Positions 1 through 46,144 of a stretch of 46,144 nt of DNA are shown here, piece after piece; positions within the stretch are counted from its first letter, which is position 1; each line of letters opens with the position of its first letter. Source of the DNA: Fibrobacterota bacterium (GTDB lineage Bacteria > Fibrobacterota > Fibrobacteria > UBA11236); contig CANKII010000001.1 of NCBI GenBank assembly GCA_947482115.1, positions 641,840-687,983 on the forward strand. The letters are read 5' to 3'. A model generated the notes under the pieces. That model searched no databases. It saw only the letters and a list, made by a program, of their open reading frames with translations, and was not told the DNA's origin. A program made the translations under genes and the position numbers.

Positions 1-35
1 TTTCACTCCTCGTTGGCGCATTTTTTTGGTGTCGG

Positions 36-111
36 TGCCTGATAGCTCAGTTGGTAGAGCAAGCGACTGTTAATCGCTCGGTCCCAGGTTCGAGTCCTGG
101 TCAGGCAGCCA
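36..111 (+). tRNA. tRNA-Asn (anticodon GTT), CCA encoded
   Basis: The sequence folds as a complete cloverleaf. The acceptor stem TGCCTGA (36-42) pairs perfectly with TCAGGCA (101-107). The D arm is GCTC/GAGC, and the anticodon arm is AGCGA/TCGCT around the loop CTGTTAA, which places GTT at 69-71. The T arm is CCAGG/CCTGG around TTCGAGT. The discriminator base is G, as is usual for bacterial tRNA-Asn, and the 3' CCA is encoded. It converges on the HPt gene, whose stop lies 17 bases further on. Confidence 0.97.
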
Positions 112-127
112 CCTTTTCAGTAAGAAG

Positions 128-451
128 TCAACCGGCCGAAGAGCCGATGGCGCGGTCGCACTCCAATAACAAAGCCTTCGTCAGCTCAAGAAGTTTGGGG
201 GCATCCATCTGCGCGTCAATCGCCGTTTCCAAAGTTCGGGCCGCGTTGGAAATCCACGGGAATCCATACGTGGCGGCCGAGCCGGCAAGTCGGTGCGTCT
301 TCTTGCGCATTTCCTGATTCACTTCCTCACCGGGAACGCCTAGTTCGCAAACCGCGATAAAGTCCGTAATCTCGGTGCGACGTTCGCGCAACTGAATGAC
401 GTATTTGGCCTTCAGCGGCCCCAGAAAATCGTTAAGCGCGCTTGGACTCAT
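128..451 (-). CDS. HPt (histidine phosphotransfer) domain protein
   Basis: A 107-residue stand-alone HPt protein. The phospho-accepting site is seen as KTHRLAGSAATYGF, with His53 in the expected helix, followed by an amphipathic helix (AARTLETAI). HPt proteins shuttle phosphate between receiver domains of hybrid kinases and response regulators in the cytoplasm. The start overlaps the 3' end of the upstream receiver gene by 20 bases, indicating translational coupling. It is the last gene of the minus-strand run HK-REC-HK-REC-HPt, so it probably takes phosphate from the two hybrid kinases. Its final target is not encoded here. Confidence 0.88.
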   Translation of the reverse strand: MSPSALNDFLGPLKAKYVIQLRERRTEITDFIAVCELGVPGEEVNQEMRKKTHRLAGSAATYGFPWISNAARTLETAIDAQMDAPKLLELTKALLLECDRAIGSSAG

Positions 452-833
452 GAAACTCTCTCCACAATGCTTCGACCTGTCTGGATAATCCCATGGGATC
501 GAACGGTTTTGCGATCACGCCCATGGCGCCCAATTGTATGTAATGCGCCACTTCGGCGGGCTGTACCTTCGCGGTCATAAAAATCACCGGTATGCCCGCC
601 ACTTCAGGATCGGCCCTCAATGCCTTGAGCGTGGAAGGACCATCCATGCCGGGCATCATCACGTCCAACAGCACCATGTCCGGCTTGAGGCTTTTGGCCT
701 GCGCCAACGCGCCCCCACTGCCTTTGCAGATGGAGGCTTTGAAACCGCCAAGGGTTTCCAACGACAGCCGTGTGACCTGGAGAATATCCTCTTCGTCATC
801 AATGCAAAGAACATGCTTGAGCGGCGGAATCAT
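432..833 (-). CDS. Stand-alone response regulator receiver (REC) protein
   Basis: A 133-residue single-domain receiver. All catalytic positions are present: the acidic pair Asp12-Asp13 (CIDDEED), phospho-acceptor Asp57 (MVLLDVMMPGMDGP), Thr87 (VIFMTAK) and Lys109 (IAKPFDP). It has no DNA-binding or enzymatic output domain, so it is a CheY/Spo0F-like relay or interaction protein. Its ATG directly abuts the stop codon of the membrane hybrid kinase upstream and its 3' end overlaps the HPt gene, which makes it part of one phosphorelay operon. It is clearly paralogous to the truncated receiver at 3557-3907. Confidence 0.93.
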   Translation of the reverse strand: MIPPLKHVLCIDDEEDILQVTRLSLETLGGFKASICKGSGGALAQAKSLKPDMVLLDVMMPGMDGPSTLKALRADPEVAGIPVIFMTAKVQPAEVAHYIQLGAMGVIAKPFDPMGLSRQVEALWREFHESKRA

Positions 834-3473
834 TTAGACCATCTCCTCAACTTGGGGGTTTTGACCCTGAACCATCGCCAGAATCGTTTCAACAATGCGC
901 GCTTCGGATACCCGCGATTTGACCAAAGCCGCCTTGACCTTGCTTTGTACAGTCTTGTCGGTCTCATGGGCGGAAAGAATGAGAACTGGGACGGGATAAC
1001 CTGCGAGAGAATTCAAGCGCTCCAGTAAATCCAATCCGGAGCCATCCGGCAAAGTCAAATCCAACACCACCAGATCAAAGCGGCGGACCTTCAGCCATTT
1101 CTCCGCCTCACGCAGCGTGGATGCGATCGTCAAATCCACAATCCCTTGAAGGGAACGGCCGATGATGTGCGCCAGATCCACATTATCCTCAACATGCAGA
1201 ATGTGGGGCCTTGCTTCGCCAATACCGGACACAGCCTGTTTCAAAGCCTCCACCAATTGTCCCTCATCCACGGGCTTGGTGAGCCAGTCCACAATACCAA
1301 TCACATCTCCGCTGGCCCTCTCTCCTTCTTCGGCGCTCATGGAAACGACCACGATAGGCATGCCGTGGGTTATGGGATTTACACGCAGTTCATGCACGAA
1401 ATCAAGGCCGCTGCCGTCAGGAAGCATCAAATCCAGTGTCATCGCAGAAAAGGATTTCGAGCGCAACTTTTCACGGGTTTCAGCAAGCGTATGCGTCATT
1501 TCAACGGCAAAGCCCGCACGTTCCAACCACACCTTGAGCAAGGCAGCTACATCCCTGTCATCCTCGCAAATGAGAATCCGCTGCTTTTCCACTCCGTCAT
1601 GGAACGTACTGGCCGATGCGGAGCTCACCACATGCGCCTGCGGCAAATCGAAAAAGAAGGTCGTCCCGTTCTTCAGTGTGGTTTCAAATCGGATGGTACC
1701 GCCCATGGCCTCCACCAGCCGCTTGGCAATGCTCAAACCCAGACCGGTGCCTTCAAAATGGCGCGTCCCGGATTGATCGGCCTGCGCAAATTTCTGAAAG
1801 ATCCGGGCGCGGAACTCCTCGGAAATTCCCGCGCCAAAATCCCGGATTGAAAAATGCACGCGTCCATCGCGGCAGTCAGCATTCACCCAAACCTCGGAAC
1901 CGGCCGGGGAGAATTTCGCCGCATTCGACAGCAGGTTCGCCATGATTTGCATGAGGCGCGAGGAATCCGCCATGACGCGGGCGCTGGCATCCACGCGCTT
2001 GGAAATGAAGGTGACGCTGTATTTGTCCCCATATATCTGATTGGCTTCCAGAGCCTGCTGCACCACATCTGCAACGCCTACGGGAACAATGTGCAACGAC
2101 AATTTTCCAGATTCAATTTTTTTAATATCCAGAATGTCGTTGATGATAAGCACCAAACGTTCACTGTTCTTGTGAGCGATGGCGACCAGTTCGGAGGCTT
2201 TCTCAGGCAACTGTCCAGCCGCTCCGCCTGAAACCAGACCCAGAGCACCGCGTATGGATGTCAACGGGGTGCGCAACTCATGGCTGACCGTGGAAATGAA
2301 TTCGTTCTTGACCCGATCGATTTCCTTGCGATCCGAAATGTCCTGTGCGATTCCGAGGAAGCCGTGTATTTCCCCCCCTTGCGTCCGCAAGGCTGTGACG
2401 GTGAGGGTGATGGGGACCCGTTTTCCGTCGTTTCGACAAACCGTCCATTCCTGTTCGTAAATGCCTTGACCTTCCAGCGGCAGCAGGAATATTTCGATGC
2501 CGGTGATGGGCCTTCCGAATTTCACGCTGAGTTCCTGCGCCCGGGTCCTTAATTCCTCCTGCTCGTAAACCTGTTCCATCATTTCACCGGCTTTTCTTCC
2601 GACAAAATGGGAGGCGGGATAGCCGAGCATGCGCTCGGCAGCGCGGTTGAAGGAAGTGATGGTGCCGGTGCTGTCTGTGGAAAAAATGGCGTGCTTTCCA
2701 CCGTCCATGATGGCATGCAGCAGAATATTGTGTTCCTGCAACGCCATTTCCATTTCACGGCGGCGGCTCTTGTAGGCAATGGCGAGGGACAATTCCGCGA
2801 TCAGGCCGACGAAGAAAACCAGCACGGCGGAATACATCAGGATCTGATTCAAGCGCAGATGTTTTTTCTCCGTAAGCAGACGCTCGCGAAACAACCGATC
2901 CTCTTCGGCCAGCATGCCCGCGATAATGGCGTCAATGTCGAGGGTCAATGACAAACCCCTGCGGGAGCCGATTTCCACACTGGCGGCATTCAGACCTAAA
3001 GTCTTCCTCAACCGGGTCGTCGAATCGGAATAATCCAGTCTTTGAAGGATCAATTGCTCCAGTTGATCCAGATTTCTCCGCTGGGCGGGATTGTCCGCAG
3101 TGAGTCCGCGCAGGGTTCGGAATTCATCGAACAGGGAGTGGTTTTTGACTACCCCATCACCGTCGTCGTTCTCGCTCGCATCCTGGCGCAATTCTTTAGT
3201 GTAGGGTTCAAGGAAGGCTGTGTCATCCGTGATCAGATAACCGTACTGCCCCACCTCCATGTTCTTGATTTTTTCGGATATGGTATGGATGTGCCCCTTG
3301 ACTTCATAGGTTCGGGTCACGCGGCTTCTCGCGCGATTCAGCACCTGCTCGCGCAAATAAAACGTGCCTGAAATGAGGAGGGTGAGGATAGTGACAAAAA
3401 TCATGTTCGCCATGGCCGGCCGGCCCACGAACAATCCCCTGCCCCTCATGAATTTCCCGCTCCCGAGAGCCAC
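834..3473 (-). CDS. CHASE3-PAS hybrid sensor histidine kinase with two receivers
   Basis: An 879-residue inner-membrane sensor kinase. One membrane segment lies near residues 22-40 and a second near 211-235. Between them is a periplasmic region of CHASE3 type (MEVGQYGYLITDD). A PAS domain follows at about 250-375, then HisKA with His398 in VSHELRTPLTS, then HATPase_c with the N box NLLSNAAKF and the glycine box GTGLGLS. Two receivers close the protein, with Asp681 (LDLMLPDG) and Asp805 (LDLTLPDG). The GTG start at 3473 has a good AAGGA Shine-Dalgarno; ATG 3449 is the alternative. It is paralogous to the soluble hybrid kinase at 3910-5823, from which it differs by the added sensory and membrane N-terminus. 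The signal sensed is unknown. Confidence 0.93.
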   Translation of the reverse strand: MALGSGKFMRGRGLFVGRPAMANMIFVTILTLLISGTFYLREQVLNRARSRVTRTYEVKGHIHTISEKIKNMEVGQYGYLITDDTAFLEPYTKELRQDASENDDGDGVVKNHSLFDEFRTLRGLTADNPAQRRNLDQLEQLILQRLDYSDSTTRLRKTLGLNAASVEIGSRRGLSLTLDIDAIIAGMLAEEDRLFRERLLTEKKHLRLNQILMYSAVLVFFVGLIAELSLAIAYKSRRREMEMALQEHNILLHAIMDGGKHAIFSTDSTGTITSFNRAAERMLGYPASHFVGRKAGEMMEQVYEQEELRTRAQELSVKFGRPITGIEIFLLPLEGQGIYEQEWTVCRNDGKRVPITLTVTALRTQGGEIHGFLGIAQDISDRKEIDRVKNEFISTVSHELRTPLTSIRGALGLVSGGAAGQLPEKASELVAIAHKNSERLVLIINDILDIKKIESGKLSLHIVPVGVADVVQQALEANQIYGDKYSVTFISKRVDASARVMADSSRLMQIMANLLSNAAKFSPAGSEVWVNADCRDGRVHFSIRDFGAGISEEFRARIFQKFAQADQSGTRHFEGTGLGLSIAKRLVEAMGGTIRFETTLKNGTTFFFDLPQAHVVSSASASTFHDGVEKQRILICEDDRDVAALLKVWLERAGFAVEMTHTLAETREKLRSKSFSAMTLDLMLPDGSGLDFVHELRVNPITHGMPIVVVSMSAEEGERASGDVIGIVDWLTKPVDEGQLVEALKQAVSGIGEARPHILHVEDNVDLAHIIGRSLQGIVDLTIASTLREAEKWLKVRRFDLVVLDLTLPDGSGLDLLERLNSLAGYPVPVLILSAHETDKTVQSKVKAALVKSRVSEARIVETILAMVQGQNPQVEEMV

Positions 3474-3556
3474 GCAATTCCTTTCGGCACTCCAGCCCGC
3501 CTGCCGCTGGAATCAAGGGAAATAATAGAACCTCGCGGGCTCTTTCCCTGCACTCA

Positions 3557-3907
3557 CTAAGGATCCGGTGGGCGGTTCCAGAGCTTTTCCACTTGCGCAG
3601 AAAGCGTCATCGGATCAAAAGGTTTCGGAATGACACCCTTCACCCCGAGTTTCATGAATGAGGCAACTTCTTCGGACTCCACCCTGCCGGTCATGAAAAT
3701 CACCAGAGTGTCGGAGCAGAAGCCGCTGTCCCTCAACAATTTTAGCAGCGCGGGTCCATCCATTTCCGGCATCATGGCATCCAGAAGAAGGAGATCCGGG
3801 TTGAGATCGCGAACCTTTTCCACAGCCGCCGGGCCTCCCAGACACTGGGAAACCCTGAACCCGCCCACCATTTCCAGTGTCATCTTCGCGATCTGAAATG
3901 CGCCCAT
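3557..3907 (-). CDS. Truncated receiver-domain protein lacking the acidic pair
   Basis: A 116-residue receiver paralogous to the one at 432-833. Phospho-acceptor Asp43 (LLLLDAMMPEMDGP), Thr73 (VIFMTGR) and Lys95 (IPKPFDP) are present. The N-terminal beta strand and the two Mg-binding acidic residues are missing. The protein opens at GAFQIAKMTLEMVGGF, matching helix 1 of its sister. Upstream in the same frame the codons read RKSVIM, which matches the sister's KHVLC strand, so about five codons carrying the acidic residues appear deleted. The ATG lies 2 bases after the stop of the upstream hybrid kinase. It may be a phosphorylation-dead partner, a decaying gene or an assembly error. Confidence 0.8.
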   Translation of the reverse strand: MGAFQIAKMTLEMVGGFRVSQCLGGPAAVEKVRDLNPDLLLLDAMMPEMDGPALLKLLRDSGFCSDTLVIFMTGRVESEEVASFMKLGVKGVIPKPFDPMTLSAQVEKLWNRPPDP

Positions 3908-3909
3908 GA

Positions 3910-5823
3910 TTACGCTTTTCCGATTGAAGGCAATTGTTGATTCTGGATCAGGGCAAGAATGGTTTCAACCACGCGCTCCTCGGGCAGGCGCGACTTGACC
4001 AGGACCGCCGCGACCCTTTTACGGATGCTGTCATCCGTGTCGCTCGCCGATAGGATTAAAACAGGAACGGGATTCCCTGTCAGCGTGTTCAACCTCTCCA
4101 GTAATTCCAGACCGGATCCATCCGGCAAGGCGAGATCCAACACCACCAAATCGAAAGACCCGGCCTTCAAAAGCATCTCGGCTTCGCGAACGGTTGTCGC
4201 TCCAATCCATTCCGCCTTGTCCCGGAAGGAATGCTCCAGGATTTGCCTCAAATCCATGTCGTCTTCCACATGGAGAATGCGGGGTTTCCGGTTCGGGGTT
4301 CCCGCGATCACCCCGTGCAAGGAATGCAACAACATGTTTTCGTCAATGGGTTTGTTGATCCAGTCCACCAACCCCACCGCATCACCGCTAAAAGCCCTCT
4401 TGCCCCGATCCGCCTTGGCAGAAACGATGACGACGGGAAGATCCTGCCATCGGGGATTGGCGCGCAATTCGTGCAGCAATTCCAGCCCATCTCCATCGGG
4501 AAGCATCAAATCCAAAGTCATGGCGGAATAGGAATTTTGCAGCAGCTTTTGACGGGCTTCCGCCAAAGTATGGACAATGTCCCCTGTCAAAGACGCACGT
4601 TCCAGAAATAATTTCAACAAGGTGGCCACGTCCCTGTCGTCTTCACAAATCAGAACGCGGGTATTCCTTTGCGACAAATCAAAAACCGGAGGGACTGAGG
4701 ATCTTTCCGGCTCATAGGCTTGCGGCAGGTTCACAGTAAAAGTCGTCCCCTTGCCCACTTCCGTTTCAAAACCGATGGTTCCCTGCATGGCCTCCACCAA
4801 TTTTTTGGTGATACTGAGTCCCAAACCCGTGCCTTCGAAGTGACGTCCATCAGGATCTTCGTTCTGGGAAAACTTTTCGAAAATCAAAGGGCGAAAGGAT
4901 TCCGGGATGCCGGTTCCAAAATCCCGCACCGAGAAACTGACAAATCCGTCCCCGCTTTGAACGGCCACCCACACCTCGGAACCGGACGGTGAAAATTTGG
5001 CTGCATTGGAAAGCAAATTCGCAAGCACTTGCAGGAGGCGATCCGAATCGGCCAACACATGAATCTCATGAGATGCGTTTTTGAAGACGAACCGCACGCC
5101 GTATTTTTCCCCGTATCCGAGATTTTCTTCAAGACTTTGACGAATGATTCCCACGACGTCAAAAGGCCGGATGTGGAAGGAAAATTTGCCGGACTCGATC
5201 TTTTCAATGTCGAGAATGTCGTTGATGATGTGCACGAGTCTTTCACTATTGCGATACGCGAGCGACGCGAGTTCGGATGCGGCTTTGGGCAGGGCTCCCG
5301 CGCGCCCACCGATTAACAATCCCAAAGCCCCGCGAATGGAAGTCAGCGGGGTTCGCAGTTCATGACTCACGGTGGAAATGAACTCGTTCTTCATGCGTTC
5401 AAACTTCTTGCGTTCGGAAATGTCCTGGGAGATGCTGAGAAATCCGGCGATTCTTCCATCCTCATCCCTCATGGCCGTTACGGACACCAGTATTTGAATT
5501 TTGAGGCCGTCCTCGCGTACCGCAGTCCATTCCTTTTCATAAAATCCGCCCTTTTGGAGGACGAGCATGAACACCTCGTCGATGCCAACAGGCTGCCCCA
5601 GCTCCTTGCCGAGTTTTTCCGCCTCATCCTCCAGTTCGGATCGCAGGTAAATTTCGCTTCTGAAATCGGAGATGTTTCTTCCGACGAAATGCGCCGCGTC
5701 ATAACCATACAGGCGTTCCGCAGCCTTGTTGATGAATTTCACGACTCCGCTGGGATGGGTGACAATGATGCTGTGCTTGCCACCATCCATGATGGCTTGA
5801 AGCAGGATGTCACTTTCTTGCAT
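3910..5823 (-). CDS. Soluble PAS hybrid sensor histidine kinase with two receivers
   Basis: A 637-residue cytoplasmic hybrid kinase with no membrane segment. A PAS domain covers about residues 5-135. HisKA has His154 in VSHELRTPLTS. HATPase_c shows NLLSNAAKF and GTGLGLS. Two C-terminal receivers carry Asp438 (LDLMLPDGDG) and Asp563 (LDLALPDGSG). The whole length aligns with the PAS-to-REC part of the membrane kinase at 834-3473, so the two arose by duplication. It is the first gene of the minus-strand phosphorelay run and is divergent from proS. An AAGGC Shine-Dalgarno precedes the ATG. The signal is unknown. Confidence 0.93.
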   Translation of the reverse strand: MQESDILLQAIMDGGKHSIIVTHPSGVVKFINKAAERLYGYDAAHFVGRNISDFRSEIYLRSELEDEAEKLGKELGQPVGIDEVFMLVLQKGGFYEKEWTAVREDGLKIQILVSVTAMRDEDGRIAGFLSISQDISERKKFERMKNEFISTVSHELRTPLTSIRGALGLLIGGRAGALPKAASELASLAYRNSERLVHIINDILDIEKIESGKFSFHIRPFDVVGIIRQSLEENLGYGEKYGVRFVFKNASHEIHVLADSDRLLQVLANLLSNAAKFSPSGSEVWVAVQSGDGFVSFSVRDFGTGIPESFRPLIFEKFSQNEDPDGRHFEGTGLGLSITKKLVEAMQGTIGFETEVGKGTTFTVNLPQAYEPERSSVPPVFDLSQRNTRVLICEDDRDVATLLKLFLERASLTGDIVHTLAEARQKLLQNSYSAMTLDLMLPDGDGLELLHELRANPRWQDLPVVIVSAKADRGKRAFSGDAVGLVDWINKPIDENMLLHSLHGVIAGTPNRKPRILHVEDDMDLRQILEHSFRDKAEWIGATTVREAEMLLKAGSFDLVVLDLALPDGSGLELLERLNTLTGNPVPVLILSASDTDDSIRKRVAAVLVKSRLPEERVVETILALIQNQQLPSIGKA

Positions 5824-5867
5824 GGCCAGCCTTGGGAAGTTGTGGTGTTTCCATTCGCCCGAATCTA

Positions 5868-5898
5868 TTGGTCATTTAAGATAGCCTCTGCGTAGAAT
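5868..5898 (+). promoter_or_regulatory. Possible sigma70-type promoter for proS
   Basis: TTGGTC at 5868 and TAGAAT at 5893 resemble -35 and -10 boxes, but the 19-base spacer is long. The site lies in the divergent gap between the soluble hybrid kinase and proS. This is weak evidence based on motif only. Confidence 0.3.
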
Positions 5899-5957
5899 AC
5901 TTGATTCAGGATTTTCCATATCCGGGGAATTCAAACCTCTTTCCTATCTTTGTCCAC

Positions 5958-7697
5958 ATGCTTGTTTCCAAATACGTTGTCAAAACCCTGCGTGAAGCCC
6001 CGACCGGAGCCGAACTCCCCAGCCACGTTTTTCTCCTCCGTGGCGGTTATATCAAACAGCTCGCCTCCGGCCTCTACTCCATCATGCCTCTTGGCAAGCG
6101 CATTTTGCAAAAAATCGAAACCGTCATACGGCAGGAGATGAATCGCATTGACGGTCAGGAAATCGAATTGCCGCTGGCCCAGCCTGCGGAACTATGGAGG
6201 GAATCCGGCCGGTATCAGGCGATTGGATCGGAGCTTTTGCGTTTCAAGGATCGCGCGGATCATCCCATGGTTCTGGCGATGACACATGAGGAAGCCGTGA
6301 CGGATCTGGGACGCTACTTCCTCAGCTCCTACAAGCAGCTTCCTTTCATGGTGTATCAGTTCCAGCTCAAGTTCCGCGATGAACCGAGGGCGCGCGGAGG
6401 ATTGGTGCGGGTGCGCGAGTTTACCATGAAGGACGGCTACAGTTTTCACCGGGATGAAAAAGATTTGGACGCCTATTATCAACAAGCCTTTCAGGCCTAT
6501 GAACGCATCTTTCAGCGCGTTGGCATCCGTCCCATCGTGGTGAAATCGGATACGGGAATCATGGGCGGAAAACTCGCGCATGAATTCATGTTCGAAAGCG
6601 GATATGGCGAGGATTATCTGATTCTCGCCCGCGATGGCTCCTATGCCGAGAATCAGGAAATCGCCCAGTTCCACCGGGAGTCCTCACCCGAAGCACCGTT
6701 GCCCATGGAAAAAGTGGCGACACCGAACCACAAAACCATCGAAGAAGTGTCGGGTTTTCTCGGTGTGGACGCAAAACAAACCATGAAGGCCGTGATGTAT
6801 GAAACGTCCCTCGACCCTTCGACAGGCTCAGGGCAAGCAAGCAAAGGTCGCACGTTGGTGATGGTGGTGGTGCGTGGCGATCTCGAAGCAGGCGATGTCA
6901 AAATCCGGAATTATCTGAAAGCACCGTGGTTGTTGCCCGCGCCCGATGATTTGATTCGCAGCGTCGGCATTGTTCCCGGTTTTGCTTCACCTGTGGGCCT
7001 CGCAGATCGACCCGACCTTGTTGTGCTGTGCGACCTGTCCATCGCCGAAGGCAATAATTTTGTCGGTGGCGCCAACGAAGAAGGATTCCATTTCCGTCAT
7101 GTAAACTTCCGCCGTGATTTCACCACCTCACATTGTGGTGACTTCGCCAAAGCCATGAGCGGGCACAAAAGCCCGGACGGCAAAACCGAATTGCACGCCG
7201 TGCGCGGCATCGAGATCGGCAACATTTTCAAACTTGGAAACAAATTCACCGAGTCCATGGGATGCAACTATCTCGACGAATCGGGGAAACAGCAGATTCC
7301 ACTCATGGGTTGTTACGGAATCGGAATCGGCCGTTTGATGGCCGCCGTAATCGAAAACTCCCACGATGACTTCGGTCCCATCTGGCCAGACGAAATCACA
7401 CCTTTCCAAGTCCATTTGGTGAACATTGGAAAAGAACCCGAAATCATGGAAGCTTGTGAAAAACTGGTGACCGAATGGGAAGCTGCCGGATTCGAAGTCC
7501 TTTTTGACGACCGCGACGAACGGCCCGGGGTCAAATTCAAGGATGCCGATCTGTGGGGCGTCCCGATACGGGTGGCTGTGGGCAAGAAGACTTTGGCCGA
7601 AGGTGCTGTGGAATGGAAACTGCGAAAGGACAAGGAACACACTTTGATCCCGCTGGCTGCCGCTTTGGATCGGCTCAAGGCCCATTACGGGAAATAA
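5958..7697 (+). CDS. proS: Prolyl-tRNA synthetase with a repeat-derived insertion
   Basis: Class II prolyl-tRNA synthetase of the long bacterial type, 579 residues, charging tRNA-Pro in the cytoplasm. The N-terminal SKYVVKTLREAP and LRGGYIKQLASGLYSIMPLG, motif 2 (FRDEPRARGGLVRVREFTMKD) and motif 3 (GCYGIGIGRLMAA) are all present. An editing insertion domain lies at about 220-400, then the anticodon-binding domain (FDDRDERPGVKFKDADLWG). ATG 5958 fits the family N-terminus; the upstream TTG at 5901 would add 19 unrelated residues. Residues 285-295 (LDPSTGSGQAS), within the editing domain, are encoded by DNA matching a palindromic repeat found elsewhere in the window. The last 23 bases recur at 9062-9084. 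Confidence 0.96.
   Translation: MLVSKYVVKTLREAPTGAELPSHVFLLRGGYIKQLASGLYSIMPLGKRILQKIETVIRQEMNRIDGQEIELPLAQPAELWRESGRYQAIGSELLRFKDRADHPMVLAMTHEEAVTDLGRYFLSSYKQLPFMVYQFQLKFRDEPRARGGLVRVREFTMKDGYSFHRDEKDLDAYYQQAFQAYERIFQRVGIRPIVVKSDTGIMGGKLAHEFMFESGYGEDYLILARDGSYAENQEIAQFHRESSPEAPLPMEKVATPNHKTIEEVSGFLGVDAKQTMKAVMYETSLDPSTGSGQASKGRTLVMVVVRGDLEAGDVKIRNYLKAPWLLPAPDDLIRSVGIVPGFASPVGLADRPDLVVLCDLSIAEGNNFVGGANEEGFHFRHVNFRRDFTTSHCGDFAKAMSGHKSPDGKTELHAVRGIEIGNIFKLGNKFTESMGCNYLDESGKQQIPLMGCYGIGIGRLMAAVIENSHDDFGPIWPDEITPFQVHLVNIGKEPEIMEACEKLVTEWEAAGFEVLFDDRDERPGVKFKDADLWGVPIRVAVGKKTLAEGAVEWKLRKDKEHTLIPLAAALDRLKAHYGK
6811..6838 (+). repeat. Intragenic copy of the CTTCGACAGGCTCAGGG-type repeat
   Basis: The core CTTCGACAGGCTCAGGGC resembles the GAGCTTGTCGAA / TTCGACAAGCTCA cores of the intergenic repeats at 18400-18522 and 22509-22625. 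Here it sits in frame in proS and adds a short Ser/Gly-rich loop. The assignment rests on core similarity only. Confidence 0.6.
7675..7697 (+). repeat. 23-bp direct repeat, copy 1 (3' end of proS)
   Basis: The last 23 bases of proS, including its TAA stop (starting TCAAGGCCCATTACG), are repeated without mismatch at 9062-9084. The two copies bracket a 1.36 kb segment that contains one secreted beta-propeller gene. The end-to-end match makes it look like a duplication created when the segment entered. Confidence 0.9.
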
Positions 7698-7833
7698 GAC
7701 AGGATTGATTTTAATTCGCGGAAGCGGTTGAAATACTGGCGTTTTGCATACCTGAATCTGATTTTTCCCTTATCTTCATACAGAACCGTTTCATCTTTTC
7801 TCGATTTTCGAAAGGGTAGAAACGGAGGTCGCT

Positions 7834-9042
7834 ATGAAAACCATCGTCATCTTCCCCGCCCTTCTCTTCGCTCTCGCTTGCGGTGTGCAGGCGCAGGAAA
7901 GTTGGGTGACGCAAAACAGTGGTTTCACAACAATCTTACATTCTGTTGATTTCGTGGATTCCAATACCGGCTGGATTGATGGGGGGCTAAAAACCACTAA
8001 TGGCGGCGCTACATGGACATACTTGGCAAGTGGTGGTGGCGAAGCTGAAGATTTCATTGACGCAAATGCTGGCTATTGCGCTGGAACTGATGGACACATT
8101 TCCAAAACCACGAACGGTGGAACGAACTGGACCGTTAACAATTCTTTCCTGGGCTCGGCATCTTTTAATGCCGTTCATTTCGCAAATACCAATGTGGGTT
8201 GGATTGCCGGAGGCAGCCCACCTAGCCCCGCTTACATTCTAAAAACCACCAACGGTGGAACCAATTGGACCAGTCAATCTTTCTCAGCCATCAGCACTCT
8301 GAAATCAATTCATTTCGTGGATGCGAATACGGGTTGGGCTGTGGGTACAATCGCTAATACTGGCGGAGGGGCCGTCCTGAAAACGACAAATGCAGGTGTT
8401 AGCTGGTTTTCTCAAGCGGATTCTGCTGTGAACGGATTGAGCTCCGTTTATTTTGTGAATGCCAATACCGGCTGGGCAGTGAGTGGGTATGGTCAAATGA
8501 TCAAAACCACCAATGGTGGCACAACATGGGTGACTCAGTACAGCAGTACGATCTATGGCTTTAACTCTGTACAATTCTTGGACTTGAATACAGGTTATGC
8601 TGTAGGTGGAAGTATTGGCAATATCATACTTAAAACCACCAATGGCGGAACGAATTGGGCAATCCAATTCAGAGATTCGGTAGCTACGCATAGTTTAAGT
8701 TGTGTTCATTTTGTGGATGCGACTCATGGCTGGGCTGTAGGGACTAAAGGGGTCATACTTAAACATATTGGAATTCCAGTTTCAGTTTTACCCAACAAAC
8801 TCTCTACTGAATATTTTGGAATTTCTAACAGCGGACAGTTGTGCTACCAAGTCCCCTACTCTTCACAGGTATCGGTTCTATTGTTCGACCCAAACGGACG
8901 GCTGAAGTTGAAATTGTTTGATGGCTACCAAATGGCCGGAAATCATGCACTGCCGCTGCCAGCGCAATTGCCCGGGGTCCGGCTCTTGGATTTACGAATC
9001 GGCGATTTTCACAAGGCGATAGCACTATCAGGGCAGAAATGA
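7834..9042 (+). CDS. Secreted seven-bladed Ycf48/BNR-like propeller with sorting-like tail
   Basis: A 402-residue exported protein. A signal peptide (MKTIVIFPALLFALACGVQAQ) is followed by seven repeats of the form VHFVDANTGWAVG...ILKTTNGGTNW, the pattern of Ycf48/BNR-type propellers. The last ~80 residues form a separate beta-rich domain (QVSVLLFDPNGRLKLKLF...LPLPAQLPGVRLLDLRIGDFHKAI) that also ends the protein at 19804-21306. A strong GGAGGT Shine-Dalgarno lies 4 bases before the ATG. The gene sits alone between two copies of the proS 3' end. Ligand and function are unknown; by analogy it is a surface or extracellular binding protein. No enzymatic residues are evident. Confidence 0.85.
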   Translation: MKTIVIFPALLFALACGVQAQESWVTQNSGFTTILHSVDFVDSNTGWIDGGLKTTNGGATWTYLASGGGEAEDFIDANAGYCAGTDGHISKTTNGGTNWTVNNSFLGSASFNAVHFANTNVGWIAGGSPPSPAYILKTTNGGTNWTSQSFSAISTLKSIHFVDANTGWAVGTIANTGGGAVLKTTNAGVSWFSQADSAVNGLSSVYFVNANTGWAVSGYGQMIKTTNGGTTWVTQYSSTIYGFNSVQFLDLNTGYAVGGSIGNIILKTTNGGTNWAIQFRDSVATHSLSCVHFVDATHGWAVGTKGVILKHIGIPVSVLPNKLSTEYFGISNSGQLCYQVPYSSQVSVLLFDPNGRLKLKLFDGYQMAGNHALPLPAQLPGVRLLDLRIGDFHKAIALSGQK

Positions 9043-9061
9043 GGCTTGTGGGCAGGGGTAT

Positions 9062-9084
9062 TCAAGGCCCATTACGGGAAATAA
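9062..9084 (+). repeat. 23-bp direct repeat, copy 2
   Basis: Perfect copy of the proS 3' terminus, here non-coding and followed by a T-tract (GGGCTTTTTG). The ancestral proS end may therefore be this copy together with its downstream sequence, with the propeller segment inserted between. Confidence 0.9.
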
Positions 9085-9158
9085 ACCGGGCTTTTTGTTA
9101 ACTTCCCCACCTCTCCAATTTAACGGACTGGACATTCAACTGAACAAGGATAATTTCG

Positions 9159-9869
9159 ATGATCAAATTTTCATGGACTTTAGGAATCGCATTAACCACT
9201 CTCGCTTTGACGGGTTGCAATAAAATGGGTGGCTCAAGCCACGAGCTGAAAACCTTGAAGGACAAGGTGAGCTATGCCATCGGTCTCGATATTGGCCGCA
9301 ACTTCAAGCAACAGTCGCTGGATGCCAAGGATGTGGATTTGGACAAGGTAAAGGCGGGCATCGAGGATTTTCTCGCAGATAAAAAGCCGGCTTTGACCGA
9401 CAAAGAGCTCAACGAAACCATGATGGCTTTCCAGCAGCAAATGATGGCCAAGCACGATTCCGTAACCCGGATCAAAGGCGCGGAAAACATGAAGGTTAGC
9501 GAAGCGTTCCTTGCCAAAAATGCCAAGGAAGCCGGTGTGGTCTCTCTGCCAGATGGCTTGCAGTACATCATCCTGAAGGCCGGAGACGGAAAAAAACCCG
9601 ACTCCAACAGCACGGTCACGGTCCATTATCAGGGAACCCTGATTGACGGCACCATTTTCGACAGCTCCGTGGCCCGTGGCCAGCCGGCCACCTTCCCGGT
9701 CAAAGGGGTGATCAAGGGCTGGACCGAAGTCCTGCAGCTGATGCCCATGGGTTCCAAGTGGAAGGTTTTCATTCCGCCGTCCCTTGCCTATGGCGCCGCC
9801 GGTGCCGGTGACAAGATTGGCCCGAACACCACCCTGATTTTTGAAGTGGAATTGCTGGCCGTAAATTAA
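9159..9869 (+). CDS. FKBP-type peptidyl-prolyl isomerase, lipoprotein
   Basis: A 236-residue protein of the FkpA/Mip family. A lipoprotein signal peptide ends in the lipobox LTGC (Cys20), so the mature protein is membrane-anchored on the envelope side. The N-terminal helical domain (about 30-120, KVSYAIGLDIGRNFKQQ) resembles the FkpA dimerisation domain. The C-terminal FKBP domain (about 130-236) shows VTVHYQGTLIDGTIFDSS, VIKGWTEVLQLMPMGSKWK and IPPSLAYGAAGAG. The family catalyses cis-trans isomerisation of prolyl bonds and assists folding of exported proteins. AAGGAT precedes the ATG, and a strong terminator lies 35 bases after the stop. Confidence 0.94.
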   Translation: MIKFSWTLGIALTTLALTGCNKMGGSSHELKTLKDKVSYAIGLDIGRNFKQQSLDAKDVDLDKVKAGIEDFLADKKPALTDKELNETMMAFQQQMMAKHDSVTRIKGAENMKVSEAFLAKNAKEAGVVSLPDGLQYIILKAGDGKKPDSNSTVTVHYQGTLIDGTIFDSSVARGQPATFPVKGVIKGWTEVLQLMPMGSKWKVFIPPSLAYGAAGAGDKIGPNTTLIFEVELLAVN

Positions 9870-9904
9870 TTCGACCCCTCTTTTTCTAACTTAAACCGGC
9901 CTTG

Positions 9905-9930
9905 GGGTCCGTCGTTTGACGGGCCCTTTT
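9905..9930 (+). terminator. Rho-independent terminator after the FKBP gene
   Basis: GGGTCCGTC (9905-9913) pairs over nine base pairs, with one G-T, with GACGGGCCC (9918-9926) around the loop GTTT, and TTTT follows. It separates the FKBP gene from pyruvate carboxylase. Its position argues against translation of the latter beginning at the TTG inside the hairpin (9916). Confidence 0.85.
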
Positions 9931-9957
9931 AAAGACTCCAAACCGGTTGAAGTATCC

Positions 9958-12900
9958 ATGCCTATCAAACCTGAAATCAAGCCCTTCCGCAAGATCATGG
10001 TGGCGAACCGTGGCGAAATCGCCATTCGGGTTTTTCGCGCCGCCACCGAACTCGGAATTCAAACCGTTGCGGTTTATTCCCAGGAAGATCGCCTCAACCT
10101 TCACAGATACAAAGCCGATGAGGCCTACTTAATCGGAGTGGGCAAAAGCCCGGTCGCAGCCTATCTCGGCATTGACGAGCTTATCGAACTCGCCATCGAC
10201 AAGGGCGTGGATGCCATTCATCCCGGTTATGGTTTCCTTTCTGAAAATGCCGACTTCGCACGAGCCTGTGAAAAGGCCGGTATCGTCTTTATCGGCCCCG
10301 GCTCAACCGTATTGGATCAAATGGGCGACAAGGTCGCGGCCCGCGCCATTGCTGAAAGAGCCAATGTCCCGGTGATCCCCGGCACGCGCGATCCGGTGGA
10401 AACCGAACAGGACGCGTTGAATTTTGCCAAGGAATTCGGATATCCCTTGATCATCAAGGCGGCCATGGGCGGCGGCGGACGCGGCATGACTGTCGTGCGC
10501 AACAGCACCGAACTGGTCACAGCCATTGCACGTTCGCGTTCCGAAGCCCAAGCCGCCTTCGGCAACCCAAAAATTTTCATTGAACGGTATCTCGATGGTC
10601 CACGCCATATCGAAGTGCAAATCCTCGGGGACAAATACGGCAACCGGGTCCATCTCTTCGAGCGCGACTGTTCCATTCAACGCCGCCATCAAAAGGTGGT
10701 GGAACTCGCTCCTTCCCGCAATCTGACCGACGAACAACGCGAGGGCCTGTATCGCGACGCTCTCGCCATTGCCCGCGAAGTGAACTATGTCAACGCGGGT
10801 ACTGTGGAGTTTTTGGTGGACAAAGAAGGCCGCCATTATTTCATCGAGGTGAATCCCCGCATTCAGGTCGAGCATACGGTCACCGAGGTGATTACGGGGC
10901 GCGATTTGGTGCAATGCCAGATTCGCGTGGCCGAAGGACATCCTTTGTCCAGCGATGCCATCCGCATCACCTCACAAAGCAAAATCAAGAAAAGCGGCTA
11001 TTGCATTCAATTGCGCATCACCTGCGAAGATCCGGCCAACAACTTCGCTCCCGATCATGGAAAGATCACGGCCTTCCGCGCGGGCGAAGGCTTCGGCATT
11101 CGCCTCGATGCAGGCAACGGCTATGATGGTGCTGTCATCTCTCCGAATTACGACTCACTGCTGATCAAGGTGTGCGGCTGGTCGCTGGATTTTGATCAGG
11201 CCGCCAAGAAGGCATTGCGTTCCATCCGCGAGTTCCGCATTCGCGGTGTGAAAACCAACATTCCCTTTCTGGAAAACGTGCTGAAGCATCCGATTTTCCT
11301 CGCCGGGAAATGCGACACGGGGTTCATTGAAAACCATCCCGAATTGTTCGACTTCAAACCGCGTCTCGATCGCGCCAATAAAGTCCTGAATTATTTGTCC
11401 CATGTGTCGGTCAATGGATTCCCGGAAATTCCCAAGGGATTCAAAGCCGTGCGCATGGAAGCACCGCGTGTACCCAGCGTACCCAAAACTCCGCCGTCAC
11501 CCTCCCCTGCTTACAGGGTATTCAAGGAAAAGGGTGCGGAAGGTCTGGCAAAATGGACTCTTGAGCAAAAAAATCTTTTGCTCACCGACACCACCTTCCG
11601 CGATGCGCATCAAAGTCTGTTGGCCACGCGCATGCGCAGCCACGATCTTTTCCGCGCCGGTCATGCCACCGGCCATCTGGCTCAGGGGCTTTTCTCCAAT
11701 GAGATGTGGGGCGGCGCCACCTTCGACACCGCCTTGCGGTTTCTGCATGAAGACCCGTGGGAACGTTTGCGCCGTTTGCGCCGTCTCATGCCCGGGACTT
11801 TGTTGCAAATGCTGCTGCGCTCCGGCAATGCAGTGGGCTACACCAATTACCCCGACAATGTGGTCAATCGCTTCATCGACGCCTCCGCCAAAAACGGAAT
11901 CGACATCTTCCGCATCTTCGATTGTCTGAACTGGATCGAGGGACTCAAGCCTTGTATTGACGCCGTGCGACAAACCGGCAAGATCGCCGAAGCCGCCATC
12001 TGCTATACCGGTGATATCACCGATGGCAAGCGCGTCAAATACACGCTCTCCTATTACGTGAACCTCGCGAAGGAACTGGAAAAATCCGGAACGCACATTC
12101 TTGGCATCAAGGACATGGCGGGGTTACTCAAACCCGAAGCTGCGCGCATCTTGATCACCGAATTAAAAAACACGGTACAAGTCCCGATTCACCTGCACAC
12201 TCACGATACGTCCGGCAATCAAATCGCCTCGTTATTGGAAGCATCCAAAGCCGGTGTGGACATTGTAGATGCCGCGTTGAGTTCCATGTCTGGAACGACT
12301 TCACAGCCTTCTTTGAACGCCTTGGTTTGCGCCCTGCAAGGCACGGAACGCGACACGGGTCTGGATGAAATTGGATTACAGCGTCTGGCGGATTACTGGG
12401 AACTGGCCCGTGAACCGTATGCGCCTTTTGAATGTGGACTCAAAGCAGGCACGGCGGATATTTACCGCCACGAAATGCCCGGAGGCCAGTACTCCAATCT
12501 CCGCGCACAGGCGTTCTCATTGGGACTCGGCGATCGCTGGGAAGATCTCAAGAACATGTATCGCGCCGTCAATGACATGTCCGGCGACATCATTAAGGTG
12601 ACTCCATCCTCCAAGGCCGTGGGCGACATGGCTTTGTTCATGGTGCAGAACAATCTCACGCCAGAGGAAATCATTCCGCGCGGCCGCGAACTGGCCTTCC
12701 CGGAATCCTACGTGCAATTGATGAAGGGTATGATGGGTCAACCGCATGGTGGATGGCCTGTGGAATTGCAAAAGGCCGTGCTCAAGGACGAAGAGCCCAT
12801 TACGCAGCGCCCCGGCGAACTGTTGGAAGACTTTGATTTCGAAGCCGCACAAAAACTTTTACAGCTCCGCTACGGCGGCAAATTCTCCGAGGAGGATTTG

Positions 12901-13416
12901 CTCAGCTACGCCATGTACCCCAAGGTGTATCAGGAGTATTGCGAGTTCACCCGGGAATACGGCGACGTCTCGGTGCTCGACACCCCCACTTTCTTCTACG
13001 GTCTTGAAGCCGGCAAGGAAGCCGGGATCAACATTGAAGAAGGCAAAACCCTCATCATCAAACCCTTGGCCACGGGCGAACTTCAGCCCGACGGTTCACG
13101 GATGATTTTCTACGAATTGAACGGTCGCCGCCGCAATGCAGTGATTCAGGATCAGGCGTCCGGAGTCAAGGTCGCCCGCCGCGAAAAGGGCGATCCCGCC
13201 AATCCCCAACATTTGAGCGCGCCGATGGCGGGCAAGGTTGTGGAGTTGGTGGTCGCTTCAGGTGATCAGGTTGAGGAAGGCCAGAAGCTGATGGTCACGG
13301 AGGCGATGAAGATGCTGAACGTGATCAAGGCCCCGCGTGCCGGAATCATCGCCCGGTGCCTGGTTCAGATCGGCGATGACCTGAAGGCCGGAGATTTGGT
13401 GTTTGAGATAAAATAG
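9958..13416 (+). CDS. pyc: Pyruvate carboxylase (single-chain)
   Basis: A 1152-residue biotin enzyme that converts pyruvate, bicarbonate and ATP to oxaloacetate. The biotin carboxylase domain (about 15-470) has KIMVANRGEIAIRVFRA, the ATP-grasp loop AAMGGGGRGMTVV, and EVNPRIQVEHTVTE. The carboxyltransferase domain (about 535-840) has DTTFRDAHQSLLATRMR and the metal ligands LHTHDTSG. A PYC-associated domain follows, then the biotinyl domain with the acceptor lysine in TEAMKM (Lys1118). ATG 9958 is preferred over the TTG 42 bases upstream, which lies inside a terminator hairpin. A REPIN-like element begins on the base after the stop. Confidence 0.96.
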   Translation: MPIKPEIKPFRKIMVANRGEIAIRVFRAATELGIQTVAVYSQEDRLNLHRYKADEAYLIGVGKSPVAAYLGIDELIELAIDKGVDAIHPGYGFLSENADFARACEKAGIVFIGPGSTVLDQMGDKVAARAIAERANVPVIPGTRDPVETEQDALNFAKEFGYPLIIKAAMGGGGRGMTVVRNSTELVTAIARSRSEAQAAFGNPKIFIERYLDGPRHIEVQILGDKYGNRVHLFERDCSIQRRHQKVVELAPSRNLTDEQREGLYRDALAIAREVNYVNAGTVEFLVDKEGRHYFIEVNPRIQVEHTVTEVITGRDLVQCQIRVAEGHPLSSDAIRITSQSKIKKSGYCIQLRITCEDPANNFAPDHGKITAFRAGEGFGIRLDAGNGYDGAVISPNYDSLLIKVCGWSLDFDQAAKKALRSIREFRIRGVKTNIPFLENVLKHPIFLAGKCDTGFIENHPELFDFKPRLDRANKVLNYLSHVSVNGFPEIPKGFKAVRMEAPRVPSVPKTPPSPSPAYRVFKEKGAEGLAKWTLEQKNLLLTDTTFRDAHQSLLATRMRSHDLFRAGHATGHLAQGLFSNEMWGGATFDTALRFLHEDPWERLRRLRRLMPGTLLQMLLRSGNAVGYTNYPDNVVNRFIDASAKNGIDIFRIFDCLNWIEGLKPCIDAVRQTGKIAEAAICYTGDITDGKRVKYTLSYYVNLAKELEKSGTHILGIKDMAGLLKPEAARILITELKNTVQVPIHLHTHDTSGNQIASLLEASKAGVDIVDAALSSMSGTTSQPSLNALVCALQGTERDTGLDEIGLQRLADYWELAREPYAPFECGLKAGTADIYRHEMPGGQYSNLRAQAFSLGLGDRWEDLKNMYRAVNDMSGDIIKVTPSSKAVGDMALFMVQNNLTPEEIIPRGRELAFPESYVQLMKGMMGQPHGGWPVELQKAVLKDEEPITQRPGELLEDFDFEAAQKLLQLRYGGKFSEEDLLSYAMYPKVYQEYCEFTREYGDVSVLDTPTFFYGLEAGKEAGINIEEGKTLIIKPLATGELQPDGSRMIFYELNGRRRNAVIQDQASGVKVARREKGDPANPQHLSAPMAGKVVELVVASGDQVEEGQKLMVTEAMKMLNVIKAPRAGIIARCLVQIGDDLKAGDLVFEIK

Positions 13417-13563
13417 CACCCCTCCTATTTGCATCCTCCCCTCTTGAGGGGAGGATGTTTCACATGGGTCAAACACGAATGTGTTTAAGTCAAGAATTAT
13501 AACAGGGGAAACTAACGTGAAACCCCTTCCCCTTAAGAGGGGAGGGGGCAAATGGTGGGGTGA
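13417..13563 (+). repeat. REPIN-like inverted repeat element, copy 1
   Basis: The two ends are imperfect inverted repeats of about 48 bases: CACCCCTCCTATTTGCATCC on the left, and the reverse complement of the right end starts TCACCCCACCATTTGCCCCC. Each end contains its own hairpin of CCCCTC/GAGGGG type, with a unique middle of about 45 bases. The element starts directly after the pyc stop and ends just before the stop of the convergent protease gene. A second copy lies at 16502-16633. It could serve as a bidirectional terminator. Confidence 0.85.
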
Positions 13564-13564
13564 C

Positions 13565-15661
13565 TTACTTCTTCCCCGCCCAATCTCCGACAATATCAAC
13601 TGCCTCGCGGAGATAGAAGTCTTTGCCGAGGGATTCTTTCCAGCTCTTGACCTTCTCCTGTTCCAAGGAATCCGCAGCCTTGATGGCATCGATCATGGGC
13701 AACGGATCCACCTTCATATCCGTGTTTTTCTTTTGCAGGCTGTCCAGCGCGGCCGATTCATGTCGGTTGCGTTCCCGCTCTTCCATGTAAGATGTCATCT
13801 TCAAGGATGTGTACTTGCGCTTTCGATCGATTTCGCGGCGCTTTAAAAACTCACCCACCTGTTGAAAATAAGGACTCGCTGCAATGCGCTTGCTGCTCCG
13901 CGACTTGAAATCCGCAGGCGGCAGGTTCTTCCACTTGTGAATATCCAAAGCGGCTATGGTGTCCCAAGGCATGGGATAATCCATGCTGCGTTCACCCATG
14001 TCCAGCTCCGTATAGCTGTCCGGCAGCAAAATATCCGGGGCCACACCGCGCAACTGGGTCGAACCACCGCTCACGCGGTAGAATTTCTGCATGGTGGGCT
14101 TCACCGCGCCGAGGGGTTTTAAATCGGCAGCGACATTTCCCGCGGTGTTGTCCAAATCCTGAACCATCTGCACCGTTCCCTTGCCCCACGTGGTGTCCGT
14201 ACCCACGATGATGGCCCGGTTGTAATCCTGCATGGCAGCTGCAAGAATTTCCGACGCGGAAGCGCTGAAAGTATTGACCATGACCACCAAAGGTCCGCCA
14301 TACACCACCGCCGGATCGTTGTCCTCACGCACCTCGATGCGGCCGGAACGGCTCTTGACCTGAACCACGGGACCATAGTCGATGAAAAGTCCCGCCATGT
14401 CAATGGCATCGTCCAGCGAACCGCCGCCGTCATTGCGCAAATCCAGAATGATGCCATCCACATTCTTCGCCTTCAGCTTCTCCAGTTCCCGTCTCACATC
14501 CTCAGCGGAGTTGCGTCCGGTGGAATGATTGAAGTCATGGTAAAAGACGGGAAGAAAGATGTAGCCGATTTTGCGTTTGGAATTGAGCGGTTCCAGCACG
14601 GCGGACTTGGCATAGCTCTCGTCCACGATCACGACGTCGCGCACAATGGGGATCACCTTGGTCTGGCCGCCCGGTTCCTGAACGGTAAGCCGGACTTCCG
14701 TGCCCTTCTTGCCCCGAATCAGTTTCACCGCTTCTTCCACACTGGCGTCCACAATGTCCACCGGTTCATCAGCACCCTGAGCCACCTTGAGGATCTTGTC
14801 CTCGGCCTTGAGTTCCTTCTGGCGCCACGAAGCGCTACCGGGCACGATGCTGACCACCTTGATATATCCGTCATCCTCCTTCAGGACCGCACCGATACCC
14901 TCGAGCTTTCCGGTCAAACTGAGATCGAATTCGTCATGAGCCTGGGGTTTGAAGTATTCCGTGTGGGGGTCGTAGACATTGGCCACCGTGTTCAAATACA
15001 AAGCAACGCGATCCAGCTTTTCCTCGCGGATCATGCGCGCAAAGCTGCGATCCAGATTGCGGGCCGTGAATGCAATGGCTTCGTGAATAATGGAAGTGTC
15101 GGGCGGAGGCAAAGGTTTTGTTTTTTTGCCGGCGGTGGTGTCCTTTCCTGCCGCCTCCCTGAGTTTTCCCTCAATGCGATTCAACGCCTGGAACTTGAGA
15201 AGGCGTGTCCAGCGTTCCCTCAATTCTTCCGGACTTTTGGCGTATTCCTGTTTTTCCGGATCCAGGAACAACGAATCGTCCTCATCAAACCCGAGATCTC
15301 CCTTGAGGATTTCCCGGGCGGTGGCTCGTGCCTCCCCGATGCGAAGCGCCAGCAGGGCATCGGCCACTTCGCAAAAGTCATAGCGATCGAGTTGAAGCTG
15401 ATCATCCAGCGAATCGCGAAAACGCGACAGGGAATCGACGTCCCTTTTCAAAAAGAACCGCTTTTGCGGATCCAGACGTTTGAGGAACAGATCAAACACC
15501 TTGCGGGAAAACGCATCGTCGGGATCGGGTGGTTGATAGTGGTATTTCCTGAGGACAAACGTCTCAAGATTCGTAATGACTTTTTCCTTGTCCCGAAGTT
15601 GGGGCTGGGCCGAAGCGTAAACAGCAAAGGCCAGGAGGAAGATTAAAGGAAAGCGAAACAT
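13565..15661 (-). CDS. prc: Tail-specific (C-terminal processing) protease, S41 family
   Basis: A 698-residue periplasmic protease. A signal peptide (MFRFPLIFLLAFAVYASAQ) is followed by the Prc-type N-terminal helical domain (LKRLDPQKRFFLKRDVD), a PDZ domain around 255-340, and the S41 core. The core shows GIILDLRNDGGGSLDDA, the serine motif NTFSASASEILAAAMQDY near residue 465 and the lysine motif WGKGTVQ near 490. A DUF3340-like C-terminus follows. The family cleaves nonpolar C-termini of envelope and tagged proteins. The gene lies 8 bases downstream of a small membrane-protein gene, so the two are likely co-transcribed. Confidence 0.93.
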   Translation of the reverse strand: MFRFPLIFLLAFAVYASAQPQLRDKEKVITNLETFVLRKYHYQPPDPDDAFSRKVFDLFLKRLDPQKRFFLKRDVDSLSRFRDSLDDQLQLDRYDFCEVADALLALRIGEARATAREILKGDLGFDEDDSLFLDPEKQEYAKSPEELRERWTRLLKFQALNRIEGKLREAAGKDTTAGKKTKPLPPPDTSIIHEAIAFTARNLDRSFARMIREEKLDRVALYLNTVANVYDPHTEYFKPQAHDEFDLSLTGKLEGIGAVLKEDDGYIKVVSIVPGSASWRQKELKAEDKILKVAQGADEPVDIVDASVEEAVKLIRGKKGTEVRLTVQEPGGQTKVIPIVRDVVIVDESYAKSAVLEPLNSKRKIGYIFLPVFYHDFNHSTGRNSAEDVRRELEKLKAKNVDGIILDLRNDGGGSLDDAIDMAGLFIDYGPVVQVKSRSGRIEVREDNDPAVVYGGPLVVMVNTFSASASEILAAAMQDYNRAIIVGTDTTWGKGTVQMVQDLDNTAGNVAADLKPLGAVKPTMQKFYRVSGGSTQLRGVAPDILLPDSYTELDMGERSMDYPMPWDTIAALDIHKWKNLPPADFKSRSSKRIAASPYFQQVGEFLKRREIDRKRKYTSLKMTSYMEERERNRHESAALDSLQKKNTDMKVDPLPMIDAIKAADSLEQEKVKSWKESLGKDFYLREAVDIVGDWAGKK

Positions 15662-15669
15662 CCGGATTT

Positions 15670-16377
15670 TCAGAACGAAAGGTTAATGGCATCCAAACGC
15701 AACGCCATACCTTCAGGCCGCGGGGCAATCGCCAGTCTGGGTGGCAATAGCAAAGCAGATGATCCGGGTTCGGTAATCTTACGGCGCTTTTTGTCATTGA
15801 ACCAACGGGACACTTGATAACCCGTGACGGCACCGGTGGTGGGAAGAATCAACAGGGGAATGAATGGCAGCATGGGATGTTCCCCGAGTTTCTGCACTCC
15901 AGCCAAATCAGCCACGACAAAAGCCAGCGCCGTAGTTGCGGTTCCACCGAGAACGGTCCAGAAAACACTTCCCTGTTCCTCATCGGTTTCTCCGACGAAA
16001 AATGCGGTGAGGGCGCTGCCGAGAAGAACTCCGCTTCCCCCGCCCCAAAAAGCTCCGGTATTATATCCAAAACGGATTCCTGTGAAACTCAAATACCCTT
16101 CATGAGAATTATGCCCGTTAAACAATCCGTCAAAAGCATTCCCGATGTAAAAACCGAGAGTACCGGCGACGACGCTTCCCACAACACCCAAGCCGTATTG
16201 ACGCAATACCAAGGGGTGGTCATAGAACACGGAATTTTGGGGGGCGTTCCAAACCACAGGCATCGGATCGGGTCTAAAACCTTCTCCAAATCCTTTCAAA
16301 TCCAATTGCGACTGGCCGAATATGACGGTAGCGCATAAGCCTAACAGGAGCGCGGTGTTGCGCACAGGACCTCTCAT
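15670..16377 (-). CDS. Hypothetical envelope protein with glycine-rich membrane segments
   Basis: A 235-residue protein of no family I recognise. ATG 16377 gives a clean signal peptide (MRGPVRNTALLLGLCATVIFG). A longer reading from 16446 adds a charged, non-secretory leader. The body has several hydrophobic Gly/Ala-rich stretches (YGLGVVGSVVAGTLGFYIG, GAFWGGGSGVLLGSALTAFFV, PFIPLLILPTTGAVTG) typical of membrane-inserting helices, then a basic KKRRK stretch. The stop lies 8 bases before the start of prc, which suggests an operon and perhaps an envelope-maintenance role. That link is inference from position only. Confidence 0.65.
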   Translation of the reverse strand: MRGPVRNTALLLGLCATVIFGQSQLDLKGFGEGFRPDPMPVVWNAPQNSVFYDHPLVLRQYGLGVVGSVVAGTLGFYIGNAFDGLFNGHNSHEGYLSFTGIRFGYNTGAFWGGGSGVLLGSALTAFFVGETDEEQGSVFWTVLGGTATTALAFVVADLAGVQKLGEHPMLPFIPLLILPTTGAVTGYQVSRWFNDKKRRKITEPGSSALLLPPRLAIAPRPEGMALRLDAINLSF

Positions 16378-16501
16378 TTCAATCTCATCGGGTTCAAGAG
16401 GAGGATAAGATAGCAACCCTCGATAGCTTGGGAAACCGGCATACAAGTGAAGGAAGATGTCAAGAAGTAAACGCCATTCTGCGTTTGGGCTTCTCCTTGT
16501 T

Positions 16502-16633
16502 CACCCCCTCTATTTGCATCTCCCCCTTTTGGAGGGGGAGATGTTTCACATAAGTTTCCTTTGTATTCCCTATGTTTTCGACCCATGTGAAAGCCCCTCC
16601 CCTCTAAAGGGGAGGGGCCAAAGGGTGGGGTGA
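16502..16633 (+). repeat. REPIN-like inverted repeat element, copy 2
   Basis: Same architecture as 13417-13563. The left end is CACCCCCTCTATTTGCATCT with a CTCCCCC/GGGGGAG hairpin and ATGTTTCACAT. The right end has GTGAAAGCCCCTCCCCTC and terminates in GGGTGGGGTGA. It again ends one base before a TTA stop codon of a minus-strand gene. The middle differs from copy 1. Confidence 0.85.
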
Positions 16634-16634
16634 T

Positions 16635-18353
16635 TTACTCGTAGCGGATTCGGACTCGCAACACGCCAGTCAGGCCTGCGGGGGCACTTACATTCTCGGC
16701 TTGGGAAACATCCGTACGACGGTAATGCCATGCGAGAGTGCCTTTCAAGTCATAACAGTCGATTCCCCTGGCTCCGACAGGCATGATGAGTGAAGCACCG
16801 AAGCCGAACACCTCAAAGCGCGATACCGGCAGATGGGCGGCATGAAATTGGGGTGAAACAGCGGTTTGAGGTCCGGTATAAGCAAAGCGGACCAACGTTC
16901 CCGTACCCGAGTTGGTTGGGTAACTGTAGGCGGTATTGCCCGAGGTGCTATTCACCCAGTTGAGGAAGTACAACGCGCCATCCTTGCCGATTTTGATGTC
17001 GATCGGACCGTTGGTCACGGTGTCGCGAATGCTGCGGAAAGTCCGCAGGTTCTGCATATTTCCAACACTGTCGATGCGGCCCACCAAGATGATGTTACGC
17101 ACCCATTCCACGATAAACAGGTGACGATCGAACACTGCTGGCAAGCGATCTGCGGCACCCGCCGAGGAATAGTTGTAGATCGGGCCAAGCGATCCGGTGT
17201 TCACCGTACTGTTTCCAAAAACGGGAAAGGCCGTACCCGTGGAATTGTACGGATACCACACCACGGCCGGCTTTGCGGGCGGCAGGTTGCGGATGCCGGT
17301 GTTATTGACCGAGGTGTTTTGCAATGTCGTGGGGACATAGGTTGCGCCACCGGTGTTGTTGGAATAATTGTACTGCGTATAACAGAAATTATTGCCGACG
17401 CAATAAGGCCAGCCGTAATAACCCGGGCCTTTTGCGACGTTGACTTCCTCATAGCCTCGAGGACCGGTGACGGCATTGTCAGCCGTGGCGTTGGGACCGG
17501 GTTCGGCCCAGTACACCCAGCCCGTAACCGAATCAACGGTGACGCGGAAGGGGTGGCGGCTGCCGAAAGTGTAAATCTCCTTGCGAACCTTTGCGATGTC
17601 ATCCTGTGATGCGTTCCAGTTGGGATTGAAGGAGGGTTGGTTGATAAACTCCCAAAGATTCCCCGTCGGAATTGTATAGGTTCCATTGGCCTCGGGATGG
17701 ATGCGCAAAACCTTGCCGCGCAGATCGTTGGTATTGGCTGCGCTGCGTTGCGCATCATAAAGCGGACGGGAAGGGTCGCGAGGCGAATAGCCGGCACCAT
17801 TTCCGGAAAAGATGTTCTGGGTGTTGTCGGGAAGGCCAATGTATAGATTACCTCCCGGACCGAAAGCCAAAGAGCCGTCGTTGTGTTCCGCGGTGGAGTT
17901 GTTCAGTGTATACGGTATCTTCAGTAAAGTGGCCCGCGAAGCGGTGACCAAAGCGCCAGTGGTGGCATCTGTCTCATAACGGGCCACGACATTGGATGTG
18001 TCACCCGTAGATCTCTCCGAGAAATAAACGTACACCCAGCGATTGACGGAGAAGTTCGGATCCAGAACCAGAGCCCACAGCCCGTCTTCACGAACATTGG
18101 CCGCGGGCAAAGTGGCCGCAGTGGTGCTGGTCTTGCTGACCGGATCGTAGAGCATGACCGTTCCGGCTTTCAAAGTGATGTAAATCTTGCCATCCGGTCT
18201 GAATGCAATGTTCGTGGGGTCTTTGAGATTGCGTACCAATATGGTTGGCGCATACTGGCTTGCTGGCGGATCTTGAGCCAAGCTCAGGCTCGTACCCAGC
18301 AACAGGGCCACCGTGGCGAAACCGAGGTAATGGGATATAGTGCCGAGTTTCAT
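16635..18353 (-). CDS. Secreted glucose/sorbosone dehydrogenase-like propeller protein
   Basis: A 572-residue exported protein. ATG 18353 gives the signal peptide (LGFATVALLLGTSLSLAQ). The body matches the PQQ-dependent aldose sugar dehydrogenase fold: LKDPTNIAFRPDGKIYITLKAG, DGLWALVLDPNF, AEHNDGSLAFGPGGNLYIG, DLRGKVLRIHPEANG and FGSRHPFRVTVDSVTGWVYWAEPGP. The last ~60 residues (IDCYDLKGTLAWHYRR...APAGLTGVLRVRI) look like a beta-sandwich sorting tail. Family members oxidise sugars in the periplasm, but substrate and cofactor use cannot be read here. The stop sits directly next to a REPIN-like element. Confidence 0.82.
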   Translation of the reverse strand: MKLGTISHYLGFATVALLLGTSLSLAQDPPASQYAPTILVRNLKDPTNIAFRPDGKIYITLKAGTVMLYDPVSKTSTTAATLPAANVREDGLWALVLDPNFSVNRWVYVYFSERSTGDTSNVVARYETDATTGALVTASRATLLKIPYTLNNSTAEHNDGSLAFGPGGNLYIGLPDNTQNIFSGNGAGYSPRDPSRPLYDAQRSAANTNDLRGKVLRIHPEANGTYTIPTGNLWEFINQPSFNPNWNASQDDIAKVRKEIYTFGSRHPFRVTVDSVTGWVYWAEPGPNATADNAVTGPRGYEEVNVAKGPGYYGWPYCVGNNFCYTQYNYSNNTGGATYVPTTLQNTSVNNTGIRNLPPAKPAVVWYPYNSTGTAFPVFGNSTVNTGSLGPIYNYSSAGAADRLPAVFDRHLFIVEWVRNIILVGRIDSVGNMQNLRTFRSIRDTVTNGPIDIKIGKDGALYFLNWVNSTSGNTAYSYPTNSGTGTLVRFAYTGPQTAVSPQFHAAHLPVSRFEVFGFGASLIMPVGARGIDCYDLKGTLAWHYRRTDVSQAENVSAPAGLTGVLRVRIRYE

Positions 18354-18399
18354 AGTTCCTCTTTTCGCTGGGTGCAAAATCCTGTGACAAATATAAGCC

Positions 18400-18522
18400 G
18401 GTCGTTTCGACTCCGCTCAACGACCAGCGATAATCTTCCCGCTAGCTGAGCGGCTTGTGGTGAGCTTGCTTGCCTTGAGCCTGTCGAACAGGTCAAACCA
18501 AACCGAAGCCAGCGGGGTTACC
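18400..18522 (+). repeat. Intergenic palindromic repeat, copy B
   Basis: A composite element in the divergent gap between the dehydrogenase-like gene and rlmI. It contains GGTCGTTTCGACTCCGCTCA closing as AACGACC, then CCGCTAGCTGAGCGGCTTG, GAGCCTGTCGAA and CCGAAGCCAGCGG. The same blocks recur in the same order at 22509-22625, so this is one repeat family and not chance. Confidence 0.75.
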
Positions 18523-18533
18523 TTTTTCATCCC

Positions 18534-19709
18534 ATGCCCCAATATCCCGAAGCCCGGATTCACCCGGAGCGTAAAAAAAGCGTTTTTGCAGGCCATCCCT
18601 GGATTTTTTCCGGCGCCCTGACCGAGGAACCCAAGGTCACAGACGGCTCGCTGGTATCCGTGGTTTGCGGAACTGAAAAACTCGGTGTCGGCTATTACAA
18701 CTCCCGGACCGACATCGCCGTGCGCATGCTTTCCCGCAAAGATGAAGTGGTGGACAAGGAATTTTTCATCCGCCTCTTTTCGCGTTTGAGAACAGAACGA
18801 GAGACTTGGCTTCCCGCCAGCACCAACGCCTACCGCGCCATCTTCGCGGAAGCGGACGGCTGCCCCGGTCTTATCGTCGATTATTATGCTGGAGTGTTGG
18901 TGGTGCAATTCCACACCTTGGGAATGGAAACTTTGCGCGAATCCATCATCGCAGCCTTGCTGGAGGTTTTCCCCCCCACGGCTTTGGTGGAACGCAGTGA
19001 CTTGGCCGTGAGGAAACACGAGGGATTACCGGATCAACCCATTCGCGTGTTGCAAGGCACCGTGGATTCAGAAATTGAAATTCTGGAAAACGGCTGCCGT
19101 TTTTTAGTCGATGTGTTGAAGGGACAGAAGACGGGATTTTTTCTGGATCAACGCGAAAACCGTCTGGCGTTGCGGCGCTGGTGCACGGGACGTTCGGTGT
19201 TGAACGTTTTCTGCTACACCGGTGGGTTCTCCGTTTACGCAGCCGCCACGGCCAAACGTGTCGCCAGTCTGGACGCCTCGGCTTCCGCCATGGACTTGTG
19301 CCGTCGCAATTTACTCCTCAACGGCTTCAACTTTCCGGATGAAGATTTCATCACACAGGATGCTTTCGATTTCATCTCGGGATTAAAAAGCGGAGAGTTT
19401 GACTGCATCATTCTCGATCCTCCGTCCTTTGCCAAAAATCGCGGACAGGTCAAGAATGCCATCAAGGCTTATAACACGATCAACACAAAAGCCTTGCAGG
19501 CCTTGCCGGTAGGCGGCATTCTCGTCAGCGCCTCTTGCACTTCGCATATCGATCCGCTGACCTTTTTGAAGATTCTGCACCAAAGTGCGGTGAATGCACG
19601 GTGTGGTTTGAAGGTTTTGGAAATCAAGGAACAGCCGTTCGATCATCCCTACAATCTGGCGTTCCCCGAGGGAAGGTATTTGAAATTTGTGGTGATGCAG
19701 AAGGGATGA
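18534..19709 (+). CDS. rlmI: 23S rRNA (cytosine) methyltransferase, RlmI family
   Basis: A 391-residue class I SAM-dependent RNA methyltransferase. The N-terminal PUA-like domain has HPERKKSVFAGHPWIFSGAL. The central RlmI-type domain has FAEADGCPGLIVDYY. The Rossmann domain has the SAM motif VLNVFCYTGGFSVYAA, the catalytic motif DCIILDPPSFAK and the cysteine motif SASCTSHI. RlmI methylates C5 of a 23S rRNA cytosine (C1962 in E. coli); exact site specificity is inferred from family. The length is close to the E. coli enzyme. The gene is divergent from the sugar-dehydrogenase-like gene across a palindromic repeat. Confidence 0.9.
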   Translation: MPQYPEARIHPERKKSVFAGHPWIFSGALTEEPKVTDGSLVSVVCGTEKLGVGYYNSRTDIAVRMLSRKDEVVDKEFFIRLFSRLRTERETWLPASTNAYRAIFAEADGCPGLIVDYYAGVLVVQFHTLGMETLRESIIAALLEVFPPTALVERSDLAVRKHEGLPDQPIRVLQGTVDSEIEILENGCRFLVDVLKGQKTGFFLDQRENRLALRRWCTGRSVLNVFCYTGGFSVYAAATAKRVASLDASASAMDLCRRNLLLNGFNFPDEDFITQDAFDFISGLKSGEFDCIILDPPSFAKNRGQVKNAIKAYNTINTKALQALPVGGILVSASCTSHIDPLTFLKILHQSAVNARCGLKVLEIKEQPFDHPYNLAFPEGRYLKFVVMQKG

Positions 19710-19803
19710 CTGAGAGAAGTTCAGGAAATAGGCGCGTACGATAGACTATACTTTGTCCATAGAGTCAAGTTGGTAACGCCCGCGCTAAATCCACGAGGTC
19801 CAT

Positions 19804-21306
19804 ATGAATTTCTTCTCTCGGATTCATCTTGCTCTCATCGCTCAGCTTTGTTTCATCGCACCATTATCAACCCACGCGCAGTTTGTTCAACAAGGAAACA
19901 AACTGGTCGGCATCGGTGCTGTCGGTACTGTACATCAGGGCCAATCCGTCGCCATCTCTGCTGACGGTAATACCGCGATAGTTGGTGGTAACGGCGATAA
20001 CAACACTGCTGGAGCAACTTGGGTGTTTACACGTTCCGGTGGAGTGTGGACACAGCAAGGAAACAAACTGGTCGGCACCGGTGCTGTCAATGTTGCACGA
20101 CAAGGCCTATCCGTTGCCATTTCTGCTGACGGCAACACCACTGTCGTGGGCGGTCCTCTGGACAACTACGATACTGCAAATTATTCGTACAGAGGAGCAA
20201 CTTGGGTATTTACACGTACCAATGGAATTTGGACACAGCAAGGAAACAAACTGGTCGGCACGGGCGCAGTCGGGGGTGCATATCAGGGCCGATCCGTCGC
20301 CATCTCTGCTGACGGTAATACCGCAATAGTTGGTGGTAACGACGATAACAACAATGCTGGAGCAACTTGGGTGTTTACACGTTCCGGTGGAGTGTGGACA
20401 CAACAAGGAAGTAAGCTGGTCGGTACAGATGCGATCGGTTTGGCTAATCAAGGTTGGTCCGGATCCCTTTCTGCTGACGGCAATACCGCAATCGTGGGTG
20501 GTTTTGGCGACAACGACGGTGTTGGAGCCGTGTGGGTGTTTACACGATCTGCTGGAGTGTGGACAGAGCAAGGAAGTAAACTGGTCGGCACGGGTGCTGT
20601 GAGTACAGCACGCCAAGGCTATTCCGTTTCCATTTCCTCAGACGGCAATACGGCCCTCGTGGGTGGTTATTACGACAACAATTATACTGGAGCAATTTGG
20701 GTGTTTACACGAACGGGTGGAGTTTGGACGCAGCAAGGAAGTAAACTGGTCGGCACGGGCGCAGTCGGGGGTGCATATCAAGGCACCTCCGTCGCAATTT
20801 CCGCTGACGGCAATACGGCCCTCGTGGGTGGTAACGACATTACTGGAGCTGTTTGGGTATTTACACGAACGGGTGGAGTTTGGACGCAGCTGGGAAGCAA
20901 GCTGGTCGGCACGGGCGCAGTCGGGGGTGCATATCAAGGCACCTCTGTCGCAATTTCCGCTGACGGCAATACGGCCTTCAGCGGGGGGGAGGGTGATAAT
21001 GGGGGTGTTGGAGCAGCTTGGATTTTTTCACGCCCGGCGGTTCCAATCTTATTTTCGTCAGCCAAATCCAAGCTTCAACGTTTGAATCTCGAAAACAATC
21101 AATTATTGCATTTCAATCTTTCCAACCAATCACAAGTCACCATTCGTTTATACGATTCCAAAGGCGCAGTCGTAAAAACTCTGCTGAATGAAGTTCGATC
21201 CGCAGGAGATTATTTGCAACCCTTGCCCAAAGAAACGAAATCAAACTCCTATTTGCTGGATTTCAAAGCGGGCGAGTTTCACAAAACGATGAAAATTGAT
21301 CCTTAA
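19804..21306 (+). CDS. Secreted seven-repeat beta-propeller with sorting-like tail
   Basis: A 500-residue exported protein. After a signal peptide ending near THAQ come seven units of about 50 residues with the consensus TQQGNKLVGTGAVG, SVAISADGNTAIVGG and GATWVFTRSGGVW, an FG-GAP-like propeller pattern. Units 6 and 7 are almost identical at DNA level (about 20735-20825 and 20891-20977), a sign of recent duplication. The C-terminal ~85 residues (QVTIRLYDSKGAVVKTLL...YLLDFKAGEFHKTMKI) match the tail of the protein at 7834-9042. A GAGGT Shine-Dalgarno precedes the ATG. Function is unknown; likely a cell-surface or secreted binding protein. Confidence 0.85.
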   Translation: MNFFSRIHLALIAQLCFIAPLSTHAQFVQQGNKLVGIGAVGTVHQGQSVAISADGNTAIVGGNGDNNTAGATWVFTRSGGVWTQQGNKLVGTGAVNVARQGLSVAISADGNTTVVGGPLDNYDTANYSYRGATWVFTRTNGIWTQQGNKLVGTGAVGGAYQGRSVAISADGNTAIVGGNDDNNNAGATWVFTRSGGVWTQQGSKLVGTDAIGLANQGWSGSLSADGNTAIVGGFGDNDGVGAVWVFTRSAGVWTEQGSKLVGTGAVSTARQGYSVSISSDGNTALVGGYYDNNYTGAIWVFTRTGGVWTQQGSKLVGTGAVGGAYQGTSVAISADGNTALVGGNDITGAVWVFTRTGGVWTQLGSKLVGTGAVGGAYQGTSVAISADGNTAFSGGEGDNGGVGAAWIFSRPAVPILFSSAKSKLQRLNLENNQLLHFNLSNQSQVTIRLYDSKGAVVKTLLNEVRSAGDYLQPLPKETKSNSYLLDFKAGEFHKTMKIDP

Positions 21307-21324
21307 ATCAAACGAAGAAGCGAT

Positions 21325-21361
21325 GGTCGAGTAGTCCGGCTGAGGCGGACGTATCGAGACC
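21325..21361. repeat. Palindromic repeat between convergent genes
   Basis: GGTCGAGTAGTCCG and CGGACGTATCGAGACC form an imperfect hairpin around GCTGAGG. It lies in the short gap between the converging propeller gene and HsdR-N-like gene, where it may stop transcription from both sides. Confidence 0.5.
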
Positions 21362-21364
21362 GAG

Positions 21365-21775
21365 CTACAATGAGAACCGAGGAAGTCCTGAAATTTCTCC
21401 GTATTTCCCGCCATCAAGTTTAAAGAATCGCGTGGCTGCCCCATTCGACACCATCACAAAAGCCGCGTGGATTTTTTCCGCGTAACGCCGAACCTGATCC
21501 GCCACCTTGTCTCCCAATGCAATGCCGGGAGCTTTGCACTCCACCAGCAACCACGGAACCAAACCGCCGTTTTTTCCACCGGGTTTCCAGATCACAATAT
21601 CCGCGCGTTTGCGACAAGTGGGATCCAAAGCGGACAGGGAGTATTCCACAGAAATAAGGCGCGGTGGAATTTCGGCTTCGTCCATCAACCAGCGAACCAA
21701 TGCCTGCCGCACCTGCTCCTCAGGTTTCGCCGCAACGCTTTTGCCGCGAACCGGATCCAAAACGCTAGCCCGCAA
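21365..21775 (-). CDS. Orphan HsdR N-terminal-like (type I restriction nuclease) domain protein
   Basis: About 136 residues. The conserved pattern of the HSDR_N family is visible: LDPVRGKSVAAKPEEQVRQALVRWL, then a PD-(D/E)XK-like core with RADIVIW and LLVECKAPG, followed by DQVRRYAEKIHAAFVMVSNG. In restriction enzymes this is the nuclease domain, but here no helicase, HsdM or HsdS follows. I chose TTG 21775, which has AGGGA five bases upstream and overlaps the MauE-like gene by 11 bases; TTG 21760 is possible. Longer readings translate antisense sequence with no family signature. The role is unknown; small stand-alone proteins of this family are common in Bacteroidota-like genomes. Confidence 0.75.
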   Translation of the reverse strand: MRASVLDPVRGKSVAAKPEEQVRQALVRWLMDEAEIPPRLISVEYSLSALDPTCRKRADIVIWKPGGKNGGLVPWLLVECKAPGIALGDKVADQVRRYAEKIHAAFVMVSNGAATRFFKLDGGKYGEISGLPRFSL

Positions 21776-22487
21776 GAACGTCCCTGAGAAAGTCAACCAC
21801 AAAACGACGGCGGGCTTTGAACACCATCCAGGTGACGGGAAAAAGAAGAACGATGTCCCGCAACAAGGCAAACCAGGTCTCCCCCGCATCCGCGGCTCCT
21901 TCGATATCAAAGCAGCCGCACGCGATACCCAAACCGCGATACAATGCTGATGACAGGGCCACAATGAACATGACAAGCAGAAGCCAAAGCGCCGCAGAGC
22001 CTTCCTTTTCAAAGGGTGTAAAAATCACCACAAGACCGGTGGTAATCTCAAATGCGGGAAGCATGATGGAAAATAAATTCACCGCGAATGCGGGTAACAT
22101 TTGATACTGGGTCACCAACAAGGCGAACGCCTTGGGATCGGAAAACTTGGGGTAAGCTGCCAGCAGGAACATCAATCCCAATGCGATTCGCAACCACGAA
22201 ATGATGCCGGCCGAAACAATCTTGTGGCGGCGATATGCAATTCGAATCATGGCTGCCAACAGAAGTAAAGACAATCCGACCAGAATTGAATGTTGCGTAA
22301 TTTCGTGTTTTGCAAACTTTACCCCACCCGCTACACCCTGCCGCAAAGTCAAGCTGGGCCAACCTTCCGGCTTGGGCATGACTTCAGCGCTTCCAATCCA
22401 GGTAACGCGATTGGAATTGACGAGATTATTGCTCACACCCAAAAGGGCTGCGAATAGAAACATGCCGAAGAGGATTTTAAATTTCAT
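21765..22487 (-). CDS. MauE/DoxX-like membrane protein
   Basis: A 240-residue polytopic inner-membrane protein. The first ~90 residues hold a signal-anchor helix, a short periplasmic stretch and a second helix. From about 95 on it follows the MauE/DoxX pattern: LRIALGLMFLLAAYPKFSDPKAFALLV, an intramembrane YQMLPAFAVNLFSIMLPAFEITTGL and the cysteine motif GLGIACGCFD. MauE-like proteins are linked to thiol redox chemistry and maturation of envelope proteins, but a specific role here is unsupported. The gene overlaps the following HsdR-N-like gene by 11 bases. Confidence 0.78.
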   Translation of the reverse strand: MKFKILFGMFLFAALLGVSNNLVNSNRVTWIGSAEVMPKPEGWPSLTLRQGVAGGVKFAKHEITQHSILVGLSLLLLAAMIRIAYRRHKIVSAGIISWLRIALGLMFLLAAYPKFSDPKAFALLVTQYQMLPAFAVNLFSIMLPAFEITTGLVVIFTPFEKEGSAALWLLLVMFIVALSSALYRGLGIACGCFDIEGAADAGETWFALLRDIVLLFPVTWMVFKARRRFVVDFLRDVLAG

Positions 22488-22508
22488 GGGGGAAAATATA
22501 CAAGACCC

Positions 22509-22625
22509 CGGTCGTTTCGACGGTTCGACAAGCTCACCGCATCGCTCCGCTCAACGACCAAGACAGTTTTTCGCTGGCTGAAGCGGCCTGTACTGAGCTT
22601 GTCGAAGTAAGTCGAAGCCAGCGTT
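22509..22625 (+). repeat. Intergenic palindromic repeat, copy C
   Basis: Same family and orientation as 18400-18522: GGTCGTTTCGAC at the left, CCGCTCAACGACCA, CGCTGGCTGAAGCGGC, CTGAGCTTGTCGAA and CGAAGCCAGCG. An extra GGTTCGACAAGCTCACCG lies inside. Again it occupies a divergent promoter gap, between the MauE-like gene and metF. Confidence 0.75.
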
Positions 22626-22695
22626 TAGCCTCGCCCCTTCAGAACCGCCCGATGGAAACCACCATTTGATGTTCATATGTTAAATTCCATCAGCC

Positions 22696-23565
22696 ATGAT
22701 TCTCGAAAAACTGCGCCAAGGCCCCACCCTATCCTATGAATTCTTCCCGCCCAAAAATCCGGCGGGTTGGGGAACGTTGTACGGTACTTTGGCCGAGACC
22801 ACAAAACTCGGACCGGATTTCGTTTCGGTGACTTATGGCGCAGGAGGCTCCACCCGTTCCAAAACAGTCGATATTGTCGGACGCATTCAAGGCGAACTCG
22901 GTATTGAGGCCATGGCCCATCTCACCTGTGTCGGTCATTCGCGCGATGAGATTCGCGGCATCCTCGAATCCCTGTGGAACCACGGCATCCGGCATGTGCT
23001 GGCTTTACGCGGCGATCCTCCTCGAGGCGACACATCTTTCAAACCACATCCCGATGGTTTCGCACATGCCACCGAATTGATCCGTTTCGTCAAGGAAAAT
23101 TTCAACTTTACCGTAGGCTGCGCTTATTATCCTGAAAAGCATGTCGAGTCAAAGACACTCGAACAGGATTTGGGTTTCCTGAAAATGAAACAGGATTGCG
23201 GGGCTGATTTCGCAGTAAGCCAGCTTTTTTTCGACAATGAAAACTTTTACCGCTTTCGGGAACAGGCTGCCGCATTGGGCGTCACCATTCCTCTCGTCGC
23301 CGGAATCATGCCTGTGTTGGATCTCAACCAAATCCCCCGTTTCCGTGACCTATCGGGTTGTTCGATTCCGAACAAGCTTTTGGGGTTTCTCGGAGAAGGA
23401 CCGGACGTCCTTCAGCGCGGAGTGGAGTTTGCAACCATGCAATGCCAGAATCTTTTGCAAAACGGTGTATCAGGTTTGCATCTCTATTGCCTGAACAAGC
23501 ATCAAAGCGTTGTGAAGATTACGGAGAATCTTCGCGGCCTCGGGTTTTTCACCCCCAAGACATAA
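22696..23565 (+). CDS. metF: Methylenetetrahydrofolate reductase
   Basis: A 289-residue flavoprotein that reduces 5,10-methylene-THF to 5-methyl-THF for methionine synthesis. The TIM-barrel signatures are clear: LSYEFFPPKNPAG with the catalytic Glu, DFVSVTYGAGGSTR, AHLTCVGHSRDEI, VLALRGDPPRG, the FAD-site region AYYPEKHVES, and KMKQDCGADFAVSQLFFDN. The length is that of bacterial MetF. A PLP aminotransferase gene begins 16 bases downstream, suggesting co-transcription. Together with the 5-FTHF cyclo-ligase fusion at 32834 it gives the window two folate one-carbon steps. Confidence 0.96.
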   Translation: MILEKLRQGPTLSYEFFPPKNPAGWGTLYGTLAETTKLGPDFVSVTYGAGGSTRSKTVDIVGRIQGELGIEAMAHLTCVGHSRDEIRGILESLWNHGIRHVLALRGDPPRGDTSFKPHPDGFAHATELIRFVKENFNFTVGCAYYPEKHVESKTLEQDLGFLKMKQDCGADFAVSQLFFDNENFYRFREQAAALGVTIPLVAGIMPVLDLNQIPRFRDLSGCSIPNKLLGFLGEGPDVLQRGVEFATMQCQNLLQNGVSGLHLYCLNKHQSVVKITENLRGLGFFTPKT

Positions 23566-23581
23566 CCGGAAAGGCGACGGG

Positions 23582-24718
23582 ATGCCTTTCCATTTTTCGG
23601 ATCGCTGGCAGGATTCCGATCCCACTCCAAATGCCCTGACTGAAGCCATCGCCGCCCGTAAAAAATCGGGACAACCCATTTTTGATTTAACCGCATCCAA
23701 TCCCACCCAATGCGGAATCGTTTATCCCGACTGGACATCGCTACTGAATCAATCGTCCGTGCAAACCTACGATCCACATCCACAAGGAAACCTCAAAGCA
23801 CGGGAGGCCATTGCTCAATATTATGCGGAACGAAGTGAAAGGGTCGCCCCATACGACCTTTTCCTAACCGCTGGTACTTCGGAGGGTTACGCCCACCTAT
23901 TCAAGCTGCTTTGTGACCCGGGCGATGAGGTTTTGGTGTCTTCACCTTCCTATCCCCTGCTCGAAACATTGGCATCCCTTGAAGGAATTCAAATCCGCTC
24001 CTATTTCGATCTCAAATCCCTTAAAGCCAACCTCACCGAGAGGACTCGCGCCATTTTTTTGGTTCAGCCCAACAATCCCACAGGTCATGTTCTTTCAAAG
24101 AATGATGCGGATTATCTCGTGCACATTGCGGAAGAAAAAGGCTTGGCCTTGGTGGTCGATGAGGTCTTCGCCGATTTTCTTTACAACTCAAACATACTGC
24201 CTTTATTGCATTCCAAAAAATCCCTTGTGTTCACCTTGAACGGGCTTTCCAAACTTTTGGGATTGCCGCAATTAAAACTCGCATGGATTCATGTGGATGG
24301 AGAAACGTCACTCAAGGCTCGTGCAAAAAAACACCTCGAATGGATTTGCGATGCTTACCTGAGTGTCAGCACGGCTTCACAGGCTGCATGCCCGGAATTG
24401 TTGGAACGCCGGTTGGATTTTCAAATACCGATTCAGGAGCGTTTGGAAACCAATCTTTCCACCCTTCGTGAAGTGGCGAAAGCAAATCCTCAAATCGAAC
24501 CCCTGTGGCCACAAGGCGGCTGGTGCATTCCGGTTCGTTGCAAGGGCGTGGAGGACGATGAAGCTTTTGCCCTGGAGTTATTGGAAAAGCACGGCGTATT
24601 GGTTCACCCGGGTTATTTTTTCGACTTCGAAGAGGAGGATGTAGTGGTTTTGAGCCTCTTAATCGAGCCCACCGTATTTCGTGAAGGACTTGCTCGCTTG
24701 CTTCCATTCGGCAAATAA
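23582..24718 (+). CDS. PLP-dependent class I/II aminotransferase
   Basis: A 378-residue fold-type I aminotransferase. Visible are FDLTASNPTQCG, the substrate/PLP region LFLTAGTSEGYAHLFKLLCDPGDEVLVSSPSYPLL, VQPNNPTGHVLS, the cofactor aspartate in LALVVDEVFADFLY, and the Schiff-base lysine Lys224 in NGLSKLLGLP. Family members transfer amino groups between amino and keto acids; the substrate cannot be assigned. The gene follows metF by 16 bases. Its last 106 bases overlap, tail to tail, the 3' end of the SGNH hydrolase gene on the other strand. Confidence 0.9.
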   Translation: MPFHFSDRWQDSDPTPNALTEAIAARKKSGQPIFDLTASNPTQCGIVYPDWTSLLNQSSVQTYDPHPQGNLKAREAIAQYYAERSERVAPYDLFLTAGTSEGYAHLFKLLCDPGDEVLVSSPSYPLLETLASLEGIQIRSYFDLKSLKANLTERTRAIFLVQPNNPTGHVLSKNDADYLVHIAEEKGLALVVDEVFADFLYNSNILPLLHSKKSLVFTLNGLSKLLGLPQLKLAWIHVDGETSLKARAKKHLEWICDAYLSVSTASQAACPELLERRLDFQIPIQERLETNLSTLREVAKANPQIEPLWPQGGWCIPVRCKGVEDDEAFALELLEKHGVLVHPGYFFDFEEEDVVVLSLLIEPTVFREGLARLLPFGK

Positions 24719-26112
24719 AAACTCTGGTCTTCTCCGGCGTTCCACAAAAGATTCGTTTTCCCGGTAATGCCCTTGTTGATTCCCACAATGGCAGGCGCAG
24801 AATGCCAAACCGAAGTATCGGCGCTCAGCGGGATAAGCGGATCGGAATCCGGATGTGTCGGATCAAAAGGTGTAACATCATCCGTCAGATAAGTTGCAAG
24901 AGCGGGAATTTTTGTCCGTACTCCATCCACCACACAGCGGGCCATTTCATAAGCGCCGTAGTCGGTAAAGTGAGTGACACTGTCCCAATACAGCGGCAAT
25001 GATCCCGCCAAACCCAACGTGCGGACAATACTCGCACTGCACCCGTTCAAGTCGATTAAAGTCACATTGCTGTCCGCTGCCACTTGCTTGAAGGCCGCGA
25101 GAAAATCCCCGACGCCTGCAGCACCGGCAGTGCCCGTGCCGATAAAACTATTAGCGCGCTCCTGCCCCGAAGAATCAAATTGACGGCGTACAGTAGGACT
25201 CACAAGTACCGGCGTCGCGTTTTTCAAACGGGCGGTATGGATAAAATTCCTTAAGTTGGTTTGATACGTCGCAATGGTCAGCGTCTTCATGTCATTGTGC
25301 GCGAACTCCGCAAACAGATAATCCCCTGACTTCATGAGACTGTTGATTTTCGAGAGACGATTCTGGGAAATAAAGGCGCTGGTAGTCAAACCCGATTCGG
25401 CTATGCTGGTAATTACCGCTCCCTGCTTGAAAAAGCTTGGAAACATCTGTCCCCATGCCGCCTCGGTTTCCGTGGCCCAGTCGCACATGGTGGAATTCCC
25501 GGCGAGGAAAACCTGAACAGGATTGACGGCCGGGGTGACTTCCATCGAAACCACGGAAGTGCGGGAACCGTTGAACTCGAAGGTGAGTTTATTGCCGTCC
25601 CAATTCAACCCCGCCGCTTCACGTGTGGTGATTCCAACCGTGCCGCCTCCCGTAATGGCCGTGTTGCGCCGGTTCACGGTGAATGTTTTGGTTGCGAACT
25701 GTCCCGCTGTAGTCTGTAAGTTGTGGAAAAACAACCGGCGGGATTCTGCCTTGAGCGTATTCGTCGTTGCGACAGAAGGATCCCCGAGCGTAACCGACAC
25801 ATTGTAATTGCCTTCGGGAAGGACGACGGAAAAGTAGAAGACGCCATTTTTGAAACAAAGATCGCTGAGCAAGGAATCTGCTCCGCCGCGATCGACACAG
25901 GAGGGTTGCAGGAGTTTGAAATCCCAGCCGTAGCCCTGAGTTGTGCTGTACAATGTTGTGGTCAGGATTTGTGTATATCCCGGTTTTACCGGACCCGACC
26001 CAAAGTCAAATTTGTAACTGGTGGTTTGCGCCTTTGGGTTCAAGACGCAAATTACGACAATGAATCCAGCGGTAAAAAGTTTATCGATAGCCGAAATTTT
26101 CAGGTTTGCCAT
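24613..26112 (-). CDS. Secreted SGNH/GDSL esterase, rhamnogalacturonan acetylesterase-like
   Basis: A 499-residue exported hydrolase. After a hydrophobic leader comes an N-terminal beta module (SYKFDFGSGPVKPGYTQI, GYGWDF) often paired with pectin esterases. The SGNH domain follows: block I AGNSTMCDWA with the nucleophile serine, an AHND block, and the Asp/His block WDSVTHFTDYGAYEMA. The family removes acetyl groups from pectin; the substrate is inference. ATG 26112 is preferred to the GTG 18 bases upstream. The final 34 or so residues (from YLPNGSKR, ending SSSSKSKK) are basic and are encoded antisense to the end of the aminotransferase gene. Confidence 0.85.
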   Translation of the reverse strand: MANLKISAIDKLFTAGFIVVICVLNPKAQTTSYKFDFGSGPVKPGYTQILTTTLYSTTQGYGWDFKLLQPSCVDRGGADSLLSDLCFKNGVFYFSVVLPEGNYNVSVTLGDPSVATTNTLKAESRRLFFHNLQTTAGQFATKTFTVNRRNTAITGGGTVGITTREAAGLNWDGNKLTFEFNGSRTSVVSMEVTPAVNPVQVFLAGNSTMCDWATETEAAWGQMFPSFFKQGAVITSIAESGLTTSAFISQNRLSKINSLMKSGDYLFAEFAHNDMKTLTIATYQTNLRNFIHTARLKNATPVLVSPTVRRQFDSSGQERANSFIGTGTAGAAGVGDFLAAFKQVAADSNVTLIDLNGCSASIVRTLGLAGSLPLYWDSVTHFTDYGAYEMARCVVDGVRTKIPALATYLTDDVTPFDPTHPDSDPLIPLSADTSVWHSAPAIVGINKGITGKTNLLWNAGEDQSFYLPNGSKRASPSRNTVGSIKRLKTTTSSSSKSKK

Positions 26113-26175
26113 GGCTTGAATATAAGCCACACCCCTTCAATCCGCCTGAAAAATCCGTCCTAAGAAATACGAGAA

Positions 26176-26715
26176 CTATTTGGATCCCTTCACCGGACCG
26201 CTTGGCAAGCCTTTCTCGGTAATCGCATGCTCCTGAGGTGTAGGCGGCTCTTCAGTAATCCCGCCCGTTCCCGTGCCTTTGGTATTGATGGCGTGATCCG
26301 CAGATGTCGTGGTACCACAATCCGCAGTATTGGGATCGCAGGGTTGCGCACTTACAGTCCCACTCTTCTCCAGTACATGCGGGAGTACAAAGGCTTTGCG
26401 GGTCGTATGTCCCTTTCCACCCTTGACTTTCGGGGTACCGCCTTCATCAATGGCAATCCCATTGACGCCGGGATCCCCAATGGCGATTTCAGCGCTCGGC
26501 TCCTGGGAACCATCAGCCGTCATGGATTTCGTGCGATTCGCCTTCTCCTTCGCCTTCATCTCAACGGCTCCGCTGTCGGAAGGCGCCGCAATCGATGATG
26601 TCTTGTTGCTGCGACTTGAATTATGATCCTGAGCTGCAAAAGGCGCTACCTGAAAAAACAAAGCCAAAGCGATCACTGAAGATCCCCTGGATGCTGTGAA
26701 GAATGAATTTTTCAT
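26176..26715 (-). CDS. Unknown secreted low-complexity protein, paralogue 2
   Basis: A 179-residue protein with a signal peptide (IALALFFQVAPFAAQ). The rest is polar and probably disordered. Blocks shared with its upstream neighbour (26782-27297) are AQDHNSSRSNKTSS, DHAINTKGTGT, GIAIDEGGTPK, TRKAFV-PHVLEKSG and the cysteine pair SAQPCDPNTADCG. The order of the blocks differs between the two. An AAAGGAATC Shine-Dalgarno region is shared by both genes. I do not recognise the family. The two cysteines may form a disulphide. It is exported, and its role is unknown. Confidence 0.75.
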   Translation of the reverse strand: MKNSFFTASRGSSVIALALFFQVAPFAAQDHNSSRSNKTSSIAAPSDSGAVEMKAKEKANRTKSMTADGSQEPSAEIAIGDPGVNGIAIDEGGTPKVKGGKGHTTRKAFVLPHVLEKSGTVSAQPCDPNTADCGTTTSADHAINTKGTGTGGITEEPPTPQEHAITEKGLPSGPVKGSK

Positions 26716-26781
26716 TTCGATTCCTTTCCGACAAAAGCCGAACGTCGTGGTTTGTTTAAAAACTGCTGGAACTAGCCTTGC

Positions 26782-27297
26782 TTACGGTGTACGCTTTCCT
26801 TCTTTGGCTCTTTTTTCAACCTGTTCACGGGTATCCCCTCCCTGTCCGGGCGGAGAGATGACATGGTCCTGAGGGGCGGAACCGCAATCAGCAATATTGG
26901 GGTCACATGGCTGGGCGCTTACACTTCCACTCTTCTCCAGTACATGTGGAACTACAAAAGCTTTACGAGTCGCATTGCCCTTGCCTTTGGGCTTGGGGGT
27001 TCCACCTTCATCAATGGCGATGCCAGCGGCGTCACCCCCGGACTCATCGGCAATTCCCGCCGTTCCGGTGCCTTTTGTGTTAATAGCATGATCCGTGGAA
27101 GTCGTAGCGCTGTCGGAAGGCGCAATACTCGATGACGTCTTGTTGCTGCGACTTGAATTATGATCCTGTGCTGCAGGCTGGCCACTCTCAGCAGCGGCAG
27201 TGCTATCCGCCATGGTTTTCGAAGCCGCAATCACACTGGATGTGCTCATGAAAACCAAAGCCAAGCCTGTGGATAATGTGAAAAGGGGGTTTTTCAT
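26782..27297 (-). CDS. Unknown secreted low-complexity protein, paralogue 1
   Basis: A 171-residue exported protein with a signal peptide (LALVFMSTSSVIAAS). It shares AQDHNSSRSNKTSS, DHAINTKGTGT, GIAIDEGGTPKPKG, TRKAFVVPHVLEKSGSVSAQPCDPN and ADCG with the gene 66 bases downstream, so the pair arose by tandem duplication followed by block shuffling. The ribosome-binding region AAAGGAATC is conserved too. The C-terminus is charged (EQVEKRAKEGKR). No family is recognised, and nothing in the neighbourhood fixes its role. Confidence 0.75.
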   Translation of the reverse strand: MKNPLFTLSTGLALVFMSTSSVIAASKTMADSTAAAESGQPAAQDHNSSRSNKTSSSIAPSDSATTSTDHAINTKGTGTAGIADESGGDAAGIAIDEGGTPKPKGKGNATRKAFVVPHVLEKSGSVSAQPCDPNIADCGSAPQDHVISPPGQGGDTREQVEKRAKEGKRTP

Positions 27298-27404
27298 TTT
27301 TGATTCCTTTCCGGCCCTACGCCGAGAATGTCATGGTCATGAATATAGCCCTGCGTTGAATCCTCACATGGTGATTCTGAACACATCCGGTCAAAACTCC
27401 GTTT

Positions 27405-28475
27405 TCAACCAAACAAATTCATTTGCAGGCTCACAGGAGGGGCCTTGACTTTCGGTACGGGTTGAATAGGCGGCTTGATTTTAGGCGTGATTTCCGCCAT
27501 TCTCTCGCTCCGGTTCAGCCCATTCTTGCGAATGTGAATGCGGAATAAATCCTCAATGATATCCGCCATCTGTCCTTCACCCTGAAACCGTTTGCCGAAC
27601 TCACTTCGATTCAAAACCCCGCCGCGCACCGAGCGGAGATGATGCTCCACTTTCCCAGCCCGTTCTGGAAACGAGGCTTGCAAGCGGGACATAAACACAT
27701 CCTTCACCGCTCCCGGTAATCTCAGCAAGGTGTAAAAAGCAAAGGAGGCTCCGCAGTCTTTCGCCCTCTTCAATAAATGAGGCATTTCACTATCGTTCCA
27801 TCCCGGAATAATAGGACTGATCGAAATCCCCGTTCGTATTCCCGCAGCGCTCAACTTTTCCAAGGCGTGAAACCGTGCATCGGGTGAAGAAGCGAATGGT
27901 TCAATGAGTCGCGCCTCCTCCGCATTTTCAAATGGGATGGATAGAATCACATTCGCGCCCGGACCCTTGGCCAATCCTGTTAGCACGTCGATATCACGGA
28001 CGATCAAGGCGGATTTGGTAATCACGCCTACGGAAGTATCATGCCGCAGACACGCTTCCAAACAACCCCGAGTCAATTTCAAGGCCCGCTCCGCAGGCTG
28101 GTAGCAATCCGTCACACCTGAGAAGACAATGGAATCCCCTTTCCACGAAGCCTTGGACAATTCTTTTTCCAAAAGTTCCGGCGCATTGATCTTGGCCACT
28201 ATGCGTGTATCGAAATCCGTTCCCGCACCCCAACCCAGATATTCGTGATAGGTGCGCGCGTAGCAATAAGCGCAGGCATGGGCGCACCCGCGATAAGGAT
28301 TCACCGAATGCCGAAAGGGAATATCAGGACTGTCATTGCGGGAGAGAATGCTTTTGGCAACTTCTCGATACACCCGCATCTCCTGCGGACGCTCCACGCC
28401 ATCTTCCCATTCGATGGAAAGGTTTTCAAAACGGTTATCCGGGTTGTCCGCCTCACGGCGGTAAAAACCGCCCAT
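27405..28475 (-). CDS. Radical SAM protein, SplB-like / PA0069 family
   Basis: A 356-residue radical SAM enzyme. The 4Fe-4S cluster cysteines are Cys64, Cys68 and Cys71 in YRGCAHACAYCYAR, the arrangement of the SplB-related family. Downstream are DSIVFSGVTDCYQPAE, LTRGCLEACLRH, VGVITKSALIVRDIDVL and GISISPIIPGWND, all usual for this group. The family uses SAM to generate a deoxyadenosyl radical; the substrate is not established for these homologues. A proline-rich tail ends the protein (PPIQPVPKVKAPPVS). It starts 6 bases after the redoxin stop, so the two are likely one operon. Confidence 0.9.
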   Translation of the reverse strand: MGGFYRREADNPDNRFENLSIEWEDGVERPQEMRVYREVAKSILSRNDSPDIPFRHSVNPYRGCAHACAYCYARTYHEYLGWGAGTDFDTRIVAKINAPELLEKELSKASWKGDSIVFSGVTDCYQPAERALKLTRGCLEACLRHDTSVGVITKSALIVRDIDVLTGLAKGPGANVILSIPFENAEEARLIEPFASSPDARFHALEKLSAAGIRTGISISPIIPGWNDSEMPHLLKRAKDCGASFAFYTLLRLPGAVKDVFMSRLQASFPERAGKVEHHLRSVRGGVLNRSEFGKRFQGEGQMADIIEDLFRIHIRKNGLNRSERMAEITPKIKPPIQPVPKVKAPPVSLQMNLFG

Positions 28476-28481
28476 GACTTC

Positions 28482-29111
28482 TTATCCTGCGGATTTGACC
28501 TGTGGGAACTTGGTGTATAGATAATCGAGATCGCAGGCATCGCCCGGCATCCAATGCGCGTCCATGTCCCACCATTTCACATTGCAGCCGATGGCATCCG
28601 TTTGCGGCAGCCGAATGGAACGGTTTGCGAGAAGATCCTCAATCGCATCCTGAAGTTCGTAAGTCTCAACCTTGGTCACATCGCGCGGGGAATTGTCCAT
28701 TCGCCCGGAATAAACCAACACTCCTTCAGCATTGAAAAGGAAATAATGCGGCGTGCGTTGTGCTCCGTAAGCGCGGGCTACGAATTGAGCCTCGTCATTG
28801 AGTGACAGCCACTTGAATCCCATTTCTTTCATGCGCACCAATGCGAGGGGAAACGTATCGGTGGGATGCCCCGCAGTTTCATTGGAGTGAATCGCAACCA
28901 TGGAAATTCCCATGGGCGTGATTCGATCGTACAGTTCTTTCATCCGGGCTTCACTACCTACAACATAGGGACAATGATTGCAGGTGAAAAAAATCAAGGT
29001 CCCATTCTTACCCTGTATGGAGATGTCTCCGCGAAACGAGTGATTTTTTCCATCGCTGCCGGGAAGTTCGAAGTCCGGAGCTTTGCTGCCGGTGGGAAGG
29101 GTAAAAGGCAT
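28482..29111 (-). CDS. Thioredoxin-fold redoxin (AhpC/TSA-like)
   Basis: A 209-residue cytoplasmic thioredoxin-fold protein without signal peptide. Features are GSKAPDFELPGSDGKNHS, the redox motif FFTCNHCPYV (Cys44, Cys47) and the cis-proline region GAQRTPHYFLFNAEGVLVY. Proteins of this type (CNHCPY redoxins) are usually annotated as thioredoxin-family proteins. Peroxidase or reductase activity is likely, but the partner is unknown. It is followed by the radical SAM gene after 6 bases. Upstream, a terminator isolates it from the small membrane-protein gene, so it should have its own promoter. Confidence 0.88.
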   Translation of the reverse strand: MPFTLPTGSKAPDFELPGSDGKNHSFRGDISIQGKNGTLIFFTCNHCPYVVGSEARMKELYDRITPMGISMVAIHSNETAGHPTDTFPLALVRMKEMGFKWLSLNDEAQFVARAYGAQRTPHYFLFNAEGVLVYSGRMDNSPRDVTKVETYELQDAIEDLLANRSIRLPQTDAIGCNVKWWDMDAHWMPGDACDLDYLYTKFPQVKSAG

Positions 29112-29160
29112 GAAGTTCTCCTGTGGATCCTAAAAAGTAGCGGGGTAAAAATACCCATCA

Positions 29161-29191
29161 AAACAAAAGAGGAGGGCCGTAGCCCCCCCTC
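29161..29191 (-). terminator. Rho-independent terminator after the 36-residue gene
   Basis: On the minus strand a GC-rich imperfect hairpin (GAGG...CCTC outer stem, GGGC/GCCC inner stem) is followed by TCTTTTGTTTTG. It lies 24 bases after the stop of the small membrane-protein gene. Confidence 0.6.
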
Positions 29192-29215
29192 TTTCCCCCG
29201 ATTTGTGTGATGAAT

Positions 29216-29326
29216 TTAAGGGTGAACGATGCAGGAAATCAATACACCCAGGATAAAGACCGCCATTCCACCCAAGGAAAACATCAGCGAAGACTTTATC
29301 GTTCCTTTTAGTTTTACGGTACTCAT
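29216..29326 (-). CDS. Small single-span membrane protein (36 aa)
   Basis: The reading frame encodes 36 residues: a short basic N-terminus (MSTVKLKGTIKSS), then one hydrophobic helix (LMFSLGGMAVFILGVLISCIV), ending in HP. A near-perfect Shine-Dalgarno, GGAGGT, is spaced five bases from the ATG, and a terminator lies just after the stop, so this looks like a stand-alone small gene. It lies between trpS and the redoxin gene. No family is recognised. The topology suggests an inner-membrane microprotein with its N-terminus inside. Confidence 0.7.
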   Translation of the reverse strand: MSTVKLKGTIKSSLMFSLGGMAVFILGVLISCIVHP

Positions 29327-29538
29327 ATCAACCTCCGTGTGTTTCAAGGTCTTGGGTTTAAACTACAGATTACGGGATGACGGTTCCAGGCAGGGAGCCA
29401 TTTACTGTGATCTTGCCCACTTTTCCGATGACGGCGGAGCGAGGGGGATCGCTAGCAAACCGACCCAAGCTAAGGACTAAAGAGTGCAGGAGGTGTTTTT
29501 TAAGGGAATTTTTGCTACGAAGTGCATCAAAAGGAGTA

Positions 29539-30534
29539 CTATCGAATGCCGATGGCGGCACGGAGTTCGTCCAGAAAAGGTACAGCGACAGCGCGCGCGC
29601 GATCTTTGCCTTGAGCAAGAATCGAATCGAGATAACTGGCATCAGCAATAAGACGGTTGTATTCGCTGCGCGGACCACGCAACTGTTCGTTCAAAGATTC
29701 GAAGAACAATTTCTTTGCCATCCCCCACCCCATTCCACCGGCCAGATAGCGTTCACGCAAAGCCTTGTCTTCTTCAGCGTTCAACAATAACGCATGTAAG
29801 GCGAAGATGTGGCTTTGCCCCGGATCCTTCGGTTCTTCCGGTGCTTGCGAATTTGTGACTACCTGATTGATGCGTTTTTGCAATGCCTTCTCTTCCAGAA
29901 AAAGCGGAATGGTATTGTCGTAGCTCTTGCTCATCTTGCGGCCGTCGAGTCCCACCACCGTTTTCACCGTGGCGGAAATACGCGGTTCGGGAAGATGAAA
30001 AAAAACCTTGCCATAATTGTGATTGAAACGCTCCGCAATATCACGTGCGAATTCCACGTGCTGTTTTTGATCCGCGCCGACGGGAACCACATCTGCGTTG
30101 AACATCAAAATATCCGCCGCCATCAACACCGGATAACCGAACAATCCCATATTAATGCCATCATCGGAATCTTTGCCAGCAGCTTCGTTCTTCGCCACCG
30201 CGTCCTTGTAGGCATGCGCCCGGTTCATGAATCCCTTGGGCGTAAAGCAACTCAGGATCCAGGCCAATTCAAAAATTTCAGGAATGTCGGACTGGCGGTA
30301 AAAGAACGAGTTTTTAGGATCGAGGCCAAAGGCGAGATAGGTGGCCGTAATATCCCGGACATAACGGCGTAAATCTTCCGCAGAATGCACTGAAGTCAGA
30401 GCGTGGTAATCCGCGATGAAATAAAAGGTTTCGTAATCCCGGGCCAATTCAAGGGCGGGCTGTATGGCTCCCAGCCAGTTTCCCAGATGCGGCTCCCCGG
30501 TGGGTTTTATGCCGGTCAATGCTCTCTTTGTCAT
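29539..30534 (-). CDS. trpS: Tryptophanyl-tRNA synthetase
   Basis: A 331-residue class I aminoacyl-tRNA synthetase. The HIGH-equivalent is PTGEPHLGN (residues 11-19) and KMSKS is exact at 200-204. The tryptophan-pocket region INMGLFGYPVLMAADILMF and VPVGADQKQHVEFARDIAERFN are typical of bacterial TrpS. It charges tRNA-Trp in the cytoplasm. The gene is divergent from rnd across about 106 bases. The 212-base gap downstream to the 36-residue gene holds no gene I can support. Confidence 0.96.
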   Translation of the reverse strand: MTKRALTGIKPTGEPHLGNWLGAIQPALELARDYETFYFIADYHALTSVHSAEDLRRYVRDITATYLAFGLDPKNSFFYRQSDIPEIFELAWILSCFTPKGFMNRAHAYKDAVAKNEAAGKDSDDGINMGLFGYPVLMAADILMFNADVVPVGADQKQHVEFARDIAERFNHNYGKVFFHLPEPRISATVKTVVGLDGRKMSKSYDNTIPLFLEEKALQKRINQVVTNSQAPEEPKDPGQSHIFALHALLLNAEEDKALRERYLAGGMGWGMAKKLFFESLNEQLRGPRSEYNRLIADASYLDSILAQGKDRARAVAVPFLDELRAAIGIR

Positions 30535-30640
30535 CGCTTTTGCCTCGATTTTACCCGGTTTAATGCCTTTGCAAGATAAATCCTGGGGGCCGATTTTGTT
30601 ACCTTAGCCCCGCCCGCTCCCAAGGATTTTCCCGCATTTC

Positions 30641-31792
30641 ATGAGCTCTTCCACCCCTCCAAAATACCCCAGTGAATGGGTGAATGATCCCAAATCGCTG
30701 AAGCGCTGCGTTGTAGCAGTCGAAGTCTCGGAGCTAGTCTATTTCGACCTCGAAGCCGACAGCATGCATCACTATTACGCCAAAATCTGCCTGATGCAGG
30801 TATTGGCCAACGGAACGTGTTACGCCATTGACCCCCTTGCTGGATTGGATCTCAAACCGTTTCTCGCCGCTCTTGCGAAAAAAACCTTGATCGCTCACGG
30901 CTCGGATTATGACTTGCGCATGCTCTATCAGCAGCATGGCTTTCGACCCAAGGCTGTTTTTGACACAATGATCGCGGCACAACTGTTGGGCCGTACCGCT
31001 TTTGGCCTTGCCGCATTGGTGCAGGAATTCTTCGGTGTCACTCTCGGGAAAGAAGCCCAGAAGGCCGACTGGTCGCGCCGCCCCCTGCCGGAAGCCATGA
31101 TGGAGTACGCCGTTCACGACACTTTTTTTCTTCCCGGCCTCCACGAGAAACTCGTAAAAGAGTTGGAAGAAAAAGGTCGTTTGGGTTGGCACGAGGAGAG
31201 CTGCGAAGCGTTGATACGGGCCACCGAGCGCATAAAGGAAATCGATCCCGATTCCACATGGCGATTGACCGGATCGACAAAATATCATCCCCGTCAGCTG
31301 GCTGTTCTCAAGGCCATGTGGGAAGTTCGCGAAGAAGCCGCCAAAGCATCCGATATTCCGGGTTATAAAATCCTTCCTTCCGATATCATTCTCCGCTTTG
31401 CGGAATCCGTTCCTGATGAAGGCCAGCCGGAACAGATTCCGAGATTGCCTTCAAGACTTGAATCCGAATTACGCGAAAACTTTCTGGACGCATTTGAAAG
31501 CGCCCTAGCTTCCGACCCTAAAAAATGGCCCAAGCCCGTGCCTCCCTCGCGAAGGCCAGTAAAAAGCCCGCATCCCGATTTTTTGGCGGATTTACGCACC
31601 ATTCGCGACAAGATTGCGGCGGAACTCCATCTGGATCCGTCACTGCTCGCGCCCAAAGCCGTTTTACTCGCGGTAGCATTGACCGGACTTCGTGAGCCGG
31701 AAACAGCGCGCGAAGCGGCCGGATGGATGCGCTGGCAGGAAAATTTGTTGCTTGAACCGTGGATTGCAGGAACACAACGTTTTAGAAAATAA
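30641..31792 (+). CDS. rnd: Ribonuclease D
   Basis: A 383-residue DEDDy 3'-5' exoribonuclease involved in tRNA 3' maturation. The exonuclease motifs are Exo I FDLEAD (Asp36, Glu38), Exo II HGSDYDLRML (Asp91) and Exo III MEYAVHD (Tyr156, Asp160). One HRDC domain follows (HPRQLAVLKAMWEVREEAAKASDIP, about 217-280), and a further C-terminal helical region may be a second, diverged HRDC. The length is near that of E. coli RNase D. It is followed by the tat operon after 71 bases. Confidence 0.93.
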   Translation: MSSSTPPKYPSEWVNDPKSLKRCVVAVEVSELVYFDLEADSMHHYYAKICLMQVLANGTCYAIDPLAGLDLKPFLAALAKKTLIAHGSDYDLRMLYQQHGFRPKAVFDTMIAAQLLGRTAFGLAALVQEFFGVTLGKEAQKADWSRRPLPEAMMEYAVHDTFFLPGLHEKLVKELEEKGRLGWHEESCEALIRATERIKEIDPDSTWRLTGSTKYHPRQLAVLKAMWEVREEAAKASDIPGYKILPSDIILRFAESVPDEGQPEQIPRLPSRLESELRENFLDAFESALASDPKKWPKPVPPSRRPVKSPHPDFLADLRTIRDKIAAELHLDPSLLAPKAVLLAVALTGLREPETAREAAGWMRWQENLLLEPWIAGTQRFRK

Positions 31793-31799
31793 GCACGCC

Positions 31800-31821
31800 A
31801 CCTGAACGGAGTCGAAGGGGT
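31800..31821 (+). repeat. Fragment of the GTCGAAG-type repeat
   Basis: CCTGAACGGAGTCGAAGGGG resembles pieces of the palindromic repeats at 18400 and 22509. It is a short partial match between rnd and tatA. Confidence 0.35.
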
Positions 31822-31830
31822 GTCAGTTTC

Positions 31831-31836
31831 TATAAT
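31831..31836 (+). promoter_or_regulatory. Possible -10 box for the tat operon
   Basis: A consensus TATAAT lies 27 bases before the tatA ATG. No convincing -35 box is visible at the usual spacing, so this is a tentative promoter. An AGGAG Shine-Dalgarno follows at about 31852. Confidence 0.35.
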
Positions 31837-31863
31837 TACTTCACCCTTAACCAGGAGATTTTC

Positions 31864-32082
31864 ATGTTTCGCAACATGGGACCCATGGAACTCATCATCA
31901 TTTTCCTCATTGTGGTTCTGCTTTTTGGAGGCCGCAAAATACCCGAAATCGCCAAGGGATTGGGAAAAGGCATTCGCGATTTCAAGGGCGCTTTGAGCGG
32001 CCAGGATTCTGATGAAGCCGAAAAAGCCAAGGCTTTGAAGAAATCGGAAAATCCCGGCGAGGATTCCGCTCCTAAAGCCTGA
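31864..32082 (+). CDS. tatA: Sec-independent translocase subunit TatA
   Basis: A 72-residue TatA. It has a very short periplasmic N-terminus, one membrane helix (MELIIIFLIVVLLF), the FGGRKIPEIAKGLGKGIRDFK hinge and amphipathic helix with the family's Phe-Gly, and an acidic/basic disordered tail. TatA oligomers form the pore of the twin-arginine system that exports folded proteins. AGGAG precedes the ATG. It heads a run with tatC and a TatB-like fusion. Confidence 0.95.
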   Translation: MFRNMGPMELIIIFLIVVLLFGGRKIPEIAKGLGKGIRDFKGALSGQDSDEAEKAKALKKSENPGEDSAPKA

Positions 32083-32106
32083 TTCCACCCTCTTCGCCGC
32101 CCGCCA

Positions 32107-32829
32107 TTGTTCAACGCATCCACCTTCTGGGAACACCTCCAGGAGCTGCGCAGCCGAATTCTCAAATCCCTGATCGGACTTGCCGTAGGCACAGGGATTG
32201 CCTTTTGGCAATGGGAACGGCTATGGTACTGGATAGCGCGGCCCATTACCTCTCAACATTTGCAGGTGACTTTCATTGCCACTTCCCCCATGGAAACGGT
32301 GATGACCAGCTTCAAGCTGTCCCTCATCGCCGGATGCATTCTGGCCTTCCCGTGGGTGATGTGGCAAATCTGGAGTTTTCTCGCTCCGGGACTTCATCGC
32401 AAGGAACGAAAACTTTTTATGGGAACCTTTTTGGGTTTCATAGTCATGTTCGCTGGGGGCGCGGCCTTCTGTTATTTCACCGTTTTACCAGCGGGCTTGT
32501 CTTTTCTCGCATCATACATGCAGGGCACCATCACCCAAAGCTGGAAACAGGAGGACTTTGCGACCTTCATCATTCAGTTCCTGCTGGCTTTTGGTTTAAT
32601 CTTCCAACTTCCCGTGGTCACTTTCGTGTTGGGACGGCTGGGTCTGCTGACTCCCCGGGGCATGTGGGGCTTTTTCAAACTGGCCCTCGTCATCATCTTC
32701 ATCGTGGCCGCTTTGTTGACGCCGGGACCTGATCCGGTATCACAACTCATGATGGCGATACCCCTCTGTCTCCTCTATATTATCTCCATCGGTGTATGCG
32801 CTCTGGCGCAAAAGAAGGAACAGAGGTAA
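32107..32829 (+). CDS. tatC: Sec-independent translocase subunit TatC
   Basis: A 240-residue six-span inner-membrane protein that recognises twin-arginine signal peptides. Signatures are TFWEHLQELRSRI at the N-terminus, SPMETVMTSFKLSLIAG, FPWVMWQIWSFLAPGLHRKERK and a late LLTPGPDPVSQLMMAIPL. The start is TTG at 32107; no better in-frame start explains the conserved N-terminus, and no clear Shine-Dalgarno is visible. The stop lies 4 bases before the GTG of the TatB-like/cyclo-ligase fusion, so the genes are coupled. Confidence 0.95.
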   Translation: MFNASTFWEHLQELRSRILKSLIGLAVGTGIAFWQWERLWYWIARPITSQHLQVTFIATSPMETVMTSFKLSLIAGCILAFPWVMWQIWSFLAPGLHRKERKLFMGTFLGFIVMFAGGAAFCYFTVLPAGLSFLASYMQGTITQSWKQEDFATFIIQFLLAFGLIFQLPVVTFVLGRLGLLTPRGMWGFFKLALVIIFIVAALLTPGPDPVSQLMMAIPLCLLYIISIGVCALAQKKEQR

Positions 32830-32833
32830 GGCG

Positions 32834-33664
32834 GTGATTTTCGATTCTCTCGGCATAGGCGAAATCGGTGTCATCGCCGTGGTGGCCATCCTGTTTGTCG
32901 ATCCCAAAAAGGTCGGCGCGGCTGGCCGTGCCTTCGCCCGTTTCCGGAAAAAATGGAACAACATCCAGCGCGAGGTGAAACAGCAGTTCAACGCCCTGGC
33001 TCTTGAGGAGGATCTCAAAAATAATTTGACGGACATCCGCACAGCCAAGACGGCTCTTCGTGCGGAAGCCAGGGATGTTTTGAGAACTCTTCCCGCGGCG
33101 GAACGCGCAGCGTCAGCGGAAAAAATCCTGGCTCGATTCAAAGAATGGCCCTCCTTTCAGGAGGCAAAGGTCGTGGCTGCCTTCACCGGTTCCCATGGAG
33201 AAGTGGACACGGAAAATATTTTGCGTCATGTGCTGGCTTCCGGAAAAACCCTGTTGCTTCCCTACATCGGCTCCTCGGCGGATGGGAATTCGCGCATGTT
33301 CATGGCCGCCATCCGGAATTATGATCAGGATTTGCATGAAGGCGCATTCGGGATTTTGGAACCGTTGGTACGGGCGTCCGCCGCGGCGGATGCCCCAACG
33401 GTTCCAGAACCCGATCTAATCCTGATACCGGGTTTGGCGTTCGATGAACGCGGCGGCCGCGTGGGGCGCGGAAAAGGATTTTACGATCGCTATCTGGATG
33501 GAAAAAGCGCACTCAAAGTTGGTGTCGCATTTGAAGCGCAACTGCTGCGCAAAAAATTAGCTTTGGAGCCTCACGATCAGCTTTTGGACGGGCTCGTGAC
33601 GGAGCAGCGGCTTTTGAGTTTTTCGAAGCCCACCTCATCAAATTCTCAAAGTCCGGCGGGATAA
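32834..33664 (+). CDS. TatB-like domain fused to 5-formyltetrahydrofolate cyclo-ligase
   Basis: A 276-residue two-domain protein. Residues 1-60 look like TatB/TatA: FDSLGIGEIGVIAVVAILF as membrane helix with the conserved Glu, then DPKKVGAAGRAFARFRKKW as basic amphipathic helix; the usual hinge Gly is Asp. Residues 70-265 are a full 5-FTHF cyclo-ligase: KTALRAEARDVLRTLPAAER (ATP site), FTGSHGEVDTENIL, DLILIPGLAFDERGGRVGRGKGFYDRYLDG. The ligase makes 5,10-methenyl-THF from folinic acid using ATP. GTG 32834 is preceded by AGGTAAGG; ATG 32792 would overlap tatC. The stop is 3 bases before carA. It probably supplies both TatB and the ligase at the membrane. Confidence 0.88.
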   Translation: MIFDSLGIGEIGVIAVVAILFVDPKKVGAAGRAFARFRKKWNNIQREVKQQFNALALEEDLKNNLTDIRTAKTALRAEARDVLRTLPAAERAASAEKILARFKEWPSFQEAKVVAAFTGSHGEVDTENILRHVLASGKTLLLPYIGSSADGNSRMFMAAIRNYDQDLHEGAFGILEPLVRASAAADAPTVPEPDLILIPGLAFDERGGRVGRGKGFYDRYLDGKSALKVGVAFEAQLLRKKLALEPHDQLLDGLVTEQRLLSFSKPTSSNSQSPAG

Positions 33665-33667
33665 ATC

Positions 33668-34822
33668 ATGCAAGCGGTTCTGGCTCTGGAAGACGGCAAT
33701 TACTTCGAAGGTGAAGGCTTCGGCGCGGAAGGACGTCGCGAAGGCGAAGTGTGTTTCAACACGTCGATGACGGGTTATCAGGAAATCCTCACCGATCCTT
33801 CATACGCCGGTCAAATCGTCACCCTCACCTACCCTGAAATAGGAAACTACGGCGTCAACCCCGAAGATGTGGAATCGACTCGCATTCAGGCTTCCGGATT
33901 AATCGTGAAAAACGTTTGTCCCTATCCTTCCAACTATCGTTCAGAAGAGCAAAAGGGTCAGCCCGTCACCATCTCCGAATACTTGCAACGCCAGGGCATC
34001 CCCGGCATTCAGGGAATCGACACACGCCGTCTCGTCCGCATCCTCAGGGAAACAGGAGCCAAGAATGGCGTGTTGGTGACCGGAAAATATGACTTGAAGG
34101 AAGTGCTGGAAAGCGCGAAGCGCGTGCAATCCATTTCCGAAACAGATTATGTCCTCAAAACCACCACACCAAATCAAAGCCAATGGACTACGGGTGAAAA
34201 CGAACTTGCTTTCCATGTTCCAGCAGCGCGTCCCGAACATTGGACCATTGCCGCCATTGACTATGGTGTGAAGCACAATATTCTTCGCAAGCTGCGCGAC
34301 CTCGGCGCCAAAGTGGAACGTTTTCCCGCCACGGCCACAGCTGAACAAATTTTGGCCGTGAAACCCGACGGCGTATTGCTCAGCAATGGGCCGGGCGATC
34401 CCGCCGTGCTGGACTACGCGGTTGATACCATCAAAGGGTTGATCGGCAAACAACCCATCTTCGGAATTTGCCTCGGTCATCAACTTTTGGCGCGTGCCTT
34501 GGGTGGAAAAACGTTCAAGCTGAAATTCGGACATCGCGGTGCGAATCATCCCGTGCAGGATTTGCGTTCCTCCAAGGTGGAGATCACTTCGCAGAATCAC
34601 GGCTTTGCGGTCGATCCCAAAAGCCTGAACCTGAACGAGGTTGAAGTCACGCATCTCAACCTCAACGATGATACCGTGGCGGGTTTGCGGCACAAGACTT
34701 TGCCTGCCTTTTCCGTACAATATCATCCTGAAGCCAGCCCGGGCCCGAAGGATTCCCATTATCTCTTCGAAGAATTTCTCAAATCGGTAGAGGAATTCGC
34801 AGCACATGCCAAGACGCATTGA
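33668..34822 (+). CDS. carA: Carbamoyl-phosphate synthase small subunit
   Basis: A 384-residue glutaminase subunit that passes ammonia to CarB for carbamoyl-phosphate, feeding arginine and pyrimidine synthesis. The N-terminal domain has LALEDGNYFEGEGFGAEG, CFNTSMTGYQEILTDPSYAGQIVTLTYPEIGNYG and PGIQGIDTRRLVRILRE. The class I amidotransferase domain has SNGPGDPAVLDYAV, the nucleophile in FGICLGHQLLARALGG, and the His-Glu pair in VQYHPEASPGPKDS. carB is not in the window. The start lies 3 bases after the fusion gene, and the 3' end overlaps rlmB by 17 bases. Confidence 0.96.
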   Translation: MQAVLALEDGNYFEGEGFGAEGRREGEVCFNTSMTGYQEILTDPSYAGQIVTLTYPEIGNYGVNPEDVESTRIQASGLIVKNVCPYPSNYRSEEQKGQPVTISEYLQRQGIPGIQGIDTRRLVRILRETGAKNGVLVTGKYDLKEVLESAKRVQSISETDYVLKTTTPNQSQWTTGENELAFHVPAARPEHWTIAAIDYGVKHNILRKLRDLGAKVERFPATATAEQILAVKPDGVLLSNGPGDPAVLDYAVDTIKGLIGKQPIFGICLGHQLLARALGGKTFKLKFGHRGANHPVQDLRSSKVEITSQNHGFAVDPKSLNLNEVEVTHLNLNDDTVAGLRHKTLPAFSVQYHPEASPGPKDSHYLFEEFLKSVEEFAAHAKTH

Positions 34823-35594
34823 TCCAACCGGCTTGACAGGTGGCTTGCACGCCGTCGAAGCCCTGCTCAAAAACGATCCACGACGCATCCGCAATCTGGT
34901 TTTGCAGCGCGGTGCGGGACATCCCAAACTCCATGCGCTGCAACGACAGGCCGAAGATCTCGGCATTCGCGTCAAGCAATTGCCGATGGAACAACTCGAT
35001 GCCTGGTTTGAAGGATCGCATCAGGGCGTACTGGCTTTTTGCGAATCGCGTCCACTGGAAGAATGGGCTACCGTTCGGCAGGAACTTTTGACTGCTAAAC
35101 AAAATGGTGCGTCCCCCATCATCTTTGTTCCCGCAGCCATTGAAGACCCCCGCAATCTGGGCGCCTGTGTCCGGTCGGCAGCGGGACTCGGTGTGAACGC
35201 CATGTTGCTCCCCGGAAAAGGTGCGGCGGGTTTGACTCCTTCGGCGGCCAAAGCGGCCGCAGGAACGGAAGACGCGTTCCCGATTTGCCGGGCACGTGAC
35301 ATCGAAAAAGACCTCAAGGAACTCTCTGCGGATGGTTTTGCCATCTTCGGATTGGATGCCGGTGGAACTCTGGAAGCCCATGTCGCCGACCTGACGGGTC
35401 CCGTGGTTTTGGTGGCTGGAGGCGAAGATCGCGGAATTCCCCCACATATTGCCCGTTGTCTTACGGCCCGCATCCGGCTGCCGATGGCTCCGGAATGCCA
35501 TTCCTACAACGCCTCGGTGGCGCTTTCACTCCTGCTTTATGAAACCGCCCGTCAAAGGGGATTCCGTTTTCCTACCCCTGCCCCAACGACTTGA
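34806..35594 (+). CDS. rlmB: TrmH/SpoU-family rRNA 2'-O-methyltransferase, RlmB-like
   Basis: A 262-residue SPOUT methyltransferase. The N-terminal substrate-binding domain has GGLHAVEALLKNDPRRI and GSHQGVLAF, as in RlmB-type group 3 TrmH proteins. The knotted SAM domain shows motif 1 PAAIEDPRNLGACVRSAAGLGV, motif 2 LVAGGEDRGIPPHI and motif 3 IRLPMAPECHSYNASVALSLLLYE. RlmB methylates a 23S rRNA guanosine; the exact site here is inferred from family. Its ATG lies inside the carA 3' end (17-base overlap), so translation is coupled. Confidence 0.88.
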   Translation: MPRRIDPTGLTGGLHAVEALLKNDPRRIRNLVLQRGAGHPKLHALQRQAEDLGIRVKQLPMEQLDAWFEGSHQGVLAFCESRPLEEWATVRQELLTAKQNGASPIIFVPAAIEDPRNLGACVRSAAGLGVNAMLLPGKGAAGLTPSAAKAAAGTEDAFPICRARDIEKDLKELSADGFAIFGLDAGGTLEAHVADLTGPVVLVAGGEDRGIPPHIARCLTARIRLPMAPECHSYNASVALSLLLYETARQRGFRFPTPAPTT

Positions 35595-35605
35595 GTTAGA
35601 ATGAC

Positions 35606-35634
35606 TTGCGGGGTTTTGCCTAATGTGTTATGCT
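35606..35634 (+). promoter_or_regulatory. Sigma70-type promoter for the HU/IHF gene
   Basis: TTGCGG at 35606-35611 and TATGCT at 35629-35634 are separated by exactly 17 bases. They lie about 60 bases before the HU/IHF start, in the only sizeable gap of this gene run. Confidence 0.6.
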
Positions 35635-35693
35635 TTTCGTAATCAGCATCGGGTAACCCCGCTGAAAAGGATTTTAAAAAGCACAAAGGCGGC

Positions 35694-36008
35694 ATGAAAA
35701 CCATGAGCAATGTGACCAAAAAAGATATCGTGGATGCCATTGCGGAACGCACCGGCTTGACGCAAGTGGATACCAAGGTCATTGTCGAATGTTTCCTCGA
35801 CTCCATCGGCAAGTCTTTGCGCGAAGGAAAGAACATTGAAATCCGCGGCTTCGGCCGGTTCAAGGTGAAGGAAAAGAAAGCCCGCGTCGCCCGCAATCCC
35901 CGCACCGGTGACATGGTCCAAATCGAAGCCGGCTTCAAGCCCATCTTCGAAGCGAGCAAGGAACTCAAGTCCGTGCTCAACTCGCGCAACACAAAATCAA
36001 AATCTTAA
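35694..36008 (+). CDS. HU/IHF-family DNA-binding protein
   Basis: A 104-residue nucleoid protein. The family pattern is complete: TKKDIVDAIAERTGLTQVDTKVIVECFLDSIGKSLREGKNIEIRGFGRFKVKEKKAR, the DNA-intercalating arm VARNPRTGDMVQIEAGFKPIF, and the C-terminal helix. The spacing and RNPRTGD arm fit IHF-type subunits slightly better than HU. An internal ATG at 35703 is an alternative start; AAAGGCGGC precedes the first. The lysine-rich tail (NTKSKS) is typical of many IHF-like proteins. It likely has its own promoter at 35606-35634. Confidence 0.94.
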   Translation: MKTMSNVTKKDIVDAIAERTGLTQVDTKVIVECFLDSIGKSLREGKNIEIRGFGRFKVKEKKARVARNPRTGDMVQIEAGFKPIFEASKELKSVLNSRNTKSKS

Positions 36009-36055
36009 GCCTGCAAAGCTTAATCCAAACCTCCGCCGGGAGTTAAATTCGCTCC

Positions 36056-36511
36056 ATGGGTGTTCCGGTTGTTCAAAACCGCAAAGCGCGGCACGATTAC
36101 GAAATTCTGGATACGTATGAAGTCGGTGTCGTCCTCAAGGGCACCGAGGTCAAGTCCATTCGCATGGGAAAATTTTCCCTCGCGGAATCCTTCGCCATCA
36201 CCCGCAACGGAGAACTCTTTCTGGTGAACGCGCATGTGGACGAATACGCGCAGGGCAATATTTTCAACCATACCGTCCGACGTGAACGCAAATTGCTGGC
36301 GCATCGCAAGGAAATCAACGAGCTTGAACAAGCAGTGTCCCGCCAAGGGTTGACCTTGATTCCACTCAAAGCCTATTTCAAAGGCGATGTGTTGAAAATT
36401 CAACTCGCCATCGGCAAAGGCAAGGCGGATCACGACAAGCGTCAGGACAAAGCCAAGCACGAAGCACAGCGGGAAATAAACCGGGCTTTGCGCGAACGGA
36501 ACCGTATCTGA
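36056..36511 (+). CDS. smpB: SsrA-binding protein SmpB
   Basis: A 151-residue tmRNA-binding protein for trans-translation. The OB-fold core has NRKARHDYEILDTYEVGVVLKGTEVKSIR and SLAESFAITRNGELFLVNAHVDEYAQGN. The conserved RRERKLLAHRKEI and LTLIPLKAYFKGDVLKIQLAIGKGKADHDKR follow, then the basic C-terminal tail that enters the ribosomal channel. The length is typical. One base separates its stop from the amidase ATG. No tmRNA (ssrA) gene was recognised in the window. Confidence 0.97.
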   Translation: MGVPVVQNRKARHDYEILDTYEVGVVLKGTEVKSIRMGKFSLAESFAITRNGELFLVNAHVDEYAQGNIFNHTVRRERKLLAHRKEINELEQAVSRQGLTLIPLKAYFKGDVLKIQLAIGKGKADHDKRQDKAKHEAQREINRALRERNRI

Positions 36512-36512
36512 C

Positions 36513-37994
36513 ATGCGCCGGATTTTGGCGAGTCTTTTCACACTGATATTATTTACAGGGGCAGTTCATGCGCTGGATTTTCCCGCATATCGCACCAATG
36601 GAATCGCTTTCAACGGCGGAACTTTCGTAGACACGGTTTTTGAAAACGTCCCCTATGTGGGTTCCGATCTGGTGGACAGCCTGTTTCAAGGCTCCTCCAA
36701 ATGGATTCCTTCCGCGCAGCAACTGCGCATGCGCGATCGAAACGGACGCACGTGGATGTTCACTCTTGACAATCCCTTCGCATCGATCAAAGGGGAAATG
36801 TTCAACCTCACCTATCCGGTGCGTCGCGATGCCGACGGCCTTTACCTTCCCCTGCACCCACTACTGCGATTGTTGCGAATCAAATTTGGAATCCACCTCC
36901 CCCTTCCCCACACAGGCGATTTAACTGCCGCGCCCAAAACCAAAAATGGAGAAACCATTACCGGACTTGAACTGGTGGAGCGCAGCAATGGAACCTTGCT
37001 GAAAATCAGAACCACCGAAGCGTTGAAATGGGAAGGGATGGAATTTCTTCCCCACTACATCCTCAAATTGGATCGCGGAAAACTTTCCAAAAACTGTCCC
37101 ACAAAAGTAGGCGGCAAAGGTTTGATCCAAAGCGTGACCACCTTGCAGGAAAAGGGACTGGCGCAAATCACCTTGTTCCTGCGCGGTCAGCACAATACGG
37201 TGGAAGTTCTTCCCGACTCCAGTTTGCCAGGCTTTCTCGTGACCGTGCGTCACTCACTGCCGGAACCCAAAAAACCTGTGCCTCTCCCCGTACCTTCAAC
37301 GCGTCTAGGTGGCGGCACCATCATTGTCGATGCGGGTCATGGTGGACACGATCGCGGTGCAACAGTGAAGGGTGTGGAAGAAGCCGTTGTCACTCTTGCC
37401 GTTGCGAAGGAACTGAAAAAAGAATTGCGGAGTCTCGGCTACAAGGTCAAGCTCACCCGCGAAGAGGATGAGTACAAGACTTTGGCCGAGCGCCCCAAAT
37501 TCGCCTCGGATCAGGGTGGTGACGTCTTCGTGAGTCTGCATTGCAACTCCCTGCCTAATTCCTCCCGCGACAAACAGGACATCACCGGGTACACGGTATA
37601 CATCCTGCGCGAAGGCGAGAGTGAAGAAGACAAGGCTTTGGCGCGGCGGGAAAACCAGGCCATTCAGGAAGAGAGCGGCAAGTCGGGGAAAAATGAAATC
37701 GCGCCCGTAGATTGGATTCTTCTCGAACATCAACTCAATCTTTACAGCAAGCAAAGCGAATTATTCACGGAATCCATTGTGAAAGAGTTCGATGGATTTG
37801 GCATTCCGAAATATTCGAAGGGCGCGCGACAAGCGGGATTTTTTGTATTGGTCGGCGCCTATATGCCCGCCGTGTTGTTTGAAATGGGATTTCTTACGAA
37901 CAACGAGGATCGCCGGATTCTGGCATCGAAATCGGGACAAAGGGAAATCGCGCGGCGCATGGCTGGGGCAATCGATCGGTTCAGGCGGCACTAG
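36513..37994 (+). CDS. N-acetylmuramoyl-L-alanine amidase (Amidase_3)
   Basis: A 493-residue exported cell-wall hydrolase. A signal peptide (MRRILASLFTLILFTGAVHAL) leads into an N-terminal beta-rich region. It includes a stalk-like segment (YPVRRDADGLYLPLHPLLRLL) of the copper-amine-oxidase-N type and an AMIN-like part. The zinc amidase domain starts near residue 266: TIIVDAGHGGHDRGA (His ligand), a Glu in VKGVEEAVVTLA, FVSLHCNS (His ligand) and the catalytic Glu in LFEMGFLTN. The family splits the peptide from MurNAc and acts in cell separation. It directly follows smpB by one base. Confidence 0.92.
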   Translation: MRRILASLFTLILFTGAVHALDFPAYRTNGIAFNGGTFVDTVFENVPYVGSDLVDSLFQGSSKWIPSAQQLRMRDRNGRTWMFTLDNPFASIKGEMFNLTYPVRRDADGLYLPLHPLLRLLRIKFGIHLPLPHTGDLTAAPKTKNGETITGLELVERSNGTLLKIRTTEALKWEGMEFLPHYILKLDRGKLSKNCPTKVGGKGLIQSVTTLQEKGLAQITLFLRGQHNTVEVLPDSSLPGFLVTVRHSLPEPKKPVPLPVPSTRLGGGTIIVDAGHGGHDRGATVKGVEEAVVTLAVAKELKKELRSLGYKVKLTREEDEYKTLAERPKFASDQGGDVFVSLHCNSLPNSSRDKQDITGYTVYILREGESEEDKALARRENQAIQEESGKSGKNEIAPVDWILLEHQLNLYSKQSELFTESIVKEFDGFGIPKYSKGARQAGFFVLVGAYMPAVLFEMGFLTNNEDRRILASKSGQREIARRMAGAIDRFRRH

Positions 37995-37998
37995 GTTT

Positions 37999-38022
37999 GT
38001 TCGAATTTTACGAACGGTTTTT
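37999..38022 (+). terminator. Weak hairpin and T-tract after the amidase gene
   Basis: GTTCG and CGAAC form a five-base stem around AATTTTA, followed by GGTTTTT. The stem is short and AT-rich in the loop, so termination is only possible. Confidence 0.35.
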
Positions 38023-38115
38023 GAAGTGTTTCAGAGCACAAATCCCGAAACCCCTCTTTTTACGAGTAAGGGCTTAGGTATATTTCGGGCCACAAATCGC
38101 ATTCGTTTGTCAAGT

Positions 38116-38121
38116 TATAAT
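38116..38121 (+). promoter_or_regulatory. Possible -10 box for the giant repeat protein
   Basis: A consensus TATAAT lies 21 bases before the ATG at 38143. No good -35 box is visible. Confidence 0.3.
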
Positions 38122-38142
38122 GAATCCTATAAGAGGATGAGT

Positions 38143-41100
38143 ATGAAACATCTCAAACACTTCATGTTAGCAACGGTTTTGTTGTTTGCAACCTTCGCGT
38201 CTGCCCAAACGGTTTGGACACAACAGAATCTGAACGACACAAACGAACTCTATGCGGTAACATGGGGCAACAGCCAATTTATGGCTGTCGGCGGCATTTA
38301 CGGTAGTAATCCTACACTCTTAACTTCACCGAACGGCATCACTTGGACTGCAAGGAATTCAGGAGGAGTAAATCAACTTTACAATGCGGTTTGGACCGGG
38401 ACCCAATTTGTAGTTGTTGGACTTACGACCGCAAGTACCGGCTCTATCCTGACCTCCCCGGATGGCATCACTTGGACGACACAATCAACCGCAGCTCATG
38501 GGTTACGCGCTGTTGCCTGGACTGGTAGTCAATTGGTTGCGGTGGGTAATACCGGTATTGTCATAACCTCTCCGGACGGGGTAACATGGACGACACGTAC
38601 TTCAGGGGCTACTCTCGTTTTGTCCTACATAATTTGGACCGGCAGTCAACTTGTGGCGGTGGGCGCCAATGGCAACATATACACCTCACCAGATGGTGTG
38701 ACTTGGACAAAGCGAACTTCGGGGACAACGAGTAATTTTTTAGCTGCGGCCTGGACTGGAAGCCAATTGGTAGTCGCAGGAACAAACGGAACCATCCTCA
38801 CCTCACCTACAGGTGTCACTTGGACGGCAAGAACTTCAGGAACCACCACAGCTTTGGAGGGTTTGGTATGGACCGGAAGCCAATTGGTCGCAGTAGGCGG
38901 TGATGATAACGGCTCCGGTAATGGAACAGTTAATGTCATTTTGACTTCGCCGGATGGAATAACATGGACAACGCAAAATTCAGGAACGACAAATCCGCTG
39001 CACTCTGTTGCATGGAATGGCAGTCAGTTCGTAGCCTCGGGTGTACGCGGCACCATTTTGACTTTACCCCAGAACGCTCCCACGACACCGACTCTAAATA
39101 GTCCGTCCACTGGAGCGTTGAACATTCCCCGCTCAACCTTCTTGTCTTGGAACGCCTCCAGCGGAGCCACATCCTATCGGGTTCAGGTTTCCACGGATCC
39201 TTCTTTTACAACCACGCAAATTGACGATTCCACAATCACAGGGGTTAGCCGAACCTTGAGTTCCTTGTCGAATGGAACGGTTTATTATTGGCGGGTCAGA
39301 GCCAAGAACGGCGGAGGGGCAGGCGATTATTCCCAAGTCAACAGCTTCACGACCGTGGCTGCTGATAATGAAAATTATTCTCAATGGACTTATTCCAAAA
39401 CTTTGACGCTCAACACCACTTCCGCGTCCGCTGGGGTGACCTCAGCTCAGACGAATTTTCCGTTGTTGGTAAGGTTGAGCAACTCGCACAAGGCGGTTTT
39501 TCAGCAGGCGGCGGCCGGGGGAGCCGACATTCGCTTTTCAAACGGAAGCGGAACGCATCTTCCCTATCAAATCGAACGGTGGAGCGCGATTTCCTCGGAT
39601 ACCTCGGCGGCTATCTGGGTGCAGGCGGATATCGTGAATGCAAACGGGGCCACGACGATCAAAATGTATTGGGGGAATGGTTCGGCCACGAGCCGTTCGA
39701 GTGGACCGGATGTTTTCAGCAACGGATTTCATTCCGTTTGGCATCTGGGCGACACCACTAACGCCGATCCGCGTCCCAACGCCGTGGGCAGAATCAAGGC
39801 CACTCCGAGGAATTTCCCTGCGGGTTATACCCCCAAAGCCGGCGTCATCGGCATGGCGGACAGTTTACGCGGCGGCCGCCTCACGGATACAGTGACCCGC
39901 AACAACGGATACTTCAACATCAGCGGCGAGGATTATGCGAATTGGTCCAATGGAATCACCTTTTCAGTATGGGGCTACCAAAAACAAAATGCCGGGAGCA
40001 CTTTGAACTATACCTATCTGCTTGAATTGGCCAACGCCACCAGTTGGCAGGATAACATCCAATTCTACCGCCCCGCTTCCGGAACCGGCACCACGGCCCG
40101 AATAATGCGCTATGAAGGTGCCAGCGGCACATTGGGTCAGGGCTACCAAGCTACCCCGGCGGGATCCTTGATTCTGAATGCGTGGCACCACTACGCCGTT
40201 AAAGTGAATGGAACCAGCGTTGCGATCTACATAGACGGCGTAAGCCAGACGTTGATAGCCGGCACCAGTCCCAGCACGCCCAATGTCACCGCGCCAGCTC
40301 CCGGTGTGCAAACAGCCGCTATTAAGGATACCACCCGTTCCAACGGTTACATAGGACGATCGAATTATACAACCGATTCACTTTATGCTGGCATGCTGGA
40401 TGAACCGGAGCTTTCCAACGTGGCCCGTTCGGATGATTGGATCAAGCTGGAATACAAGAATCAAATGCTCGGTTCCATGCCTTTGTTTGATTTGGTCTAT
40501 TCTTCGCCATCGCCCGTATACACCACCGGTGTGGCCATCAGCACGAATTCTCCGGCTTTTTCTGGAACATCTTCGCGGTTCACGATCGATTCCACGTTAC
40601 CGGCGGGATTGTCGTTTAACAACGGCAACGGCTCCATCACGGGCACGCCCACGGCTGCATTTCCATCCAGAAATTACACGGTGACTGCCTATGGGGACAG
40701 CTCCTGGTCCACCACCACCACTTTGAACCTCGCCGTCGTTCCACCCGTTCCCACCAACCTCTCTTACTCGAAAAACCCAGCTGTGTATGGCGTCGGTATA
40801 GCCATCACGAGCAACACCTCTGCGGTTACTGGAACAGTCACACATTATTCTGCGAACCCCGCTTTGCCCGTCGGCCTCTCGCTTGACACAGTCACCGGTG
40901 TGATCTCCGGTACCCCGACAACAGGTCAGGCCGCCACCAACGACACCATCACCGCCAGCAATAGCAACGGCTCCACAACGACCGTCCTCAGCATCGCGGT
41001 GCGCAACCCTATAGCCTCTTTCGGATACCCCCGCAAAACACTTGAGCTGGCTAACAATGTCGCGCTAATTGCAGATACTCCGTCGATCACCGGCATCGTA

Positions 41101-43119
41101 CCTTTCACTCCCGTCACCTATTTCATCAACCGAACATTACCCGCCGGACTTACGCTCGACACCAATACAGGCATCCTCTCCGGAACACCCACCACAGCGC
41201 AATCCGATTCCACATATATCGTCACCGCCAAGAACGGAGTCTCTGCGTTCAACAAGGCTGATACGCTTCACATCCTCATTCTCAATCCTCCGGTAAGCCT
41301 CTCTTACTCCGCCAACCCCGCCGTTTATGGCGTCAATAAGATTATCGAAAACAACATTCCAACGATCAATACCCCTATTTCCAAATACTCGATCGCCCCC
41401 CTGCCTTCGGCAGGCCTTAGCTTTGACACCACAACCGGTATTCTTTCCGGAACTCCCACCACCGCTCAAAGCCAAACCAATTATCTCATCACCGCCGCCA
41501 ACGTCGCCGGCACGGATACAGAAACCGTTCGCATTACCGTGCTCGACGTTCCCATCTCGGTTGCCTACACCACTCCAGTGATTTACGGTGTCAACATTCC
41601 CATCCCCAATGATTCTCCGTCCGTCACAGGAACCGTCACTCATTATTCCATCAGCCCCGCGCTCCCCGCAGGATTGACTCTCGATTCCAACACCGGTATT
41701 CTCTCTGGAACTCCCACAGTGGCCAAGGCGCTCACCAACTACAGTATCCTCGCAAGCAACGTTGCCGGATTTACCTCCACCAATATCACCATGACGGTGC
41801 TGGCCAAGCCTGCGAATCTTGTTTACCCTGCGGAGTCGCCGGTCTATGGAGTGAATGTTCCCATTATGAGCGATACACCAACGGTCACAGGAACCGTCAC
41901 GCAATATTCCATTTCTCCCGCCCTACCCACCGGATTATCCTTTGACACTACCAAAGGCATTATCTCCGGAACACCTAGTGCAATACAAGCCTCCACAGCT
42001 TACATCATTACCGCCACCAACCTCGCAGGCTCGGATACGGAAACCGTGCGCATCACCGTTCTCGCAATTCCAGCCAATCTCTCCTACACCACACCCGTGG
42101 TTTATGGTGTCAATGCTCCCATCGCAAATGACAGTCCCACCGTCACGGGAACCGTGACCAAGTATTCTGTGACTCCCACACTCCCCGCCGGACTCGTTTT
42201 GGATTCCAACAACGGCATTCTCTCCGGAACACCCGCCGTTACTTCCGCCTCAACCAATTACATCGTCACCGCCGCCAACATTGCGGGCTTCACCACAGCG
42301 AATCTAAACATTGCCGTGCTTGCTTCTCCTGCAAACCTGACCTACGCCACTCCCGTGATTTATGGAGTCGGAATTACCGCAACTCCGAATACTCCGACTG
42401 TCACCGGAACAGTCACCAAGTACTCGGTAACTCCCGCCTTACCTGGTGGATTGAAACTGGATTCCGTCACCGGCGTTCTGTCAGGAATTGCGACGGGGGC
42501 AAGAGCCGCAGCCAATTACATCATCACGGCCACCAACGTTGCAGGTTCTGCGATCGACACGGTAAACATCCGTGTGGTGGTGGCCCCTGTCAACCTCTCC
42601 TATGTGGATGATCCAACCACCTATGTTCTCGGTGTTGCCATCACCCCCAACAATCCTTCCGTCACCGGATTTGTGTCCAAGTACTCTTCCGTTCCTTCTC
42701 TGCCTCCGGGATTAAAACTGGACTCCACCACCGGTGTCATATCTGGAATCCCTACTGGCGCACAGTCCTTCGCGGCCAACTACACCATCACCGCAAAGAA
42801 CGTGGCGGGACAGACACAAACGGCCATCACAACTTCCATCGTGGGGCCCCCCTCCAATCTCTCCTACGCCGATGATGCGCCCACTTACGGCAGAAACACC
42901 CTCATCAAGCCCCCCAACACTCCCGTGGTGCGAGGCATTGTGACTTTTTACTCGATTAGCCCGGCGCTGCCCGCCGGAATTGTGTTCGATCAAACCACCG
43001 GCTACATCCTCGGAACACCCACGGCGTTATCCTCCCCAACCGATTACACGATCACGGCGCAAAACCCGGGTGGTACCGCCGTCACAACCATCAATCTCGG
43101 CGTTGTCAATCCCCCTTGA
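38143..43119 (+). CDS. Giant secreted multidomain adhesin-like protein
   Basis: A 1658-residue exported protein. A signal peptide (MKHLKHFMLATVLLFATFASAQ) is followed by seven propeller repeats (AVAWTGSQLVAVG...TSPDGVTWTTRTSG, about 25-305). A fibronectin-III domain follows (about 310-405), a DUF2341 domain (YSQWTYSKTL...FPLLVRL, about 409-520), a LamG-like lectin region (about 525-780), and ten putative Ig (He_PIG) repeats with the core PALPAGL-LD--TGILSGTP. No sorting tail is seen at the end. ATG 38143 has AGAGG six bases upstream; the frame is open further upstream into the amidase gene, but that part is not secretory. Carbohydrate binding or adhesion is inferred. Confidence 0.85.
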   Translation: MKHLKHFMLATVLLFATFASAQTVWTQQNLNDTNELYAVTWGNSQFMAVGGIYGSNPTLLTSPNGITWTARNSGGVNQLYNAVWTGTQFVVVGLTTASTGSILTSPDGITWTTQSTAAHGLRAVAWTGSQLVAVGNTGIVITSPDGVTWTTRTSGATLVLSYIIWTGSQLVAVGANGNIYTSPDGVTWTKRTSGTTSNFLAAAWTGSQLVVAGTNGTILTSPTGVTWTARTSGTTTALEGLVWTGSQLVAVGGDDNGSGNGTVNVILTSPDGITWTTQNSGTTNPLHSVAWNGSQFVASGVRGTILTLPQNAPTTPTLNSPSTGALNIPRSTFLSWNASSGATSYRVQVSTDPSFTTTQIDDSTITGVSRTLSSLSNGTVYYWRVRAKNGGGAGDYSQVNSFTTVAADNENYSQWTYSKTLTLNTTSASAGVTSAQTNFPLLVRLSNSHKAVFQQAAAGGADIRFSNGSGTHLPYQIERWSAISSDTSAAIWVQADIVNANGATTIKMYWGNGSATSRSSGPDVFSNGFHSVWHLGDTTNADPRPNAVGRIKATPRNFPAGYTPKAGVIGMADSLRGGRLTDTVTRNNGYFNISGEDYANWSNGITFSVWGYQKQNAGSTLNYTYLLELANATSWQDNIQFYRPASGTGTTARIMRYEGASGTLGQGYQATPAGSLILNAWHHYAVKVNGTSVAIYIDGVSQTLIAGTSPSTPNVTAPAPGVQTAAIKDTTRSNGYIGRSNYTTDSLYAGMLDEPELSNVARSDDWIKLEYKNQMLGSMPLFDLVYSSPSPVYTTGVAISTNSPAFSGTSSRFTIDSTLPAGLSFNNGNGSITGTPTAAFPSRNYTVTAYGDSSWSTTTTLNLAVVPPVPTNLSYSKNPAVYGVGIAITSNTSAVTGTVTHYSANPALPVGLSLDTVTGVISGTPTTGQAATNDTITASNSNGSTTTVLSIAVRNPIASFGYPRKTLELANNVALIADTPSITGIVPFTPVTYFINRTLPAGLTLDTNTGILSGTPTTAQSDSTYIVTAKNGVSAFNKADTLHILILNPPVSLSYSANPAVYGVNKIIENNIPTINTPISKYSIAPLPSAGLSFDTTTGILSGTPTTAQSQTNYLITAANVAGTDTETVRITVLDVPISVAYTTPVIYGVNIPIPNDSPSVTGTVTHYSISPALPAGLTLDSNTGILSGTPTVAKALTNYSILASNVAGFTSTNITMTVLAKPANLVYPAESPVYGVNVPIMSDTPTVTGTVTQYSISPALPTGLSFDTTKGIISGTPSAIQASTAYIITATNLAGSDTETVRITVLAIPANLSYTTPVVYGVNAPIANDSPTVTGTVTKYSVTPTLPAGLVLDSNNGILSGTPAVTSASTNYIVTAANIAGFTTANLNIAVLASPANLTYATPVIYGVGITATPNTPTVTGTVTKYSVTPALPGGLKLDSVTGVLSGIATGARAAANYIITATNVAGSAIDTVNIRVVVAPVNLSYVDDPTTYVLGVAITPNNPSVTGFVSKYSSVPSLPPGLKLDSTTGVISGIPTGAQSFAANYTITAKNVAGQTQTAITTSIVGPPSNLSYADDAPTYGRNTLIKPPNTPVVRGIVTFYSISPALPAGIVFDQTTGYILGTPTALSSPTDYTITAQNPGGTAVTTINLGVVNPP

Positions 43120-43166
43120 TTTCTATCTACAATGGTCAAGCTGGCTGTCATCGCCGCACTGTAGGT

Positions 43167-46144
43167 ATGATGAATAAAATTTCCACATGGCTTCCCTTGG
43201 CGGGAATGATTTTGGGAATGGCTTTTGAGAGTCACGCCCAAACATTTACGCGCAAGCCATTCCTGCAAAAAAATTCGCCCACTAAACTTTCCGTTTGCTG
43301 GAGGGTGAGTACGGCGGCAGTATTGACGGTAAAATTTGGAACGGATTCCACCAATCTCAACCGTACGAGTCCGGCCAGCATTAATGCCACTGATGCCTGC
43401 GTTTCCCTGGATACGCTGCAACCCGCCACCAAATACTTCTATGAGGTGTATAACGGCGCAACAAAATTGACGGGTTCCGCAAAACAGTATGCAGTGACGG
43501 CTCCGGTTCTTGGCACGCGTCAAAAGAATTCCTTCTTGATTTTGGGCGATCCCGGATCCGCCGGAGTGCCGCAGACCAATGTTCGCAACGCATTTCTTCG
43601 GGTGAATCAGGGAACCTTAGATGGCGTGCTTTTAAATGGTGACAACGCCTATGAATCGGGTACGGACGCCGAATTCACCACCAATTTGTTCACTCCCTAT
43701 TCCAACATTTTCGCCACCTCTTTTGTTTGGCCCGCCATTGGCAACCATGAGGCGGTGTCTTCATCCACGGGGGCGCCCTACCTGGCCTCCTTTTACCTGC
43801 CGAGTGCGGGCGAGTCCGGGGGGGTGGCTTCCGGTTCCGAATTGTATTACTCCTTCGACTACAGCAATATCCACTTCATCATTCTGGATTCGCAGGTCAG
43901 CCCACGGACGACCACCGGCGCCCAATACCTCTGGCTTCTGCAGGACTTGCAGGCGACGCGACAGGACTGGATCATCGCCATGTGGCACCATCCCCCGTAT
44001 TCCAAAAGCGGCCACAACTCGGACACAGAGCAGCAACTGATCGATATGCGGCAAAACTTCTTGCCCTTGCTGGAACAATACGGGGTGGATTTGGTTTTTT
44101 GCGGCCACAGCCATGATTACGAGCGTTCTTATTTACTGGACAGTGCCTACGGCAATTCCGCCAATAATCAAGCCAATGCCGCTAAGGTGATATTGAATAA
44201 CACCTCCGGAAACCCCGCCACCACAGGCGCTTATCATAAAACCATCGGAGCGCACAAAGGCGCCGTGTATTCCGTGGTTGGCAGCAGCGCCAAGCTCGAT
44301 GCGGGCACTCTTCATCCCATGATGTACGTGCAGCATCTGTTGTACGGTTCGTTTTTACTCACCGTGCAGGACAGCGTGGCTACCGGGCAATTCATTGACA
44401 GCGCAGGAATAGTGCGCGACCAGTTTCAGGTGGTGAAAGCACTGCTTGCTCCCCTCGGCATATCGTATCCCACCTTGGTATACAGCGCCGTAAACACCCC
44501 TGTGAACCTGACACCTGCCATTACGGGAGCTACGGGTACATTATCCTACACTCTGGCCTCGGGCATACTACCAACCGGATTGATCCTGAATACTTCCACC
44601 GGTGTTATTTCAGGAACCCCGACGGTATCGGGTAATGCCACAATTTCCATAAGAGTCACTTCCAGCCCTGGCGGAACCTTCGCCACTTCCACGCCCTTCA
44701 CTCTCACGGTGCTTTCTCCTCCCGCGGCCCTCACTTATTCCAATCCGGTGGCACTCTATCCGTTGAACGTTTTTATTCCGAACAATATTCCCAGCGTCAC
44801 GGGTACGGTGACACATTATTCCATCAGCCCCCCTCTTCCCGACAGTCTCTTTCTCGATACACTCACCGGCGTTATTGGGGGTAAACCCAAGATCGATCAA
44901 GTCTCCACCGCCTATGTGGTCACGGCCAGCAACGTGGCGGGATCGGACACGGAGACTGTCCGCATTGCAGTGCTTGCAAAACCTGTGATTGCGTACAATC
45001 CCTCGGCGGTTGTCGACACCGTAAGCAAGGCTGCGACACATCCGGTGATCTCTTCTGGTGGACCTATTATCGGCTGTTCGGTGACATCGGGTACGCTGCC
45101 TTCGGGATTCACCATCAACAACACATGTCAGGTGACGGGCACTGCGTCTGTAACATTCCCGACCATTTCATTAGTGGTGACAGCCACAAACGCAAGTGGT
45201 AGCGATACCGCCAATCTGAAGTTGACTGTAGTGGAGCGCCCGCCTACTGTAGTGTTGGTTCGTCCGAGTGTCGTGATACATCGTGGTGAGGCTTTGATTC
45301 CGGATTCCGTGGTGATGTCAGGTGGACCCGTCACCGTGTTCCGTGTGCATGTGAACGATGCGCTACCACAGGGGTTGATACTGGATTCGCTCACCGGAAT
45401 CATCACCGGGACGGTATCGGTCACCGCAACTCTCGAAACACGAACTGTAACTCTCGATGCAATAGGACCTGGCGGTACTGTCACATTGACTTTTACTGTC
45501 GAAGTTCGAGTACAGCTCCCCGTCATCACCCTTCCCCATTTGGGGGTCATCGTCACACGGCGTGGCGTGGCGATGGCACCGGAAACACTGACCGTGGTCA
45601 CAAGTGGGCAGACGTATTACTGGCGCGCACGAGCAGCAGATCCGCCACCATCGGGACTCGTGCTGGATTCACTCACCGGAGTTCTTCATGGCATCATAGC
45701 AGCCAGCGTTCCCTTGGGAGTCCGCACCGTAACCGTCGAGTTGGTGACGCCCACGGATACAGTCGCAGTGACATTTACCGTTGATGTGCTACCGCCACTT
45801 CCCGTCATCACCATTCCCCATTTGGGGGTCATCGTCACACGGCGTGGAGTCTCGATGGCACCGGAAACACTGACCGTGGTCACGAGTGGGCAAACATATT
45901 ACTGGCGCGCTCGTGCGCAAGATCCGCCGCCATCGGGACTGATCTTGGACTCCCTCACCGGAGTTCTTCATGGCATCATAGCAGCCAGCGTTCCCCTCGG
46001 AGTACGTACGGTGACCGTCGAGTTGGTCACGCCCATCGACACAGTCGCAGTGACATTTACCGTGGATGTACTACCGCCACTTCCCGTCATCACCATTCCC
46101 CATTTGGGGGTCATCGTCACACGGCGTGGGGTATCGATGGCACC
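43167..46144 (+). CDS. Secreted purple acid phosphatase-like protein with Ig repeats (partial)
   Basis: An open frame with no stop before the window ends, at least 992 residues. A signal peptide (ending SHAQ) leads into an Fn3-like domain. The metallophosphatase domain has the ligands of purple acid phosphatases: LILGDPG (Asp128), NGDNAYE (Asp159), IGNHE (Asn193, His194), MWHHPPYS (His274-His275) and CGHSHDYE (His314, His316). From about residue 430 come He_PIG Ig-like repeats, the last of which form a 282-base tandem array. It begins 47 bases after the previous giant gene and shares its Ig repeats, so the two probably form one transcription unit. Confidence 0.85.
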   Translation, partial: MMNKISTWLPLAGMILGMAFESHAQTFTRKPFLQKNSPTKLSVCWRVSTAAVLTVKFGTDSTNLNRTSPASINATDACVSLDTLQPATKYFYEVYNGATKLTGSAKQYAVTAPVLGTRQKNSFLILGDPGSAGVPQTNVRNAFLRVNQGTLDGVLLNGDNAYESGTDAEFTTNLFTPYSNIFATSFVWPAIGNHEAVSSSTGAPYLASFYLPSAGESGGVASGSELYYSFDYSNIHFIILDSQVSPRTTTGAQYLWLLQDLQATRQDWIIAMWHHPPYSKSGHNSDTEQQLIDMRQNFLPLLEQYGVDLVFCGHSHDYERSYLLDSAYGNSANNQANAAKVILNNTSGNPATTGAYHKTIGAHKGAVYSVVGSSAKLDAGTLHPMMYVQHLLYGSFLLTVQDSVATGQFIDSAGIVRDQFQVVKALLAPLGISYPTLVYSAVNTPVNLTPAITGATGTLSYTLASGILPTGLILNTSTGVISGTPTVSGNATISIRVTSSPGGTFATSTPFTLTVLSPPAALTYSNPVALYPLNVFIPNNIPSVTGTVTHYSISPPLPDSLFLDTLTGVIGGKPKIDQVSTAYVVTASNVAGSDTETVRIAVLAKPVIAYNPSAVVDTVSKAATHPVISSGGPIIGCSVTSGTLPSGFTINNTCQVTGTASVTFPTISLVVTATNASGSDTANLKLTVVERPPTVVLVRPSVVIHRGEALIPDSVVMSGGPVTVFRVHVNDALPQGLILDSLTGIITGTVSVTATLETRTVTLDAIGPGGTVTLTFTVEVRVQLPVITLPHLGVIVTRRGVAMAPETLTVVTSGQTYYWRARAADPPPSGLVLDSLTGVLHGIIAASVPLGVRTVTVELVTPTDTVAVTFTVDVLPPLPVITIPHLGVIVTRRGVSMAPETLTVVTSGQTYYWRARAQDPPPSGLILDSLTGVLHGIIAASVPLGVRTVTVELVTPIDTVAVTFTVDVLPPLPVITIPHLGVIVTRRGVSMA
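45516..46144 (+). repeat. Tandem 282-bp coding repeat array, truncated by window end
   Basis: Units begin at 45516, 45798 and 46080, a constant 282 bases or 94 residues, with few differences (for example CATTTGGGGGTCATCGTCAC in all three). Each unit encodes one Ig-like domain (PHLGVIVTRRGV...PSGLVLDSLTGVLHG). Two full units and the start of a third are visible. Confidence 0.92.

Follow-up and report, generated by a model that had tools for sequence, protein, structure and literature searches.

Genes W1 and W2 of a Fibrobacterota bacterium belong to a family of probably exported block proteins, several of which carry a loop from Hcp, the tube protein of type VI secretion

Two neighbouring genes of a Fibrobacterota bacterium, here called W1 and W2, belong to an undescribed multigene family that has so far been found in three genomes of one genus. 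They lie in a window of 46,144 nucleotides, which is the whole stretch of DNA that was analysed (assembly GCA_947482115.1, contig CANKII010000001.1, positions 641,840 to 687,983 of the forward strand). Judging from sequence, we favour with moderate confidence the reading that the members are exported, largely unfolded strings of short binding motifs, displayed multivalently and reshuffled by duplication and conversion. Repetition of blocks, their permutation, their reuse across genes and wide synonymous divergence beneath conserved peptides were all seen directly.

Results

W1 and W2 are built from shared blocks in different order

W1 (window positions 26176..26715, minus strand, 179 aa) and W2 (26782..27297, minus strand, 171 aa) each encode a probably exported low-complexity protein. 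W2 is transcribed ahead of W1 (27297 to 26782, then 26715 to 26176) with a gap of 66 bases, and GGAAAGGAATC is found shortly 5' of the ATG of both genes. A radical SAM gene, assigned to the PA0069 family at 368.5 bits (cutoff 360), lies directly upstream of the pair on the same strand (27405-28475), and the same-strand ORF downstream matches Pfam AGA-YXIM_GBD above and Lipase_GDSL_2 below cutoff. An Rfam search of window positions 24000-29000 led nowhere. Elsewhere in the window, positions 19804-21306 encode a protein of 500 aa that begins like a signal peptide and contains WTQQGNKLVGTGAV...QG-SVAISADGNTA type repeats.

A preliminary description of this DNA had reported a tandem pair of secreted proteins with common blocks, and we located both minus-strand ORFs and every block that it named. 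The N-termini of W1 and W2 resemble Sec signal peptides when judged by eye, in agreement with that description. It had further called the protein bodies disordered and polar. The composition fits such a body, as the mature proteins (fixed cut at residue 25) contain 0 Trp and 0 Tyr, and ILVMFWY account for 14% of W1 and 11% of W2; the AlphaFold2 result (mean pLDDT 47, pTM 0.11) is weak evidence because the alignment had only two rows.

Aligned globally, W1 and W2 share 57% identity. BLASTP returned a collinear match of 128 bits together with a second, non-collinear match of 42 bits that pairs W1 136-178 with W2 65-108. The best of 200 shuffles of the W1 residues reached 30.8 bits, which rules out a chance likeness. 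An assembly artefact is ruled out as well, since the contig that holds the window is 688 kb long and family members occur in three genomes; the order of radical SAM gene, family gene and esterase-like ORF also recurs on contig C59 of the related genome G002.

All blocks lie on the minus strand. Block A, AQDHNSSRSNKTSS, is the same peptide in W1 (26593..26634) and W2 (27130..27171), as had been stated, and with its preceding residue the DNA is 96% identical between the two copies. Close forms of it occur in the G002 member on C59 and in the member of genome G003. Both proteins also share GIAIDEGGTPK (W1 26428..26460; W2 26992..27024), the stretch RKAFV(L/V)PHVLEKSG and the cysteine pair PCDPN(T/I)ADCG (PCDPNTADCG in W1, 26314..26343; PCDPNIADCG in W2, 26881..26910), the latter two as previously noted. 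The block RKAFVLPHVLEKSG of W1 (26359..26400) has its counterpart in RKAFVVPHVLEKSG of W2 (26926..26967). An origin of RKAFVVPHVLEKSG as a decayed Hcp strand was not proven, and the likeness of RKAFVLPHVLEKSG to the Hcp strand after the loop was not significant, with 58 (W2) and 104 (W1) of 1000 shuffles scoring as high.

Block B, DHAINTKGTGT, indeed lies on opposite sides of the cysteine pair, at aa 140-150 after the pair in W1 (26266..26298) and at aa 69-79 before it in W2 (27061..27093). The permuted piece is larger than had been thought: it is a cassette of about 43 residues, longer than DHAINTKGTGT alone, that joins this block to one of the AI-E-G-P type and stands 3' of the cysteine pair in W1 and 5' of it in W2. 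W1 repeats the AI-E-G-P type block as EHAITEKGLPSG (26197..26232), which pairs with AIDEGGTPKPKGKG of W2 in the off-diagonal BLASTP match.

Neither protein matched a family in NCBIfam (E up to 1), PHROGs or PADLOC (E up to 0.1). With Pfam (E up to 1), W1 gave 0 matches and W2 one, far under its cutoff. The earlier statement that the pair fits no known family thus stands for W1 and W2 in all four libraries at cutoff, and is to be amended for the family as a whole, which its siblings tie to an Hcp loop (see below).

Most blocks appear old and one tract recently copied

We compared codons at residues that are identical in W1 and W2. Synonymous differences were found at 7/13 codons of the DHAINTKGTGT block, 8/13 of the IDEGG block and 13/27 of the stretch from RKAF to the cysteines, the two unmoved blocks together giving 21/40. 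Within the genus, pS and pN were 0.81 and 0.035 for block B (5 copies), 0.71 and 0.126 for block C (12 copies) and 0.83 and 0.114 for block A (4 copies); low pN is partly a product of the choice of blocks, because they were picked for matching peptides, and high pS alone is independent of it. The codons of the blocks differ widely with the peptides kept, and therefore most blocks are old; so most of the W1/W2 pair would be old and peptide-constrained.

One tract departs from this pattern. In AQDHNSSRSNKTSS with its preceding residue plus APSDS, 2/20 codons differ vs 28/53 elsewhere (Fisher p = 0.001, for blocks that were chosen with the sequences in view and a count that skips a few codons separating AQDHNSSRSNKTSS from APSDS). 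Because the DNA of this tract hardly differs between the two genes, its codons suggest recent copying between the neighbours by local gene conversion.

The different placement of the cassette had been taken to show rearrangement after duplication. The codons do not support that conclusion, as the moved block is as diverged (7/13) as the unmoved ones (21/40). Because its codons diverged like theirs, the change of position may date back as far as the W1/W2 pair itself. Rearrangement after duplication is one possibility only, and the placement is accounted for equally well if a repeated cassette was gained or lost.

A dispensable family with peptides kept

W1 and W2 are a tandem, as described, and they are more than a pair: searches found 8 family members in their own genome (G000) and 13 over three genomes. 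Besides W1 and W2, the own genome encodes P1-P5 in tandem on C1 at ~274.7-277.45 kb (locus L047; P1 6703-7221, P2 7257-7922, P3 7956-8453, P4 8468-8968, P5 9002-9451) and Q alone on C3 (158730-159425). G002 has 4 members, three on C80 and one on C59, and G003 has 1, on C62. No member was found in G001 (98% complete), where the radical SAM gene was the sole match at E 1. A scan of genome contigs with W2 returned 49 stretches and no relative, and a DNA pattern for block A with one fixed Gln codon choice gave no match. Those low-scoring matches in the sister genus, other than Hcp, of which the frames were read by eye were taken as noise.

With each of the 13 proteins cut at a fixed point after residue 25, the mature sequences have 0 Trp, 9-17% ILVMFWY and 42-54% PSTGNQ, and most siblings begin with a signal-like N-terminus by eye. 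Their blocks include an SN-rich one near the mature N-terminus of several members and a Cys pair or Cys cluster. P5 carries block E (I-G-I-V-KKNP) at its mature start, and the single chain of the G003 member combines three Hcp-loop blocks with DHNSSRSNKTAS and an AIKEQGLP block.

The P1-P5 cluster follows a large ORF (L047 4230-6557) that looks by eye like an outer-membrane barrel, and the members on G002 C80 and G003 C62 follow similar ORFs (L050 7846-10681; L051 7742-10625), which in these two genomes are preceded by an ORF that is FecR-like by eye. The barrel-like ORF had no match above cutoff in Pfam and NCBIfam, and the FecR-like ORF of G002 had matches only far below cutoffs, FecR included. 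Carriage as phage or plasmid cargo was not supported, as tblastn at E 1 gave no match in 72,556 plasmids and 50,697 phages the queries being W2 and G2a in both sets and the L068 ORF in plasmids.

At the window locus, G002 has one family gene in the same place (L052 on G002:C59; L002 ~1470-1872), and it is interrupted by an in-frame TAG. This gene resembles W1 and has neither the Cys pair nor DHAINTKGTGT. G2b of the same genome (L050 6282-6977, C80) holds three Hcp-loop blocks and shows no clear signal peptide in frame. In G001 and G003, other ORFs stand beside the radical SAM gene, with no family member there. Because of the TAG in the G002 gene, G2b without a clear signal and the lack of any member found in G001, the family would seem to be dispensable.

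The same defects and the patchy presence fit a non-adaptive history in which remnants of hcp and other genes were spread by duplication and have no present function. This reading has to contend with peptides that are kept against wide synonymous change, and with the state of the own-genome members, 8/8 of which are open, start with ATG and have a purine-rich stretch 5' of the start. We regard it as unlikely.

Several siblings carry a loop of Hcp, which forms the type VI tube

The commonest block among the siblings, of the PRDAASGQATGKRQHKP type, is a loop of Hcp. A loose pattern for it found 16 blocks in 8/13 family proteins, two of them (both in Q) rather divergent, and up to three per protein; among 267 mechanically called background ORFs the same pattern found only five Hcps. 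Residues 63-96 of P2 match positions 27-64 of PF05638 (34.5 bits for the protein, cutoff 23.5) and Hcp3 of PDB entry 3he1 (E 3e-5), and on the same stretch NCBIfam TIGR03344 gave 30.9 bits, under its cutoff of 58.9. No shuffle in 1000 reached the Hcp likeness of P1, P2, P3, P4, G2a, G2b or G3, and 2/1000 reached that of Q. For W1, W2, G2c, P5 and G2w the likeness lacked significance, as 104, 58, 337, 814 and 983 of 1000 shuffles, in this order, scored at least equally well.

The loop of P2 and the strand that follows it, SPRDHASGLPTGKRMHKPMVITKELDKS, are nearly identical in the Hcp of 9/9 sister-genus loci read, all of which carry SPRDAASGLPTGKRMHKPF(V/I)ITKE(L/M)DK. Unlike Hcp/TssD (PF05638, TIGR03344), the family has about 30 of some 160 residues, no barrel and a signal-like N-terminus, and it repeats the loop up to three times per chain. 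Of the full Hcp domain (~129 profile positions), the best P2 stretch covers only positions 27-64, and W1 and W2 had no PF05638 match.

The distribution of type VI genes differs between the genera. VipB (PF05943) was present in 6/6 sister-genus genomes and in G010, and was found in 0/4 genomes of the window's genus, one of which is 87% complete. Of the 6 sister-genus genomes, 5 have a full Hcp and the other (G007) has it split into two partial pieces, and that of G010 is full or nearly so; full-length Hcp was found in 0/4 genomes of the window's genus, G000 matching through the P2 fragment alone. The window's genus, which has smaller genomes than the sister genus, looks as if it had lost the type VI secretion system (T6SS).

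Two papers touch on such loops. In Burkholderia pseudomallei Hcp1, an extended loop (Asp40-Arg56) makes ring-to-ring contacts, and this loop is little conserved among the Hcps compared there (PMC4650826); in avian Escherichia coli, part of the Hcp loop L2,3 is needed for effector delivery (PMC5874247). From its position we take the sibling block to be this loop, L2,3, and do so tentatively because PMC4650826 reports poor conservation of the loop among the Hcps compared.

These matches, the near-identical peptide in the sister genus, the up to threefold repetition of the loop, the presence of VipB and Hcp there vs their absence here, and the ring-to-ring contacts of Hcp1 would all suit a decoy function: members with repeated loops, coating or surrounding the cell, would bind incoming Hcp tubes or free Hcp rings of T6SS-armed relatives and spoil ring stacking, W1 and W2 being paralogues whose loop has diverged or been lost. 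Ring stacking happens inside the attacker, however, out of reach of a secreted decoy. The loop is also not significant in W1 and W2 and missing from P5, G2c and G2w, its conservation among the Hcps compared in PMC4650826 is low, and no T6SS connection is known for block A, B or E. We consider such decoys improbable.

Block peptides also turn up in other phyla

An exact scan for (D/E)H(A/V)INTKGTG in 84,980 species, with fewer than one chance match expected by a rough estimate from residue frequencies, returned five contigs, one being that of G002 and four belonging to MAGs outside the genus, labelled Paludibacter, Pirellula, Polymorphobacter and Sphingomonas (two of these being Sphingomonadales). 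All four outside copies lie in open frames, and L067, L068 and L069 have signal-like starts by eye. The Paludibacter copy, EHVINTKGTG, is part of a long repeat protein with RKGWDGSVKG and GINE-GIK units (L066, 6806-8000), the start of which falls outside the locus. Another carrier, L071, which has YAINTKGTG, comes from the Sphingomonas MAG too.

A second block of the family vocabulary was present in 3/5 carriers, namely block E in L067 and L071 and block A in L068 (KTRSNTKSN, cf. KTSKSNVSNN in P2), and in neither L066 nor L069; the patterns for blocks A and E, written after these sequences were seen, each matched 0/267 mechanically called background ORFs. The peptide is rare in its own phylum (2/167 genomes, both of the window's genus). 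It occurs in 1/396 genomes of the order of the Sphingomonas MAG, that MAG itself, and a looser pattern in 2/396 of the order of the Pirellula MAG, which are that MAG and one unrelated esterase-like ORF. Among the four MAGs outside the phylum, VipB was found only in the Pirellula MAG (G062).

Several further matches were taken as noise once their frames had been read by eye: the esterase-like planctomycete ORF of G837 (EHAINEKG), those in Sphingomonadales apart from the match of the query to itself, and four viral contigs whose (A/V)INTKGTG falls in unrelated ORFs. Because (A/V)INTKGTG occurs in these four viral ORFs, short blocks can arise by chance.

Discussion

Short likenesses to other known domains also occur in the family and its outside carriers. 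The mature part of P5 begins with IPGVDISAKKNPGG, as in CarboxypepD_reg (PF13620), and in the Pirellula carrier L067 a PF13620 match below cutoff has IKGISIVVKKNPG close to its start; unlike the domain, this is only a short strand-turn piece, and P5 has no domain match. Residues 38-56 of P2, around DCDGRADAPDC, recall the MopE Cu-binding motif (PF11617), although the match is weak, below cutoff (15.5 bits, cutoff 27), and confined to a single short copy.

Enzymes of the radical SAM class include peptide-modifying ones, and similar peptides repeated in an exported, unfolded chain, with a radical SAM gene directly upstream on the same strand that also adjoins a family gene in G002, could mark precursors from which proteases release the blocks, perhaps modified, as signalling or antimicrobial peptides; we find this quite improbable, as the name of the PA0069 family gives no function and does not designate a peptide maturase, G001 and G003 have the radical SAM gene with no adjoining family member, the GKR that ends many loop blocks belongs to the Hcp loop itself and was required for the list of 12 blocks, and block B has no basic pair.

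We return to the reading of multivalent motif strings, which the kept peptides and the reuse of blocks favour. A signal peptide would export the proteins, which would stay largely unfolded. Each protein would consist of short conserved peptides of about 10-35 residues, spaced by fast-changing stretches. The blocks would be binding motifs presented multivalently outside the cytoplasm, be it on the cell surface, in the periplasm or in the surroundings; tandem duplication and local gene conversion would reshuffle the motif repertoire, and selection on the motifs would maintain the family.

Disordered secreted proteins with short linear motifs are known among effectors acting in eukaryotic hosts. 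A literature search for the block peptide strings gave no result, and among the matches listed, from a library that lacks most subscription papers, nothing resembled a reuse of the Hcp loop.

We know of no bacterial family that reuses the Hcp loop outside Hcp. A far-reaching possibility, to which we give little weight, is that a lineage in which no type VI weapon was found secretes unfolded proteins that display the tube's loop along with peptides recurring in secreted proteins of other phyla, as a shuffled extracellular motif repertoire that meddles with competitors' Hcp tubes and with other partners. Through the Hcp loop of the siblings, a role as decoy or Hcp binder could be put to the test. 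Should the blocks bind partners, the family would offer a naturally occurring collection of Hcp-loop peptides and a legible example of gene conversion at the scale of single blocks.

Follow-up and report, generated by a model that had tools for sequence, protein, structure and literature searches.

In the window, that is, the whole stretch of 46,144 nucleotides from a Fibrobacterota bacterium analysed here, the gene that follows tatC joins a TatB-type membrane domain and a complete 5-formyltetrahydrofolate cyclo-ligase in a single reading frame, and this arrangement recurs across much of the phylum. The encoded protein is probably the TatB subunit of the cell, carrying the ligase as a cytoplasmic C-terminal domain, with each half doing its own job. 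TatB is a core component of the machinery that exports folded proteins, and is normally described as a small membrane protein. The fusion genuinely exists and is of old origin. It appears to be undescribed: no account of a TatB-ligase fusion turned up in the open-access papers searched. Since TatB and a metabolic enzyme so often form a single chain in this phylum, nature itself provides an experiment on the loads that the TatBC receptor can carry, and the repeated natural splittings of this chain are available for comparison.

The fusion gene and its operon

The gene and its neighbours in the window are the following:

30641..31792, + strand: rnd, RNase D type 3'-5' exonuclease with HRDC; upstream neighbour, fused to the ligase in genus g11
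31864..32082, + strand: tatA; PF02416 65 bits, scores as tatAE, over the cut-off
32107..32829, + strand: tatC; PF00902 222.7 bits, aligned to 9dzz chain A
32834..33664, + strand: TatB::5-formyltetrahydrofolate cyclo-ligase fusion gene; 276 aa, GTG start; supported by the open frame, Pfam and NCBIfam, and by conservation in 46 genomes
33668..34822, + strand: carA; downstream neighbour, from domain search and synteny

In the window sequence the fusion frame runs uninterrupted from the GTG at 32834 to the stop codon ending at 33664, 4 bases after the end of tatC (32829) and 3 bases before the start of carA (33668). The first-pass annotation had described a single frame holding a TatB-type and a complete ligase domain, placed between tatC and carA without a separate tatB; the open frame and the Pfam and NCBIfam matches agree with the former, the coordinates with its place in the operon, and a whole-genome search with the lack of a separate tatB. 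In fact, in the window genome (2.7 Mb, 99.4% complete) no second TatB was detected, the additional TatA/B matches obtained at a loose threshold being only the fusion and a short stop-containing piece, and a separate tatB elsewhere in this genome was therefore rejected. The same search returned one TatA over the cut-off, which is the separate tatA beside tatC, and one 5-formyltetrahydrofolate ligase, which is the fusion itself. Further downstream, an rlmB-type RNA methyltransferase frame, if counted from the first ATG as listed, shares 17 bases (34806-34822) with the end of carA.

Identity of the TatB-type domain

The TatB-type domain covers residues 6-60 of the fusion and comprises two segments:

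32855..32899, + strand: TatB-type membrane helix, residues 8-22 (predicted by AlphaFold2), holding the invariant Glu10 (codon 32861-32863)
32903..33013, + strand: TatB-type amphipathic helix, about residues 24-60, starting from Pro24 (within the predicted helix 24-84; hydrophobic moment)

Curated profiles detect this domain below their thresholds: the Pfam TatA_B_E match at residues 6-34 reaches 17.4 bits against a cut-off of 21, and the NCBIfam tatB model TIGR01410 matches residues 6-71 with an E-value of 6.6e-8 and 32-33 bits, below the equivalog cut-off of 56.5. Such sub-cut-off scores may be the reason that annotation overlooks tatB in genomes of this kind. When the domain profile was compared with solved structures, TatB chains came first (9e02, 2e-11; E. 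coli TatB 2mi2, 2e-10) and E. coli TatA well behind; within NCBIfam, the fused domain scores as tatB and the TatA of the window as tatAE. The domain is thus matched best by TatB rather than TatA profiles, though below the curated equivalog cut-off, and these scores rule out that it is a second TatA.

AlphaFold2, run on the family alignment (mean pLDDT 88), predicts a helix at residues 8-22, a break before Pro24, a single helix at 24-84 that continues into the ligase and then the ligase fold itself. For residues 25-50 the hydrophobic moment reaches 0.53, compared with an average of 0.24 after shuffling, so that model and moment together show the TatB order of membrane helix, break and amphipathic helix. 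Near the start of the membrane helix lies Glu10, the only residue shared by all 32 TatB domains compared, fused and free. It aligns with Glu8 of E. coli TatB, which forms a polar cluster with TatC there, and the substitution E8A abolishes TatB-TatC binding (PMC5201420). Thr205 and Gln213 of the window TatC align, against 9dzz chain A, with Thr208 and Gln215 of E. coli TatC, which belong to the TatB-binding polar cluster. The domain is similar to the TatB of E. coli-type TatABC systems (TIGR01410; 2mi2, 9dzz) in having the key Glu on a short membrane helix at its N-terminus, in its amphipathic helix, in being encoded in a tat operon and in its best profile match; it differs in bearing an enzyme domain as its tail, in the position of its gene after and not before tatC, and in the replacement of the hinge Gly in the class of the window.

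The hinge Gly-Pro motif is Asp-Pro in the window and Gly-Ser in most fused members outside its class, which have an FFGSKE-type hinge. The Gly is Asp in the genus of the window and Asp, Lys, Ser or Asn in relatives; because the free TatBs of the phylum also lack it, having Asp or Asn instead, we treated the hinge as variable. The Asp had been singled out beforehand as unusual: the substitution is real but not special, since relatives and stand-alone TatBs vary in the same way. Judged from these alignments, the change appears to characterise the lineage and not to signal that function has altered, and the idea that the Asp marks a loss of function is weakened, since stand-alone TatBs carry such changes.

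The ligase domain

The second half of the protein contains the following features:

33047..33604, + strand: 5-formyltetrahydrofolate cyclo-ligase domain, residues 72-257; PF01812 132.8 bits (cut-off 27) over the full profile length, fold matching 2jcb and human MTHFS 3hy6
33464..33487, + strand: ligase motif GRGKGFYD, residues 211-218, with invariant or nearly invariant columns G211, G213, G215, Y217 and D218

NCBIfam TIGR02727 gives 130.4 bits on the fusion against a cut-off of 84.9, and so the domain is full-length and over the curated cut-off with both models; it also has the GxGxGxYD motif, and its predicted fold matches that of solved cyclo-ligases. Moreover, Lys72 and Arg76 align with Lys10 and Arg14 of human MTHFS. 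The domain is thus as complete as in known 5-formyltetrahydrofolate cyclo-ligases (MTHFS; PF01812, TIGR02727; 2jcb, 3hy6), sharing their motif and fold; whereas the solved enzymes have about 190-200 residues and no membrane segment, here the ligase is joined to a membrane domain.

Some fused members deviate from this description. In genera g8, g10 and g16 (L094, L097, L100, L174, L210, L211) the N-terminal ligase segment with the Lys10/Arg14 equivalents is missing and the TatB helix runs directly into the shortened ligase; because of this missing segment, ligase activity may differ in these proteins. In another one (L091, genome G007) a premature TAG lies in the ligase domain just past the GKGKGF motif, representing either a sequencing error or a broken gene.

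Conservation and distribution of the fusion

A search of 168 Fibrobacterota genomes, carried out once with the aligned fusions and once with the TatB domain alone, revealed the TatB domain and the ligase in one frame in 46 of them, inside and outside the class of the window; the families outside this class are f7 and f9 to f14. In 45 of the 46, tatC is immediately upstream of the fusion. The remaining genome (G100; L195, L218) has tatA directly upstream, and its tatC lies on another contig. Within the class of the window the order is trpS, rnd, tatA, tatC, fusion, often carA, and then rlmB; outside the class rlmB is mostly upstream and on the other strand, and the order tatA-tatC-fusion is usually kept. 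A ribosome-binding-like AGGAG precedes many of the fusion starts.

Between the window and its closest relative (L084) identity is 96% in the TatB part and 69% in the ligase, the TatB part being the best conserved. Pairs with unsaturated dS show purifying selection in all three segments of the gene (TatB, linker and ligase), their dN/dS being far less than one. The presence of the fusion in 45 further genomes of the phylum and purifying selection across the junction rule out chance, a frameshift or an assembly error. The first-pass annotation had proposed that a Tat receptor subunit may carry a metabolic domain and that conservation in related genomes would speak for it; this conservation was found, and together with the operon slot and the lack of another tatB it supports the proposal at the level of sequence.

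In a scan of genome contigs that also reached beyond the phylum, among the best 80 of 534 ligase loci, TatB domains were found only in L003-L005, which match phylum genomes already counted; given this limited sample, it is possible that the fusion is confined to Fibrobacterota. In a tree of the ligase domain, whose deep branches are weak or unresolved and whose rows L089 and L194 are fragments, the unfused Fibrobacterota ligases nest in two groups that also hold fused members, a placement that fits a fusion of old origin which was lost again in some lineages.

Lineages in which the two halves are separate

A stand-alone small TatB is encoded right after tatC in 18 genomes of the phylum whose ligase is not fused to TatB (genera g11, g21, g28 and g31). 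These TatBs (53-54 residues in g11 and g28) resemble the fused domain in their slot after tatC, in the Glu and in the type of hinge substitution; they differ from it in being unfused, the ligase of the same genomes being elsewhere and without a TatB domain. In g6, g7, g9, g13 and g14, where no tatC was found, the ligase stays at the same locus and lacks the TatB domain; more generally, this domain was not found in phylum genomes without tatC. Because of these two patterns, the post-tatC slot can be said to hold a TatB, fused or free, in these lineages, and no such domain was detected where tatC is missing.

The ligase has also taken other partners. In g11 tatA-tatC lies elsewhere and is followed at once by a stand-alone TatB of 54 residues, and the cyclo-ligase is appended C-terminally to an RNase D-type exonuclease that has an HRDC domain (frames of 585-610 aa; L098, L106, L107, L112), as if tatA-tatC-tatB had been lost from between rnd and the ligase. 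In family f5 (L110, L111) the C-terminal end of the ligase continues into a large membrane protein that matches DUF2142 weakly. Genus g4 has tatA-tatC elsewhere, and no TatB was found behind its tatC; its ligases (L176-L183, L189) carry a hydrophobic N-terminal helix without the TatB Glu, even where no tatC was found, and this helix may be a degenerate TatB that was retained for anchoring.

Function of the fusion protein

In the reading that we favour, which is also the simplest and in which TatB and ligase are two independent functions of one chain, the N-terminal helix would sit in the inner membrane and bind TatC through Glu10, and the amphipathic helix would cover the bound signal peptide in the manner of other TatBs. 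On the cytoplasmic side the ligase would recycle 5-formyltetrahydrofolate to 5,10-methenyltetrahydrofolate near its substrates, the protein presumably accumulating uncleaved and at full length. The tail of TatB faces the cytoplasm, where the substrates of the ligase are also found; therefore neither half would have to be oriented differently in the fusion. It probably originated in early Fibrobacterota from adjacent, co-directional tatC, tatB and ligase genes and was undone several times later, and the membrane tethering of the ligase would be a by-product. Two observations count against this reading: the window protein scores below the curated cut-offs of the TatB profiles, and the ligases of g8, g10 and g16 are without their N-terminal segment. 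The bare ligases of genomes without tatC and the stand-alone TatBs of genomes with an unfused ligase argue that the halves do separate jobs.

A functional coupling of the halves, in which Tat is controlled by the ligase domain or the ligase is brought to the membrane by TatB, a link between folate or ATP status and export having been selected, is unlikely in our view. The persistence of the fusion inside and outside the class of the window speaks for it, as do the predicted long helix, which would join the halves without a floppy linker, and the g4 ligases, which keep a hydrophobic N-terminal helix even though TatB features are lost, also where no tatC was found. However, the halves were repeatedly separated, with free TatB in 18 genomes and bare ligase in the tatC-less genera, which argues against obligate coupling; moreover, the ligase has been joined to other partners (RNase D, a membrane protein), the linker is not of constant length and some fused members lack the N-terminus of the ligase. 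There is only a small chance that the Tat receptor complex permanently includes the folate enzyme in a large part of Fibrobacterota, with one-carbon metabolism sitting on or sensing export and the anchored ligases of g4 as the remnant of a selected membrane location; if the halves were coupled, folate metabolism would be linked to protein export.

It is quite improbable that the gene gives two products, a free soluble ligase being made in addition from an internal start in the linker or by proteolysis. The window does have a TTG at residue 65, downstream of a GAGGAGG stretch, but no possible start codon is present in the linker of a member of the same genus (L085), and among relatives the positions are not the same; an internal start as a conserved feature was rejected on these grounds.

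Least probable of all, and very unlikely, is that the N-terminal segment is a TatB-derived membrane anchor only and that Tat runs as TatA-TatC: the loss of the hinge Gly and of the following LP motif in the class of the window is in line with it, as is g4, with tatA-tatC, no TatB found behind tatC and a ligase that has no more than an anchor-like helix. Against it stand the invariance of Glu10, the identity of 96% in the TatB segment of the closest pair, where the ligase reaches 69%, the same hinge changes in stand-alone TatBs, and the failure to detect the domain in any genome lacking tatC.

Candidate substrates for the system are also in line with the fusion being the TatB of the cell: a sampling of the window genome with two signal-peptide models retrieved probable Tat cargo, namely frames with the signal motifs SRRNFFKTSG and SRRRFLQVMG.
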